A stretch of 64,000 bases of DNA from Desertivirga xinjiangensis (GTDB lineage Bacteria > Bacteroidota > Bacteroidia > Sphingobacteriales > Sphingobacteriaceae), in NCBI RefSeq assembly GCF_024436435.1, contig NZ_JAFMZP010000008.1, positions 1 to 64,000 on the forward strand, written 5' to 3'. The position numbers and the translations under genes were made by a program. Of the stretch, positions 1-64,000 are shown piece after piece (position 1 is the first letter of the stretch; each line of letters opens with the position of its first letter). The notes below the pieces were generated by a model. That model searched no databases and had not been told where the DNA came from. It worked only from the letters and a program-made list of their open reading frames with translations.

Positions 1-194
1 GTCAGTTCAGAGGGGTAACTAATATCGAATTCTTTATGTACAGGTTATCCAAAATATACGCCTAGTCCACAACTTTCCGGACTGATCCGTCAAACGACAA
101 GGTAGAGCTGTAATGATGATCCGAAATGATATTCAAATCCTCCTCGATTATGATGTTCTATTTTTGTTAGTTAAAATTTACACTTTCAATTACA
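1..194. other. Chromosomal flank left of the island
   Basis: No gene can be supported here. All frames carry early stops, and no motif is recognisable in the short reading frames. It should be the chromosomal sequence that lay downstream of the tRNA-like gene (now at 14318-14426) before the island inserted. Confidence 0.5.
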
Positions 195-274
195 AAAAAA
201 GCAGGTGATGGGCACCTGCTCAAACTAACCAATTATAAACCTAAATTAAACGAAAGGAGCTGTAGGGGAAGGAA
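195..274. repeat. Left attachment repeat (80 bp)
   Basis: It is identical to 14252-14331. It contains the hairpin arms GCAGGTG and CACCTGC and the 3' end of the tRNA-like gene. After position 274 the two copies diverge (ctcagtt here, tcgaacc at the right), so the left copy carries only the last 14 nt of the tRNA. Confidence 0.93.
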
Positions 275-306
275 CTCAGTTAGTTAGAGCAATTTCTTTA
301 CTACTA

Positions 307-320
307 TGGTAGCATTTTGG
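307..320 (+). repeat. Possible integrase arm site, left end
   Basis: TGGTAGCATTTTGG occurs here and again at 14148-14161, each about 30 to 100 bp inside an end of the island. Short repeats of this kind near both ends are typical of arm-type binding sites of tyrosine integrases. The role is inferred. Confidence 0.4.
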
Positions 321-421
321 AAGCTGGTAGTGTTTCTAATCCTTCAAAGACCTATGACATCACTCATCCTCTATGTGAATGAACTGATTTATTATTAAAC
401 AAAGTTATCTAAAAAGGCTGC

Positions 422-883
422 TTAAAGCAACCCCTCATCAGCAAAACTATAATAACTCTCACTGGTAACGATTAAATGATCTAGTACCGCAATGTCTAAC
501 AATGCTCCACCATCTTTCAGCTTCTTCGTTAAGTTAATATCAGCCTGACTTGGTTTCAATTGACCACTAGGATGGTTATGTGAAAGAATGATCCCTGATG
601 CAGTAGCTTTTAAAGCAGTTGCAAAGATTAACTTCGGATCTGCTATTGTGCCACTTACTCCACCAGTGCTTACATTCATTATCCCTAGAACTTTATTACC
701 TCTGTTAAGTAACATGATTTTAAACTGCTCCAGGAGTTCTAATTTGTTATGATCCCATTGTTGTAATAAGATCTCGTAACAATCCTTTGAACACGTAATT
801 CTTGGTCTTTCTGACGCTTTGAACTTAGGTCTGTAGCTTACTTCGATCTCTGCTACCTGAGATAATCTGATTTGTGTATCCAT
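422..883 (-). CDS. radC: RadC-family JAB domain protein
   Basis: This 153-aa protein is a JAB/MPN-fold RadC protein. The metal-binding signature HNHPSG is at residues 102-107, with the matching Asp at 115 in the PSQAD segment. It lacks the N-terminal helix-hairpin-helix part of chromosomal RadC, as do most short RadC proteins carried on islands and conjugative elements in Bacteroidota. The fold suggests a metal-dependent peptidase or nuclease-like enzyme, but the function of the family is not settled; a role in DNA repair is now doubted. It is the first gene inside the left end and reads toward that end. The region upstream of its start, 884-1110, is hairpin-rich. Confidence 0.88.
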   Translation of the reverse strand: MDTQIRLSQVAEIEVSYRPKFKASERPRITCSKDCYEILLQQWDHNKLELLEQFKIMLLNRGNKVLGIMNVSTGGVSGTIADPKLIFATALKATASGIILSHNHPSGQLKPSQADINLTKKLKDGGALLDIAVLDHLIVTSESYYSFADEGLL

Positions 884-922
884 ATTGATTTGAATTAATA
901 TGGAACTAGAGCAAGCGTATGG

Positions 923-1010
923 CTAAATCATGCTCAAAAGGAAACGGAATAAATGGACACAAGAGCACCTGGAGGTGGGTTTATGCCGTAGTCTTTTGAG
1001 AGCATATTTA
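923..1010. other. Long imperfect inverted repeat
   Basis: Bases 923-940 pair with 993-1010 (CTAAAT and ATGCTC and AAAAG against their complements, with two small bulges). Inside the loop lies a small hairpin, CACCT-gg-AGGTG (967-978). It sits in the gap 884-1110, between the starts-side of radC and the end of the 426-aa gene. It could be a terminator, a leader of radC or a DNA-level site. I see no coding sequence in the gap. Confidence 0.4.
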
Positions 1011-1110
1011 GACTCTGCTTAACTTTGTTTAAATGTTAATGGATAATCAACCAGTCATTTTAACATCTACTAACCAGTTTTATCTTTTGAAGAGTTGTGA
1101 TCTACTTTAG

Positions 1111-2391
1111 TTAGTTTTCTATTGTTATATTCTTTATCCGGTCATTTACACGTTTAGCTTTACCTTTAACCTTAACAGTGGAACCTTTGTCCATGCTATT
1201 TGTGTAAATTGAGCTTTGGTAATTAGTCAAACCTTTAACATGCAGAGAGACTTTCTCAAATCTCTCTTCTTCTAGTTGAACGAAAGCCGCTCCGTTTCCA
1301 GTGTTTGTGTTAAATGAGTAAACTAAGATTGAATACTCCATTGGAGACTCGTCTGTCGTTTCTTTTTTAGGAGGCTTTTGTTCTGATATAGGCAGCTTTC
1401 GTTCGACTGAAGGTATGAAGGATTTGTCCATGATACCCAATTGAATATCTTCTCCTTTCTTAGATTGGTTTAAAAGTTCTATTCGCTCAAAGCTACTATT
1501 GAAAGGGATATCTTTGATTCTAGTAACCGCATAGTTAATAGAATCTATCAGCTTCTGTTCAACTCCTGCTTTTGGCTTTGCCTCCTTAGCATCATATAAT
1601 GATTCTAATTGAGCCTCTAAACTTTTAAACAAATTTGATTGAACTACTTCATGCTTAAAGACATCTTCTGGTTCTTGCGGCAAATCATTAAAGACATACT
1701 CTATATAAGAGTTAATGAAGTCATTAATTCGTTGTTTTTCTAGATGAAATAGTGAAGCTTGCCCACTTTCGTTGACTACAATCTTAAACTCAATTCTAAA
1801 ACTACCTGCTTTGAACGCTTCAATATAGACCGTCCTATCAAAATCTAAGTCATTAAAGAAGTTTGTTGCAGATTCAAAGAATTGACTGAATCTCGTATTA
1901 ACATCATTAACATCATAAGGCGTAGCTAAGTGCAGGTCTGATTGTCTTCCTTTTAAACTTATAACATAATTGAATGAAGGATCATCTATGAAGTCTGGAC
2001 AATAGGAATCGTTTAATGGACGGAAGTCCTCAGGTATTTCATCGAAAGAAATCAGATTAACTCTTTCCTCTCCATTATACTTCCTATCAATAAGGAAGAG
2101 ACTTTCATTTTCTTCTAAGATTTTCCTCAGAGTTATGCGTTTATTTAAGAAGTCCTTGTATTGATAATCTGATATAAGGATGTGCATGAACCTGAAGAAT
2201 CCCTCGTCATCGTCCTCAAACATAATAGCACAAAGCAATCTATTACCATACTTATTTGTCCCTGTATATAGAATGTCATTATCTCCATCATTGAATAAAA
2301 TAGTTTTGTTGTCTACGATTTTATCAAGACCGCTTATTAAGACTTTATGATCTTTTACTTCGAACATCTTATTAAAGATTCTTTGTTTCAA
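1111..2391 (-). CDS. Unknown 426-aa protein, possibly DUF6575-like
   Basis: I do not recognise this protein with confidence. The N-terminal 100 residues (a beta-rich stretch with ILFNDGDNDILYTGTNKYGN and later ITLRKILEE) recall the DUF6575 family, but this is from memory of the pattern only. The middle is acidic and mixed alpha/beta, residues about 330-345 form a Lys/Pro/Glu-rich linker, and the last 80 residues look like a small beta domain ending in KVKGKAKRVNDRIKN. There is no signal peptide or membrane segment. Its start overlaps the end of the upstream 142-aa gene by 20 bp, so the two are very probably co-translated partners. No function is assigned. Confidence 0.72.
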   Translation of the reverse strand: MKQRIFNKMFEVKDHKVLISGLDKIVDNKTILFNDGDNDILYTGTNKYGNRLLCAIMFEDDDEGFFRFMHILISDYQYKDFLNKRITLRKILEENESLFLIDRKYNGEERVNLISFDEIPEDFRPLNDSYCPDFIDDPSFNYVISLKGRQSDLHLATPYDVNDVNTRFSQFFESATNFFNDLDFDRTVYIEAFKAGSFRIEFKIVVNESGQASLFHLEKQRINDFINSYIEYVFNDLPQEPEDVFKHEVVQSNLFKSLEAQLESLYDAKEAKPKAGVEQKLIDSINYAVTRIKDIPFNSSFERIELLNQSKKGEDIQLGIMDKSFIPSVERKLPISEQKPPKKETTDESPMEYSILVYSFNTNTGNGAAFVQLEEERFEKVSLHVKGLTNYQSSIYTNSMDKGSTVKVKGKAKRVNDRIKNITIEN

Positions 2392-2800
2392 TAAGCTTTA
2401 TCTGACTAATCTCGAAGCTGTCACTCTTATAAAAGTCAAAATGATATGCATTATTACGACTAGGAGTATGCTTTACAAGTCCAGATGTCGCTGCTAATTT
2501 GATAGTCGTAATGTATGGCTTATACTTAGGAGCTATAGGAAACAACTTCTGATAAATGCTATTTACTTCATTAACGTTATCGGTATTGAGCAATGATAAT
2601 GATACTCCTTTCTTGGAACAAATTACTTTGCAGTCATCAGTTTCTGGTCTTTCGCCCTTATCCCACTTGCTAGAAAAGTCTACATCTCTTAGAAGAGGTT
2701 TGTTTGTTTTCAAAGCGAAACTAGATTGATCATCAGGATAGGCGCCGTCCAAGCAATTACAAGATGTATCATTATTAAGGCTTTCGAAGCTAAGGCTCAT
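2372..2800 (-). CDS. Unknown 142-aa partner protein
   Basis: A short soluble protein that I do not recognise. It has four Cys residues (a CNC pair near residue 14, then one near 57 and one near 61), a central SLLNTDNVNEVNSIYQKLFP stretch and a basic C-terminal half. It is the upstream gene of a tightly overlapping pair: its last 20 bp cover the start of the 426-aa gene. The frame is open from the ATG at 2800, and the ATG lies 48 bp from the next gene upstream, so one transcript may cover 3057 to 1111. Confidence 0.65.
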   Translation of the reverse strand: MSLSFESLNNDTSCNCLDGAYPDDQSSFALKTNKPLLRDVDFSSKWDKGERPETDDCKVICSKKGVSLSLLNTDNVNEVNSIYQKLFPIAPKYKPYITTIKLAATSGLVKHTPSRNNAYHFDFYKSDSFEISQIKLIETKNL

Positions 2801-2847
2801 AAGGAATAAGGTAAGCTACTATTAATAACAGGTTGGATTCTACCTTG

Positions 2848-3057
2848 CTAGGCTTCATTTAATTTACTTAAGACCTCCTCGTAGCTCTCCTCGTAGTATC
2901 GGATCTTAGATAAGTGATCCTCTTCCCTATAATTAAATGCAACTCTGGTTTTGCCATTAGAGGCATGGAAGAATGACACTTGAGAAAAGTTAACTTGAAC
3001 TTTAACTCCATCTTCTGTAAGTTCTATAAAATGAAACATAAGGTCGTTTTTGTGCAA
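2848..3057 (-). CDS. Unknown 69-aa protein
   Basis: Small soluble beta-rich protein (FHFIELTEDGVKVQVNFSQV segment) with an acidic C-terminal helix. I do not recognise it. An alternative in-frame start is the internal Met at residue 7. It lies in the same orientation as the two genes below it, 47 bp away. The pattern of hydrophobic and charged residues is that of a folded protein rather than of noise. Confidence 0.5.
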   Translation of the reverse strand: MHKNDLMFHFIELTEDGVKVQVNFSQVSFFHASNGKTRVAFNYREEDHLSKIRYYEESYEEVLSKLNEA

Positions 3058-3083
3058 ATCTAATAATATAATTCGTTATCTGC

Positions 3084-3147
3084 GACACCGTTGCGAATGG
3101 TGTTCCGCCTCTAAGCAAGGGGAGCACCTTTAAGTGCGGCTGCTTAG
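3084..3147. other. Two hairpins between small genes
   Basis: ACACC (3085-3089 region) pairs with GGTGT just downstream. Then CTAAGCA (3111-3117) pairs perfectly with TGCTTAG (3141-3147), enclosing a GCAC/GTGC inner stem. There is no clear T-tract, so this is not a standard terminator. It separates the 114-aa gene from the 69-aa gene. Confidence 0.4.
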
Positions 3148-3160
3148 TATGTCTTCATAA

Positions 3161-3505
3161 CTATTCTTGAAATTTTATGCTATCCTGCATTATCCTAAGC
3201 AATCTCCAATTACCCCTTTCATCTTTTCTAACCTTACAATGGAGATAGATTTTTGCGGTGGAGCCGAGTATGCTAACTCTAAAGTTAGCAGGGTTATCTG
3301 CCTCATTGGGAAGTTCTGTGGCTTTCCAGGTATGAGATCTATACGTGCCTATCTTAGCTAACACATGTTTGTTTCTTTTTAGCAGTTCAACTCCCTGGCT
3401 AAATGACTCAGGTTCATCTTGATCCAAGTATAAGACTCCACCGATTGCCATTACAGCTGAAAATGCGGCTAAAATTATAAGATAAGGCAAAGTCAGTTTT
3501 AACAT
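3161..3505 (-). CDS. Small membrane-anchored protein, unknown
   Basis: This 114-aa protein has one N-terminal hydrophobic segment (residues 5-27, LPYLIILAAFSAVMAIGGVLY). A hydrophilic domain of about 85 residues follows, probably outside the cytoplasm, with a beta-rich end (AKIYLHCKVRKDERGNWRLL). This pattern resembles small Bacteroidota proteins with a cytochrome-c-oxidase-assembly-like exported domain, but I cannot name a family. It is transcribed away from the structured region 3545-4090. Confidence 0.6.
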   Translation of the reverse strand: MLKLTLPYLIILAAFSAVMAIGGVLYLDQDEPESFSQGVELLKRNKHVLAKIGTYRSHTWKATELPNEADNPANFRVSILGSTAKIYLHCKVRKDERGNWRLLRIMQDSIKFQE

Positions 3506-3526
3506 ATAAAGTTAGACAAGATAGGG

Positions 3527-3803
3527 AATCTAGGTTAGCTTTTAAACAATCTTCGCGCGAGCCGTCTACGAGTTGAGCGAAGGTCGGAGAAGAGAAGCAC
3601 GCCAGTGCGGTTCTTCGATATCTTTCTATGAAAGACGAGGGTTGGCGGAGTTATTGACTGTGAGAGCCTGAGCATAGCCCTATCAATAACTATGACAACC
3701 CGAAGCCTGAGCGACCGCGTAGGCGAGTAAAATTATGGAAAAGCGGTAGATTTCATAAGGTTGGAGCGTAGCGTAAACTTTATCGAAATCTAGAGTAGCT
3801 TTT
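3527..3803 (+). repeat. Imperfect direct repeats bounding a hairpin block
   Basis: AATCTAGGTTAGCTTTT at 3527-3543 and AATCTAGAGTAGCTTTT at 3787-3803 differ at two positions. They flank the first half of the structured stretch. The right copy is also the 3' arm of a long hairpin (3739-3803). Confidence 0.55.
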
Positions 3804-4090
3804 CATGTAAGATCCCGCTGATTAAAACAGAAAGCATGACAGGTTATCCGGAGGATAATGCAGTTAATGTGTTCGCAGAACTTATTAACGGATTGCAACC
3901 TGGCATATCTTTCTGGAAAATCCCCAGGGATCTGGAATACCGATGGACCTGCGTAGGGCAGTGCGGATGGGGATTGCGGCAGAAGAACCGTAGAATGCAC
4001 CACCCTGGGTTGTAGCAGAAACTTAAGACCAAACCGAGGCTTATCCCTCTCTAAGCCGCAATCAGAGGGTAAGACCGAGCGTTTGGGATT
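3545..4090 (+). ncRNA. Candidate large structured RNA (about 0.55 kb)
   Basis: No convincing gene lies here, but the stretch is packed with stems. CTTCGC 3551-3556 pairs with GCGAAG 3577-3582. A GCAC/GTGC hairpin sits around 3597-3608, and TCTTTC/GAAAGA at 3620-3634. GGGTTG 3639-3644 pairs with CAACCC 3696-3701, enclosing AGTTATTGA/TCAATAACT (3649-3657 with 3683-3691). A long stem runs 3739-3803. TTATCC/GGATAA is at 3844-3858, and GTTAAT/ATTAAC around 3863-3890 with an inner GTTC/GAAC. AATCCCC 3919-3925 pairs with GGGGATT 3969-3975. CCAAAC 4029-4034 pairs with GTTTGG 4081-4086, enclosing CCCTCT/AGAGGG. At several places the pairing needs G-T wobbles that work only in a + strand transcript, so + is the likely strand. 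It matches no RNA family I can name. Confidence 0.5.
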
Positions 4091-4093
4091 AAA

Positions 4094-4828
4094 TTAGCAT
4101 TTGCGCATCATCTTCCACGATAGATAATTTGACAAACCGTCAAGATCTGGGAACAATGTTAACCCATTAATTCCTAACACATCTAACCCTATTAATATCT
4201 CCTTTCGTAAGCTATTAGAGAACTCCAGTTTGAAAAGCCTCTGCTTGTAGGTTTTATTAGTAGTCAGAGGAATAAATTTCGCATTATCTTCAATGAAAGC
4301 GTGGGTTGTGAACCATCCATGTTGAGCTGTAATACGTTTAGTTATATGCCCTGGCTTAAAGACTTTTGTTTGCTTTTGTTGATAAGGAGTTCCCTTGTTT
4401 GTATCAATTATATGGTTCTTGTCAATGCCCAGTAACCAGACTGCTCTTGTCTCCACTTCGATATCTTCCCTAAACGCAAACCATAATGCAACTAGAGGAC
4501 TACTAGACCAATCTAAGAGTCTTGTTGGAAGTCCATGGTGCTGGGCAATAGCTAATGTGTCCCATTGATTACTTAGAATCTCGGTAGAGATATGTGACCG
4601 TCCAAACCTTTTAAACTCTTCCATCAGGGACAACTCCCAATCTGGCAACTCTGCTTCAAGTCCTAGCCTTGCAATTTTTGGTAGCAAATCCCATTTAGCA
4701 TCAAGATGTCCACGGTACAATAAAAAAAGGTCTTCCTCCTCTAAAGCTTTAACCTCATCAGTAATTAGATTAAGAAATTCCTTAAAAGTTGATACTGTGG
4801 TTTTATTTTTAAAACTCATTCGTGACAA
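4094..4828 (-). CDS. FRG domain-containing protein
   Basis: This 244-aa protein carries an FRG domain. The YRG motif is at residues 38-40, and the long conserved segment AQHHGLPTRLLDWS is at 95-108, followed by PLVALWFA. FRG proteins are common in genomic islands and are associated with anti-phage defence in several systems; the biochemical activity is not established in general. It has no signal peptide and no second recognisable domain. It stands alone: upstream is the lipoprotein gene and downstream the structured stretch 3545-4090. The ATG at 4828 is chosen; a second ATG lies three codons in. Confidence 0.85.
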   Translation of the reverse strand: MSRMSFKNKTTVSTFKEFLNLITDEVKALEEEDLFLLYRGHLDAKWDLLPKIARLGLEAELPDWELSLMEEFKRFGRSHISTEILSNQWDTLAIAQHHGLPTRLLDWSSSPLVALWFAFREDIEVETRAVWLLGIDKNHIIDTNKGTPYQQKQTKVFKPGHITKRITAQHGWFTTHAFIEDNAKFIPLTTNKTYKQRLFKLEFSNSLRKEILIGLDVLGINGLTLFPDLDGLSNYLSWKMMRKC

Positions 4829-4931
4829 ATATAGACGTTCTGTACATAAACAATGGATGGAATGTCTGAAACCTAATAGCTTGATAAGAAAAGACTGTCA
4901 GTTAACAGCCTCCATCTTATTGTAATATGGT

Positions 4932-5582
4932 TTACTTATCCTTCACGAACCTGATTGAGAATCTCATATCATTTCTCTGACCATCTAAAGTTGCTTCATC
5001 ATAAGTGGTTCCTTCCTCAATCCAGTTGGAGACGGAGAAATAATTATAGTAGTTAGCGCTTCCAGCAGGTGTTGAAGACCAGAAATCAGCACCTTCACCT
5101 TTATAAAGGTAATCATTGCTATCCCATGAGCTCATTCTTCCAGCAGGGAAGGCATTGAATCCACTGGAGTTGTTACCTTGGGTTAGAAGCCATCCTGTTT
5201 TTGATTTCAGTTTCAGGTTAACAGCAGCATTACCCTCCACTACATTGTTACCGTCCTTAGTACCTCCAAGGTGTAATAGTAGCGTTTCAAAGTCAGCTTT
5301 AGTTGGCAATCGCCAGCCAGAAGGTAGTTGAACAGCTTTTGCTTCTTCCCAGGTGTAAAGTTTTCCATAAGTAGCATCGTTAGTGGCAGTGTTGTCGAAG
5401 TTGGTACCTCCATTACCATTATAATTTACACTGGTCCAGATTTGATTACCGATGGTTACTGTGGAATATTCTCTACCAGTGATGGTAACAGAATTGGTTT
5501 CTTCCGGGTTTTCATCGTCTTTCTTAGAGCATGAAGTTAAGATCAGCATTGCTGATAAGGTTAGTAATAGAACTTGTTTCAT
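4932..5582 (-). CDS. FISUMP-domain lipoprotein
   Basis: This 216-aa protein has a lipoprotein signal peptide with the lipobox ending at Cys18 (ILTSC), then a Ser/Lys/Asp-rich tether. The rest is a FISUMP domain (Fibrobacter major paralogous domain): GNQIWTSVN near residue 50, YTWEEA, LPSGWRLPTKADF, GFNAFPAG, ADFWSSTP and a final SIRFVKD. Such proteins are surface or periplasmic lipoproteins in Bacteroidota; their function is unknown. It is probably displayed on the outer membrane. Its presence as island cargo next to an FRG gene is of interest. Confidence 0.85.
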   Translation of the reverse strand: MKQVLLLTLSAMLILTSCSKKDDENPEETNSVTITGREYSTVTIGNQIWTSVNYNGNGGTNFDNTATNDATYGKLYTWEEAKAVQLPSGWRLPTKADFETLLLHLGGTKDGNNVVEGNAAVNLKLKSKTGWLLTQGNNSSGFNAFPAGRMSSWDSNDYLYKGEGADFWSSTPAGSANYYNYFSVSNWIEEGTTYDEATLDGQRNDMRFSIRFVKDK

Positions 5583-5631
5583 TGATTTGATCTGTTGTGT
5601 TTAGTTGTGGTTGTAAAATTGAGTAGGTGGC

Positions 5632-5946
5632 TTACGGTAAGATTCCTTGTTGAATCTTCTTTATCCGGTTCTCGTGGTCCACTGAATGAAGCCTAAATCC
5701 GGGAATAGTACCTTTTAAATAGTTAAATTCTGCTATTGCAGATTCGCAGTTGAAGTGTAAGGCTTTCGCATGGGTTCTTAGTACCAGGCATTGGCTCTTT
5801 AAATTGCTGTCTACTTTAAGCTGGAGTATTTTATCGTATATCTCAATCAGCTTATCATAACGTCTATACTCCCAATGACTAGCCTCTCCGCCCAGTAGCC
5901 AGCCTACTTCGGTTTTATCCCCGAAGATTGATCTTATTAATCCCAT
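5632..5946 (-). CDS. Unknown 104-aa helical protein
   Basis: A mostly alpha-helical protein resembling a pair of TPR-like helices (YRRYDKLIEIYDKILQLKVD, then RTHAKALHFNCESAIAEFNYLKG). I cannot assign a family. It begins one base after the stop codon of the upstream 191-aa gene (TAA-T-ATG), so the two are almost certainly translated from one mRNA and probably work together. Confidence 0.65.
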   Translation of the reverse strand: MGLIRSIFGDKTEVGWLLGGEASHWEYRRYDKLIEIYDKILQLKVDSNLKSQCLVLRTHAKALHFNCESAIAEFNYLKGTIPGFRLHSVDHENRIKKIQQGILP

Positions 5947-5947
5947 A

Positions 5948-6523
5948 TTAATTTAGCCACTCTTTAACTAGTTGTCCATTTATATTTAGAAGCTTCTGAG
6001 TAAACATTTCATGATTGTAATCTTCGAATAGAGCAAAAAAAGATTCACGTTGAAGCTTAAAAAGAGCAGAGAAAATAAACGTCATCAGCACTTCAACTTT
6101 TGCTTGCTTATCAGATAGAGTTGAGAGACGATCATAAGAGTGATATGCAGCATTCAGGTTATAGGGGTTGCTCTCTTGAAAGTCAACCAGTTTTTTAAAC
6201 AGCGAATTGTTTTCAACCGCCATCTTACCCAAGACCTCATTTTCTTTGGGTGTAAATGGTTCTACACTATGGAGTTCCTTCATTAGAAGCTCAATTTTAT
6301 TCAGAGCACCCATAATCTCTCTCTTAATAATAGTTGCTTGGGACAGATTATTGTTTTGACTCCGTGGTTCCTCTACCAGTACACCGTATTTAGCAGTATA
6401 GCTTTCATTACAGTATGAACATTTAAAGATAATATGTCGGTTTGAGGGCATTGTCAAAGCCTTACCGCAGGTGCAGTTGAATAAGGTAGTGTTTACAGGA
6501 GTTTCAGGTTGATTATTGAACAT
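5948..6523 (-). CDS. Zinc-ribbon protein, unknown function
   Basis: This 191-aa protein starts with a putative zinc ribbon: CTC at residues 17-19 and CSYC at 35-38. A helical part of about 130 residues follows, rich in Leu and Phe. I do not recognise the family. It is the first gene of a two-gene unit with the 104-aa gene. Its upstream region, 6524-6735, holds the second structured stretch of the island, which on the minus strand would be its mRNA leader. Confidence 0.65.
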   Translation of the reverse strand: MFNNQPETPVNTTLFNCTCGKALTMPSNRHIIFKCSYCNESYTAKYGVLVEEPRSQNNNLSQATIIKREIMGALNKIELLMKELHSVEPFTPKENEVLGKMAVENNSLFKKLVDFQESNPYNLNAAYHSYDRLSTLSDKQAKVEVLMTFIFSALFKLQRESFFALFEDYNHEMFTQKLLNINGQLVKEWLN

Positions 6524-6577
6524 CTAAAAACGATAATAGGCACCGACTAGTCCCTTCTTCGGTAGGTTATAAACAAA

Positions 6578-6735
6578 ATAGCGTGGAACTGTAGCCGATC
6601 CGCGCTTGAGGCCCTAGGAAGCCCAACACAACAGAAAGGCACAGCCCACGCTATCAGCGTAGGCGTACACAATCTGTCCTTGTTGTGTTTCGAATTTCCT
6701 AGGTTCCAAGCACAAGAACAAATAGCTAACGCTAT
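6578..6735. ncRNA. Candidate structured RNA or leader with alternative stems
   Basis: CCTAGGAA (6613-6620) pairs with TTCCTAGG (6696-6703), and AACACAACA (6625-6633) with TGTTGTGTT (6681-6689), nested inside an extended outer stem. At the tip, GCC-c-ACGCT (6644-6652) pairs with AGCGT-a-GGC (6656-6664). ATAGCGT (6578-6584) can pair either with ACGCTAT at 6648-6654 in the apical hairpin (9 bp, pseudoknot) or with ACGCTAT at 6729-6735 (closing stem). Strand is undecided: a + strand RNA, or a minus-strand leader of the 191-aa gene. Confidence 0.45.
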
Positions 6736-6884
6736 ATATCTTTAATTATCAATATGTTATTTCAAATCTACTTATATCCAATCATCTCCGCTTTTGATTG
6801 CTTTAAAAGTAATAAGAGTTAAACAGATTTGTAGAATTAATTTACATATAATTAAGTAAGGCTTACCGAAGCAAGCCTTCTTGT

Positions 6885-6962
6885 TTAATCGAAGTCGAAG
6901 AATGAATCGACATAGTCCCAGATAGCTTCTAATGCCTCTTCGGAATAATCTGATGTTGACAT
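6885..6962 (-). CDS. Possible 25-aa acidic peptide
   Basis: A short frame starting ATG at 6962: MSTSDYSEEALEAIWDYVDS then FFDFD. It is strongly acidic and helix-forming. An AAGGCTT/AAGCCTT hairpin (6858-6879) lies just after its stop. It sits directly downstream of the 105-aa gene in the same orientation. It may be a real microprotein or the chance end of a transcript. Confidence 0.3.
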   Translation of the reverse strand: MSTSDYSEEALEAIWDYVDSFFDFD

Positions 6963-6985
6963 AATGTTTTGGTTGATTGTTAAAA

Positions 6986-7303
6986 TTAATTGCTGCCCTT
7001 CATCCAGAGCTGAAACAGATTGGTTTGTAACCAATTAGCTTCCCACAGCATACCCATAAAGGAGTACACTGCAAAGTCTTCTGAATAATTCTGATCCTGG
7101 TCAAAGTGCAAACCATGCTCCTCGCAATGGTTAATGAAGTGAAATAGTTCGTCAATCCTTACGAACCGGGCTGTCGCCAGGTGTTCGTCTTCATGATAAC
7201 TATGGTTTGGAATGTGTTGTTGAAACTCAGCTATGCCTCCGGCATATTTGAATTCCAGTACCTGTTTAGGTACTGCTAGGGTATAAAACTCTATGAAAAG
7301 CAT
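6986..7303 (-). CDS. Unknown 105-aa protein
   Basis: A His- and aromatic-rich soluble protein (HIPNHSYHEDEHLATARFVR, then HFINHCEEHGLHFDQDQNYS). I do not recognise it. Its C-terminal half (YSFMGMLWEANWLQTNLFQLW) is strongly hydrophobic and aromatic, fit for a buried helix or a protein-protein contact. Island antirestriction-type proteins are similar in size and acidity, but no specific motif supports that call. Confidence 0.55.
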   Translation of the reverse strand: MLFIEFYTLAVPKQVLEFKYAGGIAEFQQHIPNHSYHEDEHLATARFVRIDELFHFINHCEEHGLHFDQDQNYSEDFAVYSFMGMLWEANWLQTNLFQLWMKGSN

Positions 7304-7594
7304 GTGGGTTGGTTGATTTTAAAAGGTTTTACCTGGAATTGATTGTTTAGAAAGTGAATTTACCTGTGAGTAGGTGGTTTATATATGGTAAAATTTAAAG
7401 GTGGGGCACCTTGTCTTTAGAAGATAACGATAGGGAATTCACTTTTCTTAAACCTACTGGAGAGGGTCTGTTGTGATAGGGCTTGTGTGTCGCGAGCTCA
7501 TACAATATGGTGGGGGGTACCTTATTATTATGACCTCTTATATTTTATATAAAATTTTGGATCGAGGTTTTGATTCCTTGTGGAATCAGCAGTT
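7304..7594. other. Hairpin-rich gap without a gene
   Basis: AAAGTGAATT (7351-7360) is complementary to AATTCACTTT (7436-7445). AAGGTG-ggg-CACCTT forms a perfect hairpin at 7398-7412. TGATTCC-ttgt-GGAATCA (7571-7588) forms another, just after the stop of the 71-aa gene, and may be its terminator. No reading frame here looks genuine. Confidence 0.4.
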
Positions 7595-7810
7595 TCACTT
7601 CTGATGAAGCTCCTCAAGTTGTTCGATAATCTGGAATAAAAGCTTATCAGGTATATATCCACCCTGTCTTTGTATCCATCCCTCACTGGTCCGTTCAAAG
7701 TGGTATGCACTATATTTTCCAAGCACGATGTACCATCTCATAAAGTTCTGCCTTACTTCTAATGTATGAATTCTTCTATTGTGATGTACCCGGATCAGCA
7801 GCTTCCCCAT
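7595..7810 (-). CDS. Unknown 71-aa basic protein
   Basis: A small basic protein (LLIRVHHNRRIHTLEVRQNF) with aromatic residues and an amphipathic C-terminal helix (LLFQIIEQLEELHQ). No family is recognised. The start ATG at 7810 is about 90 bp from the divergent 57-aa frame at 7898, so a shared promoter region lies between them. The overlapping frame at 7528-7722 has less protein-like composition and was set aside. Confidence 0.5.
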   Translation of the reverse strand: MGKLLIRVHHNRRIHTLEVRQNFMRWYIVLGKYSAYHFERTSEGWIQRQGGYIPDKLLFQIIEQLEELHQK

Positions 7811-7897
7811 AGGTCAGCAAAGGTATAATTTGCTAATATTTTTAGCAACTATCATTTAAACTCGTACCTTTGTTTCACCAGTTTAAAGTTATCAGCT

Positions 7898-8071
7898 ATG
7901 TCATTTAAAGTATTATCCAAGGTCAGAATTATTGCTACAGGGCAGACTGGCTACGTTGCATTTCCTTATAGTGAAGATGAAAAGGTTGTGGTTTCGATAG
8001 ATAATGGCCCCGATCGGTTATATGCAGAGAACGAATTAGAGTCTGCCGAAGTACCAGATCTAACTTTCTAA
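7898..8071 (+). CDS. Possible 57-aa SH3-like small protein
   Basis: A small frame from ATG 7898 to TAA 8071. It reads MSFKVLSKVRIIATGQTGYV, then AFPYSEDEKVVVSIDN, and ends LTF. The basic start followed by a G-Q-T-G turn and alternating hydrophobic residues resembles a KOW/SH3-like barrel. Divergent from the 71-aa gene and upstream of two further + strand genes. No family is assigned. Confidence 0.5.
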   Translation: MSFKVLSKVRIIATGQTGYVAFPYSEDEKVVVSIDNGPDRLYAENELESAEVPDLTF

Positions 8072-8213
8072 TTTAAATTGTAAAGAGAGACCAAGCTGCT
8101 AAGCCTGGTCTTGATAAAGTAATTTACTCCTCATATATTTGAAACCATTACAAGTAATTGTGATAAGGTTTAGGTAGCCCTGCAGGTGAGGATCTGTAGG
8201 GCATTTTATTAAT

Positions 8214-8735
8214 ATGATTTTAGAAATCGTCGATTTTTCAGATTTGCCTACAGGTAGTCAAGCTGACTGGGTACAGGCAGGAAGTTCCATCCTTGCTGCA
8301 GTTGGTTTAGTAATCACCCTATTATTACAGTGGAAAACGTCACGAGATCAGACCGAAATGCTTAAACTGGAAAGAGAGAAAGATAGACGAAGCATAATGC
8401 CTGTCTTTAAAATATTCGATCAATCCTCTCAAGTTGAACATCACTGCGAACGCTATACGCTAGAAGTAATTTTGGATAATGCTGATGCTAACAACTTGAA
8501 ATTTAAAAGGCATCAAGGCACCAATACCATTTTTTTTCCTCAATCTGCAATGGTCTTCTTGAAAGGTGATAAGTCGCAGTTCGACTTTAACTTTAAGATT
8601 GAAAATGGAGTTTACCAATCCAAAGAGCTTCTAGGTTACCTCTTCTTTTGCGATATGGATGGCAACCAGTACCAACAAGTTCTGAACTTCTCATTAGGAA
8701 ATGTTTATCTCAGCTTTCCTTCACTTGTAAAATAA
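8214..8735 (+). CDS. Membrane-anchored unknown protein (173 aa)
   Basis: One transmembrane segment (about residues 22-40, AGSSILAAVGLVITLLLQW) is followed by a charged coiled-coil stretch (TSRDQTEMLKLEREKDRRS) and a cytoplasmic or periplasmic beta-rich domain of about 110 residues. The pattern of membrane anchor, coiled coil and beta domain is common among unknown island proteins in Bacteroidota. Its stop is 27 bp before the next gene, so the two form a likely operon. No function is assigned. Confidence 0.65.
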   Translation: MILEIVDFSDLPTGSQADWVQAGSSILAAVGLVITLLLQWKTSRDQTEMLKLEREKDRRSIMPVFKIFDQSSQVEHHCERYTLEVILDNADANNLKFKRHQGTNTIFFPQSAMVFLKGDKSQFDFNFKIENGVYQSKELLGYLFFCDMDGNQYQQVLNFSLGNVYLSFPSLVK

Positions 8736-8762
8736 TAACTCTTACCTCCTAATTAAACAAGC

Positions 8763-9455
8763 ATGTGGAAACAGGAAGATTTAAAAGATAATCTTAAACA
8801 CCAAATAGAATCACTTGCTCTAATTTGTTTCGAGTACGATCGTGGTAAAATTAAATATGCGTTGGATATTGCTCATAAGCTTCGAGTTCTTCTTCATAAT
8901 ACACCCAAATCTCACGCTTTAATCCATCAGCTAGCTTTGAATAATATAGATTTCGTTCACACGATGTCTCATAAGCCGCAGTTCAGGCCAGGGACAGAGT
9001 ATACGGATGGACATGTAGATTATTTCCTACCAGTGTTTTTTATAATTGACTCTAAGATAGTACTAGGTTCAACCTTTCTAACTTATCATCCCTTCCTAAA
9101 CCTTGCTTATTACAAACCGATTGATTTTGATTTTTGGTGGTCTACCCAGGTTATCTGTCGTTATCCAAACAGATTTGAGTTCACCAGAAAGCAATTAATT
9201 ACGATACTTAGTAACAAAGCCGGGGGCAGTCACATTGATCCATCAATTGATCCGCAACACTTTTTAATATATAAGTTTACTGAAGATATGCTAGGCTGGG
9301 ATAATTTCGATATTGATTATAAGCCAACGCACTCCCCCTTCTTCGCTATGGTCCGACAAATAGCACATGAGGTGTTTGTCAGTTTACAATCAGAGGACGA
9401 TTTGGAAGCTTATCTTCGTTCAATTTATTTTGATAAACTCTCTGCAGAGGCTTAA
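8763..9455 (+). CDS. Unknown 230-aa protein with GGSHIDP motif
   Basis: The N-terminal third (ALDIAHKLRVLLHNTPKSHALIHQL) and a central NKAGGSHIDPSID motif recall a widespread family of uncharacterised bacterial proteins that share a K-LR-LLHDT helix and a GGAH-DP signature, usually found in islands. I cannot give a Pfam name with certainty. It is soluble and has no signal peptide. It forms a two-gene + strand unit with the membrane protein upstream, opposite to most island genes. Confidence 0.6.
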   Translation: MWKQEDLKDNLKHQIESLALICFEYDRGKIKYALDIAHKLRVLLHNTPKSHALIHQLALNNIDFVHTMSHKPQFRPGTEYTDGHVDYFLPVFFIIDSKIVLGSTFLTYHPFLNLAYYKPIDFDFWWSTQVICRYPNRFEFTRKQLITILSNKAGGSHIDPSIDPQHFLIYKFTEDMLGWDNFDIDYKPTHSPFFAMVRQIAHEVFVSLQSEDDLEAYLRSIYFDKLSAEA

Positions 9456-9593
9456 ACGTTTGCGTCGTTTATTATTATGGATCAGACCAGAATAACGGTT
9501 CCACCAAACTGCATATTCTTGTAATCTCCCTATATAAGTACAGGATTTATCGATTTGATGGAACCTTGATAGATAGATTAAAGGATGGATAAA
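9456..9593. other. Gap with an imperfect inverted repeat
   Basis: GGTTCCACCA (near 9497) is complementary to TGATGGAACC (near 9557) with one mismatch. It separates two convergent genes and could act as a terminator. No gene seen. Confidence 0.35.
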
Positions 9594-11453
9594 TCAATCA
9601 GTTAGCTTTAAAATCAAGCTAGTTGTATCTATTACTAATCCGTTCTCCTTCTTTCCATCAGAGTTTACTCTCTTCGCTGTTTTAGCTCTAAAGCCTGTTA
9701 CCTCCGAGAATAGCGAAGGTGTTGCCTCTCTTATCCTACCCGTCTTTGGATCTCTAATTTCAAGATCAACAAATAATGTACGAAGTTTTTCCGTTACCTC
9801 TGAGTTAAAATGAAAGTTGTCCGGTCTTCCTTGCTTCTTGTTGAAGATCCGTTTAGCTAGCTTTTGCAGTTTTATGTAGGCATCCTCATTGCTTTTAACT
9901 ATTACCAACTGCTCAATCTTCTTCAGATTCCACTTATGCTCTTCCATTGTTTGCGGATCCAGAAGGTTTGCTGCTTTAAAAGCTAAAGGATTCGTCTTAT
10001 TAATTTGTTGGTCTAATGGTTCTCCGAAGTAGAACCAGCTGCTTCCACCGTGTTCCCTTCTAAATTCTAATATTTCAAGATAATCCTGTTTCAATTTAGT
10101 TGCGCCAGACTTTCTTTCGATTGTCGTTTTACTTTCAAGCTTGAACGGTGAGTATTGTACTTCAACCTCAAAGAATGCTTTCTCCCAATCTTCCTTAATA
10201 AAGTCTATGTGTTTATAGATTTCATTATTAGCTGATTCATTGATTTGTTGATCCAGCTTCATCCGGTTAAGAGTAGCAAGCTTTGTTTCATCCTCTACAT
10301 CAGCAAACTTGTGAAGCATATCATTTCCTTTAAACTTTCCGAATTTGCTCTGTCTAATATGACTATTGTTAGCGTCAATAAGCGTGTTTGCTTCCTTTAG
10401 ATATTCAGTTTTAAACTCTTCAAGAGTAATCTTCACTTTCTCTTTCTCATGATTGGTTATATGCATAAACTGCTCTCCGCTGTTGCGTAAGCGTCCTATA
10501 GCTTGCTTTCCTTTGCTACCTACTCCTATCTTAGTATACGGCTTATAGCGATCTGTAACAAGGATAATTGTAGCCCCTTCATCATATAAATCCCATCCCT
10601 CGAAGTATTTACAGGTATAGAAATTAACCTTCTTATAAATGTCAGTTTTAGGTTCTTCTACAAAGAATTTAGCAAGGTCACCTAACTTTTCAATGTTACT
10701 ATTGTCTTTATCATTTGCGCAGAATATATTGCAATCGGCTATCTCTGATCTTATTACAGCATCGCGTATTGCTGTTACAGAGTTATAGAAGATGTGGATG
10801 TTGCCTTGAGCCTGATCCGTGTTATTTAAGATATAGTTTAATGTGCCATCTACACTTACAGCATTCATCAAAGTAATTTTACCTAACTTCTCTGTAAAAG
10901 TTACTTCATGGAGATCTAACGAATAGAAGCGTTTATCTGAGAAGTAATACGGGGTGGCTGAGATAATTGATTTGTTTTTAAACTCCCAGAAATAGTCGAA
11001 AGGGGCTAATATATCCTTTCTGTATTCCTCTGTGATAAATGTGTGGCACTCGTCTAAAAGGAGAAACCATTCCTGTTTCATTTCTTCCCAACGGTTAACC
11101 GATTTTGCTGCTCTTACAATCTTTCTAGTTGCCTCTGGTGTACACATTATCTTTTCACCTTTACGAAGTTCTTTAACAATATTTACAACCTCTGGACGGC
11201 TGACTCCACCAAATATTATATAGTCGGGTCTTTCATCAGCGTTCTTTGCCATCATCTTACTCTTAAGTATGCTGATGTTGGGAACTACAAGGAGTGTCGT
11301 ACGAGACTTATCTTTGATTTCAAGAGTAGTGCCACCAATTCCACATCTTCCTTTGTTTATAAAAGCGTTTACAGGTAAGCCTTTGGGGAAGATAGAAGAC
11401 AAGTAGGTATTTAAACTTACGTGATGCTTTGTCTTGGATTTGAACATATTCAT
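9594..11453 (-). CDS. SF2 helicase-like protein with atypical P-loop
   Basis: This 619-aa protein has the core of a superfamily 2 helicase. A P-loop-like segment (KGRCGIGGTT, residues 34-43) lacks the classic GKT/S, the DECH box is at 134-137, motif III SATP at 165-168, and a motif VI-like QAIGRLR at 317-323. The C-terminal 300 residues carry no motif I know. Proteins of this kind occur on Bacteroidota plasmids and islands and may act in replication of the excised element or in DNA processing. Because the Walker A Lys is not in its usual context (GIGGTT), ATP use cannot be taken for granted. The gene starts just after a terminator-like hairpin (11465-11481). Confidence 0.7.
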   Translation of the reverse strand: MNMFKSKTKHHVSLNTYLSSIFPKGLPVNAFINKGRCGIGGTTLEIKDKSRTTLLVVPNISILKSKMMAKNADERPDYIIFGGVSRPEVVNIVKELRKGEKIMCTPEATRKIVRAAKSVNRWEEMKQEWFLLLDECHTFITEEYRKDILAPFDYFWEFKNKSIISATPYYFSDKRFYSLDLHEVTFTEKLGKITLMNAVSVDGTLNYILNNTDQAQGNIHIFYNSVTAIRDAVIRSEIADCNIFCANDKDNSNIEKLGDLAKFFVEEPKTDIYKKVNFYTCKYFEGWDLYDEGATIILVTDRYKPYTKIGVGSKGKQAIGRLRNSGEQFMHITNHEKEKVKITLEEFKTEYLKEANTLIDANNSHIRQSKFGKFKGNDMLHKFADVEDETKLATLNRMKLDQQINESANNEIYKHIDFIKEDWEKAFFEVEVQYSPFKLESKTTIERKSGATKLKQDYLEILEFRREHGGSSWFYFGEPLDQQINKTNPLAFKAANLLDPQTMEEHKWNLKKIEQLVIVKSNEDAYIKLQKLAKRIFNKKQGRPDNFHFNSEVTEKLRTLFVDLEIRDPKTGRIREATPSLFSEVTGFRAKTAKRVNSDGKKENGLVIDTTSLILKLTD

Positions 11454-11458
11454 TAAAT

Positions 11459-11481
11459 AAAAAAGGTGGGACTAGCCCACC
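11459..11481 (-). terminator. Intrinsic terminator after the 131-aa gene
   Basis: On the minus strand GGTGGG-ctagt-CCCACC is followed by TTTTTTA, directly after the stop of the 131-aa gene and just before the helicase-like gene. It would end or attenuate transcription between the two. Confidence 0.7.
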
Positions 11482-11490
11482 TCTTCGTGA

Positions 11491-11886
11491 TTAAACTTCT
11501 CTAGCTTCATTGAGTAATTCTTCAAGCGTGAACTGTACTTTGATTCGCCCGTCTTCATAATCATCAACGAACTTCTTAAGATTGCCTGCGTTGTAAAGCA
11601 TTATTTCAGGCTCTGCATTCCGAAGTTGCATTGTAAAATATAAATATGGCATACCTGTCCTCTGGTGGGTTTTATCTTGGACCACCGAGATGATTTTCTT
11701 CTCCAACTTAGAGTATTCGATGAACTTATCTAGGTTGACTAATAGATTCGGAGCATGTTCTTCCAGATCTAATCCCATTTTAATAACTTCTTCTTTAGAT
11801 AAGTATTGATCAAAGAAGTTTGTTGCTGTAATTGTACGCACTAAGCCGTTAGTGCTTGCTGTGTTAAAACTAAATTGCTTTTTCAT
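11491..11886 (-). CDS. Unknown 131-aa protein
   Basis: A soluble mixed alpha/beta protein (FSFNTASTNGLVRTITATNFF; later RNAEPEIMLYNAGNLKKFVDDY and FTLEELLNEA). No family is recognised. It lies between the 287-aa gene and the helicase-like gene in the same orientation and is followed by an intrinsic terminator. By position it could be a small accessory of the helicase-like protein, but this is only a guess. Confidence 0.55.
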   Translation of the reverse strand: MKKQFSFNTASTNGLVRTITATNFFDQYLSKEEVIKMGLDLEEHAPNLLVNLDKFIEYSKLEKKIISVVQDKTHQRTGMPYLYFTMQLRNAEPEIMLYNAGNLKKFVDDYEDGRIKVQFTLEELLNEAREV

Positions 11887-11963
11887 AATAGATGCAAAGC
11901 AAGTGCTATTGGGGCTATTATTGTCTGAATAGAAAATTTATTAAATGTGCAAATTCAGATGTT

Positions 11964-12827
11964 TTAAGAGCCTAATCTACAATGAGAGCTTAGGTAATCT
12001 AACTTGTTGCGAAGATCTTTAGTTACTACCACGTTTTTGACTTTCCAATTCATAACCTCGTATATGTCAAGAATAAGCTGCAATTGCGGCTTTGATGCAA
12101 AACTCATTGACTTTCTAAATCCGAACTTCATAATATTCAATAACTTCAAAATTGCTAGTGCCCCTTTAAGTAACAAGTATTCTTGAGGATCCGAATACCT
12201 CTCTTTATATAGCTTTACTTTAGCCTTTATAGCGTCCTGATCTACTGATTTATTTTGAATGCTCTTAATGAAGTCTAATTCTTCTGCATTAAGAGGAAGG
12301 GATAACATTATTGTGCTAGTTAGCTTTATTAACAGATCCGGTAGAAGATCAAATTCAGAAAATGAACCCTCCTCAGCCTTCATATTTGTTAAGCTAAAAG
12401 TCACTTTTATCTTGTTGTAATCATAATGCGTTATTATCCTTAACGCTTCAAAAAGTTCCCCGATTTGCTGAGTATATCTTACCAATACAGGGTCATGACT
12501 TTTTGCATCAATCAGAGCTGCATTCAAATAATAAACAACAAACCTCAAGTTATCTCTATCTCTTTCATCTTTGAAATGATTCTTTAGAAGGCGACGAAGT
12601 ATTTTATCTCTATCATCAGCATAACGACGGAAATGTGGAAGAATGTCGGTGTCTGTTAATTGATAATAACTTTCCTTACTCACTTCTTCTAATGTGATTA
12701 ATTCGTCTTTAACGATTGAGCATTCCCATTTTTCATTTTCCCGTTTACAACAATGTATAAGAGTGTTATGAAGTTCTTGCGGGATAATATTTAATACTGA
12801 ATCAGGGATATCGAATGTAAAACGCAT
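11964..12827 (-). CDS. Unknown 287-aa protein
   Basis: An almost entirely alpha-helical soluble protein with many charged residues (HFRRYADDRDKILRRLLKNH, later KAKVKLYKERYSDPQEYLLL). No catalytic motif is evident. The ATG at 12827 lies downstream of the integrase terminator (12854-12882), so it probably has its own promoter in the short gap. No function is assigned. Confidence 0.6.
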   Translation of the reverse strand: MRFTFDIPDSVLNIIPQELHNTLIHCCKRENEKWECSIVKDELITLEEVSKESYYQLTDTDILPHFRRYADDRDKILRRLLKNHFKDERDRDNLRFVVYYLNAALIDAKSHDPVLVRYTQQIGELFEALRIITHYDYNKIKVTFSLTNMKAEEGSFSEFDLLPDLLIKLTSTIMLSLPLNAEELDFIKSIQNKSVDQDAIKAKVKLYKERYSDPQEYLLLKGALAILKLLNIMKFGFRKSMSFASKPQLQLILDIYEVMNWKVKNVVVTKDLRNKLDYLSSHCRLGS

Positions 12828-12853
12828 CGAATTAAACTATAAAGGGTGTAAAG

Positions 12854-12882
12854 ATAAAAATCCTGCCGGAGGTGGCAGGATT
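12854..12882 (-). terminator. Intrinsic terminator after the integrase gene
   Basis: On the minus strand ATCCTGCC-acctcc-GGCAGGAT is followed by TTTTA, 8 to 9 bp after the integrase stop codon. This would isolate integrase transcription from the cargo genes. Confidence 0.8.
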
Positions 12883-12890
12883 CTTGTTGT

Positions 12891-14084
12891 CTAGATGAAA
12901 TCTATATCATCCCTGGTCTTTCGGATGTATTTCACTTCTGGTACTTGCTCTATAAGTTGTCTTGCGTAAGTTTCTGTCTGTGAAATCTTACTATGACCGT
13001 TCTTGTACATTAGTTCGATAAGGTCAGCGCCGTTGATAAGTAGATTCACGTTTCCTGTATGCTTAAAGCTATATAGGGTCTTATTCTCATCAATAGTCAG
13101 TTCAGACTTTAGTTTCTGAAACCTTGATCCTATCGTGCTGGTAGCAAGTGGAAGCTTGGCAACGAACTTACTCTTTTGAAAGCGTGCATCTGTACCGATA
13201 AAGAAAAGGTCTCCGATACTTTGGTCATTGTAGTTAATTGGTAATTTCAAAAGGTACTGCTTCAATGGTTCATCTAACAGAACCGTTTTGGACTTATTTT
13301 TAACCTTACCCTTTCCTTTCGGTAAGACTATCTTATTCTCATTCAGTCGTATATCTCGTATTTGGATTTTTAATATCTCTGAGATCCGAACTTGAGCCCC
13401 ATAGATCAGGTATATAATTGTTTTTAAGATTAGATCGTTACGATCGTCGCAGTACCCGATAATATTCCTAATGTCATCCTTAGAATGTATCCGGTGTCGT
13501 TCTACCGGGAGATTGTTTGGTATCTTAATTCCTAAAGTCGGGTTTTGGATGGGTAAGTTCCTCTCTTCGATTAACCAGTTGAAGAATACGGACAGGTAGG
13601 TTTTGTAACTACGCTTTGATTGTGGTTTGACTTTTATTTCCTTTAGAAAGATCTTTATAAACCCTTGATCAATTTCAAACAGACTATGTGTAGATGCCTG
13701 TTCCTTAAAAACTTTAAAGATAGTGCAGTAATTAGCGTACGTGTGGTACACGACACGTGTTTTGACTTCTGACAAGTACTCATCTATCAAATCAGATAGA
13801 GAGGCATCCTCTAAAGGTGCCTTCTTAAAGATATTGTTTGCTTGGTCGAACGCTTTTGTACGCAGTAAGTGATCAAGCTCATTCAACACTTTCGCAGCTT
13901 TCTTCTGCCTGGTTGCAATGGTATCTTCTTTATCATTCAACCCTGATGATATTTTGTATTGTTTTCTTGTTCCTTTATAGATGTAACTGAAGTAAACAAA
14001 CCATCGGTCTGTTAATCGCTTACCAGATATTAAAGGCTTGTTACATGTTAGGTTTAGTGGGTAGTCATAATTTACTTTCGCCAT
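12891..14084 (-). CDS. Tyrosine recombinase (island integrase)
   Basis: This 397-aa protein has the usual order of a Bacteroidota phage-type integrase: an N-terminal arm-binding part, a SAM-like core-binding domain (about residues 95-190) and the catalytic domain. Catalytic residues seen are Arg233 (AQVRISEI), His342 in SFKHTGN (Lys341 replaces the usual Arg of RHT, as in many integrases of this phylum), His364 (NGHSK) and the nucleophile Tyr373 (TETYA). It should catalyse excision and integration at the 80-bp att repeats. It lies next to the right end, transcribed into the island. Confidence 0.92.
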   Translation of the reverse strand: MAKVNYDYPLNLTCNKPLISGKRLTDRWFVYFSYIYKGTRKQYKISSGLNDKEDTIATRQKKAAKVLNELDHLLRTKAFDQANNIFKKAPLEDASLSDLIDEYLSEVKTRVVYHTYANYCTIFKVFKEQASTHSLFEIDQGFIKIFLKEIKVKPQSKRSYKTYLSVFFNWLIEERNLPIQNPTLGIKIPNNLPVERHRIHSKDDIRNIIGYCDDRNDLILKTIIYLIYGAQVRISEILKIQIRDIRLNENKIVLPKGKGKVKNKSKTVLLDEPLKQYLLKLPINYNDQSIGDLFFIGTDARFQKSKFVAKLPLATSTIGSRFQKLKSELTIDENKTLYSFKHTGNVNLLINGADLIELMYKNGHSKISQTETYARQLIEQVPEVKYIRKTRDDIDFI

Positions 14085-14147
14085 TTGATTAATCTTAGCG
14101 AGGAGGTGATATCAAGCCTAAAAAAGGATCTTTCAACACTAAAAACG

Positions 14148-14161
14148 TGGTAGCATTTTGG
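14148..14161 (+). repeat. Possible integrase arm site, right end
   Basis: TGGTAGCATTTTGG, identical to 307-320. Here the next bases are TAGC, so GGTAGC occurs twice, 11 bp apart, as a small direct repeat. It lies between the integrase start and the right att repeat. Confidence 0.4.
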
Positions 14162-14251
14162 TAGCGGTTATTCATTTTACCAAACAAAAGAGGGAGATCT
14201 GAGATGTTTCTCAGTTCATAATATGCCTTTAAACGCACCTAAAAGCGCAAT

Positions 14252-14277
14252 AAAAAAGCAGGTGATGGGCACCTGCT
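14252..14277 (-). terminator. Terminator of the tRNA-like gene
   Basis: On the minus strand a perfect 7-bp stem (GCAGGTG with CACCTGC, 5-nt loop) is followed by six T. A second copy at 195-220 was made by island insertion. Confidence 0.8.
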
Positions 14278-14331
14278 CAAACTAACCAATTATAAACCTA
14301 AATTAAACGAAAGGAGCTGTAGGGGAAGGAA
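14252..14331. repeat. Right attachment repeat (80 bp)
   Basis: It is identical to 195-274. The inner end carries the terminator hairpin of the tRNA-like gene (minus strand GCAGGTG-cccat-CACCTGC then TTTTTT). The outer end covers the acceptor and part of the T stem of the tRNA (14318-14331), so integration keeps the gene intact. Confidence 0.93.
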
Positions 14332-14426
14332 TCGAACCTTCAAGGAGTGGTTAAGCCGTTGCCGGTTTTCCCAAGTTCTCCGCCACCGAGACAAGGAGGT
14401 GTGTCTGCCTGTTTCACCACCCTACA
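14318..14426 (-). tRNA. Unusual tRNA-like gene with long variable arm
   Basis: On the minus strand a 7-bp acceptor stem (TGTAGGG with CCCTACA) encloses a Leu/Ser-type D arm (GTG stem, loop with GG, CAC), an anticodon-like arm and a perfect T arm (GAAGG-TTCGATT-CCTTC). No CCA is encoded; the discriminator base is G. Odd points: the anticodon arm CCTCC-TTGTCTC-GGTGG has a T-T mismatch and would read GTC (Asp), position 37 is a pyrimidine, and the variable region is 41 nt (14342-14382), far longer than in class II tRNAs, with an inner CCG-GCAA-CGG hairpin. It may be a specialised or divergent tRNA. It serves as the att site. Confidence 0.65.
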
Positions 14427-14582
14427 GTTTGTAAGCTTTTGCTATGTCATATGTTTGTTGCAATTGCTTAATACAAATTTAAAACATATTGCATATTCGT
14501 TGCAAATATTCTAAGAATATATTTTAATTTTTATAAAATTTTTATTTACTTCGTATCTGTATTACTATCTTTCAAAAATCCA

Positions 14583-15059
14583 ATGGAAAAAAAAGGCGCA
14601 AATTTAGAAATTGACAATCTGGACATGCAAATCCTTTCATTATTGATGGAAGATGCCACAATACCCTATACCGAAATCGCAAAACGATTGATCGTATCGG
14701 GAGGCACCATCCACGTCCGAATGAAGAAGATGCAGGATCTTGGAATTATCAAAGGCTCCAATCTGCTTATTGATGCGCAGAAAATAGGTTATGATGTTTG
14801 TGCTTATTTAGGCATTTACCTTGAAAAAGGATCAACCTATAAGGATGCCGTAGAAAAATTAAGAAAAGTAAAGGAGATAGTAGAGCTGCATTATACTACC
14901 GGTGCCTGGAGTATGTTTGCAAAAATTATCTGCCGCGATACTAATCATCTAAGATTGGTGTTGAACGATTATATACAATCGGTAGAAGGCATACAACGTA
15001 CAGAAACTTTTATCTCATTGGAAGAGAGTATTAAACGCCAGATCAGTCTGGATACATAA
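14583..15059 (+). CDS. Lrp/AsnC family transcriptional regulator
   Basis: A 158-aa regulator with an N-terminal winged helix-turn-helix (LDMQILSLLMEDATIPYTEI then SGGTIHVRMKKMQDLGII, residues about 12-60) and a C-terminal RAM/AsnC ligand-binding domain (about 75-155, with GAWSMFAKI). These proteins control amino acid and central metabolic genes as dimers or octamers. The length is typical. It stands alone between the tRNA-like gene and a convergent pdhB, and a bidirectional terminator follows it. Its regulon cannot be told from this window. Confidence 0.92.
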   Translation: MEKKGANLEIDNLDMQILSLLMEDATIPYTEIAKRLIVSGGTIHVRMKKMQDLGIIKGSNLLIDAQKIGYDVCAYLGIYLEKGSTYKDAVEKLRKVKEIVELHYTTGAWSMFAKIICRDTNHLRLVLNDYIQSVEGIQRTETFISLEESIKRQISLDT

Positions 15060-15090
15060 GCTGTTATCCTGTTTAATACTGGGATCATAA

Positions 15091-15126
15091 AAAAGCCGGT
15101 TTTGATACTCAAAACCGGCTTTTTTA
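15091..15126. terminator. Bidirectional terminator between lrp-like gene and pdhB
   Basis: AAAAGCCGGTTTTG pairs with CAAAACCGGCTTTT around a 4-5 nt loop, with T-runs on both strands. It separates two convergent genes. Confidence 0.85.
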
Positions 15127-15151
15127 TGGAAGATTAATGTTCTTAATCTTC

Positions 15152-16138
15152 TTATTTTTCTACGTATAATACGCTTTTCACAGCTTTAACCACACGCTCT
15201 GCATTTGGTAATGCTTCTTTGATCAAGGTTGGAGCATATGGAAGTGGCACGTCGGCAGATACTACGCGGATCACAGGTGCATCTAAATAGTCGAACGCGT
15301 CTTTTTGTACTTTGAAAGCAATTTCTGTAGCAATTGAACCAAGTGGCCATGCTTCTTCTACTACTACCAAACGGTTTGTCTTTTTAACGGAATTAATGAT
15401 GGTATCGTAATCGATAGGACGTACAGTACGTAAATCGATCACTTCTGCATTGATTCCTTCTTTGGTTAATTCTTCTACTGCCGGATTGACTACTCTTGAA
15501 AGCATCTTGCCAAAAGTAACAATGGTCACATCAGTTCCTTCTTTTACCACGTTGGCTTTTCCGATCTCGATGTAATATTCTTCTTCTGGTACTTCACCTT
15601 TATCACCGTACATTACTTCTGATTCCATGAAGATAACCGGATCTGGATCAATAATAGATTGTTTTAACAGGCCCTTAGCCTCGTAAGGAGTGGAAGGAAC
15701 CACTACTTTAAGTCCAGGGCAGTTTGCATACCAGTTTTCGAAGTTCTGAGAGTGCTGAGCTCCTAGCTGACCTGCATTACCAGTTGGGCCACGGAACACG
15801 ATAGGCACAGAGAACTGTCCGCCGCTCATAGAGTAAATTTTGGCAGCAGCGTTAATAACCTGGTCAATAGCAACAAGGGAAAAGTTGAAGGTCATGAACT
15901 CTACAACTGGTCTTAGGCCATTCATTGCAGCGCCGGTAGCGATACCTGCAAAACCAAGTTCAGCAATTGGAGTGTCAATTACACGCTTCGCTCCAAATTC
16001 GTCAAGCATTCCCTGGGTTACTTTGTAAGCGCCGTTGTATTCAGCTACTTCTTCACCCATGACAAAGATCTTTTCGTCTTTACGCATTTCTTCGTTTAAT
16101 GCTTCACGAAGCGCTTCTCTGAACTGTATTTCTCTCAT
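15152..16138 (-). CDS. pdhB: Pyruvate dehydrogenase E1 component, beta subunit
   Basis: This 328-aa protein is the beta chain of the E1 enzyme, which with E1-alpha and thiamine diphosphate decarboxylates pyruvate and passes the acetyl group to lipoyl-E2. It has the transketolase pyrimidine-binding part (MGEEVAEYNGAYKVT, DTPIAELGFAGIATGAAM) and the C-terminal transketolase domain (VEEAWPLGSIATEIAF). Length matches the family (about 325). The E1-alpha gene is not adjacent, so the complex genes are split in this genome. A good promoter match lies upstream (16167-16197). Confidence 0.95.
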   Translation of the reverse strand: MREIQFREALREALNEEMRKDEKIFVMGEEVAEYNGAYKVTQGMLDEFGAKRVIDTPIAELGFAGIATGAAMNGLRPVVEFMTFNFSLVAIDQVINAAAKIYSMSGGQFSVPIVFRGPTGNAGQLGAQHSQNFENWYANCPGLKVVVPSTPYEAKGLLKQSIIDPDPVIFMESEVMYGDKGEVPEEEYYIEIGKANVVKEGTDVTIVTFGKMLSRVVNPAVEELTKEGINAEVIDLRTVRPIDYDTIINSVKKTNRLVVVEEAWPLGSIATEIAFKVQKDAFDYLDAPVIRVVSADVPLPYAPTLIKEALPNAERVVKAVKSVLYVEK

Positions 16139-16166
16139 TTTATGTATAAATCAATATTTTGGAACG

Positions 16167-16197
16167 CAAATATAAGGCAGTATTATATCAAATCCAA
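16167..16197 (-). promoter_or_regulatory. Promoter of pdhB
   Basis: On the minus strand TTGG and TATATTTG are separated by 19 bp, close to the Bacteroidota consensus (TTG or TTTG, then TAnnTTTG). The -7 box ends 28 bp before the pdhB ATG. Confidence 0.5.
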
Positions 16198-16275
16198 CCA
16201 ATGTAAGGTACCCAGTGAATATAATTTGTGTCGCTGGGGTAATATTTTGAATATTTTCGGATTTCTCTTAATTTT

Positions 16276-18486
16276 TTAAGCCTGCCTTGTGTTGTGTGTG
16301 AAGGGCAGGGTGAAATGGAAGGTTGAACCTTTTCCTGTCTGGCTTTCCACCCACATCTTTCCTTTGTGACGAAGAACTATCTCATTAGAAATGTACAAGC
16401 CTATGCCCAATCCTGATATGCTCGAAGGCAGATCATTAGATCTGAAAAACCTCGAAAATATCTGTCCCATTTGATCCTCGGGAATGCCAAGGCCGAAATC
16501 CTGGATACTTACGGTGACGGCATCATCAGAAGCTGCCATGTTTACCAGCACCTCATTGGCATGTGGAGAGTATTTTATCGCATTGGTCAGGAGATTTATC
16601 AACACCTGCTCTATTCTCTGACGGTCGCCTGTAATCTCAGTTGCTGTCTTGCTCTGGATTTTTATCGTATGCGTTTTTGATGTTGGCTGAACACTATCAA
16701 CGGTTTCTTCAATCAATTCGGCCATGTTAAAAGGCTTGGTGTTAAGCTGTAATTTCCCCGCTTGAATTTTTGAAATATCCAGGAGATCGGCAACCAGTGA
16801 GTTGAGTTTGCTGGCGTGTTTTAACGTTTTTGCGACAAAGCTCTTATGCTGCAGGTCGCTCAATTTACGGTCAAGCAATTGTAAATTGGCATAAATACTG
16901 GTTAATGGTGTTTTCAGCTCGTGGCTGGCTATACCAATAAATTCGTCTTTGTAATTATTTAGTTTTTCTAATTGTTCTGTGGACCTTTTTAATTGTCTTA
17001 GGATCTCGTTTTGTTGGGTGATATCGCGGGCGATCTTGGATGCACCTACAATGTTTCCTTTCTTATCTTTTACTGGCGATACAGATAAAGATAACTCAAT
17101 TTCCTTTCTGTCTTTGGTAATCCGTGTGGTTTTGAAATGATCTACTCGTTCGCCCTTTCTTATTTTACCGATAATTATCTTTTCCTCGTCCAGCAAAGCT
17201 TCAGGTATCAGCATGGTGATCGGCTGTCCAATGGCTTCGCTTTCGGTATAGCCAAATATTCGTTCGGCACCTTTATTCCAGCTAGTGATTATACCATCCA
17301 GGTTTTTACTGATAATGGCGTCGTCAGAAGAATCTACGATAGCAGCTAGAGTCGCCTGCTTGTGCTCGAGGATACGTTGTTCCGTGATGTTCCTGGCGAT
17401 CTTGGAACAGCCGATGATTTCTCCACGGTGATTTTTTATAGGAGATATAGAAAGCGAAAGGATCAGTTCTGTTCCATCTTTCCGGCGTCTTCTGGTTTCA
17501 AAATGATCCAGCTTCTGGCCGGCTTTAATTTGGTCGATTATGATCTGCTCTTCTCCGCGACGTGACTCAGGAATAATGGTGCTGATATGTTTTCCGATGA
17601 TCTCCCTCTCGGTATAGCCAAATATCCTTTCGGCCCCCTTGTTCCAGCTGGAGATGATGCCGTCCAGGTTTTTGCTGATGATGGCGTCCTCTGATGAATC
17701 CACAATAGACGCAAGGATTGCCTGCTTGATGTCAGAACTATACTGCTGCGAGATGTCCCGGGCTATTTTTGACGCGCCGATAATCTCCCCTTTGGCATTT
17801 TTTATAGGTGAAACGGTTAAAGAAACCATCAATTCCTTTCCGTCTTTGCTTAGTCTTATGGTTTCGAAATGTTCTACTTTTTCGCCTGCTTTAATCCTTT
17901 CCAGGATCATCAATTCTTCTGCCAGTCGCGACGGAGGGATCAAAACCGTGATCGATTTATTTAATATTTCAGCTTCGTTGTATCCGAATATGGTTTCAGC
18001 TCCTTTATTCCAGCTGGTAATGAAACCGTCGAGGGTTTTGCTGATAATGGCATCATCAGAGGAGTCTACTATAGCGGCGAGCATCCCCTGTTTATCTTCA
18101 AGCACTCTTTTCCAGGTAATATCCTGAAGCACTTCGCTAATCCCTGCAATTTCTCCCTCATCGTTCAGAACCGGTAAGAGCGATAAGATGATATGCAGCC
18201 TGTTGCCAAATTTGTCAAGACGTTCAGTATAGTAGCTGTTTATAGAAATGCCGCTTTTTATCAGCTTGGTGATCTGCTGCTCTTCCGCGCGTTTCTCATC
18301 CGGGATTATTAAAGATATATTTTTGCCGCTTACTTCTGCGTGTGAATAACCGAACAGCTGTTCTGCATTGGCATCCCAACTTGTAATAATATCATTTAAG
18401 TCCTTCGTGATGACAGCATCACAGGTTGAATTAACAAAGGACGTTGATGATAGATATGAGATATCCCCAGATTTAGTCTTTTCCAT
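16276..18486 (-). CDS. Multi-PAS sensor histidine kinase
   Basis: A 736-aa (from ATG 18486) soluble hybrid-free kinase: four PAS/PAC units in tandem, each about 122 aa (W-N-GAE-IFGY and SP-K---G-I-G-SKIARDI), then a HisKA domain with HELKTPL (His532 counted from the longer start, 522 here) and a HATPase domain with N box (NLLTNAIKYS), QDFGLGI and GLGIGLYIS. No membrane segment, so it senses a cytoplasmic signal. A longer frame starts at 18516, but the ATG at 18486 fits better. PAS units 2 to 4 are alike even in DNA. The partner regulator is not in the window. Confidence 0.9.
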   Translation of the reverse strand: MEKTKSGDISYLSSTSFVNSTCDAVITKDLNDIITSWDANAEQLFGYSHAEVSGKNISLIIPDEKRAEEQQITKLIKSGISINSYYTERLDKFGNRLHIILSLLPVLNDEGEIAGISEVLQDITWKRVLEDKQGMLAAIVDSSDDAIISKTLDGFITSWNKGAETIFGYNEAEILNKSITVLIPPSRLAEELMILERIKAGEKVEHFETIRLSKDGKELMVSLTVSPIKNAKGEIIGASKIARDISQQYSSDIKQAILASIVDSSEDAIISKNLDGIISSWNKGAERIFGYTEREIIGKHISTIIPESRRGEEQIIIDQIKAGQKLDHFETRRRRKDGTELILSLSISPIKNHRGEIIGCSKIARNITEQRILEHKQATLAAIVDSSDDAIISKNLDGIITSWNKGAERIFGYTESEAIGQPITMLIPEALLDEEKIIIGKIRKGERVDHFKTTRITKDRKEIELSLSVSPVKDKKGNIVGASKIARDITQQNEILRQLKRSTEQLEKLNNYKDEFIGIASHELKTPLTSIYANLQLLDRKLSDLQHKSFVAKTLKHASKLNSLVADLLDISKIQAGKLQLNTKPFNMAELIEETVDSVQPTSKTHTIKIQSKTATEITGDRQRIEQVLINLLTNAIKYSPHANEVLVNMAASDDAVTVSIQDFGLGIPEDQMGQIFSRFFRSNDLPSSISGLGIGLYISNEIVLRHKGKMWVESQTGKGSTFHFTLPFTHNTRQA
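16990..18090 (-). repeat. Tandem 366-bp PAS repeats inside the kinase gene
   Basis: Closely similar DNA segments start near 17277, 17642 and 18008, about 365-366 bp apart (one PAS/PAC unit of 122 codons). The similarity indicates in-gene duplication rather than old divergence. Confidence 0.75.
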
Positions 18487-18719
18487 TAAGTGTAGTATAA
18501 TGACTCCGTTAATCAATCAGAGTCCCCTTTCAACTCTCAGGTTTGATATATTACCTTCTTATTGTATTAACTTATTTGTATTAGTTGTAAAAGGTATAAA
18601 CGGAATTGGGGCAAAAATGTTTCAATGTGTAAGTTTTTCCCGAAGCTTGTAAAGCCGCTGGCGTGTTGAGAGCGCGCGCACACTTAAGTTTTCTTGAATG
18701 CTCTTATCTGAATAAATCT

Positions 18720-18727
18720 TATCTTTG
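18720..18727 (+). promoter_or_regulatory. -7 box before yicC
   Basis: TATCTTTG matches TAnnTTTG. It ends only 5 bp before the yicC ATG, so a transcript from it would be leaderless or nearly so. No good -33 box is placed at the usual distance (a TTG lies 23 bp upstream). Confidence 0.35.
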
Positions 18728-18732
18728 GCGCC

Positions 18733-19608
18733 ATGATCAAATCCATGACAGGTTACGGTATTGCAGCTAATGATTTTGCCAATACTAAATATACCGTAGA
18801 GATCAAATCCCTGAACAGTAAGTTTCTTGAACTTGCGCTAAAGCTTCCAAAGGCGTTTTCAGATAAAGAATTGATCCTTCGTAATGAATGCAGTAAGCAA
18901 ATTGAACGAGGAAAAGTGAATATCGCGTTCACTATCGAATATTCTGAAAACGAAAAAAAGGCTGCTTCTATCAATGCGGGTCTCTTAAAGCTTTATTATA
19001 CACAGCTGAAAGATACGGCAAATGAATTGGGTGATCCTGGTTCGAATCTTTTACAATTAGCACTGAACTTTCCTGAAGTGATTCAGTTCGACGAGGATGT
19101 GGTTTCTGAAGAAGAGTGGAAACAATTGCGTAAAACTTTTGACGATGCGATGGTTAGCTTTCAGAGGTTCAGGAGTGACGAAGGAAATATACTGGAGCAG
19201 GACCTTATACTACGGGTAGGTAATATTCTTAGCGCTCTTAAACAGGTTGAAGTGCTCGAACCTAAGCGTATTCCGGCTATCCGGGAACGTATAAGCCAGA
19301 TGCTGAACGAATATGTTGGCAAGGATAACATTGATCAGAACCGCTTTGAGCAGGAGCTTATTTTTTATATTGATAAGCTTGACATTACGGAGGAAAAGAT
19401 ACGCTTGAAGAGCCATTGTGATTATTTCCTGGAAGCCCTTAAATCGCCTGATGCTAATGGGAAAAAGTTATCCTTTATTTCGCAGGAGATTGGCCGTGAA
19501 GTAAATACCATGGGATCGAAAGCGAATGATGCCTCCATACAACAGGTAGTGGTCGGCATGAAGGAAGAGCTTGAAAAGATTAAAGAACAGCTGTTAAACG
19601 TTTTATAA
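18733..19608 (+). CDS. yicC: YicC family endoribonuclease
   Basis: This 291-aa protein starts with the hallmark MIKSMTGYG and ends with the conserved C-terminal YicC domain (GREVNTMGSKANDASIQ, then VVGMKEELEKIKEQLLNVL). YicC proteins were shown in other bacteria to be RNA-cleaving enzymes linked to stress and stationary phase; the site of action is the cytoplasm. Length is standard. It precedes gmk by 32 bp, the usual pairing in many bacteria, and the run continues to nadD and miaE. Confidence 0.95.
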   Translation: MIKSMTGYGIAANDFANTKYTVEIKSLNSKFLELALKLPKAFSDKELILRNECSKQIERGKVNIAFTIEYSENEKKAASINAGLLKLYYTQLKDTANELGDPGSNLLQLALNFPEVIQFDEDVVSEEEWKQLRKTFDDAMVSFQRFRSDEGNILEQDLILRVGNILSALKQVEVLEPKRIPAIRERISQMLNEYVGKDNIDQNRFEQELIFYIDKLDITEEKIRLKSHCDYFLEALKSPDANGKKLSFISQEIGREVNTMGSKANDASIQQVVVGMKEELEKIKEQLLNVL

Positions 19609-19640
19609 TAAAAGCCTGCGGGCAAGAACACACATATCAT

Positions 19641-20213
19641 ATGACCCAAGGCAAACTTGTTATTTTTTCGGCTCCTTCGGGAGCTGGCAAAACAACTATA
19701 GTGCATTATCTTTTATCGCGTATCCCTGAGCTGGAATTTTCTGTGTCAGCTACAACCAGGGAAAGCCGTGGTTCGGAAGAAAATAATAAAGATTATTACT
19801 TCATAAGTAAAGAGGAGTTTTTGCATAAGGTTGCAAAGCATGAATTTGTGGAGTTCGAGGAGGTGTATTCGGGTACTTTTTATGGTACGCTGCGGTCGGA
19901 GATACAACGTATCTGGGATTCGGGTAAACATGTGGTGTTTGATATTGATGTGGAAGGTGGCCTGCGTTTACGTAAAAAGTTTGAAGACGATGCTTTGGCT
20001 ATCTTTGTTCAGCCTCCTTCTCTGGAAGTACTGATTCAGCGTTTGGGATCAAGAGGTACTGACAGCGAAGAGAAATTAAAGGAGCGTATCGGTAAGGCTG
20101 GAAAAGAGCTTACTTATGCAGATCGCTTTGATATTATTTTACCAAACAACGATCTTACAACGGCTTGCGAGGAGGCTGAGAGGATTGTAAGGGAATTTTT
20201 GTTCGGGAAGTAA
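19641..20213 (+). CDS. gmk: Guanylate kinase
   Basis: A 190-aa enzyme converting GMP and ATP to GDP and ADP. The P-loop SAPSGAGKTT is at residues 9-18, the GMP-binding region SATTRESRGSE follows, and then YYFISKEEF and VVFDIDVEGG. Length is normal. It lies between yicC and nadD on the same strand with short gaps (32 and 37 bp), consistent with one transcript. Confidence 0.97.
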   Translation: MTQGKLVIFSAPSGAGKTTIVHYLLSRIPELEFSVSATTRESRGSEENNKDYYFISKEEFLHKVAKHEFVEFEEVYSGTFYGTLRSEIQRIWDSGKHVVFDIDVEGGLRLRKKFEDDALAIFVQPPSLEVLIQRLGSRGTDSEEKLKERIGKAGKELTYADRFDIILPNNDLTTACEEAERIVREFLFGK

Positions 20214-20250
20214 TTAAAGAGACTAATTAAGAATATTAAGACTGGAGAAT

Positions 20251-20823
20251 ATGCGTATCGGTCTTTTTTTTGGTTCGTTTAATCCTATTCATATCGGGCA
20301 TTTAATCATCGCCAACTATATGGCCAATTATACGGATCTGCAAAGTGTATGGCTGGTAATCTCCCCCCATAACCCTCTGAAGAACAAAACAAGTCTCGTT
20401 AATATGTACGACCGGTCGGAAATGGCGAGGTTAGCTACAAACAGTGCTGAGAAGCTTAAGGTGAGTGATGTGGAGTTTAAACTTCCCCAACCTTCATACA
20501 CGGTGGATACCCTGGCATATTTGAAGGAGAAATACCCGGAGCATCAGTTCACACTGATCATGGGTGCCGACAATCTTGCTTCCCTGAAAAAATGGAAGAA
20601 CTACGAAGTCATTCTTCGTGATTATAAGATTGCGGTTTATCCCCGTCCTGGCTTTGACGGCCTGGAGCTGGCTTCGCACCCTTCGGTAACGATCACTAAA
20701 ACTCCTAATATGGAAATCTCGTCTACCTTCATCCGTAATGCAATTAAGGAAGGAAAGAGCGTGCAATATTTTGTGCCTGATGAGGTCCTGGAATTTATTG
20801 ACAGTAAAAATTTATACAGGTAA
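20251..20823 (+). CDS. nadD: Nicotinate-nucleotide adenylyltransferase
   Basis: A 190-aa enzyme making NaAD from NaMN and ATP in NAD synthesis. The nucleotidyltransferase signature GSFNPIHIGH is at residues 8-17, and the second motif ISSTFIRNAIKEG is near 152-164. Its stop overlaps the start of the next gene by one base (TAATG), so nadD and miaE are translationally coupled. Confidence 0.96.
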   Translation: MRIGLFFGSFNPIHIGHLIIANYMANYTDLQSVWLVISPHNPLKNKTSLVNMYDRSEMARLATNSAEKLKVSDVEFKLPQPSYTVDTLAYLKEKYPEHQFTLIMGADNLASLKKWKNYEVILRDYKIAVYPRPGFDGLELASHPSVTITKTPNMEISSTFIRNAIKEGKSVQYFVPDEVLEFIDSKNLYR

Positions 20824-21425
20824 TGAGCAACGAAAAAACTATCCTGAAGTTGAAGCTTCCTACCGATCCGAAGTGGGTTAAGAACGTTGTAGAAAGCAAT
20901 ATTGAAGAGATCCTGACCGATCACGCTTTTTGTGAACAAAAGGCTGCCAGTAATGCTATTACGCTGATTGTCCAAAATCCGAACTTGTCAGACCTGGTGC
21001 AGGAAATGGCTGCCCTGGTCCAGGAGGAAATGGATCATTTTAAACGGGTGCACGATATTATCCTGGAACGGGGATATGTACTTGGAAGGGAACGTAAGGA
21101 TGATTATGTAAATGAGCTGGCGAAGTTTATTATTCGAGGCGGCGGCCGGCAGGCTCAGCTGATCGACAGGCTGCTTTTCTCGGCAATGATCGAAGCTAGG
21201 AGCTGCGAGCGTTTTAAGGTTCTTTCTGATAATATTAATGATGAGAAGCTGGCGGTATTTTATCATGAACTGATGGTAAGTGAGGCTACGCATTATTCGA
21301 TGTTCATCAAGCTTGCAAAAAAATATGGAGAAGGGATAGATGTTGATAAGCGCTGGGAAGAATTTTTAGCGTACGAAGCGGAGGTTATTCAGAATTACGG
21401 GAAAAAGGAGACGATTCACGGGTAG
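20823..21425 (+). CDS. miaE: tRNA-(ms2io6A)-hydroxylase
   Basis: This 200-aa ferritin-like di-iron monooxygenase would hydroxylate ms2i6A at tRNA position 37. Visible ligand regions are EQKAASNA (first Glu), QEEMDHFKR (Glu and His pair), MIEARSCERF and SEATHYSMF. Length is typical for MiaE. It is coupled to nadD through TAATG. A cluster of dispersed repeats follows immediately. Confidence 0.9.
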   Translation: MSNEKTILKLKLPTDPKWVKNVVESNIEEILTDHAFCEQKAASNAITLIVQNPNLSDLVQEMAALVQEEMDHFKRVHDIILERGYVLGRERKDDYVNELAKFIIRGGGRQAQLIDRLLFSAMIEARSCERFKVLSDNINDEKLAVFYHELMVSEATHYSMFIKLAKKYGEGIDVDKRWEEFLAYEAEVIQNYGKKETIHG

Positions 21426-21455
21426 AAGGAAGGGCGTGATTGAGCTTGTTTGTTA

Positions 21456-21479
21456 AGCACACGCGGCACCGCGTGCGCT
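21456..21479. repeat. Palindromic repeat, family B
   Basis: A GC-rich hairpin unit. AGC and CACGCG pair with CGCGTG and GCT around a GCA-like loop; this copy has one inserted C. Other copies: 24980, 34251, 35846, 39630, 44083, 51168 and 51229. Confidence 0.7.
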
Positions 21480-21492
21480 AGCAAGGAGGGGC

Positions 21493-21568
21493 GTCACCCT
21501 GAACTTGTTTCAGTGGCTCTTGAACTATGTTTAACTCAAGAGGTCCTGAAACAAGTTCAGGATGACGA
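21493..21568. repeat. Palindromic repeat, family A
   Basis: Composite palindrome. Outer GTCA.../...TGAC, inner hairpins CCTGAA-ctt-TTCAG and TCCTGAA-TTCAGGA, and central CTCTTG/CAAGAG. Other copies: 24831, 26866, 29535, 34313 and 35886. Confidence 0.75.
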
Positions 21569-21651
21569 AGGGGCAAAGTTCAGCATGTGACGAAGGGGCA
21601 AAGTTCAGGATGACGATGGGGCAAAGTTCCGTTTGGACGAAGTGACAATGT
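21564..21651 (+). repeat. Short tandem repeat downstream of miaE
   Basis: The unit GACGAAGGGGCAAAGTTC recurs about four times with drift, overlapping the end of the family A copy. Confidence 0.6.
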
Positions 21652-21674
21652 TCGGTTCAATGAAGACAACAAGT

Positions 21675-23279
21675 TTACCGCCAGCCTACGGTTTCTTTGA
21701 GGTAGGTGTCCAGCATATCAATAACAACAGCATCATTAAGATAGCCAATATGGAGGTCGGGTCTGACAATTAGAGCCCGTCTTTGTTTCTTGCTTATTTC
21801 GAAAGCGTCAAGTACATGTTGATTCCTGTCCGAAGGAGGTAGATAGTAGAAGTTCAGATCGAATGGATAGGTTTGTTTGATCCATTTGGCCAGAAGAAAG
21901 AGATCCCGTTCATTTAAGTGACCAATTACCAGTAGGGTAAAACCTACTCCAGAGCACCAGCTATGCAAGTCGGTTTCCTCGTTAAGTTTCTCGTCAAACA
22001 ACTTCAGATATGGCAGGCGGTCGCCGGCTCTTACAAGTTTTGATTGGCTATGATGGACAGACAAGCCTGCTGAACGGTAATTCTGTGCTGCCTGGGAAAT
22101 AAACCTGAGGGTTTTTTCGTGAATATGTTTTTGTGATCCTGCGTCCCCGAGGATCGCAGATGCAAAATACCTTCGAATGTTCCGGCTGAACCAGTTGCTG
22201 GAAAAATAGGTATTGAATACCCTGTCGGCGGTTTTAGAAATTTGCCGGGCTATTGGCCTCCGCTCCTGGTGGTAAGTTTTAAGAATCTTGCTTGAATATC
22301 TTTCTTTTATTACTCCTGCCAGCTTCCAGGCCAGGTTTGCGGCATCCTGTAGGCCGGCATTCATTCCCTGACCACCTATGGGGGTATGCACATGGGCTGC
22401 ATCACCGATCAGGAAACAACGCTGGATACTGAAATTCTCCGCGGTTTTACGCCTGACCGGATATGTGGAAAACCAAGTGCATTGCTCGTTTTGTACTGAA
22501 ACTCCCAAAGTAAAAGTCAGATATGGTTTAAGATCGGCAAAAGAAAGATCATCGTTTTTCCTGAGGGCTGCAGGTACCATGCCAGTGCATCGTAGCGAGT
22601 TACTCTGCATTGGGTAACACGCTGCAAATCCCTGATCACCCGAAAAGAAGTGTATGGCTTCTTTGCCTGAATCCAGGTTAACCTGAATATCTGCTGCATA
22701 GTACCGGTGTTCATCTTTGGCTGCCGAAAAAGATACAGGTAGAGTACTAGCAACTTTACTGTGGGCCCCATCGGCTGCAATCAACCAGTCGCATTGGATA
22801 GTTTGTTCATGATCATTACGTTTTACATTGGTAGTAACGTTTTCATCAGTCAGGCTTAGATCGAGAAGCTCCGTATTCCAGTAAATGGGGCAGGTATTGA
22901 TAGTGAGGTAATCAATTAACAGCCTTTCGGTTTTGTATTGTTCCAAAACCAGCATATACGGAAAGTGGCTTTTTTGCTCTCCTGAAGAGCTAAGCTCCAG
23001 GGTCGAAACCTCGTTTGCTGAATGGTTAAGCTCATTATGGAGCTGGATCTGGCTAATGACGTTTCCCTGCACTATGGCACTCTGATCTAATCCCATTTGC
23101 CTGAAGATCTCCAATGTTCTGGCCTGGACCGTCAGTGCTTTGGAGCTTTGTGAAGGTCGTGTTTTGCGGTCAATGATCAGTGGATGCACGCCGTTCCTGA
23201 GCAACTGCGCTGCCATCATCAGGCCGGAGGGACCGGCACCAACGATCAGAACAGAACATTGCCCAGGGATTAAGCTCAT
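21675..23279 (-). CDS. FAD-dependent aromatic monooxygenase
   Basis: A 534-aa flavoprotein of the PheA/TfdB type. The FAD dinucleotide-binding motif LIVGAGPSGLMMAAQL is at about residues 10-25, and the second FAD motif FLIGDAAHVHTPIGGQG near 288-304. The C-terminal part has the thioredoxin-like fold often seen in this group. It would hydroxylate a phenol-like or polyketide substrate with NAD(P)H; the substrate cannot be told. It overlaps the end of the RsmI-like gene by 4 bp (ATGA), so the two are co-translated even though their roles look unrelated. Confidence 0.88.
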   Translation of the reverse strand: MSLIPGQCSVLIVGAGPSGLMMAAQLLRNGVHPLIIDRKTRPSQSSKALTVQARTLEIFRQMGLDQSAIVQGNVISQIQLHNELNHSANEVSTLELSSSGEQKSHFPYMLVLEQYKTERLLIDYLTINTCPIYWNTELLDLSLTDENVTTNVKRNDHEQTIQCDWLIAADGAHSKVASTLPVSFSAAKDEHRYYAADIQVNLDSGKEAIHFFSGDQGFAACYPMQSNSLRCTGMVPAALRKNDDLSFADLKPYLTFTLGVSVQNEQCTWFSTYPVRRKTAENFSIQRCFLIGDAAHVHTPIGGQGMNAGLQDAANLAWKLAGVIKERYSSKILKTYHQERRPIARQISKTADRVFNTYFSSNWFSRNIRRYFASAILGDAGSQKHIHEKTLRFISQAAQNYRSAGLSVHHSQSKLVRAGDRLPYLKLFDEKLNEETDLHSWCSGVGFTLLVIGHLNERDLFLLAKWIKQTYPFDLNFYYLPPSDRNQHVLDAFEISKKQRRALIVRPDLHIGYLNDAVVIDMLDTYLKETVGWR

Positions 23280-23983
23280 TTATATATTAGAAATATGGCT
23301 GGTTTTTTATGGAAATCAACCTTCAGTTTCCTCCATTGTTCTACAGGTTTGGATATGATCTGCTCGTCTTCCGCTGTGATGTTCACTGCTACACAGAGTT
23401 GGGTTTTGGAACTGCAGCTGCGTAAAAGCTCTTCAAGTATTTGGTTGTTCCGAAAAGGAGTTTCAATAAATATCTGGGTCTGGTTATGGCGTTCTGCAAG
23501 GTTTTCGAGTTCTTTGATCCTTTTAGAGCGCTGAACTTTATCGATAGGGAGATAGCCATGGAAGGTAAAGCTCTGGCCGCTGAAACCGGAGGCCATCAGG
23601 GCAAGCAAGATCGAACTTGGGCCTACCATGGGCACCACTTTTATACCCCGGCGATGCGCTTCGGAAACTATCTCTGACCCGGGGTCGGCCACTGCGGGAC
23701 AACCGGCTTCACTCATTAATCCGACATCCTGTCCTGCTTCAAGCTCCGTGAAATAGGTGCTTATGTCCGTTTTTTCGGAATGCTTGCCATAGGTATGGAG
23801 CAAGAGCTCGCTTTGCGGGATCTTTAAATGCATTTGCTTTAACCAATAACGGGCGGTCTTTTCATTCTCAACAATATAAGTGCTGATATTGTTAATCAAG
23901 TCCTGCTGGTATACTGTGAGCACTTTATCTGCTGAGCTTTCAGCCAGGGGTACCGGAATTAAAAAAAGAGATCCTTTAGGCAT
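23276..23983 (-). CDS. RsmI-like tetrapyrrole-methylase-fold methyltransferase
   Basis: A 235-aa SAM-dependent methyltransferase of the tetrapyrrole methylase fold. Key segments are LFLIPVPL, MSEAGCPAVADPGSEIV (the conserved AG-P-ISDPG region) and VGPSSILLALMASGFSGQSF. RsmI 2'-O-methylates C1402 of 16S rRNA. This shorter Bacteroidota version lacks the C-terminal tail of E. coli RsmI, so the exact target is not certain. It is the first gene of a two-gene unit with the monooxygenase. Confidence 0.88.
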   Translation of the reverse strand: MPKGSLFLIPVPLAESSADKVLTVYQQDLINNISTYIVENEKTARYWLKQMHLKIPQSELLLHTYGKHSEKTDISTYFTELEAGQDVGLMSEAGCPAVADPGSEIVSEAHRRGIKVVPMVGPSSILLALMASGFSGQSFTFHGYLPIDKVQRSKRIKELENLAERHNQTQIFIETPFRNNQILEELLRSCSSKTQLCVAVNITAEDEQIISKPVEQWRKLKVDFHKKPAIFLIYK

Positions 23984-24039
23984 TATTGCAAATTTGGTCT
24001 TTTTTCTGTATTTATTGTATTTTAATAAGGAGGAATTCT

Positions 24040-24756
24040 ATGAAGTCATTAAGTGTGAATTGGTTTATAGAGGGATCTGTTGATTTTGAACGAAAGAAGT
24101 ATCAGTTATTGGCTTATTTGCAGCAGATAAATCAACACTTTAATAAAACTAAGCTTTACCCTGATCTCAACGATCTGATCTTCCACTATAATAATCTTTT
24201 AAAGTTTAAAGAGAACAAGGCGGCTTTGCAGCAGGCATTTCCTGAACGACTTACCAATGCCGACCTGGAGGCTCTCAAATTGACCTATGATAAAATGGTA
24301 AAGGATGATTCGCTGATGCAACAGATAGAGCATATCATCAGTTATTCCATACGAAAAATGGACCCAGCCATTAAAGAAGGAAAGGAAATCTATGACTTTG
24401 TGGAAAGCCGGATCAGAATAGAGGCTATCGGGGTTATTCCCTTATACCCGTATCACGGTTATCTGCTTTTAAGGAACGGTGACGAGAAAGTAACCAAGGT
24501 TTATGAATATCAGGTAACTATTTTTGAAGGGAAGGATGAAAAGTACAGGGGGATCAATACTTCGTTTGTAACGAGCTTTGAACGTAATTTCATTTACACG
24601 CCTGAAGCCATCAGGAAAGAATTGATCCATAAAAGGAGGGAGGTCCCTAATCCTGCTGTATATCATGTGGAAACTGATATTACTTTTCCTTTTGAACAAA
24701 CCTTGCTGCCGCTTGCCAAACGGAGTTTGGTAAAGCATATATCAACTGCGGCGTAG
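24040..24756 (+). CDS. Unknown 238-aa cytoplasmic protein
   Basis: A conserved-looking soluble protein that I do not recognise. The N-terminal half is helical (ERKKYQLLAYLQQINQHFNKT), and the C-terminal half is beta-rich with PYHGYLLLRNGDEKVTKVYEY and FPFEQTLLPLAKRS. A longer frame opens at 23986, but ATG 24040 is preferred because AAGGAGG lies 7 bp before it, one of the few clear Shine-Dalgarno sites in the window. It is divergent from the RsmI-like gene. Confidence 0.75.
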   Translation: MKSLSVNWFIEGSVDFERKKYQLLAYLQQINQHFNKTKLYPDLNDLIFHYNNLLKFKENKAALQQAFPERLTNADLEALKLTYDKMVKDDSLMQQIEHIISYSIRKMDPAIKEGKEIYDFVESRIRIEAIGVIPLYPYHGYLLLRNGDEKVTKVYEYQVTIFEGKDEKYRGINTSFVTSFERNFIYTPEAIRKELIHKRREVPNPAVYHVETDITFPFEQTLLPLAKRSLVKHISTAA

Positions 24757-24830
24757 TGTAAAGAGAGCGTGTCCGGAAAGGGTGTCCTGAAATTCGGGTC
24801 CTTCGTAATTGACGCGAGCTCGGTTACTTC

Positions 24831-24904
24831 GTCATCCTGAACTTGATTCAGGACCTCTTGCTTAAGCAGGTACAAGAGGTGCCGAAATAAATTCGGCATG
24901 ACGA
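24831..24904. repeat. Palindromic repeat, family A
   Basis: GTCATCCTGAA...TTCAGGACCTCTTG on the left, CAAGAGGTGCCGAA...TTCGGCATGAC on the right, with a central spacer containing CTTAAGCAGG. It sits between convergent genes and may serve as their terminator. Confidence 0.75.
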
Positions 24905-24979
24905 TCAGCCTGGTAAGGACGGCCTTTGGACACCCCTTTATGATTATTAAATATTTGTCTTTTACTCAATTCGCTGGCT

Positions 24980-25002
24980 AGCGCACGCGTGCCGCGTGTG
25001 CT
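24980..25002. repeat. Palindromic repeat, family B
   Basis: AGC and CACGCG pair with CGCGTG and GCT. It touches the aspS stop codon (25001-25003), so the hairpin directly follows the gene. Confidence 0.7.
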
Positions 25003-26746
25003 AAGAAACTGTCTTTATACTCAATTCCTTCAATTGCTCTTCTGATATGGTAGAAGGGGAGTCGATCATGACGTCGCGTCCTGAATTATTTTTAGGGAAG
25101 GCGATCACATCACGTATGGAATCTAATCCTGCAAAAATCGATACCAGGCGGTCAAAGCCAAAGGCAATACCCCCGTGTGGTGGCGCTCCGAACTCGAAAG
25201 CGTCCAGCAGGAAGCCAAATTGCTTTTGTGCTTCTTCTTCCGTAAAGCCAAGGTGTTTGAACATCAAGGATTGCAACGCGCGGTCATGGATACGGATGGA
25301 ACCTCCGCCGATCTCTGTTCCGTTAATTACCAGGTCATAGGCATTAGCTCGTACTTCTCCTGGTTTCGTATCTAGCAAAGCGATGTCTTCTGGTTTCGGA
25401 GACGTGAAAGGATGGTGCATAGCATGGTAACGTCCACTTTCTTCATCCCATTCCAGCAGTGGGAAGTCGATAACCCATAATGGAGCGAATTGATTTTTAT
25501 CGCGTAAGCCTAAACGTGAACCCATTTCGAGGCGAAGCTCGTTCAATTGCTTACGGGCTTTGTCGGCAGCACCGGCCATAACCAGGATAAGATCACCTGG
25601 TTCAGCATTGAATGCTGCAGCCCAGGCTTTCAGCTGCTCTTCGCCGTAAAATTTATCGACAGATGATTTAAGGGAACCATCTGCGTTGCAACGAAGGTAA
25701 ACAAGGCCTGTCGCGCCAATTTGTGGTCGCTTAACAAAGTCTGTTAACTCGTCTAATTGTTTTCTTGTGTATTCAGCACAACCTTTGGCATTGATGCCGA
25801 CAACCAGTTCGGCGTTATCGAATACCGGGAATCCGGCACCTTTCAATACGTCGTTTAGTTCTACGAACTCCATTCCAAAGCGAGTGTCAGGTTTATCTGA
25901 ACCGTATAAACGCATCGCATCTGCATACACCATTCTTGGAACTTCGTTCAGGTCAATCCCTTTAACGGATTTGAACAAGCTGCGTATTAAGCCTTCGAAC
26001 AAGTTTAGGATGTCTTCCTGCTCGATGAAAGCCATCTCGCAGTCGATCTGCGTAAACTCCGGCTGGCGGTCGGCACGAAGATCCTCATCACGGAAACATT
26101 TCACGATTTGAAAATACCGGTCGAAACCAGATACCATCAGGAGTTGTTTAAACGTTTGAGGCGACTGCGGCAAAGCGTAAAACTCGCCCGGATTCATGCG
26201 GCTTGGTACCACAAAGTCCCTTGCACCTTCCGGTGTAGATTTGATGAGTACAGGAGTTTCTACCTCCAGGAAGTTCTGACTGTCGAGGTATTTCCTGATT
26301 TCCTGTGCCATTTTATGACGAAGTACAAGGTTGTTCCTAACGGGATTACGGCGAAGGTCGAGATAACGGTATTTCATCCTTAGATCTTCACCTCCGTCCG
26401 TTTCATCTTCGATAAGGAAAGGAGGTAATTTGGCCGAATTCAGGATCTCGAGGGAAGATACCTTTATTTCGATATCCCCGGTAGGTATTTTCGCGTTTTT
26501 ATTAGAACGCTCAACAACCTTACCCTGAACTTTAATTACATATTCGCGTGCTAATTTGCGTGCCTGGTCGCCAATTACAGCATCTTCTTCCATGTTAAAA
26601 ACAAGTTGAGTGATGCCGTAACGGTCGCGTACATCAATAAACGTCATTCCGCCCAGATCGCGTGATTTTTGAACCCACCCTGCCAGGGTGACTTCTTTTC
26701 CTAAATCACTGATGTTTAATTCGCCGCAGGTATGTGTCCTATGCAT
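25001..26746 (-). CDS. aspS: Aspartyl-tRNA synthetase
   Basis: A 581-aa class IIb synthetase that charges tRNA-Asp. An OB-fold anticodon-binding domain comes first ([22 protein letters not shown], residues 21-42). Then comes the catalytic core with motif 2 ([18 protein letters not shown]), the bacterial-type GAD insertion, and motif 3 ([11 protein letters not shown]). Length is that of the bacterial type. A -7 box match lies at 26766-26773. The GUC anticodon of the odd tRNA-like gene at 14318 would make it a candidate, but doubtful, substrate. Confidence 0.97.
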
Positions 26747-26765
26747 AAAATTGAGGTTAGAGGTG

Positions 26766-26773
26766 CAAAAGTA
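26766..26773 (-). promoter_or_regulatory. -7 box before aspS
   Basis: TACTTTTG on the minus strand matches TAnnTTTG, 19 bp before the aspS ATG. A TTTG lies 16 bp upstream, a shorter spacing than usual. Confidence 0.35.
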
Positions 26774-26865
26774 TATTTTTTGCGTTTACCAAAGGTATTT
26801 AAGGACGAAAAAAATACTTTTGCAGGCTCATCTGGTAGTTCAAAAATAAAAACCTTTATTTCCTG

Positions 26866-26951
26866 GTCATCCTGAACTTGTTTCAGGACCGCTTGCCTTA
26901 GCCGGTTTTCTATGGAAAGTTCAAGAGATGCCGAAATACTTCGGCATGACG
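26866..26951. repeat. Palindromic repeat, family A
   Basis: Same composite design: GTCATCCTGAA left end, CAAGAGATGCCGAAA...TTCGGCATGAC right end, with a longer central spacer. It lies between dapF and aspS. Confidence 0.75.
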
Positions 26952-27022
26952 ATACGCATAAAGAGATGTGCCTAAGAGAATGGAATCCGCTTCAAAGATG
27001 CTGGCTTCAAGAAGGCTCCGGC

Positions 27023-27805
27023 TTACTTTACCTCTACCTCTCCCTCAAACACAAACTTTGCAGGTCCTTCCAGAAAGATATTGCTGAAGCGTTCACCGTC
27101 ATAGTCAAAACGGATGTTCAGGTTGCCACCTAATACTTTAACCGGGATATTAATTGTTCCGGTTTGGTTACGCTTTTTTGCCATCGCGAGAGCGACTGCG
27201 GTAACGCCGGTGCCACAGGCAAAAGTTTCATCTTCTACGCCGCGTTCGTACGTGCGAACAAATAAATGATCATCGAATGTTTCTACAAAGTTGATATTGA
27301 TCCCGTCTTTTGCGTAGGTGTTGTTATAGCGGATTGCTCTGCCTTCTGTAAAAACGTTTTTATTTTTAAGATCCTTGGCTTCTATTACATAATGAGGTGA
27401 GCCCGTATTCAATACGCAAGCATCTCCATCTTCAGATACAGAATTTACATCGATCATTTGAAGACTTACCCAGTTATCTGAAATTTTGGCATAATGCGGC
27501 CCGTCTACTGCCAAAAAATTAGTTTCATCGCTGATGATCTTCAGATCTCTGGCAAAAGCTACAATGCAGCGGCCTCCGTTGCCGCACATGCTGCTTGGCT
27601 GCCCGTCGGAGTTATAATATACCATTTCAAAGTCGAAGCCATCTTTCTGCTGGAGGAACATCATTCCATCTCCTCCGATGCCGAAACGACGATCGCATAA
27701 GGAAGCGATTAGCTTGGGTTGATGATGATCTATACTTAAATCCCTGTTATCTAACAGGATAAAGTCATTTCCGGCTCCCTGGTATTTAAAAAAATGTATT
27801 TTCAT
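27023..27805 (-). CDS. dapF: Diaminopimelate epimerase
   Basis: A 260-aa enzyme that converts LL- to meso-diaminopimelate for lysine and peptidoglycan synthesis. The two catalytic Cys lie in MCGNGGRC and ACGTGV. The frame can be extended four codons to a TTG at 27817; the ATG at 27805 (MKIHFFKYQGAGNDF) is the standard start. It lies on the same strand as aspS, but a 276-bp gap with a family A repeat separates them, so they are probably transcribed separately. Confidence 0.96.
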   Translation of the reverse strand: MKIHFFKYQGAGNDFILLDNRDLSIDHHQPKLIASLCDRRFGIGGDGMMFLQQKDGFDFEMVYYNSDGQPSSMCGNGGRCIVAFARDLKIISDETNFLAVDGPHYAKISDNWVSLQMIDVNSVSEDGDACVLNTGSPHYVIEAKDLKNKNVFTEGRAIRYNNTYAKDGININFVETFDDHLFVRTYERGVEDETFACGTGVTAVALAMAKKRNQTGTINIPVKVLGGNLNIRFDYDGERFSNIFLEGPAKFVFEGEVEVK

Positions 27806-27949
27806 TTCGATGTGCAAGATTACGAATTGTGGAAGGAATTTTGTTGATCTTTTAACAGATTTTGCTAATATTGACCGGTTTCTGACCGGATCTTGAAATA
27901 AATTAAATTTGTTTTAACAATTTTTAACACAAAACGGTGTACATGAAAA

Positions 27950-27981
27950 TTGCAAAATCCGTTTTACTGGTATTAAATTTG
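27950..27981 (+). promoter_or_regulatory. Promoter of the HtrA protease gene
   Basis: TTG (27950-27952) and TAAATTTG (27974-27981) are 21 bp apart, close to the Bacteroidota consensus. The ATG lies 27 bp after the -7 box. Confidence 0.5.
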
Positions 27982-28008
27982 AATTGAAATCAACACGAGG
28001 AAAATAAT

Positions 28009-29523
28009 ATGAAAAAAATAGGAATAACTCTATTAACTGCATTTGTTGGTGGTGCTATCGCGGTAGGCGGGTATAAGCTTATCGAGAACCAGTACACCGG
28101 CAATATGTCTCTTGAGGAGCGGCAGAAAGTTTATTTTGCAAATAACCCTGTGTCTGTTTCATCAGCAGGGGATGTAGACTTTGTTCAGGCAGCGGCAGTG
28201 GTAACACCTGCGGTTGTTCATATACAAACAACTTATAGTAGTAATAACGCGTCCCGCGGACAAAGTGGTGATCCTTTCGAGGATATGTTCCGCGACTTTA
28301 TGACGCCAAGGAACAGGCCGAGACAGCCTCAGATGGCGTCCGGTTCTGGCGTAATTGTGACCGATGATGGTTATATCGTTACCAACAACCACGTGGTTGA
28401 AAATGCCAGCAAGATTGAGATCATCATGACAGACAATCGTTCTTATGAGGCTAAGATCGTTGGACGCGACCCTAACACTGACCTTGCATTGGTTAAGGTA
28501 AATGCTACCGGCCTGCCAGTTGTTAAAATAGGTAACTCTGATAATGTGCAGGTTGGCGAGTGGGTACTCGCAGTAGGATACCCTTTTACCTTGAATTCAA
28601 CGGTTACTGCTGGTATTGTAAGTGCTAAAGGAAGAAGTATCGGAATTCTTGGCGGTCAGGAGGAGGATAGCAGATATAGGAATCCCGATCAACCGCGTGT
28701 CAATACAGCTATTGAGTCGTTTATTCAAACTGACGCAGCCATCAACCGCGGCAACAGCGGCGGTGCTTTGGTGAATACCCGTGGTGAACTTATCGGTATT
28801 AACGCTGCAATAGCCTCTCAGAGTGGTAGCTATGAAGGTTACGGTTTTGCAATCCCGGTGAACCTTGCCAAAAAGATTATGGACGACTTTATCAAATATG
28901 GTTCTGTTAAACGTGGTTTTGTAGGCGTAACTTTTGAAGAGCTTAATGCAAGTTCTGCCAAAGAGAAAGGCTTAAAACGTATCAACGGTCTATATGTGAA
29001 TTCGGTAGTTAGTGGCGGTGGCGCTGCGGCGGCAGGCATTAAAGAGGGCGATGTGTTGACTAAAGTTGACGGTAATAAGATCATGTCATCTGCAGATCTT
29101 CAGGAGCGTGTTGCAAGGTTAAGGCCTGGCGATAAGGTACAGCTTACTTATGAACGTGGCGGTTCAGAAAAAACGGCTACGGTGACATTGAAAGGCGAAG
29201 AGACTGTGAAGAATGCCAGTACAGTATCGTCTAAGGCGATCGTGGATAAACTTGGAGCAAGTTTCACGCCAGTTACAAACGCTCAAAAACAACGCTTTGG
29301 AATTAGTTCCGGACTGGTAGTATCGAATATCAAGGCCGGTGGCTTGTTAGCTAATTATGATATCCCTAATGGCACGATCATCACAAGTATAAATGCGAGG
29401 GCTGTCTCCAAAGTTGATGATCTTAGAGAAGCCTTAGGTGATTCGAAAAATAACTCTATCCGTTTGGAAGGTGTTGCTCCAGACGGTATGAAGTTCCGCG
29501 TGATCTTTCCAATCAGCGAATAA
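28009..29523 (+). CDS. Do/HtrA-family periplasmic serine protease
   Basis: A 504-aa DegP/DegQ-like protease with an N-terminal signal or anchor segment (GITLLTAFVGGAIAVGGY). The trypsin-like domain has the triad His128 (TNNHVV), Asp158 (NTDLAL) and Ser250 (GNSGG). Two PDZ domains follow (about 315-400 and 415-500). It would degrade or refold misfolded envelope proteins in the periplasm. Length is typical. It is a single gene with its own promoter, followed by a family A repeat and a bidirectional terminator. Confidence 0.94.
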   Translation: MKKIGITLLTAFVGGAIAVGGYKLIENQYTGNMSLEERQKVYFANNPVSVSSAGDVDFVQAAAVVTPAVVHIQTTYSSNNASRGQSGDPFEDMFRDFMTPRNRPRQPQMASGSGVIVTDDGYIVTNNHVVENASKIEIIMTDNRSYEAKIVGRDPNTDLALVKVNATGLPVVKIGNSDNVQVGEWVLAVGYPFTLNSTVTAGIVSAKGRSIGILGGQEEDSRYRNPDQPRVNTAIESFIQTDAAINRGNSGGALVNTRGELIGINAAIASQSGSYEGYGFAIPVNLAKKIMDDFIKYGSVKRGFVGVTFEELNASSAKEKGLKRINGLYVNSVVSGGGAAAAGIKEGDVLTKVDGNKIMSSADLQERVARLRPGDKVQLTYERGGSEKTATVTLKGEETVKNASTVSSKAIVDKLGASFTPVTNAQKQRFGISSGLVVSNIKAGGLLANYDIPNGTIITSINARAVSKVDDLREALGDSKNNSIRLEGVAPDGMKFRVIFPISE

Positions 29524-29534
29524 TCGCTCTCCAG

Positions 29535-29619
29535 GTCATCCTGAATTGTTTCAGGACCTCTTGATCTAAGCAGGTTTGTTACCTGGTCAAGAGATGCCGA
29601 AATAAATTCGGCATGACGA
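29535..29619. repeat. Palindromic repeat, family A
   Basis: GTCATCCTGAA...TTCAGGACCTCTTG and CAAGAGATGCCGAA...TTCGGCATGAC, just after the HtrA gene. Confidence 0.75.
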
Positions 29620-29631
29620 GAGATGTATAGA

Positions 29632-29675
29632 AAAATCGCCTTTCGTTTTAAATAAGCGAAAGGCTTTTTTATTTT
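29632..29675. terminator. Bidirectional terminator
   Basis: GCCTTTCG (29638-29645) pairs with CGAAAGGC (29657-29664), flanked by A-rich and T-rich runs. It ends the HtrA transcript, 18 bp before pdeM. Confidence 0.75.
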
Positions 29676-29681
29676 TGCAGC

Positions 29682-30344
29682 ATGTGGGCTACGAAGAGTT
29701 TAGAATGGGAGTTTAAGGGGCAGCATCTGGTTTTCTTACCGCAGAAAGCTATGTTCTGGAAGGAGGAGAGAACTCTTGTGGTAGCTGATCTTCATATTGG
29801 AAAGGTAGGGCACTTCAGAAAAGCAGGCATCGCTATTCCAAAATTGATGGAACAGGAAGAGCTTAGCGTGCTGTCTGATCTTGTTCATGAACATAAGCCC
29901 CAAAGGATAATTTTTCTTGGCGACCTCTTTCATAGCGATCATAATAATGATTGGAACTGGCTAGTGCTTTGGAGAGAGCAGTTTCCGGCCATTGAAATGG
30001 TTCTGGTGAAAGGAAATCATGATATTTTGCATGAAAGCTATTATGCAGAAGCCGGCTTTGTAATTTTTGAGACATTTGCAACATGTACTTTCCTGTTTGT
30101 TCATGAACCTCTTAAAAGTGCGAGCCTGATAAATGAAAAAAAGTATGTTATTAGCGGACATATTCATCCTGGTGTCAAGCTCAGAGGATTAGGACGCCAG
30201 TCTTTAACAGTTTCTTGTTTTTATTTCGGAGAAAAGCAGGCAGTTTTACCTGCATTCGGCAAATTTACCGGCAATTTTTGTGTAGAAGCGGAGAAAAGTT
30301 CAAGGGTTTTCGGCGTGTTGAGCGAAAAGGTGGTGCTTTTATAA
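29682..30344 (+). CDS. pdeM: PdeM-type metallophosphoesterase
   Basis: A 220-aa calcineurin-like phosphoesterase. Metal-binding motifs seen are VVADLHIGK (DxH), FLGDLFHS (GDxxH), VKGNHDI (GNHD), FVHEP and SGHIHPG. PdeM proteins are annotated as DNA-damage-response endonucleases associated with LigD-like ligases, but no ligase or helicase partner lies nearby here. No signal peptide. It is a single gene on the + strand. Confidence 0.88.
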   Translation: MWATKSLEWEFKGQHLVFLPQKAMFWKEERTLVVADLHIGKVGHFRKAGIAIPKLMEQEELSVLSDLVHEHKPQRIIFLGDLFHSDHNNDWNWLVLWREQFPAIEMVLVKGNHDILHESYYAEAGFVIFETFATCTFLFVHEPLKSASLINEKKYVISGHIHPGVKLRGLGRQSLTVSCFYFGEKQAVLPAFGKFTGNFCVEAEKSSRVFGVLSEKVVLL

Positions 30345-30493
30345 ATATTGTCTTTTTCTTTCGACAGGTTTGGCCTGAAAACTCCCTTTCAGTATTATTT
30401 TGGCAATAAAATAAGTGGCTTTTAGAACGTTTCTAAATAAGTTTATTTTTTTGTCAGCGCATTGCAGCTTTACATATATTCGGCCTAATTAAA

Positions 30494-30501
30494 TACTTTT
30501 G
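30494..30501 (+). promoter_or_regulatory. -7 box before sdhC
   Basis: TACTTTTG matches TAnnTTTG, 34 bp before the sdhC ATG. No convincing -33 box is at the usual distance. Confidence 0.35.
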
Positions 30502-30535
30502 TATTCCAAAAATTAACAAAATCAATCAGAAGGTA

Positions 30536-31318
30536 ATGAGCAGTTTTACAAAAGCTTTCTCGTCCACATTGGGGAAGAAATTGATTATGGGCTTAACAGG
30601 GCTTTTTTTAGCGCTATTCCTGGTAGTCCATCTTATCGGTAACTTACAATTGTTTAAGGACGATGGCGGCAAGGCATTCAATGAGTACTCTTATTTCATG
30701 ACTCATTTCATGCCCATCAAGATTATTTCGTATTTATTGTACGCGTCAATAGTTTTACATGCGGTGTACGCATTGATCCTGACACTAGGCAACAAAAAAG
30801 CACGTACTGTTGGTTACGCACAGTATAACGGCGCTGCTAACAGTACATGGAGTTCAAGGAACATGGGAATTCTTGGAACTATCCTCTTAATCTTTATCGT
30901 GATCCATATGAAGACTTTCTGGGCTGAATATCACTGGGGTGGTTTACCTTATATTAAATATGAGACTAACCTTAGCGACGCCAGCGATGTGAAAGTTACT
31001 CCGCTTCCTTATGAAGGGAAACAACTGGTTCATTCACAATATGTGGATACTCAAAACGGGACTGAAGTTGTAGTGGCAAAGGATCTTTATAAGATTGTAA
31101 ACGAAGCTTTCAGCCAGCCCTGGTATGTTGCTTTATACGTTTTATCTATGATCGCTATGGGTTTTCACTTGTATCATGGTTTCCAGAGTGGTTTCCAGAC
31201 ACTGGGTTTTGACCATAGTAAATACAAACCATTAATAGATTTTCTGGGCCTTTGGGTTTTCAGTATTATCATTCCGGCCTTGTTTGCTGCAATGCCACTG
31301 TACTTTTTATTTAAATAA
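30536..31318 (+). CDS. sdhC: Succinate dehydrogenase cytochrome b subunit
   Basis: A 260-aa membrane subunit of the class B (b-type dihaem, single anchor polypeptide) succinate:quinone oxidoreductase found in Bacteroidota. It has about five transmembrane helices and conserved His residues in them (LFLVVHLIGN, IVLHAVYAL, IVIHMKTF, GFHLYHGF). It anchors SdhA/B and passes electrons to menaquinone. It is the first gene of sdhCAB, with 40 bp to sdhA. Confidence 0.95.
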   Translation: MSSFTKAFSSTLGKKLIMGLTGLFLALFLVVHLIGNLQLFKDDGGKAFNEYSYFMTHFMPIKIISYLLYASIVLHAVYALILTLGNKKARTVGYAQYNGAANSTWSSRNMGILGTILLIFIVIHMKTFWAEYHWGGLPYIKYETNLSDASDVKVTPLPYEGKQLVHSQYVDTQNGTEVVVAKDLYKIVNEAFSQPWYVALYVLSMIAMGFHLYHGFQSGFQTLGFDHSKYKPLIDFLGLWVFSIIIPALFAAMPLYFLFK

Positions 31319-31358
31319 AATTATCACCCAGTAAGGGAGTACAAAAAAGATTCAAAAG

Positions 31359-33293
31359 ATGATTTTAGATTCTAAAATACCGGAAGGCCCTTTAGCCGAA
31401 AAGTGGTCGAAACATAAATTTAACTTAAAGCTGGTTAACCCCGCTAATAAGAGAAAATACACCGTTATTGTAATAGGTAGCGGCCTGGCTGGCTCCTCTG
31501 CTGCGGCATCACTTGCCGAGCTGGGTTACAACGTAAAGGTTTTCTGTTTCCAGGACAGCCCGCGTCGTGCTCACTCCATTGCAGCTCAGGGCGGTATTAA
31601 TGCCGCCAAGAACTACCGTAATGACGGAGACAGCGTTTATCGTTTATTCTATGATACCATCAAAGGAGGTGACTACCGGGCACGGGAGGCAAACGTTCAT
31701 CGTTTGGCTGAAGAGTCGGTAAATATTATCGACCAGTGTGTGGCTCAGGGTGTTCCTTTTGCCCGCGAATACGGAGGTCTTCTTGATAACCGTTCATTCG
31801 GTGGATCACAGGTATCCCGTACATTTTACGCACGCGGACAAACAGGACAGCAATTATTATTGGGTGCATACTCTGCTTTAAATCGCCAGATAAATGCAGG
31901 AACTGTTAAGATGTACAACAGGCATGAAATGCTTGATGTGGTGGTAGTTGACGGTAAGGCTCAAGGTGTAATTACCCGTAACCTGATTTCTGGAGAAATT
32001 GAATCGCACGCAGGTCATGCTGTATTGCTTTGTACCGGTGGATATGGAAACGTGTTCTACCTTTCTACAAATGCAATGGGTAGTAATACCACCGCTATCT
32101 GGCGCGCACATAAAAAAGGTGCTTTCTTTGGTAACCCATGCTACACGCAAATTCACCCTACCTGTATTCCGGTAAGTGGTGATCACCAGTCGAAGCTTAC
32201 ATTGATGTCTGAATCACTTCGTAACGACGGACGTGTTTGGGTGCCTAAAACACAGGCCATGGCTGAGCAGATCCGTAAAGGACAGCTGAAAGCAAGTGAT
32301 GTGAAGGAAGAAGACCGGGATTACTTCTTAGAGCGTAAGTATCCTTCATTCGGTAATCTGGTTCCACGCGATGTGGCATCCCGTAATGCTAAAGAAGCTT
32401 TTGATGACGGACGTGGTGTGGGCGGTTCAGGTAAAGCTGTTTACCTTGACTTCTCAGACGCTATCAGACGTTTAGGCAAAGCGGCTATCGAAGCGAAATA
32501 CGGTAACTTGTTCGATATGTATTATCAGATCACTGATGAAAATCCATACGAACAACCTATGCGTATTTATCCTGCTGTTCACTATACGATGGGTGGGCTT
32601 TGGGTTGACTATAACCTGATGACTACGATTCCCGGCTTATATGCCCTGGGAGAATGTAATTTCTCTGATCATGGTGCTAACCGCCTTGGTGCATCTGCAT
32701 TGATGCAGGGATTAGCTGATGGCTATTTTGTAATTCCATATACACTTGGCGATTACCTTGCAGGTATTGGTCCAAAACCAGTAGATACCACTCACCCGGC
32801 GTTTGCTGAAGCGAAGAAAGGGGTTGAAGATAGGATCAACAAGCTATTATCTCTAAAAGGAACCAAAACGGTTGATGAATACCACCGTGAGCTTGGAAAC
32901 ATCATGTGGGAATATTGCGGTATGGCTCGTAACGAGGAAGGTCTGACAAAAGCCATTGGATTGATCCAGGATCTGAAAAAAGACTTCTGGCAAAATGCCA
33001 TTGTTCTGGGTGCTAACGAGGAGTTGAATATGTCACTCGAAAAAGCCAACCGTGTAGCCGACTTTATCGAGCTTGGTGAACTGATGGTTCGTGATGCCCT
33101 GCATAGAAGAGAATCTTGCGGCGGTCACTTCCGTGAAGAAAGTCAAACTGAAGAAGGCGAGGCTTTACGGAATGATGACGAATTTGCCTACGTAGCGGCA
33201 TGGCAGTTTGTCGGTGAAGATCAGCCGGAACAATTGCACAAAGAGGCACTGGTTTACGAAAACGTAAAATTAACACAACGTAGTTATAAGTAG
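31359..33293 (+). CDS. sdhA: Succinate dehydrogenase flavoprotein subunit
   Basis: A 644-aa subunit with covalent FAD. It has the dinucleotide motif [20 protein letters not shown], the substrate and FAD segment [12 protein letters not shown], and the catalytic [10 protein letters not shown] and [14 protein letters not shown] segments. It oxidises succinate to fumarate (or the reverse) at the inner face of the membrane. It lies between sdhC and sdhB in the usual Bacteroidota order. Confidence 0.97.
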
Positions 33294-33356
33294 AAGAATA
33301 CTAGATACGGGATATCATTCTCCGGATTGATATCTCAGATCTCAAATCTAAATAAG

Positions 33357-34130
33357 ATGAGCAGCGGAAACATGAATCTAACCCTGAAAGTTTGGAGGCA
33401 AAAAAATGCCAGCGACAAGGGTGAATTTGTTACATACAAAGCAGATAGTATCTCTCCGGATATGTCTTTCCTGGAAATGCTTGATGTAGTAAACGAACGT
33501 TTAACTAAAAAAGGACAAGACCCTATTCACTTTGATCACGATTGCCGTGAAGGAATTTGCGGGATGTGTTCATTATATATCAATGGCCGTCCGCACGGGC
33601 CCAAGCGTGCCATTACCACTTGCCAGCTGCATATGCGCAGCTTTAAAGATGGTGAGACTATTACAATCGAGCCATGGCGTGCAACTGCCTTTCCGGTGAT
33701 CAAGGATCTGGCAGTTGACCGTTCTGCATTCGACAGGATCCAGCAGGCTGGTGGTTATGTATCTGTAAACACCGGTGGTGTGCCTGATGCTAACGAAATT
33801 CCTATTCCAAAAGTTATAGCGGATGAGGCCTTCAATTCGGCAACCTGTATCCAGTGCGGTGCTTGCGTTGCGGCTTGTAAAAATGCGTCTGCATCTTTAT
33901 TTGTATCAGCTAAGATCTCCCAGCTTGCATTGTTGCCTCAGGGACAGCCTGAACGCTACCGCAGAGCCCAGGCGATGGTAGCTCAGATGGATGCTGAAGG
34001 TTTTGGTAGCTGTACCAATACAGGTGCATGCGAGATTGAATGTCCAAAGGAAATTTCTTTAACAAATATCAACAGAATGCGCCGTGATTATTTCGGTGCT
34101 AAGTTTTTTAAAGAAGAAGAAATTAATTAA
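33357..34130 (+). CDS. sdhB: Succinate dehydrogenase iron-sulfur subunit
   Basis: A 257-aa protein from ATG 33357 (the frame extends 10 codons further, but [15 protein letters not shown] is the natural start). The [2Fe-2S] site is [11 protein letters not shown]. The other two clusters are bound by [23 protein letters not shown] and intervening Cys residues. It carries electrons from FAD to the cytochrome b subunit. Last gene of the operon, followed by a hairpin. Confidence 0.96.
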
Positions 34131-34156
34131 TTTTGCTTTACGAGGCAAGGTGGATA

Positions 34157-34192
34157 AAAGAGCCCTGGTACAGAAATGTGTCAGGGCTCTTG
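34157..34192 (+). terminator. Hairpin after sdhB
   Basis: AGAGCCCTG (34159-34167) pairs with CAGGGCTCT (34182-34190), followed by only TTGTG. A weak or factor-helped terminator of sdhCAB. Confidence 0.5.
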
Positions 34193-34250
34193 TGCGTAAA
34201 GAGAGCCGGCGGACAGGCTGTGTCATGACAATATTTGGTACCAGGCATGA

Positions 34251-34273
34251 GACGCACGCGGCACGCGTGCGCC
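34251..34273. repeat. Palindromic repeat, family B
   Basis: CGCACGCGGCACGCGTGCG unit. A partial second copy (GGCACGTGCGCC) follows at 34281-34292. Confidence 0.65.
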
Positions 34274-34312
34274 AGCTTTAGGCACGTGCGCCAGCCCTGG
34301 CTTATTTTTTTG

Positions 34313-34350
34313 GTCATCCTGAACTTGGTTCAGGATCTCTTGCCTAAGCG
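34313..34350. repeat. Half copy of repeat family A
   Basis: GTCATCCTGAACTTGGTTCAGGATCTCTTGCC, i.e. only the left half of the composite palindrome. Confidence 0.65.
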
Positions 34351-34422
34351 TGGCCTTATGGCTAGAAAGAAAAGGCAATCTGTAAAACCGTATAGCATTT
34401 TCCCTGTTTCTGTGAAACCACT

Positions 34423-35823
34423 ATGAAGATAACTTTTCACGGCGCTGCCCGTAATGTAACCGGCAGCAAGCATTTAATAAAATTAGAGAGCGGCACACAG
34501 ATATTGTTAGACTGCGGATTGTTCCAGGGAATGGGCGAAGAGACCGACGGTTTAAACGGCCATTTTGGCTTCAGGCCCGACCAGGTTGATTACCTCATAC
34601 TGTCTCATGCTCACATTGACCACTGCGGCTTAATTCCAAGAATGGTAGCCGAAGGTTTCAAAGGGACTATTTTTTCGACTGCACCAACCATGGATCTGGC
34701 CGGAATACTTTTGGCGGATTCGGCCAATATCCAGATGCAGGATGCGGAGTATGAAAATGAGCTTTTGAGGAGGCGCGGATTGCCGGAGGTCCAATCCTTA
34801 TATACTGACGAAGATGTTCTGGAGGCAATGCGTTTGTTCAAGATCGTTGAGTATAACGAGGACTTTGAAATCGATCCAAGGATCACTCTCCGGTTTACTG
34901 ACGCAGGCCATATACTCGGCAGTGCCGCAGTGCACCTTACTATCCTGGAGGAGGGAAAATATACACAGCTTACTTTTAGCGGCGATGTCGGCAGATATGG
35001 TGATATGTTGTTAAGGAGCCCACAGACTTTTCCTCAGGCTGACTACATCGTGCTGGAATCGACATATGGCGACTCCCTGCACAAGGATCTGGAACCGATT
35101 GAAGGCCAGCTTAAAGATATCATTCAGCAAACCTGTTTGGTTAAAGGTGGAAAAGTAATCATTCCTGCATTCAGCGTTGGGCGTACACAGGAACTTTTGT
35201 TTGCTCTGAACGCTCTGGAGCTAAAAGGAATCCTGCCTGATGTACCTTATTATGTAGATAGTCCGCTAGCCAAGAAAGCTACCGAAGTTCTTAAAGAACA
35301 TCCGGATGAATACAATAGGGGCGTACAGGAAGTGCTGAAGAAAGACGATGACATCTTTCACTTCAAAGGTCTGAAATTTGTTGAGTCGGTTCAGGAATCC
35401 AAAAGTTTGAACGATGACCCAAGGCCCTGTGTAATCATTTCTTCTTCAGGAATGGCTGAGGCTGGCAGGGTGAAACACCATATCAGGGATAATATCGGGA
35501 ATGAAAAGAATACCATCTTAATGGTTGGATATTGCGAGCCATCATCCCTAGGCGGGCGTTTAAGTGCAGGAGCCAAAGTTGTTCAGATCTTCGGAGATGA
35601 ATATGATGTGAGGGCCGACGTGTTTGTGATCAAATCAATGAGCGCCCATGGTGATTGTGAAGATTTGCTTAAGTTCTTATCTTGTCAGGATCCTGCCCTG
35701 GTTAAGAAATTGTTCCTTGTACATGGGGAATATGATGTACAAGAGAAGTTTAAGCAAAGGCTTATAGAATGTGGCTTTGGAGATGTGAGAATTCCTGGCC
35801 AGCACCAAATGGAGGAATTGTAG
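34423..35823 (+). CDS. Beta-CASP metallo-beta-lactamase fold RNA nuclease-like protein
   Basis: A 466-aa hydrolase with the metal motif SHAHIDHCG (His62, His64, Asp66, His67), the beta-CASP domain (GKVIIPAFSVGRTQELLFAL) and the C-terminal RNA-specificity part with SSSGMAEAGRVKHHI and the final HGE and SAHGD His residues. These are typical of CPSF73-like exo/endoribonucleases. It would process RNA in the cytoplasm. The target is unknown. A single gene on the + strand, flanked by dispersed repeats. Confidence 0.92.
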   Translation: MKITFHGAARNVTGSKHLIKLESGTQILLDCGLFQGMGEETDGLNGHFGFRPDQVDYLILSHAHIDHCGLIPRMVAEGFKGTIFSTAPTMDLAGILLADSANIQMQDAEYENELLRRRGLPEVQSLYTDEDVLEAMRLFKIVEYNEDFEIDPRITLRFTDAGHILGSAAVHLTILEEGKYTQLTFSGDVGRYGDMLLRSPQTFPQADYIVLESTYGDSLHKDLEPIEGQLKDIIQQTCLVKGGKVIIPAFSVGRTQELLFALNALELKGILPDVPYYVDSPLAKKATEVLKEHPDEYNRGVQEVLKKDDDIFHFKGLKFVESVQESKSLNDDPRPCVIISSSGMAEAGRVKHHIRDNIGNEKNTILMVGYCEPSSLGGRLSAGAKVVQIFGDEYDVRADVFVIKSMSAHGDCEDLLKFLSCQDPALVKKLFLVHGEYDVQEKFKQRLIECGFGDVRIPGQHQMEEL

Positions 35824-35845
35824 GAAAACGGTTTGATTTAGTTTT

Positions 35846-35868
35846 AGCACACGCGGCACGCGTGCGCT
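35846..35868. repeat. Palindromic repeat, family B
   Basis: AGC and CACGCG pair with CGCGTG and GCT around GCA; a full consensus copy. Confidence 0.75.
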
Positions 35869-35885
35869 AGCAAGGGACGCCAATG

Positions 35886-35974
35886 GTCATGCCGAATTTA
35901 CTTCGGCATCTCTTGAACTTGTATGCGGGGAAGGCTTACTTAGGCAAGAGATCCTGAAACCAGTTCAGGATGAC
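35886..35974. repeat. Palindromic repeat, family A (inverted orientation)
   Basis: Here the GCCGAA/TTCGGC half is on the left and the CCTGAA/TTCAGG half on the right, i.e. opposite to the copies at 24831, 26866 and 29535. Confidence 0.75.
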
Positions 35975-36001
35975 TATGATCCGATTTTGGACAATCTTTC
36001 A

Positions 36002-36736
36002 CTATGCTGCAGACTTTCTGAGCTTTATGAGCTTTGTCCAGTGCAATGCTTTCATTACCGGGTAAACCGGGTCGAACTCAAACCAGCGTTTTGCGAAGTT
36101 GGGACTATTTGGAAACTTATGGTGATTGTTCTGAAATAACTCACCAAGCATAAAGAAGTCCAACGGCGTAGTGTTTTTTGAATGATCGCCATTATCGAAG
36201 TTCGAATACCCGTATTTATGGCCGCACCAATTCACAAGGGCGCCATGTATCGGTCCCATGAGATAGTGTATTGGCAACAAAAGGTACATCCATGGACTTG
36301 TAGCAAAGTAAATGTAAAACAAGGTGTAACCAGCCGCAAACCCTAGTCTGGAGATATAGGATGAAGCGATGAGATCGAGGGTTCTCCATTCCGGGTAATT
36401 ACCCTTGAAGCGGGTTTCAGGCTCCTTATTCATCTTGACATAATCCTGAAATATTTTCTTGGTTGCCCACATCATTTGAAAGACATCCCTGAAAAAGTGC
36501 GGTGAATGAGGGTCTTCTTTAGTGTCGCTGTAGGCATGGTGCATGCGGTGCAGGATAGCGTATGCTCTTGGATTTAAAAAGGATGCTCCCTGGAAAACAT
36601 AGGTCATTAGGTAAAATACCTTTTCCATAAAAGGAGAGGTAGTAAACATTTTATGCGATGCGTATCGATGCAGAAAAAACGTTTGGGCGAATAAAGATAA
36701 GAACCAGTGTGAAAGAAAAAATATAAGAATGATCAC
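36002..36736 (-). CDS. Membrane fatty acid desaturase (acyl-CoA desaturase type)
   Basis: A 244-aa di-iron desaturase with the three His boxes: HRYASH (23-28), HRMHHAY (63-69) and NNHHKF (203-208). It is hydrophobic, with four predicted membrane helices. It would introduce a cis double bond (delta-9 type) into acyl chains to adjust membrane fluidity. The length is at the short end of the family, as usual for Bacteroidota. A single minus-strand gene. Confidence 0.93.
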   Translation of the reverse strand: MIILIFFLSHWFLSLFAQTFFLHRYASHKMFTTSPFMEKVFYLMTYVFQGASFLNPRAYAILHRMHHAYSDTKEDPHSPHFFRDVFQMMWATKKIFQDYVKMNKEPETRFKGNYPEWRTLDLIASSYISRLGFAAGYTLFYIYFATSPWMYLLLPIHYLMGPIHGALVNWCGHKYGYSNFDNGDHSKNTTPLDFFMLGELFQNNHHKFPNSPNFAKRWFEFDPVYPVMKALHWTKLIKLRKSAA

Positions 36737-36871
36737 AAATAAAAATTTTCTAAAGGTACAAATAACCTTTCGTATGGTTTTATATATTATATATTTTTAG
36801 CAAGGTCTCATTTTAAGTAACTGATTAACCTTTTTTAACAAAATAAAAATCAGTAACATTCAAAATTTGAA

Positions 36872-36879
36872 TAGTTTTG
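36872..36879 (+). promoter_or_regulatory. -7 box upstream of coaX
   Basis: TAGTTTTG matches TAnnTTTG. Transcription would start near 36885, giving a coaX leader of about 120 nt that contains the Cys-rich frame at 36902-37006. Confidence 0.4.
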
Positions 36880-36901
36880 TATCATGAAGTCCGGAGGAAA
36901 C

Positions 36902-37006
36902 ATGGTTGGTATGTTGTCGCACCCTAAATGTGCGACCGGCTGTGTTCTGTGCGATCCGGATGGACTGTGTACATTTCAATCCATCCTGAAACCGGCTTCA
37001 AATTAA
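36902..37006 (+). CDS. Possible 34-aa Cys-rich leader peptide before coaX
   Basis: ATG 36902 is preceded by GGAGG, 5 bp upstream. The peptide runs MVGMLSHPKCATGCVLCDPD then GLCTFQSILKPASN. It has four Cys in the spacing C-x3-C-x2-C-x5-C and its TAA overlaps the coaX ATG (TAATG), so translation would be coupled. A frame start at 36884 would add six residues. It could bind a metal or regulate coaX; the alternative is that it is only part of the untranslated leader. Confidence 0.45.
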   Translation: MVGMLSHPKCATGCVLCDPDGLCTFQSILKPASN

Positions 37007-37746
37007 TGTACAATCTCGTTATTGATATTGGGAACACTTTTTCTAAAGTTGCTTTATTCGATAAACGGGAATTATGTGAGTTGCACATTGTCCGCGATAT
37101 AGATCCGAAAGCGTTAAGCACTTTGATATCTGACAAAGGGATATCTAATGCAATCATGTCTACGGTGAGACCTGATACCGGACTGGAAGATTTTCTTGAA
37201 AAAAACTTTAAGTATTTAGAATTTTCAACTTCCCTTACTGGTTTGATCAATAATCATTATAAGACGCCCCAAACTTTAGGCTTAGACCGGTATGCTGCGG
37301 TGGTTGGGGCTGCATATGTGTTTCAAGGCGCAAATTGCCTCGTAATTGATGCCGGCACGTGCATTACATATGATTTCATTGACGGAAATAAAAATTATTA
37401 TGGTGGAAGTATATCTCCTGGTATGAATATGCGTTATAAGGCAATGCATACCTTTACTGGTAAATTGCCCCTCTTATACCCCGACCTTGATTACAGGGCC
37501 GAAATGGGAAATGATACCAGAACTTCCATGCTGTCAGGTGTTCAGAATGGACTTAGATATGAAGTTGAAGGTTTTATAAGGTCCTATTTTTCAACTTATC
37601 CTAACATGGTTATAGCACTTTGTGGTGGTGACGCTGATTTTTTTGATAGACAATTGAAAAATAGCATCTTTGCGCAATCCGTAAAAGCCGTGCCTGATTT
37701 GGTCCTTATTGGTTTAAACGAAGTTATACATCATTACAATGATTAG
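37006..37746 (+). CDS. coaX: Type III pantothenate kinase
   Basis: A 246-aa ASKHA-fold kinase for the first step of CoA synthesis. It has the phosphate-binding DIGNTFSKVALF at residues 6-17, then GLDRYAAVVGA and DAGTCITYDFI, followed by GGSISPGMNMRY. The frame is open upstream to 36928, but MYNLVIDIGNT is the natural start. Type III kinases use K+ and are not inhibited by CoA. It overlaps the next gene by 8 bp. Confidence 0.95.
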   Translation: MYNLVIDIGNTFSKVALFDKRELCELHIVRDIDPKALSTLISDKGISNAIMSTVRPDTGLEDFLEKNFKYLEFSTSLTGLINNHYKTPQTLGLDRYAAVVGAAYVFQGANCLVIDAGTCITYDFIDGNKNYYGGSISPGMNMRYKAMHTFTGKLPLLYPDLDYRAEMGNDTRTSMLSGVQNGLRYEVEGFIRSYFSTYPNMVIALCGGDADFFDRQLKNSIFAQSVKAVPDLVLIGLNEVIHHYND

Positions 37747-39028
37747 ATTTTCAAAAAATATATTTTTGTTTTTGTGCCTGTTGGCCAGCGTGAATACATT
37801 CGCCCAATCAACCACTAATTCTCCATACTCTGAATTTGGGTTAGGGCAGCTAAGCGGTCCGCAGCTACCTCAGAACCGTGCCATGGGAGGTATTGCTGCC
37901 GGTTTACGCAAATCTGGTGGTTATAATAACATAAACCTGGCAAATCCTGCTTCTTATTCGGCTATACAGCTTACTACATTTGATGTGGGTATGTATGGTG
38001 GCTTTAATGGCATAACCGATGGAAATGCCACAGAGAAGAATTTCACGGCATCGTTAAATCATCTCGTATTTGCGATCCCGGTAAACAGGAAATCGGCCGT
38101 TAGTTTTGGTATACTTCCATTCAGTACTATGGGGTACCGGTACAGAACGCCGACGACAATCGAGGGAATCAATATAGATCATATTTACAGCGGAGATGGC
38201 GGCTTGTCTAAAGCTTACGCCGGCTATGGTTTCCAGCTTGGGAAGCACCTGAGTCTTGGAGCCAATGTTTCGTATATATTTGGTAAACTCGAGAAAAACC
38301 GTGACACCGAATCTCCTGATGACCTAACCTTTACTAATTCAAGAAATCAATCTTCAAAAAGTATAGGTGGCTTAAGCTTTGATTACGGCGCGCAGTATTT
38401 TCAAAACCTGTCAAAGAGGGTAAAGCTGACGCTGGGATATTCAGGAACGGCAGGCAATAAGCTGGACGCATCTGTTACTGAGCTATCTACCCATTATACT
38501 AAAGACGCTACCGGTGCTGAAGATGTGGCTTTGGATACAACCTTTTTCAACGATGGCATTTCTTCCAGCCTGAAGTTGCCTTTAATGCATCGCCTGGGAT
38601 TTGTTATTGAGAAGACAGATAAATGGCTGGTAGGCGCTGATCTTACCTTATCGCAGTGGGAAAAGTATCGTGAAGGGTCCGAAAATCCTGGATTAAACAA
38701 CTCTATGGGAATAGCTGTCGGTGGACAGATCACTCCTGATATCACTTCTGTTGGAAGTTATTTAAAGCTTGTGGAGTATCGCCTGGGCTTCAAATATGAT
38801 AAAACGTATATTAACATCAACAACAACGATATTAACGAATATGCCTTGACCTTTGGATTTGGCTTTCCTTTGCCCTCAAACCGCTCAACATTTTATAAAA
38901 TCAATCTGGGAACGGAACTCGGCCGGCGGGGAGCTACTAAAAACAACCTGGTACGCGAAAATTTTGCAAACATATACCTGGGTTTCACCATTAATGATAA
39001 GTGGTTCCAGCGCTACAAATTTGATTAG
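37739..39028 (+). CDS. Outer membrane beta-barrel protein
   Basis: A 429-aa exported protein: signal peptide of about 22 residues (FLFLCLLASVNTFAQ), then beta-strand-rich sequence with alternating pattern and conserved starts such as TNSPYSEFGLGQL and RAMGGIAAGLR, resembling the FadL/OmpP1-like and PorV-like barrels of Bacteroidota. It ends with a Phe-Asp terminal region fitting an outer membrane barrel. It overlaps coaX by 8 bp and is followed after 2 bp by lptC. The role is unknown; the neighbour suggests envelope assembly. Confidence 0.8.
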   Translation: MIRFSKNIFLFLCLLASVNTFAQSTTNSPYSEFGLGQLSGPQLPQNRAMGGIAAGLRKSGGYNNINLANPASYSAIQLTTFDVGMYGGFNGITDGNATEKNFTASLNHLVFAIPVNRKSAVSFGILPFSTMGYRYRTPTTIEGINIDHIYSGDGGLSKAYAGYGFQLGKHLSLGANVSYIFGKLEKNRDTESPDDLTFTNSRNQSSKSIGGLSFDYGAQYFQNLSKRVKLTLGYSGTAGNKLDASVTELSTHYTKDATGAEDVALDTTFFNDGISSSLKLPLMHRLGFVIEKTDKWLVGADLTLSQWEKYREGSENPGLNNSMGIAVGGQITPDITSVGSYLKLVEYRLGFKYDKTYININNNDINEYALTFGFGFPLPSNRSTFYKINLGTELGRRGATKNNLVRENFANIYLGFTINDKWFQRYKFD

Positions 39029-39030
39029 TT

Positions 39031-39588
39031 TTGAAGTATCTGTGTCTGATTGTCGGTCTTTTAACAAGTATGCTTGTTGCATCGTGTGAGAATGATCTGC
39101 GCGATGTAGAAAAAGTTTCGTCTAAAAAGCAGGATGTACCGGTAGATAAGTCGTATGGGGTAACAATCATTTACAGCGATTCTGCCAAAGTAAAAGGAAA
39201 GCTGCTCACTCCGGAGCTGCTACAGTTTCATACGGCAAACCCTTATTACGAATTCCCTAAAGGGATCACGATTATCTTTTTTGATGAAAATTTGAATGAA
39301 AGCAGCCGGGTGGTTTCTGATTATGCGGTAAGACGGGAGCATGAAAAGCAGGTAGAGCTTAGAAAGAATGTGGTTGTTACTAATGTTAAAGGCGATGTGT
39401 TCAAGTCGGAAGAACTGATTTGGGACGAAGTTAAACAGCAGTTCTTTTCAAATCAGCTGGTTAACATCATCAAACCTGATGGTACAAATATCTTTGGCTC
39501 AGGTTTCAGAAGTGACCAGAATTTTGACAAACCGATAATCGAAAGGGCTTACGGAAATTTGGCAACAGGTAACCAGCTGGGTTTTTAA
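39031..39588 (+). CDS. lptC: LPS export periplasmic protein LptC-like lipoprotein
   Basis: A 185-aa protein with a TTG start and a lipoprotein signal (LVASC, Cys19). The rest is one OstA-like/LptC beta-jellyroll domain (YGVTIIYSDSAKVKGKLLTP, YEFPKGITIIFFDE, and ELIWDEVKQQFFSN). It would help pass LPS from the inner membrane LptBFG complex to LptA. Bacteroidota LptC is often a lipoprotein. It follows the barrel gene by 2 bp and is in a small run with coaX. Confidence 0.88.
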   Translation: MKYLCLIVGLLTSMLVASCENDLRDVEKVSSKKQDVPVDKSYGVTIIYSDSAKVKGKLLTPELLQFHTANPYYEFPKGITIIFFDENLNESSRVVSDYAVRREHEKQVELRKNVVVTNVKGDVFKSEELIWDEVKQQFFSNQLVNIIKPDGTNIFGSGFRSDQNFDKPIIERAYGNLATGNQLGF

Positions 39589-39629
39589 GGTTGGCTGGCC
39601 AGGTGTGCTTAATGTTTAAAGAATAGTTT

Positions 39630-39652
39630 GGCACGCGCGTGCCACGTGTGCC
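39630..39652. repeat. Palindromic repeat, family B
   Basis: GGCACGCGCGTGCCACGTGTGCC, a diverged copy of the family. Confidence 0.6.
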
Positions 39653-39820
39653 AAGAATCAGCTCTACAAACCGGCAATACTCTCTCTTTTGCAACTATAA
39701 TCAGCTTCGCTCTGAAAATCAGCCCTCCAATCCTCAATACTCTGTATTTTCTATTAGGTTTTTTTTGTAAAAATTGTATCTTGCGCCCTCTTTTTGGAGA
39801 TACGAATAATTTTATAGTAT

Positions 39821-41929
39821 ATGGGAATAATGAGTTTTTTGCGAAACCGGGCAGGTATTATCCTGGTGGGGGTTATCGGTTTAGCAATTGTAGCTTTCTT
39901 AATTGGTGATGCAGTACGCTTAGGTACTCCTTTTTGGGCTGCCGGTCAGAGTGAAGTAGGTGAAGTGGCAGGTGAAAAGATCGATATCGAGTCGTTTAAG
40001 GCAAAGGTAGAGATGAATGAAGCCAACTTCAGACAGCAGATGGGTGGAAACCTTAACCCACAGATGAGTTCTTACATAATTGAGAATACCTGGAATCAAA
40101 CTATTTCTGAGATTTTGGTTCAAAAAGAAGTTAAGCGTTTGGGATTAGAAGTTGGTAAAACGGAGCTTAATGACATGCTTTTTGGCAAAAATCCTCATCC
40201 TCAGGTAGCTCAGGCTTTTGGAAACCCTCAGACGGGCCAGTTCGATAAAACTCAGTTGAACACCTTCTTAAATAACCTGTCGGCCCAGCCGGCAACTGAT
40301 CCGATACACAAGCAGTGGAATGACTTCCTTGCTTCCATTAAACGCGACCGCTTATTTCAAAAATATGTTAACCTTGTACAAAACAGTCTTTACGTGACTT
40401 CTTTGGAAGCACGGGAAGATTATAACCAAAGGAATAGGTTGGCTAACTTTAGCTATGTAAGTCTGGATTACGCTTCCTTACCTGATAACAAGGTAACGCT
40501 GACTGATGCAGATTATCAGGAGTATTATAATGAGAATAAGAACCGTTTTAAGAATAAGGAGGAAAGCCGCTCATTTGAGTATGTAATATTTGACGCTAGT
40601 CCGTCTAAGGCGGATTCGGCAGCTATACGTTCTGCAATGACCAAGCTGGCTTCCGACTTCCGTAGCACAACGAACGATTCGTTATTTGTAAGTGTTAATG
40701 CTGAAACTAAAGCTCCTATCACTTACGTGAAAAAAGGACAATTGGATCCTGCAATTGATTCTGTTGCCTTTAATGCCGCCGTAGGGACTGTGATAGGACC
40801 GGTTTACAGCAACAATGCCTTTAAAATAGCAAAGGTTTTGGATGTGAGAATGAGCCCGGATTCAGTAAAAGCTAGTCATATTTTGATTAACCCTGCTGCC
40901 GAAGGTGGTGCTGCGAAAGCAAAAGCAAAAGGTGACTCAATTCTGAATTTGATACGTTCCGGAAGCAGTTTCGCTCAGCTGGCCTCAAAATATGGTACAG
41001 ATGCTTCCAAAGATAAAGGTGGTGATCTGGGTACTTTCGGTCGTGGCGCTATGATTCCAGCTTTCGAAGAGGCTGTATTTAATGGCAGCACGGGTGATTT
41101 GAAAGTAGTTACTACTCAATTTGGCGTGCATGTTATCCGAATTGATAAGCAGGTAGGTTCTTCAAAAGTAGCTAAAGTTGCTGTGGTAGATAAAGTGGTG
41201 ACTAGCAGTAATGAAACACAACAAGCTGCCTACAGTAAAGCTTCTTCATTCTTAGGGTCAGTAGATAATGCAAAGAACTTTGACGAGAAAGCAGAGAGTT
41301 TAAAGCTCAATAAGCTCGTGGCTGAAAATGTAACAGCATCTCAGTCGGCTGTGTCGGGGCTGGATAATCCCCGGGAACTGGTTCGCTGGGCTTACGAGGC
41401 TGAGGCTGGTGATGTATCTGAAAAGGTGTTTGAACTGGGAAACAGCTACGTTGTTGCAAAACTTACAGATGTTCGCGAGAAAGGAACTCTTCCTTTGGAG
41501 CAGGTAAAAAAGCAGATAGAAGGCCAGGTGCGTAACAGGGTTAAAGCCCGCATGCTTACCGAGCAGCTTTCGAAAGCGCTTTCAGGGGCGTCTTCAATTG
41601 ATCAGGTAGCCCAGAAAGTAGGGAAGAAAGCTACACCGGTACAAAATGTTGTATTCGCTAATCCGATCATTCCTGGTGTTTCTCAGGAAAATAAAGTAGT
41701 CGGAACTGTATTTGGGCTGGCTCCTAGAAAGCTGTCAAAGCCAATTGCAGGTGAAAGCGGAGTGTATGTGGTAGCTGTTAGCAGCTTTTCTAACCCTGCC
41801 CCATTAACAAATACAGTAAATCAGAAACAGCAGTTGAGTGAGAGTTTACAACAAAGAGCTCAAGGCCAGGTGTTCGAAGTTCTGCGCGACAAAGCTGAAA
41901 TCATAGATAACCGTATTCGCTTTTTTTAA
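39821..41929 (+). CDS. ppiD: Membrane-anchored peptidyl-prolyl isomerase/chaperone
   Basis: A 702-aa inner membrane protein with an N-terminal anchor (AGIILVGVIGLAIVAFLIGDA). A SurA-like N-terminal chaperone domain follows, then a parvulin domain (SVKASHILINPAAEG near residues 346-360; KGGDLGTFGRGAMIPAFEEA) and a long C-terminal part. This is the PpiD/SurA-like arrangement, helping outer membrane proteins fold after export. A terminator follows directly. It is transcribed alone after the lptC run, with a 232-bp gap. Confidence 0.92.
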   Translation: MGIMSFLRNRAGIILVGVIGLAIVAFLIGDAVRLGTPFWAAGQSEVGEVAGEKIDIESFKAKVEMNEANFRQQMGGNLNPQMSSYIIENTWNQTISEILVQKEVKRLGLEVGKTELNDMLFGKNPHPQVAQAFGNPQTGQFDKTQLNTFLNNLSAQPATDPIHKQWNDFLASIKRDRLFQKYVNLVQNSLYVTSLEAREDYNQRNRLANFSYVSLDYASLPDNKVTLTDADYQEYYNENKNRFKNKEESRSFEYVIFDASPSKADSAAIRSAMTKLASDFRSTTNDSLFVSVNAETKAPITYVKKGQLDPAIDSVAFNAAVGTVIGPVYSNNAFKIAKVLDVRMSPDSVKASHILINPAAEGGAAKAKAKGDSILNLIRSGSSFAQLASKYGTDASKDKGGDLGTFGRGAMIPAFEEAVFNGSTGDLKVVTTQFGVHVIRIDKQVGSSKVAKVAVVDKVVTSSNETQQAAYSKASSFLGSVDNAKNFDEKAESLKLNKLVAENVTASQSAVSGLDNPRELVRWAYEAEAGDVSEKVFELGNSYVVAKLTDVREKGTLPLEQVKKQIEGQVRNRVKARMLTEQLSKALSGASSIDQVAQKVGKKATPVQNVVFANPIIPGVSQENKVVGTVFGLAPRKLSKPIAGESGVYVVAVSSFSNPAPLTNTVNQKQQLSESLQQRAQGQVFEVLRDKAEIIDNRIRFF

Positions 41930-41949
41930 TAAAAGTTGAAATTTTTGAG

Positions 41950-41977
41950 AACCGGGACGCTCTCCCGGTTTTTTTTT
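41950..41977 (+). terminator. Terminator of ppiD
   Basis: AACCGGGA (41950-41957) pairs with TCCCGGTT (41963-41970), followed by a run of seven T or more. Confidence 0.85.
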
Positions 41978-42096
41978 AAGTCAAATTTTGCACCAGCGTT
42001 CAATGTGTTCATTTGAAAATATTGATTTTTGTAATCATGCGTGTTTGGGCTGCTGGAATTTTACAATTGCTTAACTGCCAGTAGCTCGGCCGCTTG

Positions 42097-42104
42097 TATC
42101 TTTG
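42097..42104 (+). promoter_or_regulatory. -7 box before the DUF2480 gene
   Basis: TATCTTTG matches TAnnTTTG, with the ATG 18 bp downstream. The -33 region is not clear. Confidence 0.4.
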
Positions 42105-42122
42105 CATTTTAATTGTGTTAAA

Positions 42123-42638
42123 ATGGATATTCAGGAAAATATTGTAAATAAAGTAGCTCAAAGTGGCTTAATAAGCTTTGATCTCGCAGATATATATCCC
42201 GCGGGTGAGCGTGTGATCTACGACATAAAGGATAATCTTTTTCATGGATTGATACTGAAGGAAAAAGATTTCCGGGAGTTTATAAAACAGCATGACTGGG
42301 CTCAGTATGGGGGCAAACATGTTGCAGTAATTTGTTCAACGGATGCCGTAGTGCCAACATGGGCATATATGCTGCTTGCTAACCGTTTGGCACCTTACGC
42401 TGCCACTGTTGTTTTCGGCAGCCTGGAAACTCTTGAGACGCTTCTTTTCGACCGCGTTATAAACCGCCTGGATATGGAAAAATACCGTGATGAGCGCATT
42501 GTAATTAAAGGTTGCGGTGAAATAGATATTCCGGTATCTGCTTATGTAGAACTGACTTCAAAGCTTACTAAAGTTGCTAAAAGCATAATGTATGGGGAAC
42601 CATGTTCTACAGTTCCAGTATATAAAAGGAAGGATTAA
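42123..42638 (+). CDS. DUF2480 family protein
   Basis: A 171-aa protein (start MDIQENIVNKVAQSGLISFD; seven codons of open frame precede it). The family is nearly confined to Bacteroidota. Conserved segments are GERVIYDIKDNLFHGLIL, DWAQYGGKHVAVICSTDAVV and PTWAYMLLANRLAPYAATV. Its function is unknown. A frequent neighbour set is DUF2480-DUF3108-DUF3109, which is present here on the same strand. Confidence 0.9.
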   Translation: MDIQENIVNKVAQSGLISFDLADIYPAGERVIYDIKDNLFHGLILKEKDFREFIKQHDWAQYGGKHVAVICSTDAVVPTWAYMLLANRLAPYAATVVFGSLETLETLLFDRVINRLDMEKYRDERIVIKGCGEIDIPVSAYVELTSKLTKVAKSIMYGEPCSTVPVYKRKD

Positions 42639-42703
42639 CTCTTAAGTGCATAAACCAAAGCAAGTTTGTTTCGTCTAAATATCGAAGTGTTTAACCAGAT
42701 TAT

Positions 42704-43483
42704 ATGAAGAAAGTACTGATAGTATTAATGATGGCTTTGGTTTGTGGTGGAATATCGGCTCAGGAACTGGAAAGTCGGAACGAATTGGCTTTTGCGCCGG
42801 GAGAGGTTTTAAAATATAGATTGCGATATGGTTTTGTGACAGCTGCTGAAGCAACCTTGTCTGTTCTGGATACAGATATTAAGCTGAGCAACCGGCCGGT
42901 TTATAACCTGGTTGTTCAGGGACGTACATCGGGAACCTTTGATATATTTTATAAGGTTCGCAACCGCTACGATTCTTTTATTGACCGCTCGACCTTATTG
43001 CCACACCTTTATTCTGAAAATGTCCGTGAAGCTAATTACCGACGAAATGATAAAGCCCGCTTTTATCAGGAGCAGAGGAAAGTTGTGGCTAATAGAGGGA
43101 CATTTAAAGGTGCCGAGCAAACATTCGACATAGTGTCTGCCTATTATTTTGCACGTAATCTTGATCTGACCGGTGTGAAAGCCGGTACACCATTGAAAAT
43201 GTACTATTTCCTCGGTGATGGTATATCAGACCTGGAGATCACTTATTTGGGTAAAGAACGAATTAAAACTCCCATTGGATATTTCAACTGCCTGAAATTT
43301 AGTCCTTCAATTCAACCTGGCCGGATATTCAAGAAGGACAGCAAACTATATCTCTGGATAACGGATGATGGTAACCGCATCCCGGTAAAGGCAGAGGTTG
43401 AAATTTTGGTGGGCTCTATATCGATGGAGCTTACATCTGCAAAAGGATTAAAATATCCTTTATCTTCCACGAAAAAGAAATAA
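42704..43483 (+). CDS. DUF3108 exported protein
   Basis: A 259-aa protein with a signal peptide (VLIVLMMALVCGGISAQ) and the DUF3108 core (FAPGEVLKYRLRYGFVTAAEA and later FLGDGISDLEITYLG). The fold is a beta-rich lipid-binding-like one. Function is unknown. It lies 66 bp after the DUF2480 gene and 28 bp before the DUF3109 gene, so the three may be co-transcribed. Confidence 0.9.
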   Translation: MKKVLIVLMMALVCGGISAQELESRNELAFAPGEVLKYRLRYGFVTAAEATLSVLDTDIKLSNRPVYNLVVQGRTSGTFDIFYKVRNRYDSFIDRSTLLPHLYSENVREANYRRNDKARFYQEQRKVVANRGTFKGAEQTFDIVSAYYFARNLDLTGVKAGTPLKMYYFLGDGISDLEITYLGKERIKTPIGYFNCLKFSPSIQPGRIFKKDSKLYLWITDDGNRIPVKAEVEILVGSISMELTSAKGLKYPLSSTKKK

Positions 43484-43510
43484 TTTTTAAATAGAGTAGC
43501 TCTCTGCAAT

Positions 43511-44074
43511 ATGATTGAAATACAGCACACCTTAGTACATGAGGATGTTTTTAGTGAGAATTTTGTGTGCCACCTTGATAAGTGTAAAGGTGCCTGCTGT
43601 GTAGAGGGGGATGCAGGTGCACCGCTGGAGAAGACTGAACTGCGTATACTGGAAGAAATATATGCCGAAGTTAGGCCCTACATGACAGTGAAGGGAATAG
43701 AGACGGTTGAAGCCGAGGGTGCCTGGGTTAAGGATCTGGATGGCGATTATACTACTCCTTGTATTGATGGCAATAAAGAATGCGCTTATGTGATATGGGA
43801 AAATGGAATAAGTAAGTGTGCTATTGAGAAGGCGTATCTTGAGGGAAAAATTCATTGGAAAAAGCCTATCTCCTGCCATTTATATCCGATCAGGATTACT
43901 GCTTATCCTGATTTTGACGTTCTTCATTATGACAGGTGGAATATTTGCAGCCCCGCCTGTTCGTTTGGCAAGGAATTAAAAGTGCCGGTTTACAAATTCT
44001 TAAAAGAACCCCTTATCCGTAAGTATGGAGAGGAGTGGTATAAGGAAGTAGAAGAGGCAGCAGGATTGATATAG
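43511..44074 (+). CDS. DUF3109 family Cys-rich protein
   Basis: A 187-aa protein rich in Cys: LDKCKGACCVEGDAGAPL near the start, then CIDGNKECAYV, KCAIEKAYLEG, ISCHLYPIR and CSPACSFGKEL. The pattern is like the YkgJ-type iron-sulfur or zinc-binding proteins; the family DUF3109 is typical of Bacteroidota. The Cys set suggests a metal cluster. Function is unknown. Confidence 0.9.
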   Translation: MIEIQHTLVHEDVFSENFVCHLDKCKGACCVEGDAGAPLEKTELRILEEIYAEVRPYMTVKGIETVEAEGAWVKDLDGDYTTPCIDGNKECAYVIWENGISKCAIEKAYLEGKIHWKKPISCHLYPIRITAYPDFDVLHYDRWNICSPACSFGKELKVPVYKFLKEPLIRKYGEEWYKEVEEAAGLI

Positions 44075-44082
44075 TTTAAGTA

Positions 44083-44104
44083 GGCGCACGCGTGCCGCGT
44101 GAGC
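44083..44104. repeat. Palindromic repeat, family B
   Basis: GGCGCACGCGTGCCGCGTGAGC. It lies between convergent genes. Confidence 0.65.
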
Positions 44105-44159
44105 AAATAGTCAAACTACAATAAAGGAGTTTCTAAATAAAGAAAAACTATGCTAGAGC

Positions 44160-46091
44160 TTAGCTGGCAATACTCCCCATCGTTTTACTTGATACAGCCA
44201 TTGATCTTACTTTTTCAGCAATAGCGGCGGCATCATAGCCACATTCGGCCCATAACTCTGGTTGTTCTCCATGTTCGATCAGAGTATCGGGAATCCCCAG
44301 ACGCACGATGGTTGAAGTATAGTTATTATCTGCCATGAATTCGAGAATGGCGCTCCCCATACCGCCCTGTAAGCATCCGTCTTCCACTGTGACGACCTTT
44401 CTAAATTTAGTAAACACCTCATGCAATAGCTCTGCATCCAGTGGTTTTACAAAACGTAAATCGTAGTGAGCGGGATAAATTCCTTCGGTGTTTAGTTCCA
44501 GCCTCGCTTTCGTTGCTTCATTGCCGATATGACCTATAGTAACCAGGGCTACTTCATCACCATCACAAATCTTACGGCCTTTACCTACGGGTATTGCTTT
44601 AAGAGGTCTTTTCCATTCAGGCATCACACCGGTTCCGCGGGGATAACGAATAACAAATGGTCCCATATTTTCCTGCTGGGCGGTAAACATCAGGTTTCGA
44701 AGTTCTTCTTCATTCATTGGAGCCGATACAACCATGTTGGGTATGCAACGCATGTATGCCAGATCATAAGCCCCATGGTGTGTGGCCCCATCGCTTCCGG
44801 CGATGCCGGCTCTGTCAAGACAAAAAACTACGTTAAGTTTCTGTAGGGCAACATCATGCAAAACCTGGTCATAAGCCCTTTGCATAAAGCTCGAATAAAT
44901 ATTACAGAAAGGGATCATTCCCTGGGTTGCCAGTCCTGCAGAAAATGTTACTGCATGTTGCTCTGCAATACCCACATCAAAAGCTCTTTTAGGCATAGCC
45001 TTCATCATGATGTTCATTGAGCTTCCTGATGGCATGGCGGGGGTAACCCCCATGATCTTAAGGTTTTTCTCAGCTAACTCAACTAGTGTATTCCCGAATA
45101 CATCCTGGTATTTAGGGGGTTGAGGTTTATCAGGAATGCTCTTTTTAATTTCTCCGGTTATTTTATCAAAAAGACCCGGAGCATGCCATTTCGTTTGATC
45201 TTTCTCTGCAAGTGCGAAGCCCTTACCCTTCACGGTTACGCAATGAAGCAATTTCGGTCCGGGTATATCTTTTAAGTCTTTAAGTACTTTAGCGAGGTGT
45301 TTTACATCATGGCCATCAATTGGCCCGAAATATCTGAATTTTAATGCTTCAAAAAAATTGCTTTTCTTCAAAAGCGTTCCCTTGATGCTCTTTTCTATCT
45401 TTTTAACGATCGTGTGGGCATTAGGCCCAAGCTCAGAAAGTTTACCAAGAACATGTGAAATATCATCCCTGAATTTATTGTACTGCCTGGAAGTGGTAAT
45501 ATCTGTGAGATATTCTTTGAGTGCCCCGACATTCGGGTCGATAGACATGCAGTTATCATTAAGAATAACCAGCAAATTGGAGTTCTCGATTCCGGCATGG
45601 TTAAGGGCTTCGAATGCCATGCCTGCAGTCATGGCGCCATCACCGATCACGGCTACATGCTGACGATCTTTCTCGCCTTTGTAGTGCGAGGCTACCGCCA
45701 TACCCAGTGCCGCCGAGATTGAGGTTGAAGAATGGCCTACACCGAAGGTATCATATTCGCTTTCTGATCGTTTTGGAAAGCCACTTATTCCCTTATAGAT
45801 ACGGTTTGTATGAAAGACGCTGCGCCTGCCGGTAAGTATCTTATGCCCGTAAGCCTGATGTCCTACGTCCCAAACTAACTGGTCGTACGGGGTATTCAAA
45901 ACATAATGTAAAGCTACGGAAAGTTCAACTACGCCCAAACTTGCTCCAAAATGTCCTCCATTAACAGAAACAACATCAATAATGTATTGGCGTAGTTCCT
46001 GGCAAATACGTTCCAGGTCGTTTTCGCTGAATTTTTTTAAATCAGAAGGATAATTTATTTGCTCTAAAAGTTCTCCCGCCGTTACTTCCAT
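44160..46091 (-). CDS. dxs: 1-deoxy-D-xylulose-5-phosphate synthase
   Basis: A 643-aa thiamine-diphosphate enzyme that joins pyruvate and glyceraldehyde 3-phosphate, the first step of the MEP isoprenoid pathway. Seen are [18 protein letters not shown], the ThDP motif [18 protein letters not shown]...[18 protein letters not shown] and [18 protein letters not shown]. Length is that of the family. It is convergent with the DUF3109 gene and divergent from scpA. Confidence 0.97.
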
Positions 46092-46293
46092 ACTGGTAGC
46101 CTAATGAAAAATAAAGCTACAAATTAACTCAATATAAATGAGAAAAATTCAGTGATCTACTGATTTCCTAAACTAAATATATCTGCGCTATGAATCGCCT
46201 GATATTGAGCTAAATGGCGCCCATAGCATTCCGTTTAAAAAAAATGATATCAAATGTAGATATAAGGATCAAAATAATTAATTTTGGCACTTT

Positions 46294-47052
46294 GTGATAC
46301 AGCAGGAAACATTCGAAATTAAGCTACCTCAATTTGAGGGTCCTTTTGACCTTCTTTTGTTCTTTATCGAGAGGGACGAGCTGGATATTCACGAGATCGC
46401 AATTTCCAGAATTACAGACGATTTCCTCCAGTATATACTGGAAATGAATGCGTTGAACATTGAACTCGCCAGCGAGTTCATCTTCATTGCCGCAACCCTA
46501 ATGCGTATTAAGGCAAAAATGCTGCTTCCGAGGCCTGAACTAGATGAATTGGGAAATGAGATAGACTTAAAGAAAGATCTTATCCATAAACTGATCGAAT
46601 ATAAAAGGTTCAAGCTTGTGTCGGAAGAATTGCGTTTGCTGGAGGATGAACGCCTCAAGATGGATAAGCGCGGAAATATTGCGGCGGATATCGAGCGGAT
46701 TGCTGAAACTTCAGAACCGGGAGAAGAACTTTCTTCTTTGGGTTTGTACCGGCTGATGATGGTCTATGAGCGTACAATGACCAGATATAAACAACGCACT
46801 GCAGATGTTAAACATACGGTAGTGCAATATCCGTACACTATTGAACAGCAGAAAAAGGTTGTTCAGGATCTGTTAAAGTTGAACGAGCAATTGGATTTTC
46901 AGGAGATCCTTAAGAACTCAGAGAATAAAGTTCATTTTGTATATAACTTCCTGGCCGTGCTGGAGATGCTGCAACAGCAGCTGGTATCCATACAGGTTGG
47001 CCTTGGATTTAATAACTTTTGGGTGGCTCAAAGGAGTTTTACCTCTAATTAG
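46294..47052 (+). CDS. scpA: Segregation and condensation protein A
   Basis: A 252-aa kleisin subunit of the SMC-ScpAB condensin, needed for chromosome segregation. It has FEGPFDLLLFFIERDELDIHE at the N-terminus, then EFIFIAATLMRIKAKMLLPRP, and a C-terminal winged-helix part. The start is GTG at 46294. It lies 25 bp before glyA on the same strand. ScpB and SMC genes are not in the window. Confidence 0.93.
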   Translation: MIQQETFEIKLPQFEGPFDLLLFFIERDELDIHEIAISRITDDFLQYILEMNALNIELASEFIFIAATLMRIKAKMLLPRPELDELGNEIDLKKDLIHKLIEYKRFKLVSEELRLLEDERLKMDKRGNIAADIERIAETSEPGEELSSLGLYRLMMVYERTMTRYKQRTADVKHTVVQYPYTIEQQKKVVQDLLKLNEQLDFQEILKNSENKVHFVYNFLAVLEMLQQQLVSIQVGLGFNNFWVAQRSFTSN

Positions 47053-47077
47053 TATTTAATTTTAACTCACATAAGTA

Positions 47078-48349
47078 ATGAAGAAAGATAAAGTTATCTT
47101 TAAGCTGATCGAAGCAGAACAGGAACGCCAGGAAAGCGGGCTTGAACTTATTGCCTCTGAAAATTTTGTAAGTAAACAAGTGATGGAGGCAGCAGGTTCT
47201 GCGCTTACTAATAAATACGCTGAAGGCTTGCCCGGAAAACGTTATTATGGCGGCTGTGAGATAGTAGATGAGATTGAGACCATTGCCATTGAACGTGCTA
47301 AGGAGCTCTTTAATGCAGCCTGGGTTAACGTTCAGCCTCATTCGGGCGCACAGGCCAATGCGGCGGTGATGCTGGCTTTATTACAGGCGGGGGATAAAAT
47401 TTTAGGATTCGATCTTTCTCACGGCGGTCACCTTACACATGGTTCACCCGTAAATTTTTCCGGTAAATTATATCAGCCTTTCTTTTATGGAGTTGACCGG
47501 GAGACCGGCCGTATCGACTATAAGCAATTAGAAGAAACCGCGTTAAGAGAAAAACCAAAATTAATTGTTTGTGGTGCTTCTGCTTATTCGCGTGAATGGG
47601 ACTATAAATTTATTCGTCAGGTGGCCGACCAGGTAGGTGCTTTGGTTCTGGCGGACATTTCGCATCCGGCTGGTTTAATAGCAAGAGGCTTGCTGGATGA
47701 TCCGCTTCCGCATTGCCATGTAGTAACAACAACTACTCATAAGACTTTAAGAGGACCCCGGGGCGGGATGATCATGCTGGGCAAAGATTTTGAAAATCCA
47801 TTTGGTCTAAAAACTCCTAAAGGTGAAATACGTCAGATGTCATCCTTATTGGATATGGCGGTGTTCCCTGGAACTCAAGGTGGTCCGTTAGAACATATCA
47901 TTGCTGCAAAAGCTATAGCTTTTGGGGAAGCGTTGAGTGATGACTACATGAAGTATGTGTTACAGGTGAAGAAGAATGCTGCTTCAATGGCTGAGGCTTT
48001 AGTATCCCGCGGCTACCAGATCATCTCCGGAGGTACAGATAATCATTTGATGTTAATTGATCTTCGTAACAAGAATATCACCGGTAAAACAGCTGAGGCG
48101 GCATTACAACAAGCACATATTACAGTAAATAAAAATATGGTGCCATTTGATGATAAATCACCGTTCGTAACTTCTGGTATTCGTGTAGGAACAGCGGCTA
48201 TTACCACACGTGGTTTGAAGGAAAAACATATGGATAAAATCGTTGATTTTATTGATACTGTAATTTCTGACCCGGAAAACCAAACCAATTTGAAAAAAGT
48301 CCGTAAAAAGATCGAAGAGCTAATGGATGAACATCCATTATATAAGTAG
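47078..48349 (+). CDS. glyA: Serine hydroxymethyltransferase
   Basis: A 423-aa PLP enzyme interconverting serine and glycine with tetrahydrofolate, the main source of one-carbon units. Conserved segments are [29 protein letters not shown], the PLP-Lys motif [15 protein letters not shown] and the [14 protein letters not shown] end. Length is typical. It follows scpA closely, and a GACAGG/CCTGTC hairpin lies directly after it. Confidence 0.97.
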
Positions 48350-48369
48350 ACAGGTTGTAAAAGCCTGTC
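48349..48369 (+). terminator. Weak hairpin after glyA
   Basis: GACAGG pairs with CCTGTC around a 9-nt loop, followed by ATTATTT. It could end the glyA transcript before the sensor kinase gene 14 bp later. Confidence 0.4.
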
Positions 48370-48382
48370 ATTATTTGGTACA

Positions 48383-51139
48383 ATGATGGGTTTGAAAAGA
48401 AATACGAATGAAAAAGAGCGTTTAGACGCTCTTTTTAACTACCACATACTTGATACGGCTGCGGAAAAAGAGTTTGATGCAATAACCCGGCTTGCATCCT
48501 ATATCTGCCAAACACCTGTTGCATTTATTTCGCTTGTTGATGAGTCCCGTCAATGGTTCAAATCAAAAATCGGTTTTGAACTTTCTGAGACCCGCAGGGA
48601 TCAATCGCTTTGCCATTATACGATTCAAAAAGATTCTATTCTCGAAATTCAGGATATTCATAACGATCCATATTTTTCCAAAAAGGACCTGGGTGCCTTT
48701 TCTGACACACGTTTTTATGCAGGTGCTCCACTGATCGGCCCCGAAGGTCAGTGCATTGGTACTGTATGTGTGGCTGACAACTTGCCAAAAAAGTTGTCTG
48801 ATGAACAGCGCGATGCCCTGCAGATACTTGCCGGAGAGGTAGTTTGCCATTTGGAAACCCAAAAAAAGAACTGGCAGTTACAGGCGCTTGTTAACAGGCA
48901 TGAGCAAATGTTCAGTATCTTCAATAATTCCCCTGAACTACATGCCATACTCGATGATCAGGGCTCTATCTTAATGGTTAATAAATCAGTAGAGCATTTG
49001 CTGGGTTATTCGGTTGAAGAGATGCTGGGTAAAAACATCTGGTCATACTGCCAGCCTGGAGACAGGGATAGAGTAATGCCGGGAATCGAAGCTGCATTAG
49101 CCCGGGGAGAAACAGATTTCAGACTGGAAACACGGATATTATGTAAATCAGGAGAATACAAGTGGTTTGCCTGGCACGACACTAAGCAAACTGGCCGCTG
49201 GTTAATTAATGGCAGGGATGTTACCGATCAGAAAAAGATAACAGACGAGCTGGAACTGCTTTCGCTCGCTGCTAATAAAAGCGCGAGTGGTGTGCTTATC
49301 AGGGATGATAAGAATAGAGTTTTGTGGATGAATAAAGCCTTTGAAAATATCACGGGATATACTCTTGACGAACTACGTGGGCATGTTTTCGGGGACTCGC
49401 TGATTGGGAAGGATACGGATCTCAAGGTGGTAGAACATGCCAAGCTAGCCCTGAAGGAAAAACGCCCTTATGAGATTGAGGTCGTCTTACATAAAAAGGA
49501 CAAAAGCCCTATCTGGCTGTATATTTGCAATAATCCGATCTTTGGCGAGGATGGGTCGATGGAAAAGCAGATAGCAATCGCTGTAGATATCACATTACGT
49601 AAACAGGCGGAAGAACAGGTGAAGTTGTTATCTCTTGTGGCCAGTAAGACTGCAAACGGGGTAATTATTACAGACAAGGATGGTAAAGTTACCTGGGTTA
49701 ATGATTCGTTCACAGAAATTACCGGCTATACTTTAGAAGATGTATTATCTCGTCGTGCGGGCGATCTGCTTCTAGGCGCCGGTACCAATATGGACGAACT
49801 TGCACAGGTACGTGAATTGTCTGCCCAGCGGAAACCATATAACCTTGAAACTTTAAATTATCGGAAAGACAATGAGCCTGTTTGGCTATCTGTGTCGAAC
49901 ACCCCGGTCTTTGACGATAATGGAAATGTGATCCGGCAAATAGAGATTATTAATGATATAACGCTACGCAAGTATGCAGAGTTTGAATTGATAAGAGCTA
50001 AAGAAGAAGCACTTCAGTTGAGTAAGGCTAAGGAGATGTTTTTATCGGTAATGAGCCACGAGATACGGACTCCCTTAAATGCTGTGCTGGGCCTTTCAAG
50101 GGTTTTGTATGAAGAGAATACTTCTGAGTCACAGGCGGAAAGTTTAAGTCTGTTGAATTTCTCGGCGGAAAATCTAATGGCCTTAATTAATGATATCCTC
50201 GACCTTACTAAGATTGAAACCGGTAATCTTGAACTGGAGCAAACAGAAGTAGCGCTTAAGGATTTGATTTCAAAGACAATGAGTTCTGTGCAGTTTAAGG
50301 CTGTAGAGAAAGGGATAGCTTTTAATTTTGAGATAGATGCAAACGTACCGGAATTAATCAAAGGGGACGACACAAGGCTTTACCAGATCATGATGAATAT
50401 CCTTGGAAATTCATTAAAATTCACTGAGAAAGGTGAAATCAAGCTTAAGCTGGATATGGTAAAGGAGACCCAGGACTCAGTATCCCTAAAGTTTCAAATC
50501 TCGGATACTGGTATAGGTATACCTGCTGATAAATTAGGGCAGATCTTTGAAGTGTACAAGCAGGCAGGAGCAGATACAACAAGAAAATACGGCGGAACCG
50601 GTTTAGGGCTTTCAATTACAAAGAAACTTATTGAACTTCACCACTCTGAGATCTTTGTTGAAAGTAAAATAGGTGAAGGGACGAAATTTACTTTTACTAT
50701 TGAGTTTCAAAAAGCAAATCAACAAGCGTTGAATAAAAAAATTGAAATCACTCAGCAACTGAAAGGAACTGTACTTGTTGCGGATGATAATCAGATCAAC
50801 TGTTTTTTAGCCCGCAAGGTATTAAGTAAATGGGGAATTGATGTTGAATTCGCCGAAAACGGAAAAGTGGCAGTGGAAAAGGTTTTGAAGAAAAACTACA
50901 ATCTTGTTCTGATGGATATTCAAATGCCCGAAATGGATGGCTTTGAAGCCACAGATAAGATAAGAAAGCTGGCCGGAGGATCTTATAGGGATTTGCCTAT
51001 AATTGCTCTGACAGCTTCTATATCGTCTGCAGATGTAGAGAACATTGGCAAAGCCGGAATGAATGATTATCTGCTGAAGCCTTTCAATCCCGGCGATCTC
51101 TATTCGAAAATAGAAAACTATTTTCAAGCGGCAGGATAG
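48383..51139 (+). CDS. Hybrid sensor histidine kinase/response regulator (GAF-PAS3)
   Basis: A 918-aa soluble hybrid kinase: a GAF domain (residues 20-165; TRLASYICQTPVAFISLVDE), three PAS/PAC units (about 175-545), a HisKA domain with His559 (MSHEIRTPLNAVLG), a HATPase domain (NILGNSLKFTEKG, DTGIGIP, GTGLGLSI) and a C-terminal receiver domain with the phospho-acceptor Asp845 (LMDIQMPEMDG). It has no membrane segment. An output protein partner is not adjacent. It is followed by a double family B repeat. Confidence 0.93.
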   Translation: MMGLKRNTNEKERLDALFNYHILDTAAEKEFDAITRLASYICQTPVAFISLVDESRQWFKSKIGFELSETRRDQSLCHYTIQKDSILEIQDIHNDPYFSKKDLGAFSDTRFYAGAPLIGPEGQCIGTVCVADNLPKKLSDEQRDALQILAGEVVCHLETQKKNWQLQALVNRHEQMFSIFNNSPELHAILDDQGSILMVNKSVEHLLGYSVEEMLGKNIWSYCQPGDRDRVMPGIEAALARGETDFRLETRILCKSGEYKWFAWHDTKQTGRWLINGRDVTDQKKITDELELLSLAANKSASGVLIRDDKNRVLWMNKAFENITGYTLDELRGHVFGDSLIGKDTDLKVVEHAKLALKEKRPYEIEVVLHKKDKSPIWLYICNNPIFGEDGSMEKQIAIAVDITLRKQAEEQVKLLSLVASKTANGVIITDKDGKVTWVNDSFTEITGYTLEDVLSRRAGDLLLGAGTNMDELAQVRELSAQRKPYNLETLNYRKDNEPVWLSVSNTPVFDDNGNVIRQIEIINDITLRKYAEFELIRAKEEALQLSKAKEMFLSVMSHEIRTPLNAVLGLSRVLYEENTSESQAESLSLLNFSAENLMALINDILDLTKIETGNLELEQTEVALKDLISKTMSSVQFKAVEKGIAFNFEIDANVPELIKGDDTRLYQIMMNILGNSLKFTEKGEIKLKLDMVKETQDSVSLKFQISDTGIGIPADKLGQIFEVYKQAGADTTRKYGGTGLGLSITKKLIELHHSEIFVESKIGEGTKFTFTIEFQKANQQALNKKIEITQQLKGTVLVADDNQINCFLARKVLSKWGIDVEFAENGKVAVEKVLKKNYNLVLMDIQMPEMDGFEATDKIRKLAGGSYRDLPIIALTASISSADVENIGKAGMNDYLLKPFNPGDLYSKIENYFQAAG

Positions 51140-51160
51140 ATCCAGGGTTTTGATAAGTCG

Positions 51161-51255
51161 ATTTGTTAGCACACTCGGCACGCGTGAGCTAACAAATCGT
51201 AGTCGTCTATCCTTAGAGTTCATGTGCTGGCGCACGCGTGCCGAGTGTGCTTAAC
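51161..51255. repeat. Paired inverted copies of repeat family B
   Basis: Copies at 51168-51190 and 51229-51251 face each other. 51165-51186 can pair with 51233-51255 over about 21 bp. The left copy alone has a closing stem ATTTGTTAGC (51161-51170) with GCTAACAAAT (51188-51197). So two foldings compete. It lies between convergent genes. Confidence 0.75.
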
Positions 51256-51262
51256 ATGTTGG

Positions 51263-51706
51263 TTATTTTCTAACCTTTATTACAAGCTTCTTGATAGCCC
51301 CTTCGCCAATCATCGGTGCATGTACATCTTCAGGGAAGAATACAGCAAACTGATTTGATTGAAGCTCAAAGTACATACCTGGTTTGTCATTGAAAAAAAG
51401 AACATCTTTTTCTGGGTTATATTCCCCGGCAGGATTAGTGCAGGCACTGCGTGTGGTCCATCCCATTTTCTCACGGGCAGAGATACAAACCTGGATATCG
51501 ATGAAGTTGTTATGGCACTCGAACTTTGCAGCATCTTCTGCTACACCGTCTTTATTTGATACCGCAGCTTTCAGGTTCTCATCGATATCGTATTTTCCAA
51601 CTTCGATTGCAGCCAGGTCCTGGCCTTTTAGCCATTCAAATGCTTTGGCAAATGAAGGATGCACACTCGAATACTTATCTGCATTTTCTAATGAATCTAT
51701 GATCAT
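51263..51706 (-). CDS. YhcH/YjgK/YiaL family protein
   Basis: A 147-aa cupin-like protein (DUF386). Motifs are ECHNNFIDIQVCISAREKMGW and FAVFFPEDVHAPMI, with His residues for a metal site. Members are linked to sugar-acid and sialic acid metabolism, perhaps as isomerases or sugar-binding factors. It lies next to kdgK, consistent with a role in uronate or alginate catabolism. A strong terminator separates it from kdgK, so it may be expressed by its own promoter or by read-through. Confidence 0.85.
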   Translation of the reverse strand: MIIDSLENADKYSSVHPSFAKAFEWLKGQDLAAIEVGKYDIDENLKAAVSNKDGVAEDAAKFECHNNFIDIQVCISAREKMGWTTRSACTNPAGEYNPEKDVLFFNDKPGMYFELQSNQFAVFFPEDVHAPMIGEGAIKKLVIKVRK

Positions 51707-51728
51707 GGTTTTAAATCTTGATGGTTAA

Positions 51729-51762
51729 TAAAAAATCCGTCTTACTAAGATAGTAAGACGGA
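51729..51762 (-). terminator. Terminator after kdgK
   Basis: On the minus strand TCCGTCTTACTA pairs perfectly with TAGTAAGACGGA (loop of 3), followed by TTTTTTA. Among the clearest terminators in the window. Confidence 0.88.
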
Positions 51763-51788
51763 CAATATAATTAATTCCCTAGGAAATT

Positions 51789-52814
51789 TTAGCGCTGAAC
51801 ACGGCCGGAAGCATCACCTTTCATCAGAGTAGATACTTCAGATAGAGTAGCGTGGTTTAGGTCGCCAGGAATTGTGTGTTTTAATGCCGATGCAGCCACA
51901 CCAAACTCAGCAGCCTCACCGAAAGGTAAGCCAGTTACCAGACCGTAGATGAAGCCCGATGCGAATGAATCACCAGAACCAACACGGTCAACGATACGAA
52001 CTTCATATTGTTTTGTGTGGTAGAATTCATTTCCGTCGTAAACAAGTGCTGACCAACCGTTATCAGAAGCACTGTGGCTTTCACGTAAAGTTGAAGCAAT
52101 ATATTTGAATCCGAATTTTTCTTTCATTTGTTTGAACACAGATTTGTATCCGTCAAGATTTAATTCACCTTTAGTGATATCTGTGCCCTCGCTTTTGAAA
52201 CCTAGAGTAGTTTCTGCATCTTCTTCGTTACCGATACAAACGTCAACGTACTGGCAAAGTTCAGTCATTACTTCTTTAGCTTTCTCTTTGCTCCATAGTT
52301 TTTTACGGTAGTTCAAATCGATACTTGTAGTAATACCTTTTGCTTTTGCCGCTTTTAATGCTGCTAAAGTTAAGGCCGCAGCTTTATCACTTAATGCAGG
52401 AGTAATACCAGTTGTATGGAACCAGTCTGCTCCTTCAAAAATAGCATCAAAGTCAAATTCAGAAGCATCCACTTCAGAAATTGCAGCATCAGCGCGGTCA
52501 TAAATCACCTGAGAAGCTCTGGCTGAAGCACCAGTTTCAAGGAAGTAAATACCCAGTCTTTTTCCTCCTCTGGCTACATACTGAGTATCTACACCATAAC
52601 GGCGCAAGTGATTGATTGCAGCCTGTCCGATAGCGTTATCAGGAACTTTAGAAACAAATACGCCATCTAAGCCATAATTAGATACAGCTACAGCAACGTT
52701 AGCTTCACCACCACCGTAAGTTACATCAAAGCTATCGCTTTGTACAAAACGCTCGAATCCCGGAGTTGAGAGGCGTAACATGATCTCGCCCAGGGTTACT
52801 ACTTTTTTTGACAT
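51789..52814 (-). CDS. kdgK: 2-keto-3-deoxygluconate kinase
   Basis: A 341-aa PfkB/ribokinase family sugar kinase. GEIMLRLSTPGFERFVQSD is near the start, YGGGEANVAVAVSNYG is the substrate-binding signature, and RVGSGDSFASGFIYG near the C-terminus carries the catalytic Asp and anion hole. It phosphorylates KDG to KDPG, the substrate of Eda, whose gene lies divergent from it. Function as KDG kinase is inferred from this context and family look. Confidence 0.88.
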   Translation of the reverse strand: MSKKVVTLGEIMLRLSTPGFERFVQSDSFDVTYGGGEANVAVAVSNYGLDGVFVSKVPDNAIGQAAINHLRRYGVDTQYVARGGKRLGIYFLETGASARASQVIYDRADAAISEVDASEFDFDAIFEGADWFHTTGITPALSDKAAALTLAALKAAKAKGITTSIDLNYRKKLWSKEKAKEVMTELCQYVDVCIGNEEDAETTLGFKSEGTDITKGELNLDGYKSVFKQMKEKFGFKYIASTLRESHSASDNGWSALVYDGNEFYHTKQYEVRIVDRVGSGDSFASGFIYGLVTGLPFGEAAEFGVAASALKHTIPGDLNHATLSEVSTLMKGDASGRVQR

Positions 52815-53053
52815 CGTATTAGACTATTTAAATTTTAATAAGAGGGTTTAAAAATTCTTAAGATTTGGGGCAAAAGTACATTAAAGTTAAAGACTTAGTG
52901 TAATTCTTTGAAAAAAATACCGGGAACGTTTGCGTAAATTTTCTGGTACTTAGTAAGTGATTCTCATCATGTTTCGGGCCAGAGTACTTTTAATTTATTT
53001 AAATTTTCTACTTTAGCCCCCAGTTGTAAATCATTTAAATTCCATTTATTAAT
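52815..53053. promoter_or_regulatory. Divergent promoter region kdgK/eda
   Basis: TACTTTTG on the minus strand (52871-52878) fits a -7 box for kdgK. On the + side TACTTTAG (around 53008-53016) is a weak match for eda. No operator palindrome is obvious. A shared regulator binding here would control both arms of the KDG pathway. Confidence 0.35.
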
Positions 53054-53713
53054 ATGAGCAAAAAGACAGAAGTTTTAAAAGTAATTACTGAACAAGGAAT
53101 ATTACCATTGTACTTCAATAAAGATGCAGAAACAAGTGTTGAGTTATTAAGAGCGTTATATAATGCTGGCATAAGAACAGTAGAGTATACGAACAGGGGG
53201 GAAGCAGCTTTGGCTAACTTTGCAGAAATGAAGAAAGTAATTGATGCTGAACTTCCGGGAATGTTACTTGGTGTTGGTACAATTAAAGATGCAGCCTCAG
53301 CTGAAGCTTTCGTTAACGCTGGTGCAGATTACGTAATCAGTCCGGGATTAGTTGAAGATGTTGCTGAATGGGCAGAAGCAAGAGGTATTCTCTGGGTCCC
53401 TGGTTGTATGACTCCTTCAGAAATTATCAAAGCGGAAAAGTTAGGCGCTAAATTCGTTAAATTATTCCCTGGCAATATCTTAGGCCCAAGCTTCCTTTCA
53501 GGTATCAAAGCCTTATTTCCGAACCTTCTTTTCATGCCTACAGGCGGTGTTGATACTACTAAAGAGAACATTTCAGGATGGTTTAAAGCCGGTGTTTGTG
53601 CAGTTGGTATGGGCAGCAATTTGGTTACTAAAGATATCATGGACAACAAACAATATGATTTGTTGACAGAAAACACCACTAAGGTGCTTGAAACGATCAA
53701 TTCCAGTCGCTAA
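53054..53713 (+). CDS. eda: KHG/KDPG aldolase
   Basis: A 219-aa class I aldolase splitting KDPG to pyruvate and glyceraldehyde 3-phosphate (also KHG to pyruvate and glyoxylate). It has GIRTVEYTNRGEAALANF, LGVGTIKDAASAEAFVNAGA, YVISPGLVEDV, the Schiff-base Lys in AKFVKLFPGN and the phosphate-binding PTGGVD. It is 28 bp upstream of the transporter gene, an operon that with kdgK forms the KDG pathway. Confidence 0.95.
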   Translation: MSKKTEVLKVITEQGILPLYFNKDAETSVELLRALYNAGIRTVEYTNRGEAALANFAEMKKVIDAELPGMLLGVGTIKDAASAEAFVNAGADYVISPGLVEDVAEWAEARGILWVPGCMTPSEIIKAEKLGAKFVKLFPGNILGPSFLSGIKALFPNLLFMPTGGVDTTKENISGWFKAGVCAVGMGSNLVTKDIMDNKQYDLLTENTTKVLETINSSR

Positions 53714-53740
53714 AAAATAACCAATTTATAAACACACGAA

Positions 53741-55186
53741 ATGGAATCACAAAAGTTAAGCAATCACAGATGGACCATATGCGGTCTTCTGTTTTTTGCT
53801 ACCACCATTAACTACCTGGACAGGCAGGTTCTTTCCTTAACCTGGAAAGACCATCTTGTTCCGGAGTTTCATTGGACAGACAGCGATTATGGAACAATCA
53901 CAGCATTGTTCTCAATCTTCTATGCAGGGTCAATGCTTATCGCCGGCCGCTTTGTTGACTGGATGGATACTAAAAAAGGTTTTCTTTGGGCAATCGGTAT
54001 CTGGTCATTAGGTGCATGTATTCATGCATATTGCGGTATTGCTACCTCGGGCATCCTTACCGGAAACTGGTTTGTAAGCTTCGGCGGCGCAAAAGAGCAT
54101 ATCGAGACCGTTGGCGATACTGCACTAGTGTTGTCAACAAGTGTTACGCTTTTTATTTTTGCACGTTTTGTACTTGCCTTAGGTGAAGCCGGAAACTTTC
54201 CGGCAGCAATTAAAGCTACAGCGGAATATTTTCCTAAAAAAGACAGAGCATTATCAACCAGTATTTTCAATGCCGGAGCAACGGTTGGAGCTCTAGCAGC
54301 GCCTGTGAGTATCCCTTTTATTGCGGAAGCTTATGGATGGGAGATGGCGTTCCTGATCATTGGTGTATTAGGATTTGTCTGGATGGGATTCTGGATTTTC
54401 ATTTATAACAAGCCAGAAGTTCACCCTAAGGTGAATGCTGCTGAACTAGCCTATATCCAACAAGATGTTGTTATCAATGAGCACATTTCAGAACCTGTAA
54501 CAGGAGCTTCTCCGGAAGGCAAGCTGTCTTTTGTGAAATGCCTCCAGTATAAACAAACCTGGGCCTTTGCTTTCGGAAAGTTTATGACAGATGGTGTTTG
54601 GTGGTTCTTCCTGTTCTGGACTCCAGCTTATCTTGCCGACATTTACGGCATGGACTCTACTGAAAGTGCATTGCCGCTTTTCGTACTTTATATGATAACT
54701 CTTCTTTCAATTATAGGAGGATGGCTGCCATCCTACTTTGTGGATAAGAAGGGGATGGACCCATATGCAGGCCGTATGAGAGCAATGTTGATCTTCGCGT
54801 TTTTCCCTCTGCTGGCTTTACTGGCACAACCATTAGGTCAGACTACGTACTGGATTCCGGTAATTATTATCGGTATTGCAGGTGCTGCTCACCAGTCATG
54901 GTCCGCAAATATCTTTTCGACGGTTGGTGATATGTTCCCTAAGAAGGCTATTGCAACAGTTACCGGTATAGGAGGCATGGCAGGAGGATTAGGCTCTACT
55001 GTGATCAATAAAGGATCCGGGGTGCTGTTTACTTTTGCCGGGGAGACTCAAATGAAGTTTATGGGCTTCCAGGGTAAAGAGGCGGGTTATTTCGTTATCT
55101 TCTCTATCTGTGCGGTTTGTTATCTCATAGGATGGGTCGTGATGAAAGCACTTGTTCCAAAATACCAACCTATTACAGATTTGTAG
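53741..55186 (+). CDS. MFS hexuronate-type transporter
   Basis: A 481-aa major facilitator with about 12 transmembrane helices. The ACS-family signature is visible: INYLDRQVLSL near residue 22 and GEAGNFPAAIKATAEYFPKK near 144-163. The closest known groups are ExuT/GudP-type transporters of hexuronates and related sugar acids. It is co-oriented with eda and upstream of a strong terminator. The substrate is inferred from the pathway around it: galacturonate, glucuronate or unsaturated uronates. Confidence 0.88.
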   Translation: MESQKLSNHRWTICGLLFFATTINYLDRQVLSLTWKDHLVPEFHWTDSDYGTITALFSIFYAGSMLIAGRFVDWMDTKKGFLWAIGIWSLGACIHAYCGIATSGILTGNWFVSFGGAKEHIETVGDTALVLSTSVTLFIFARFVLALGEAGNFPAAIKATAEYFPKKDRALSTSIFNAGATVGALAAPVSIPFIAEAYGWEMAFLIIGVLGFVWMGFWIFIYNKPEVHPKVNAAELAYIQQDVVINEHISEPVTGASPEGKLSFVKCLQYKQTWAFAFGKFMTDGVWWFFLFWTPAYLADIYGMDSTESALPLFVLYMITLLSIIGGWLPSYFVDKKGMDPYAGRMRAMLIFAFFPLLALLAQPLGQTTYWIPVIIIGIAGAAHQSWSANIFSTVGDMFPKKAIATVTGIGGMAGGLGSTVINKGSGVLFTFAGETQMKFMGFQGKEAGYFVIFSICAVCYLIGWVVMKALVPKYQPITDL

Positions 55187-55236
55187 AATTCTGTTCTATT
55201 AGAAAACAGAATTTAATAAGAATATCACAAAAGACG

Positions 55237-55267
55237 AATCCCCGGGAATACCGGGGATTTTTTTTTA
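55237..55267 (+). terminator. Terminator of the eda-transporter operon
   Basis: AATCCCCGG pairs with CCGGGGATT around a 5-nt loop and is followed by eight or nine T. Confidence 0.9.
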
Positions 55268-55349
55268 ATTTCCCCCCGGTTTAACAGATGTCATTTATAA
55301 CCAGGCCATCTGCTGTTAAATAAAAGGATGGCTTCCGCAATAATAAAGT

Positions 55350-56978
55350 ATGATAATGAACGAACAATTAGATCTCGAATCAATATTTGTTGAGGAGAGT
55401 GAGATTCCTTCAGAATTTCTTATCTCAGAGGTTCATCAGAAGGAGTTCCTTAGTAATGGGGAAATGAAAAGCTGGAGTGGCGATGTACACCCGGTATATT
55501 CGCCGGTCTGTATCCGAACCCCCGACGGTTTAAAACGTAAATTAATAGGGACCTATCCGGTTTGCACAGAGAAGGAGGCTAATGACGCTCTTGAAGCCGC
55601 TGTCGCTGCCTATGATAACGGCAGGGGGCAATGGCCTACTATGAGTGTTCAGGATAGAATAAAGTGCGTGGAGGATTTCACCCACAAGATGATCGAGCAA
55701 AAGGATATTGTGGTGAAGCTGATCATGTGGGAAATAGGTAAATCTTATGCCGATTCTGTAAAAGAGTTCGACCGGACAGTGGAATATATTTACGCTACTA
55801 TTGATGCCCTTAAAGATGTTGACCGCCAGTCATCCCGTTTTGAAATAGAACAGGGAATTGTTGCACAGATCCGCCGCTCTCCGCTGGGTGTAGTATTATG
55901 TATGGGACCATTCAATTATCCTTTGAATGAGACGTTTACTACCCTGATCCCTGCTTTGATCATGGGCAATACGCTGCTGTTTAAACCACCTAAGCACGGT
56001 ACCCTATTGCATTATCCTTTATTGAATGCGTTTAGAGAATGTTTTCCAAAAGGAGTTGTTAATACCATTTATGGTCGGGGCCATACCATCGTGCCTGCTT
56101 TGATGCAGTCGGGAAAAATTAATGTTCTGACATTAATTGGATCAAGCAAGGTAGCCGATCAGCTCAAAAAACTGCACCCTAAAGTGAACAGGCTACGTGC
56201 AATTCTAGGGCTGGATGCAAAAAATGCAGCCATAATCTCTGACAAGGCTGATTTGAAGCTGGCGGTAAGCGAAACCGTGCTGGGCTCTTTATCCTTCAAT
56301 GGTCAGCGTTGTACAGCCTTGAAAATTATTTTCGTACATCAATCTGTTGTAGATGAGTTTTTAAAGCTTTTGTCGGAAGAAGTTTCGAAGCTGAAATACG
56401 GCATGCCATGGGAAAAAGGCGTGGCTCTTACCCCTCTTCCGGAGCCGCATAAGCCTGCTTATTTAAAGGAATGTATAGATGATGCACTGGCACACGGAGC
56501 TTCTGTAATTAACGAACATGGCGGTGAAAGCCACGAGTCGTTTGTATACCCGGCAATTGTTTACCCGGTAAACAAAGACATGAAGCTTTACAGGGAAGAA
56601 CAATTCGGTCCGGTTATTCCAGTCGTACCATTCACCGACTTAGAAGAACCGATCGACTATCTTATTGAATCCACGCACGGCCAGCAGGTGAGCATTTTTA
56701 GTAATGATGCTGATGAACTTGCTTCATTAATAGACCCTCTTGTTAACCAGGTAAGCCGTGTAAATATAAACTGCCAGTGTCAGCGCGGCCCGGATGTTTT
56801 TCCATTCACGGGTAGAAAGGATAGCGCAGAAGGTACCTTGTCAGTTGTGGATGCTTTACGCTCCTTCTCAATCCGATCTTTAGTTGCTACCAAGCTGAAT
56901 GAAAATAATAAGCAGCTGATAAATGATATTATCGGAGAGAATAACTCGAATTTCTTAAGTACTAAATTTATTTTTTAA
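55350..56978 (+). CDS. gapN: GapN-like aldehyde dehydrogenase
   Basis: A 542-aa NADP-type aldehyde dehydrogenase, GapN-like (non-phosphorylating glyceraldehyde-3-phosphate dehydrogenase). It has GPFNYPLNETFTTLIPAL (Asn189) and the catalytic Cys321 in FNGQRCTALK. At the site of the usual catalytic Glu (ELGGKD in GapN) it reads LGLDAKNAA, so the Glu is replaced by Gly287. That could alter the mechanism or the substrate. It lies after the eda-transporter operon behind a terminator. If it acts on glyceraldehyde 3-phosphate, it would oxidise the Eda product directly to 3-phosphoglycerate with NADPH. Start ATG 55350 or 55356. Confidence 0.82.
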   Translation: MIMNEQLDLESIFVEESEIPSEFLISEVHQKEFLSNGEMKSWSGDVHPVYSPVCIRTPDGLKRKLIGTYPVCTEKEANDALEAAVAAYDNGRGQWPTMSVQDRIKCVEDFTHKMIEQKDIVVKLIMWEIGKSYADSVKEFDRTVEYIYATIDALKDVDRQSSRFEIEQGIVAQIRRSPLGVVLCMGPFNYPLNETFTTLIPALIMGNTLLFKPPKHGTLLHYPLLNAFRECFPKGVVNTIYGRGHTIVPALMQSGKINVLTLIGSSKVADQLKKLHPKVNRLRAILGLDAKNAAIISDKADLKLAVSETVLGSLSFNGQRCTALKIIFVHQSVVDEFLKLLSEEVSKLKYGMPWEKGVALTPLPEPHKPAYLKECIDDALAHGASVINEHGGESHESFVYPAIVYPVNKDMKLYREEQFGPVIPVVPFTDLEEPIDYLIESTHGQQVSIFSNDADELASLIDPLVNQVSRVNINCQCQRGPDVFPFTGRKDSAEGTLSVVDALRSFSIRSLVATKLNENNKQLINDIIGENNSNFLSTKFIF

Positions 56979-57036
56979 GATATACTTTTAGTTTGTTCTT
57001 CAGAGCTAGAGCAGGTTGGGATGATTCCTGACCTGC

Positions 57037-57645
57037 TTATGCTTCTTTTAAAGGATAAACTTCAGCTAGCGGACTGAACAGGTATATTCGTCCGGTATCA
57101 GTCTCTGTACATTTTATACGCTTCCGCAGCACTTCGCCCCTGGCAAACACTCTTCCATCCTTTATCTGAAATACCGTCTTTATAGGTAAGCTTTCAATCA
57201 GAACGCCAGGATTTTCGTCATACTTTTTAAGTGCCCTGAACAAGCTCATGTCGCTGCAACTTGAGGCGGCCGGGTTTTCCAGGTAGGCCTGAAGTACTTG
57301 CTTCAAGTCCCGGGGAAATATATCTTTTTCAAAAAAAGGCTGCATCATTTTTTTGAAATTTATTTTCCACTCATTTCCATGGGGTTTTACACGGCCTTTA
57401 TGCTCATTCCATGTCAGTAGATGGGCAAATTCGTGCACTGTTGTAACCAGAAAAGCATACGAATTAAGGTCATAATTAACAGATATACGATGATGGTGCC
57501 CACCATGCGGCGAGCGATAATCACCAAACTTAGTATTCCTGTTTCGTGAGACTTTAAAATCGCATTTATAGTAGTCTATCCATTTAGCTATGACCGGAGC
57601 AGCTTCAGCTGGAATATATTTGGAAAGAATGGCAACTTTATCCAA
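57037..57645 (-). CDS. SprT-like zinc metalloprotease domain protein
   Basis: A 202-aa protein with the zinc motif VHEFAHLLTW (His71, Glu72, His75) and a downstream His around EHKGRVKPHG. SprT-like proteases may act on DNA-protein crosslinks; the bacterial members are not well known. The gene starts 4 bp after the feoB stop, so it belongs to the feo transcript. It is convergent with gapN, with an AGCAGGT/ACCTGCT hairpin (57010-57037) between them. Confidence 0.88.
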   Translation of the reverse strand: MDKVAILSKYIPAEAAPVIAKWIDYYKCDFKVSRNRNTKFGDYRSPHGGHHHRISVNYDLNSYAFLVTTVHEFAHLLTWNEHKGRVKPHGNEWKINFKKMMQPFFEKDIFPRDLKQVLQAYLENPAASSCSDMSLFRALKKYDENPGVLIESLPIKTVFQIKDGRVFARGEVLRKRIKCTETDTGRIYLFSPLAEVYPLKEA

Positions 57646-57649
57646 TAGA

Positions 57650-59764
57650 TTATTTGAGAAGGTTGTACACTAATAAGCTTGCAAAATACGCAAGAGCCGT
57701 CATATAAACCAATTGAATCAAGGGCCATTTCCAGCTTTTAGTTTCTCTGTAAACGATAGCGAGCGTACTCATGCATTGCATTGCAAACGCATAAAACACC
57801 ATTAGAGAGAATGCGACGGCAAATGTGAACACTGGTTCTCCTGTCTCGGGGTTTTTAGCCTGGGCCATCTTTTCCCTCACAGAATCCATATGCGCTTCGT
57901 CATTGTCTACACTATATATTGTTGCCATGGTGCCCACGAAGACTTCCCTGGCAGCAAATGAGGTGATCAGCGATATCCCTATCTTCCAATCAAATCCCAG
58001 GGGTTTAATTGAGGGCTCTATCGCTTTGCCAAATATCCCCGCATAGGAGTTTTCAAGTTTCTCTGATGATTTTAACCTTTCAAGCTCTTCAGGAGAATAA
58101 TTAGCTACGTATTCAGCTGATTGATATTTCTTTTCCAGCTCTCTTTGTTTTTCTGGTGGCCCGTAGGATGCAAGTACCCATAAAACGATAGATATGGCTA
58201 CAATGATCTTTCCAGCTTCGAAAACAAATGCCTTAACTTTTTCATACATCGTAAGGCCTATGTTATCCCAGCGAGGCATTCGATAGACCGGCAATTCCAT
58301 TATAAAGTATCCCTTGTCTTTTGAATGGATGATCAGCTTCATTACCCATGCCACCACAAAGGCCATCACCATGCTCAGAACGTACATACCCATGAGTGCT
58401 ACACCCTGCATGTTTATAAAACCCCAGATTTTCTGATCGGGAACTACCAGAGAGATGAGCAGGGTATAAATAGGCAGTCGTGCGGAGCAGCTAACCAGCG
58501 GCGTAACCATGATTGTGATTATCCGGTCCTTCCAGTTTTCTATTGTACGGGCGCTCATTATAGACGGAACCGCGCACGCTAATCCTCCAATTAGGGGTAC
58601 CACGGATTTTCCATTCAGACCTACCTTACGCATGATCTTATCCATCATAAAAGTCACTCTGGCCATATAACCGGTATCTTCAAGGATAGAAATAAAAGCA
58701 AAAAGTATAGCAATCTGAGGAATGAAAACCAATACACCACTGAGCCCCGCAAGCACTCCGTCTACCAGCAGGTCTGTGAATACCCCAGAAGGCAGTACTT
58801 CATGGGCCGTATTTGTTAACCAGGTAAAAAGACTTTCAATGAGGGTCATCGGGTATTCAGACCATGCGAAAATTGCCTGAAAAAGTAGGAATAGTATTGC
58901 GAAGAAGATTGTGAAGCCCCAGATCTTATGGGTAAGGATCTTATCTATCTTGTTACTAAGGTTCTCTTTTTCTGCCTCCTGTTTGAATTTAACGGTATCA
59001 AACAAGATATCGTTAATAAAATTATAGCGGGCTATTGTCTCTGCGGCCTGAACTTTAGAAGAGTGAAATGAAAACTCCTGCTCAATTTCTTCTATCCGTT
59101 CGCTTTGAGCTGGAGGTAAATAGCGCAGGTTTTCATGCTGATGAGCCAGCTGCAGGGCAGTGTAAGGCTTGTCAACCAATATTTCATCCTGGATCTTACG
59201 GATAAGACCAGGAGCTAAAGCTTCCACTTCAATGGTATCCGCCTGCAAGGCAGTAGATGGCGCATAAGCTATAGCCTCCTTTAATTTCTCAATATTATCG
59301 CCTTTACGGGCACATATTGGAATAACCTGAACTCCCAGGCGCGACGAAAGCTCGTCTACATTGATATCTGTACCCGCCTTTGAAGCCAGGTCTATCATGT
59401 TCAGAGCTATTATCACGGGAATTTTAAGATCTGCAACCTGAGTATATAACAGCAGATTGCGCTTCAGGTTGGAGGCATCTGCAACAACCAGTAGCAGGTC
59501 GGGATGCGATGGGTTATTTTTATCAGCAAGGACTTCAAAAACAATAGTCTCGTCCTTGCTTTTGGGATAAAGACTGTACGTACCAGGTAAGTCGATGACC
59601 TGCGCAGTTCTTCCGTCCGCAAGTTTGCAGAAACCGGTCTTCTTATCAACGGTAACTCCCGGAAAGTTTCCTACTTTCTGATTTAAGCCCGTTAAAACAT
59701 TAAATAGTGTAGATTTTCCTGTATTGGGATTTCCAATCAGTGCAACTTTCAGATCACCGTTCAC
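57650..59764 (-). CDS. feoB: Ferrous iron transport protein B
   Basis: A 704-aa membrane GTPase importing Fe2+. The N-terminal G domain has GNPNTGKST (G1, residues 11-19), the DLPGTYSLYPKSKDE G3 region and the ALNMIDLA G4 region. A helical spacer and a membrane part with Gate motifs follow (ILEDTGYMARVTFMMD, CAVPSIMSARTI). Length is normal. It follows feoA by 8 bp. Confidence 0.96.
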   Translation of the reverse strand: MNGDLKVALIGNPNTGKSTLFNVLTGLNQKVGNFPGVTVDKKTGFCKLADGRTAQVIDLPGTYSLYPKSKDETIVFEVLADKNNPSHPDLLLVVADASNLKRNLLLYTQVADLKIPVIIALNMIDLASKAGTDINVDELSSRLGVQVIPICARKGDNIEKLKEAIAYAPSTALQADTIEVEALAPGLIRKIQDEILVDKPYTALQLAHQHENLRYLPPAQSERIEEIEQEFSFHSSKVQAAETIARYNFINDILFDTVKFKQEAEKENLSNKIDKILTHKIWGFTIFFAILFLLFQAIFAWSEYPMTLIESLFTWLTNTAHEVLPSGVFTDLLVDGVLAGLSGVLVFIPQIAILFAFISILEDTGYMARVTFMMDKIMRKVGLNGKSVVPLIGGLACAVPSIMSARTIENWKDRIITIMVTPLVSCSARLPIYTLLISLVVPDQKIWGFINMQGVALMGMYVLSMVMAFVVAWVMKLIIHSKDKGYFIMELPVYRMPRWDNIGLTMYEKVKAFVFEAGKIIVAISIVLWVLASYGPPEKQRELEKKYQSAEYVANYSPEELERLKSSEKLENSYAGIFGKAIEPSIKPLGFDWKIGISLITSFAAREVFVGTMATIYSVDNDEAHMDSVREKMAQAKNPETGEPVFTFAVAFSLMVFYAFAMQCMSTLAIVYRETKSWKWPLIQLVYMTALAYFASLLVYNLLK

Positions 59765-59772
59765 TTATATCT

Positions 59773-59988
59773 CTATTGCAAAATAATTGTTGAAGCTTCA
59801 TTCTTGCGAAGGCTCAACTGGTAACCAGATACCCGGATTGCCATTGGGTCGCCTAGTGGAGCAAAACGCTCAACCACAATGGATTCGCCAGGAAGACAAC
59901 CCATCTCCATAAGTTTAACTGACATCTCAAGATCAGTAAACTCTTTTATAATTCCAGTTTGCCCCGGTAGCAGTTGTGAAAGCTTCAT
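59773..59988 (-). CDS. feoA: Ferrous iron transport protein A
   Basis: A 71-aa SH3-like small protein that supports FeoB. It has LPGQTGIIKEFTD, MEMGCLPGESIVVERFAPLGD and AIRVSGYQLSLRKNEAS. It is the first gene of feoA-feoB-sprT-like on the minus strand. Confidence 0.93.
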   Translation of the reverse strand: MKLSQLLPGQTGIIKEFTDLEMSVKLMEMGCLPGESIVVERFAPLGDPMAIRVSGYQLSLRKNEASTIILQ

Positions 59989-60067
59989 GTCTTAATTCTA
60001 AACTGAGACAAAGGTAAGTCTATTTGTAATAAATCCAAATAAGAAACCTAAAAGCTTAGATTTATTC

Positions 60068-61882
60068 TTATAAATTCAACCACCTTTTGCGTACAGCTAA
60101 TTGTTCTGTTGTTGCGTTTTTATCAAGCTCAAGTTTAAACCTGGCATACGGATTTCCTGTCAGTGTGACTTCTAAGGTTTGAATAATGCCATCCCTGGAA
60201 ATCAGCACTTTAATTTTATCACCCACTTTCCTGGAAGTAATTATCCTGTCGAGGTCGCTCTTACCCTGATCGGCACCGGTACTAATGCGGTTGTTATCAA
60301 TGGCAATAAGCTCATCGTTGACATTGAGGCCGTCATTCCATGCTGAGCTATTTCTCGCAACACTCGTAATTATCAGTTTTCCATCTCTAAGCGCAGACCC
60401 TATCCCCAGCATGGGCACATCACACCTGCTTTCTTTTGAAAGATAAATGCCGGCGTGACCAAGATAATTATTATAGCTTATCGGCTGAGTGCCATTTACA
60501 TAATCAGTATATATTTTTTCAAGCGATTTTCCTGCAAACTTCTCAGCCATCGTTCTGAACTCCGCGTCGGTATAGCCTCTTTTTTGTTTTTTATAGTACT
60601 CATCGTACATTGCTTTCATTACGTCGTCCAGGCCCTTTCGTCCTTTTGTTGCACCAAGGATCTCAAGGTCGATAATCATACCAAGTAATGAGCCTTTATC
60701 ATAGTAAGATATAGTCGAGTTTCGTGAGTTTTCGTGGGGGCGATAGTATTTTATCCATGCATCAAAACTCGCCTCGCTTACAGGCTGAAACTTATTTCCC
60801 GGCTGATTTTCGACGGTATTGATATCAGCACTGATCACTTCAAGGTATTTTTCCGGGGAGAAAACGCCGGTACGACGCAAGGTCAGGTTATCATAGTAGG
60901 CTGTAAAGCCTTCTGCTATCCAAAGGCTGTTAGTATAATTTTCTGTATCATAATTAAACGGCCCCAAAGCTATCGGTCGTAACCTTTTAACATTCCATAA
61001 ATGGAAATATTCATGAGCTACTAGTCCAAGGAAACCTGTGTAGGAATTTTCGTCAGAATATGCGTTGCGCTTTGCGCCGAGAACAGTCGAGTTCAGGTGC
61101 TCCAGTCCGCCGCCGCCATTTAGCGTATTATGTACAATAAATACGTAGCGTTTATTCGGATTTTCTCCAAAAATTGAAGTTTCGGCCTCTATGATCTTTG
61201 TCATATCCGCACTTAAGCGGACTTTATCATAATTGCCGCCTCCGTACATAGCTACCTGGTGTTTTACGCCCGATGCGTTGAATTCAAAAACTTCCTGGTT
61301 TCCCACTTCTATGGGAGAGTCGTACAAAATGTCGAAATTTGGTGCATAATAGGTGTTTTTTTTACCCCTTACCGGCTCGAGGCCTGTTGAAATTGTTTTC
61401 CAGTTGTTATGAGGTTCTATGGTGATGCTAGCCGGTATATTGATAAGATTATCAATATACATGAAAATACCACTTGTGGATAAAAAGGCATGGGAGGCGT
61501 CTACAAAACTTGTGCGTACTGAAAGCTCAAAAGCATAAACCCGGTAGCTTACACTAATATTATTGCTTTTCCGGGTAGTTATCCTCCATGTATTTTTGTT
61601 AGTCTTTTGAAACTCCAGGGGCGCATTGTTAGTACCTTTTACTGAAAAACCCTCAACATTTTTAGCAAATTCACGAACCAGATATGAGCCAGGTGCCCAA
61701 ACGGGCATTTTAATATCAAGATAATCTTTTGAAATTCCTGCTACATTCATTTGAACGTCTATATAGTGAGCCTGAGCTTCGGGAAATGAGACTTCGTAAT
61801 TTATCTGTATTGCGGCCCTGGTCTCATTAGATATAAGTGTCATAGAAAAAAGTAGAGTGAGTGTATAAAATAATCCTTTCAT
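60068..61882 (-). CDS. M61 family metallopeptidase with PDZ domain
   Basis: A 604-aa exported protease. From ATG 61882 it starts MKGLFYTLTLLFSMTLISNE, a signal peptide; the frame is open to 61960, but the longer N-terminus has no function evident. Next comes an M61 N-terminal beta domain, the thermolysin-like catalytic part with HEYFHLWN (His290, Glu291, His294 from this start) and a C-terminal PDZ domain. It would act in the periplasm, probably on N-terminal Gly or aromatic peptides (glycyl aminopeptidase type). Confidence 0.9.
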   Translation of the reverse strand: MKGLFYTLTLLFSMTLISNETRAAIQINYEVSFPEAQAHYIDVQMNVAGISKDYLDIKMPVWAPGSYLVREFAKNVEGFSVKGTNNAPLEFQKTNKNTWRITTRKSNNISVSYRVYAFELSVRTSFVDASHAFLSTSGIFMYIDNLINIPASITIEPHNNWKTISTGLEPVRGKKNTYYAPNFDILYDSPIEVGNQEVFEFNASGVKHQVAMYGGGNYDKVRLSADMTKIIEAETSIFGENPNKRYVFIVHNTLNGGGGLEHLNSTVLGAKRNAYSDENSYTGFLGLVAHEYFHLWNVKRLRPIALGPFNYDTENYTNSLWIAEGFTAYYDNLTLRRTGVFSPEKYLEVISADINTVENQPGNKFQPVSEASFDAWIKYYRPHENSRNSTISYYDKGSLLGMIIDLEILGATKGRKGLDDVMKAMYDEYYKKQKRGYTDAEFRTMAEKFAGKSLEKIYTDYVNGTQPISYNNYLGHAGIYLSKESRCDVPMLGIGSALRDGKLIITSVARNSSAWNDGLNVNDELIAIDNNRISTGADQGKSDLDRIITSRKVGDKIKVLISRDGIIQTLEVTLTGNPYARFKLELDKNATTEQLAVRKRWLNL

Positions 61883-62033
61883 AGTCGGCATTTTTGCAAA
61901 TTTAATTTTATCAGCCGAATCCTTAACAGAAAGTGTATAATATCGGCTGATTTCCTTCATTTAATATCTTGTAAAATAGTTGATACACTAAACTTTCTTG
62001 CAATTCCACCCTTAGTTTTGAGTTTTTGTTTTT

Positions 62034-62495
62034 ATGCATATTGGAGGAAAGCCTTTAAACCGATTACTGATATCCCTTACAAAGAAATACCTTAGTGTTT
62101 ATTCGCAACAAACGAAAGGTCTGGATATTGACAGGTATCAGTATGTGCTTGTGCTGATCGACGACCATAAGGAAACTCTAACGCAAAAAGCACTCGCTGA
62201 AAATCTGGAAGTAGATAAATCTTTCGTAGTGGGAATAATAAATTACCTTGAGGGAAACGGATATGTAACCCGGGAGACGAACGTTAATGATCGTCGTCAG
62301 CAAGTGATCAAACTTACCGATAAAGCAAAGCCTGCGGTGACCAAGATCAGAGAGGTTACCGAAGAGCTCAACAAAAAGTCGTTAGCGAATCTAACAAACA
62401 CACAAATAAATACTTTTTTGGAAGTTATCAATCAAATTGAGAGTAATTTGGTTGATATTAAGCCATTTAATATTATCATCAATTATAAAAAATAG
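62034..62495 (+). CDS. MarR family transcriptional regulator
   Basis: A 153-aa winged-helix regulator. KEYLSVYSQQTKGLDI-like dimerisation helices come first, then the HTH core LTQKALAENLEVDKSFVVGIINYLEGNGYVTRETNVNDRRQQ with the wing DRR motif. It lies 9 bp before the RND efflux genes, so it probably controls them, as is usual for this arrangement. Confidence 0.9.
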   Translation: MHIGGKPLNRLLISLTKKYLSVYSQQTKGLDIDRYQYVLVLIDDHKETLTQKALAENLEVDKSFVVGIINYLEGNGYVTRETNVNDRRQQVIKLTDKAKPAVTKIREVTEELNKKSLANLTNTQINTFLEVINQIESNLVDIKPFNIIINYKK

Positions 62496-62504
62496 CACTT
62501 AGAT

Positions 62505-63575
62505 ATGAAATTAAAGTACATTATTTACACGTTGCTTGTTGTCGGTTTCGGCTCTCTGATTGTGTACCGGATCGTTAGCAATAAGGGCGGAGGTAAAGGG
62601 GCTTCGGCGAAAACCGGCAAAGCGGGAGGACAACCTATGCGCGTAGATGGTGTGGTAGTAGAACCGAGAAATTTTTCAAACTCGCTTGCTGTTACGGGTA
62701 CGATAGAGGCGAATGAACAGGTTCAGCTGAGAAGTGAGATATCAGGATTGATCAGAGGGATCTATTTCAGGGAAGGAAGTAATGTTACCAGGGGGCAAAC
62801 TTTGTTGACAATTGATGATTCCGAATTAAGGGCACAGCTTGCCCAGGCGGTAACAAAACAGAATCTGGCTGGAGAAAACGAAAAACGAGCCCGGCTGCTT
62901 TTGCAAAAGGAAGCTATCAGCAGGGAAGAATATGATGCTTCTTTAGCCGAATTCCGTTCCTTACGTTCCCAGACTGCATTGGTGAAGGCGCAATTGGCAA
63001 AAACGGTAATAAAAGCTCCTTTCAACGGGAAGATAGGACTTAGAGCCGTGTCTGTTGGTGAGTATCTTGTGCCTACAACAGTGGTTGCAAATCTGGTGAA
63101 TACAAATCCGGTAAAGATCACTTTTAACGTTCCGGAAAAATATGCTATGGATGTGAAAGTAAATACAGATGTCGACTTTACTGTATCCGGACTGGAAAAG
63201 AAATATACTGCAAAAGTATACGCTATTGAACCTCAGGTTGAGACCAATACCCGCACTCTGAGACTGAGAGCGCGCGCCGAAAACCCGGGGGGAGGTTTGG
63301 TTCCTGGCTTATTTGCAAATATCCAGCTTCCGCTATCTAATATTGAGAAAGCTATATTAGTGCCAACTGAGGCTATTATACCTGAACAGGAAGGTAAAAA
63401 GGTTTTAGTGTCTAAGAATGGTAAAGCGGAAGAAGTTAAAGTTGCGACCTCTACACGTACAGAAAAAGAAATACTGATCACCTCAGGGTTGAAAGCCGGT
63501 GATACGGTATTAACTACAGGAATTATGGCCCTAAAGGCTGGTAGTCCGGTTCAGGTGAAAATAGATAACAAGTAG
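62505..63575 (+). CDS. RND efflux membrane fusion protein
   Basis: A 356-aa HlyD/AcrA-like adaptor. It has an N-terminal membrane anchor (IIYTLLVVGFGSLIVYRIV), the lipoyl/biotin-like half motifs (GTIEANEQVQLRSEISGLIRG and APFNGKIGLRAVSVGEYL), a helical hairpin between and a beta barrel after. It links the inner membrane pump to the outer membrane channel. The next gene, the pump itself, starts 14 bp later. Confidence 0.94.
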   Translation: MKLKYIIYTLLVVGFGSLIVYRIVSNKGGGKGASAKTGKAGGQPMRVDGVVVEPRNFSNSLAVTGTIEANEQVQLRSEISGLIRGIYFREGSNVTRGQTLLTIDDSELRAQLAQAVTKQNLAGENEKRARLLLQKEAISREEYDASLAEFRSLRSQTALVKAQLAKTVIKAPFNGKIGLRAVSVGEYLVPTTVVANLVNTNPVKITFNVPEKYAMDVKVNTDVDFTVSGLEKKYTAKVYAIEPQVETNTRTLRLRARAENPGGGLVPGLFANIQLPLSNIEKAILVPTEAIIPEQEGKKVLVSKNGKAEEVKVATSTRTEKEILITSGLKAGDTVLTTGIMALKAGSPVQVKIDNK

Positions 63576-63589
63576 AATAGGAGGCAGAG

Positions 63590-64000
63590 ATGAGTTTATC
63601 AACCACCAGTATTAAGCGGCCAGTATTAACCATTGTGATCAATTTAATTTTGATTCTATTTGGTTTAATAGGCTTTTCTTTTTTAGGGATCCGGGAATAT
63701 CCCTCGATTGATCCTGCAATCGTATCAGTGCGAACAAATTATTCAGGTGCAAATGCCGACATCATTGAGTCGCAAATTACAGAGCCCTTAGAAAAGGCCA
63801 TTAATTCTATTGATGGTATCCGGAATATTTCATCGACCAGTAACCAAGGCTCAAGCTCAATAAATATTGAGTTTAACCTTGAGAAAAACCTTGAAGAGGC
63901 AGCAAACGATGTGAGAGACAAAGTATCGGAAGCTTTGCGCCAGCTACCAGAGGACATCGATACCCCTCCTGTGGTATCTAAAGCCGATGCTGATTCTGAG
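63590..64000 (+). CDS. RND efflux permease, N-terminal fragment
   Basis: The frame from ATG 63590 runs off the window end. It begins MSLSTTSIKRPVLTIVINLI and continues with GIREYPSIDPAIVSVRTNYSGA, the N-terminus of AcrB/MexB-like permeases (first transmembrane helix, then the start of the porter domain). GGAGG lies 6 bp upstream of the start. It would form a proton-driven tripartite pump with the preceding adaptor. The outer membrane channel, if present, lies beyond the window. Confidence 0.93.
   Translation, partial: MSLSTTSIKRPVLTIVINLILILFGLIGFSFLGIREYPSIDPAIVSVRTNYSGANADIIESQITEPLEKAINSIDGIRNISSTSNQGSSSINIEFNLEKNLEEAANDVRDKVSEALRQLPEDIDTPPVVSKADADSE

What the first reader, a model, noticed from the sequence alone, without database searches (positions are those of the whole stretch)
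3545..4090. A large, unnamed structured RNA candidate inside the island
A 0.55-kb gene-free stretch holds at least nine hairpins, some nested (3739-3803 with arms AAAAGC, TAGATTTC and ATAAGGTT; 3639-3701; 4029-4086). At several positions the pairing uses G-T wobbles that suit only a + strand transcript, for example ATAAGGTT with AACTTTAT, and the outer pairs of the 3550 and 3588 stems. Direct repeats at 3527 and 3787 bound its first half. It lies antisense to all nearby genes, between FRG and the small membrane gene. Size and complexity recall large ornate bacterial RNAs linked to mobile DNA (GOLLD, ROOL), though it matches none I know.
Basis: partly seen in the sequence, partly recalled or inferred. 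Interest (0 to 1): 0.72.

Follow-up and report, generated by a model that had tools for sequence, protein, structure and literature searches.

The report
Large structured RNA of defence islands
A half-kilobase stretch without genes folds into an elaborate shape that dozens of related bacteria keep although the letters change; it is a previously unnamed large RNA element carried by mobile DNA islands, and it sits where swappable anti-virus genes are attached.

Summary
Confirmed and extended. Window 3553-4092 (+) is a real, conserved, strand-specific structured RNA element. In an 80-sequence alignment of its 5' domain, 28 of 33 base pairs show compensatory changes (covariation 0.565 against 0.177 shuffled and at most 0.109 in slid registers). 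The element is absent from Rfam 15. It occurs in about a third of sampled genomes of the window's family (134 of 401) and elsewhere in Bacteroidota. It is sharply bounded: about 385 nt in Sphingobacterium, about 540 nt here, and a repeated unit of about 900 nt in Fluviicola/Crocinitomicaceae. It belongs to a tyrosine-integrase island family: 43 of 58 loci of the island's SF2-helicase-like protein have it within 15 kb, 42 of them convergent. Genes abutting it are exchangeable and mostly defence-like; in the window this is an FRG/PDC-S15 gene. Cargo changes exactly at its ends, and copies of its 3' or 5' end recur beyond the cargo in about a dozen loci. Transcription is not shown: no conserved promoter or terminator was found. 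The best reading is a trans-acting large RNA of the island backbone whose locus doubles as the docking point for defence cargo. A folded-DNA recombination platform is not excluded.

The parts
3553..4092 (+). the structured RNA element (long form, about 540 nt)
   Evidence: homology limits from pairwise comparisons of loci, CM match 130 bits, covariation
3551..3582 (+). 5' terminal hairpin (CTTCGC/GCGAAG), conserved GCGA.CCG...GCGAG motif
   Evidence: fold; conserved motif in 50 of 51 loci
3583..3619 (+). hairpin P-b (9 bp, asymmetric internal loop, 4 bp)
   Evidence: all 13 pairs have compensatory changes in 80 sequences
3639..3701 (+). hairpin P-d with conserved internal loop UGGCG/UGACA
   Evidence: 13 of 15 pairs with compensatory changes, 96.7% of cells paired
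3705..3724 (+). hairpin P-e (GCCTG/TAGGC) with conserved GCGAGY behind it
   Evidence: 85% of cells paired; weakest of the tested helices
3738..3804 (+). hairpin P-f (GAAAAGC/GCTTTTC, nested)
   Evidence: folds and alignments; less formally tested
3837..3905 (+). 3' domain helix that repeats the UGACA/UGGC internal loop (GACAGGTT ... CAACCTGGC)
   Evidence: inner helix differs in sequence yet pairs in most homologues
4026..4092 (+). 3' terminal hairpin, loop UAAGCMRC; it abuts the stop codon of the FRG gene
   Evidence: 25 long-form sequences; copies of this end lie beyond the cargo in other loci
4094..4828 (-). cargo gene abutting the RNA 3' end: FRG-domain protein, candidate defence PDC-S15
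   Evidence: Pfam FRG 3.8e-25, PADLOC PDC-S15 2.6e-77
3161..3505 (-). small membrane gene, divergent, abutting the RNA 5' end
   Evidence: no Pfam match
9594..11453 (-). island backbone protein with SF2 helicase fold (KGRCGIGxT, DECH, SAT)
   Evidence: co-located with the RNA in 43 of 58 loci; motifs; AlphaFold mean pLDDT 87; Foldseek matches to RecQ and DEAD-box helicases
12891..14084 (-). tyrosine integrase of the island
   Evidence: Pfam Phage_integrase 3.4e-15, PHROG integrase 4.6e-40
422..883 (-). RadC/JAB gene of the island
   Evidence: Pfam RadC 2.3e-39; homologue near the RNA in 20 of 51 loci
195..274 (.). left copy of the 80-bp perfect direct repeat bounding the island (putative att)
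14252..14331 (.). right copy of the 80-bp direct repeat

Best explanation
The stretch is the gene of a large, noncoding structured RNA, read on the + strand, that belongs to the backbone of an integrative island. Shown here: conserved secondary structure, strand, limits, spread in Bacteroidota, tie to the island helicase, and position at cargo junctions. Inferred: it is transcribed and acts in trans as a scaffold, either alone like the ornate phage RNAs or in a complex with the island's SF2-helicase-like protein, in a step the island needs for its own upkeep or transfer; because it is kept while its neighbours turn over, its two ends have become the junctions at which defence genes are exchanged.
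For: Compensatory change in 28 of 33 pairs across 80 sequences, 529 double changes against 145 +/- 10 shuffled. + strand wobble bias. The same internal loop is built twice with covarying stems, and a third hairpin covaries at the 3' end. 134 of 401 family genomes carry it, and 60 loci across Bacteroidota match a 24-base motif. It co-locates with the helicase-like gene in 43 of 58 loci, 42 convergent, against about 1% expected per locus. Its orientation to the backbone is fixed while the cargo on its flanks varies and is oriented either way, which fits a backbone component better than a leader of one gene.
Against: No transcript data. No promoter at a fixed distance upstream, and no intrinsic terminator or + strand sigma-70-like promoter in front of it. 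About a quarter of helicase loci lack a detected RNA. In Flavobacteriales and Cyclobacteriaceae the RNA travels with other backbone genes. A partner protein is a guess.
Confidence: 0.55

Rival explanations
1. Folded-DNA or RNA platform for cassette exchange: the ends of the element are recombination sites, somewhat like integron attI/attC, at which circular cassettes of defence genes are inserted on either side.
For: Homology stops exactly at the element's ends while cargo changes. In three islands with 93-96% identical RNA and near-identical radC flank, three unrelated cargoes lie between the RNA 3' end and one conserved border hairpin. Copies of the 3' end recur downstream of cargo (G041, G035, G208, G324, G276, G410, G236) and copies of the 5' end upstream (G208, G343, G414, G169, G185), all in the element's orientation and on the expected side. 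No conserved promoter.
Against: The remnants occur in only about a dozen of 51 loci. The internal domains are far larger than a recombination site needs and covary throughout. Homologous recombination between RNA copies could leave similar remnants. No integron-type integrase was identified beside it; the island integrase acts on the 80-bp att repeats as far as can be seen.
Confidence: 0.22
2. Cis-acting leader: a long structured 5' region that controls the defence gene behind it.
For: In the Sphingobacterium group the first downstream gene is in sense in every island examined, beginning within about 120 nt of the RNA end in most.
Against: In the window and in 24 of 51 loci overall the downstream gene points the other way; the same RNA stands before unrelated genes.
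Confidence: 0.12
3. Remnant or non-autonomous copy of a mobile ribozyme or guide-RNA element (group I or II intron, HEARO/omega RNA, IS110 bridge RNA).
For: Sharp ends, unrelated flanks, several copies per genome (up to 8 in one genome).
Against: No Rfam match to such families even at E = 10 in the window region or at E = 0.5 in 12 homologue loci. No constant partner ORF of those systems; IS110 transposases lie beside it in only two loci seen.
Confidence: 0.08
4. Chance hairpins without function.
For: None beyond absence of a transcript.
Against: Covariation statistics and conservation across families.
Confidence: 0.01

Closest known systems
GOLLD RNA and ROOL RNA (large ornate RNAs of phages and prophages)
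   Same: Large size, elaborate covarying structure, gene-free, tied to mobile DNA, function unknown (PMC12286853).
   Different: No Rfam similarity. In integrative islands, not phages: 0 motif hits in 2.9 million viral contigs. Beside exchangeable defence genes rather than tRNA arrays.
OLE RNA
   Same: Long ornate bacterial RNA.
   Different: No Rfam match; OLE has known protein partners and is not a mobile-island RNA (own knowledge).
HEARO / IscB omega RNA
   Same: A structured RNA of several hundred nt at the edge of a mobile unit, often before an ORF.
   Different: No Rfam match and no constant IscB-type ORF; neighbours are unrelated defence genes in either orientation.
Integron attI/attC sites
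   Same: Hairpin-forming ends at junctions of exchangeable cassettes; copies of an end beyond the cassette.
   Different: Several times longer than an attC site, ornate interior, no IntI-type gene identified, cargo orientation not fixed.
Non-coding RNAs of defence-carrying phage satellites (P4 CI RNA, the PLE transcript)
   Same: RNA of an integrating element that also carries defence genes (own knowledge; PMC7567579 was found in the search but not read).
   Different: No sequence or Rfam relation; satellite nature of these islands not shown.

Membership tests
GOLLD / ROOL | match to the Rfam covariance model | tested here: not met
   no match at gathering, at E = 10 in the region, or in 12 homologue loci at E = 0.5
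GOLLD / ROOL | carried by phages or prophages near tRNA arrays | tested here: not met
   0 motif hits in IMG/VR; no tRNA in the window; Sphingobacteriaceae islands instead
large ornate noncoding RNA (kind, not family) | extensive covarying secondary structure without an ORF | tested here: met
large ornate noncoding RNA (kind, not family) | discrete abundant transcript | not testable with these tools
   no expression data; no conserved promoter
HEARO / IscB omega RNA | Rfam HEARO match and downstream HNH nuclease ORF | tested here: not met
   downstream genes are unrelated families
group I or group II intron | catalytic core recognised by Rfam; intron-encoded protein | tested here: not met
   no Rfam match; no reverse transcriptase or homing nuclease among the island proteins scanned
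integron cassette array | IntI-type integrase beside the array | tested here: inconclusive
   a tyrosine integrase is present but 9 kb away at the island's other end; IntI features not examined
integron cassette array | recombination site after every cassette | tested here: not met
   element-end copies beyond cargo in only about a dozen of 51 loci; none beyond FRG in the window

The most novel reading that the evidence does not exclude
The element is the core of an unknown cassette-exchange system of Bacteroidota: a large folded RNA (or folded single-stranded DNA) whose two ends are recombination sites that take up and release anti-phage gene cassettes on either side, with the island's helicase exposing the folded strand.
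Probability: 0.2. Interest if true: 0.95.

Novelty: new variant of a known kind. Interest (0 to 1): 0.82.

Why it matters
Only a handful of large ornate bacterial RNAs are known, and their functions are poorly understood. This one is common in cultured Sphingobacteriaceae, can be deleted in laboratory strains, has a fixed protein neighbour, and marks where defence genes are exchanged. It gives a handle on two open questions: what such RNAs do, and how defence islands swap cargo. It also supplies a sequence motif that points straight to exchangeable, partly unknown defence genes.

Tried and rejected
First covariance model R1 was misregistered by one column in one helix and was not used; R2 replaced it. 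Plasmid BLAST: nothing. Viral contigs: nothing. Rfam at relaxed thresholds: nothing for the element; DUF805b below its cutoff beside one homologue was not pursued. A conserved Bacteroidota promoter TAnnTTTG upstream: no peak. Pair counts of the 3' hairpin on the MAFFT alignment failed on shifting bulges, so single folds were used. For several loci that script took an earlier TAAAC as the loop, so its enclosed-pair counts are not used for G327, G264, G276 and G035; their drawn hairpins are. An automatic search for helix P-f picked wrong partners in many loci, so P-f is left as less tested. The direct repeats at 3527/3787 were judged incidental. PDB sequence search with the helicase-like protein: nothing. 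Paper searches for Bacteroidota ncRNA, islands and satellites: nothing on this element.

Full report
WHAT WAS CHECKED. The stretch 3545-4090 folds well on both strands (z -4.87 and -4.60), so folding energy alone neither proves an RNA nor chooses a strand. Rfam 15 has nothing for it. Homologues decided the case. BLASTN in 150 related genomes found 14 with matches at about 70-78% identity over longer stretches, including a second copy in the same genome (G000:C23).

CONSERVED STRUCTURE. Twelve homologues of 3580-3728 were aligned by sequence alone. With the structure given, 91.4% of cells pair, 17 of 33 pairs carry compensatory changes, and covariation is 0.510 against 0.209 +/- 0.020 in shuffles and at most 0.155 in slid registers. 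A covariance model (R2) then gathered 80 distinct sequences: 94.6% paired, 28 of 33 pairs with compensatory changes, covariation 0.565 against 0.177. That second alignment is fitted to the model, but the first was not. G-T cells outnumber A-C cells 40 to 8, and one G-U pair is held in 75 of 80 sequences, so the + strand is the folded one. A second copy of the internal loop UGACA/UGGC lies in the 3' domain with its own covarying stem. The long form ends in a hairpin of about 20 bp with loop UAAGCMRC and different stems in 25 sequences.

SPREAD. R2 finds the element in 134 of 401 genomes of the window's family and in 7 of 395 genomes sampled across the phylum, all in the own family but one. A 24-base motif of the element hits 60 loci in the named genome collection: Sphingobacterium, Parapedobacter, Solitalea, Crocinitomicaceae/Fluviicola, Cyclobacteriaceae and others of Bacteroidota. 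One record is labelled Firmicutes, but its contig has the same length, 8,232, as contig C4 of G167, a member of the window's family. 43 of the 60 are also matches of R2. None is in viral contigs, and BLASTN of the window's copy finds nothing in plasmids.

A BOUNDED UNIT. Comparing loci pair by pair, similarity begins about 27 nt before the model start and stops at +357 in Sphingobacterium, and at about +490 to +560 in the long form, including the window. The unit is about 530 nt in Solitalea and about 900 nt in Fluviicola/Crocinitomicaceae. Flanks are usually unrelated.

THE ISLAND. The window's copy lies in an island bounded by perfect 80-bp repeats (195-274, 14252-14331), with a tyrosine integrase, radC and a 619-aa protein that has SF2 helicase motifs and fold. 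Among 58 loci of that protein in 251 family genomes, 43 have the RNA within 15 kb (median 5.3 kb), and 42 of these are convergent. In Flavobacteriales and Cyclobacteriaceae the RNA lies instead near a 250-aa protein of unknown family, small membrane proteins and sometimes DUF5675.

CARGO. Genes that abut the element differ from island to island. Among those scanned are SIR2/ThsA-like, GmrSD/NsnA-like, RelA/SpoT (PDC-S33), DNA methyltransferase, PDC-M02A, AbiLi, PDC-S28, OLD/Gabija-like, TIR, Schlafen, NACHT and putAbiC proteins, and HipA and RloB between two copies in one island. In the window it is an FRG protein, PDC-S15. The next downstream gene is in sense in 27 of 51 loci. In G038, G251 and G365 the element (93-96% identical) and a border hairpin before radC are shared, while the cargo between them is unrelated. 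Copies of the element's 3' end lie beyond the cargo, and copies of its 5' end lie upstream, always in its own orientation, in about a dozen loci.

HOW IT MAY WORK. Shown: structure, strand, limits, spread, tie to the helicase, position at cargo junctions. Not shown: transcription, partner, activity. A leader role does not fit the mixed orientation of neighbours. Known ribozymes and guide RNAs are not matched. I favour a trans-acting structural RNA of the island backbone (0.55). A folded-strand platform for cassette exchange is the main rival (0.22); the end copies and the lack of a conserved promoter speak for it, the rarity of those copies and the ornate interior against it.

PLACE AMONG KNOWN THINGS. 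It works like, but is not a member of, the GOLLD/ROOL group (PMC12286853). I found no paper on it in the library searched, which omits most subscription journals.

Noticed in passing
window 195-274 and 14252-14331: Perfect 80-bp direct repeats bound the island, a probable att duplication made by the tyrosine integrase at 12891-14084.
   Followed up: partly
G000:C23:2051-2614 (L009/L095): A second copy of the RNA in the same genome, beside a radC gene region 86% identical to the window's: a second island of the same family, close to a contig end.
   Followed up: partly
L063 2991, L058 2260, L013 804 relative to the RNA start; L060, L061, L064: A conserved hairpin (ATCACCCTCAC...GTGAGTGGTGAT or ATCCCACTCAC...GTGAGTGGGAT) marks the far border of the cargo in Sphingobacterium islands.
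   Followed up: partly
L155, L132, L136, L146, L153, L105, L114, L126: In Flavobacteriales, Cyclobacteriaceae and Solitalea the RNA goes with a 250-aa protein of no Pfam or PHROG family (MARQ...FYK...RTREN), small membrane proteins and sometimes DUF5675: another undescribed element backbone.
   Followed up: partly
L184 10697-10841 and 12511-16003: In G015 the RNA lies next to a CRISPR-Cas operon with Cas6 and Cas7 (Pfam); whether the operon is cargo of the island is open.
   Followed up: partly
L101 and L145 (Fluviicola MAG), L146: The repeated unit is about 900 nt here, with an insertion of about 140 nt in one of two copies of the same genome.
   Followed up: no
L065 6596-7744, L024 1713-2831: IS110-family transposase genes sit directly behind the RNA 3' end in two Pedobacter-like genomes.
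   Followed up: no
window 1111-2391: Island protein with weak matches to DUF7947 and to PADLOC PD-T4-10_B; possibly another defence gene.
   Followed up: no
window 17201-18094: Three tandem 162-nt repeats 366 nt apart inside a sensor kinase gene (repeated PAS-like domains).
   Followed up: no
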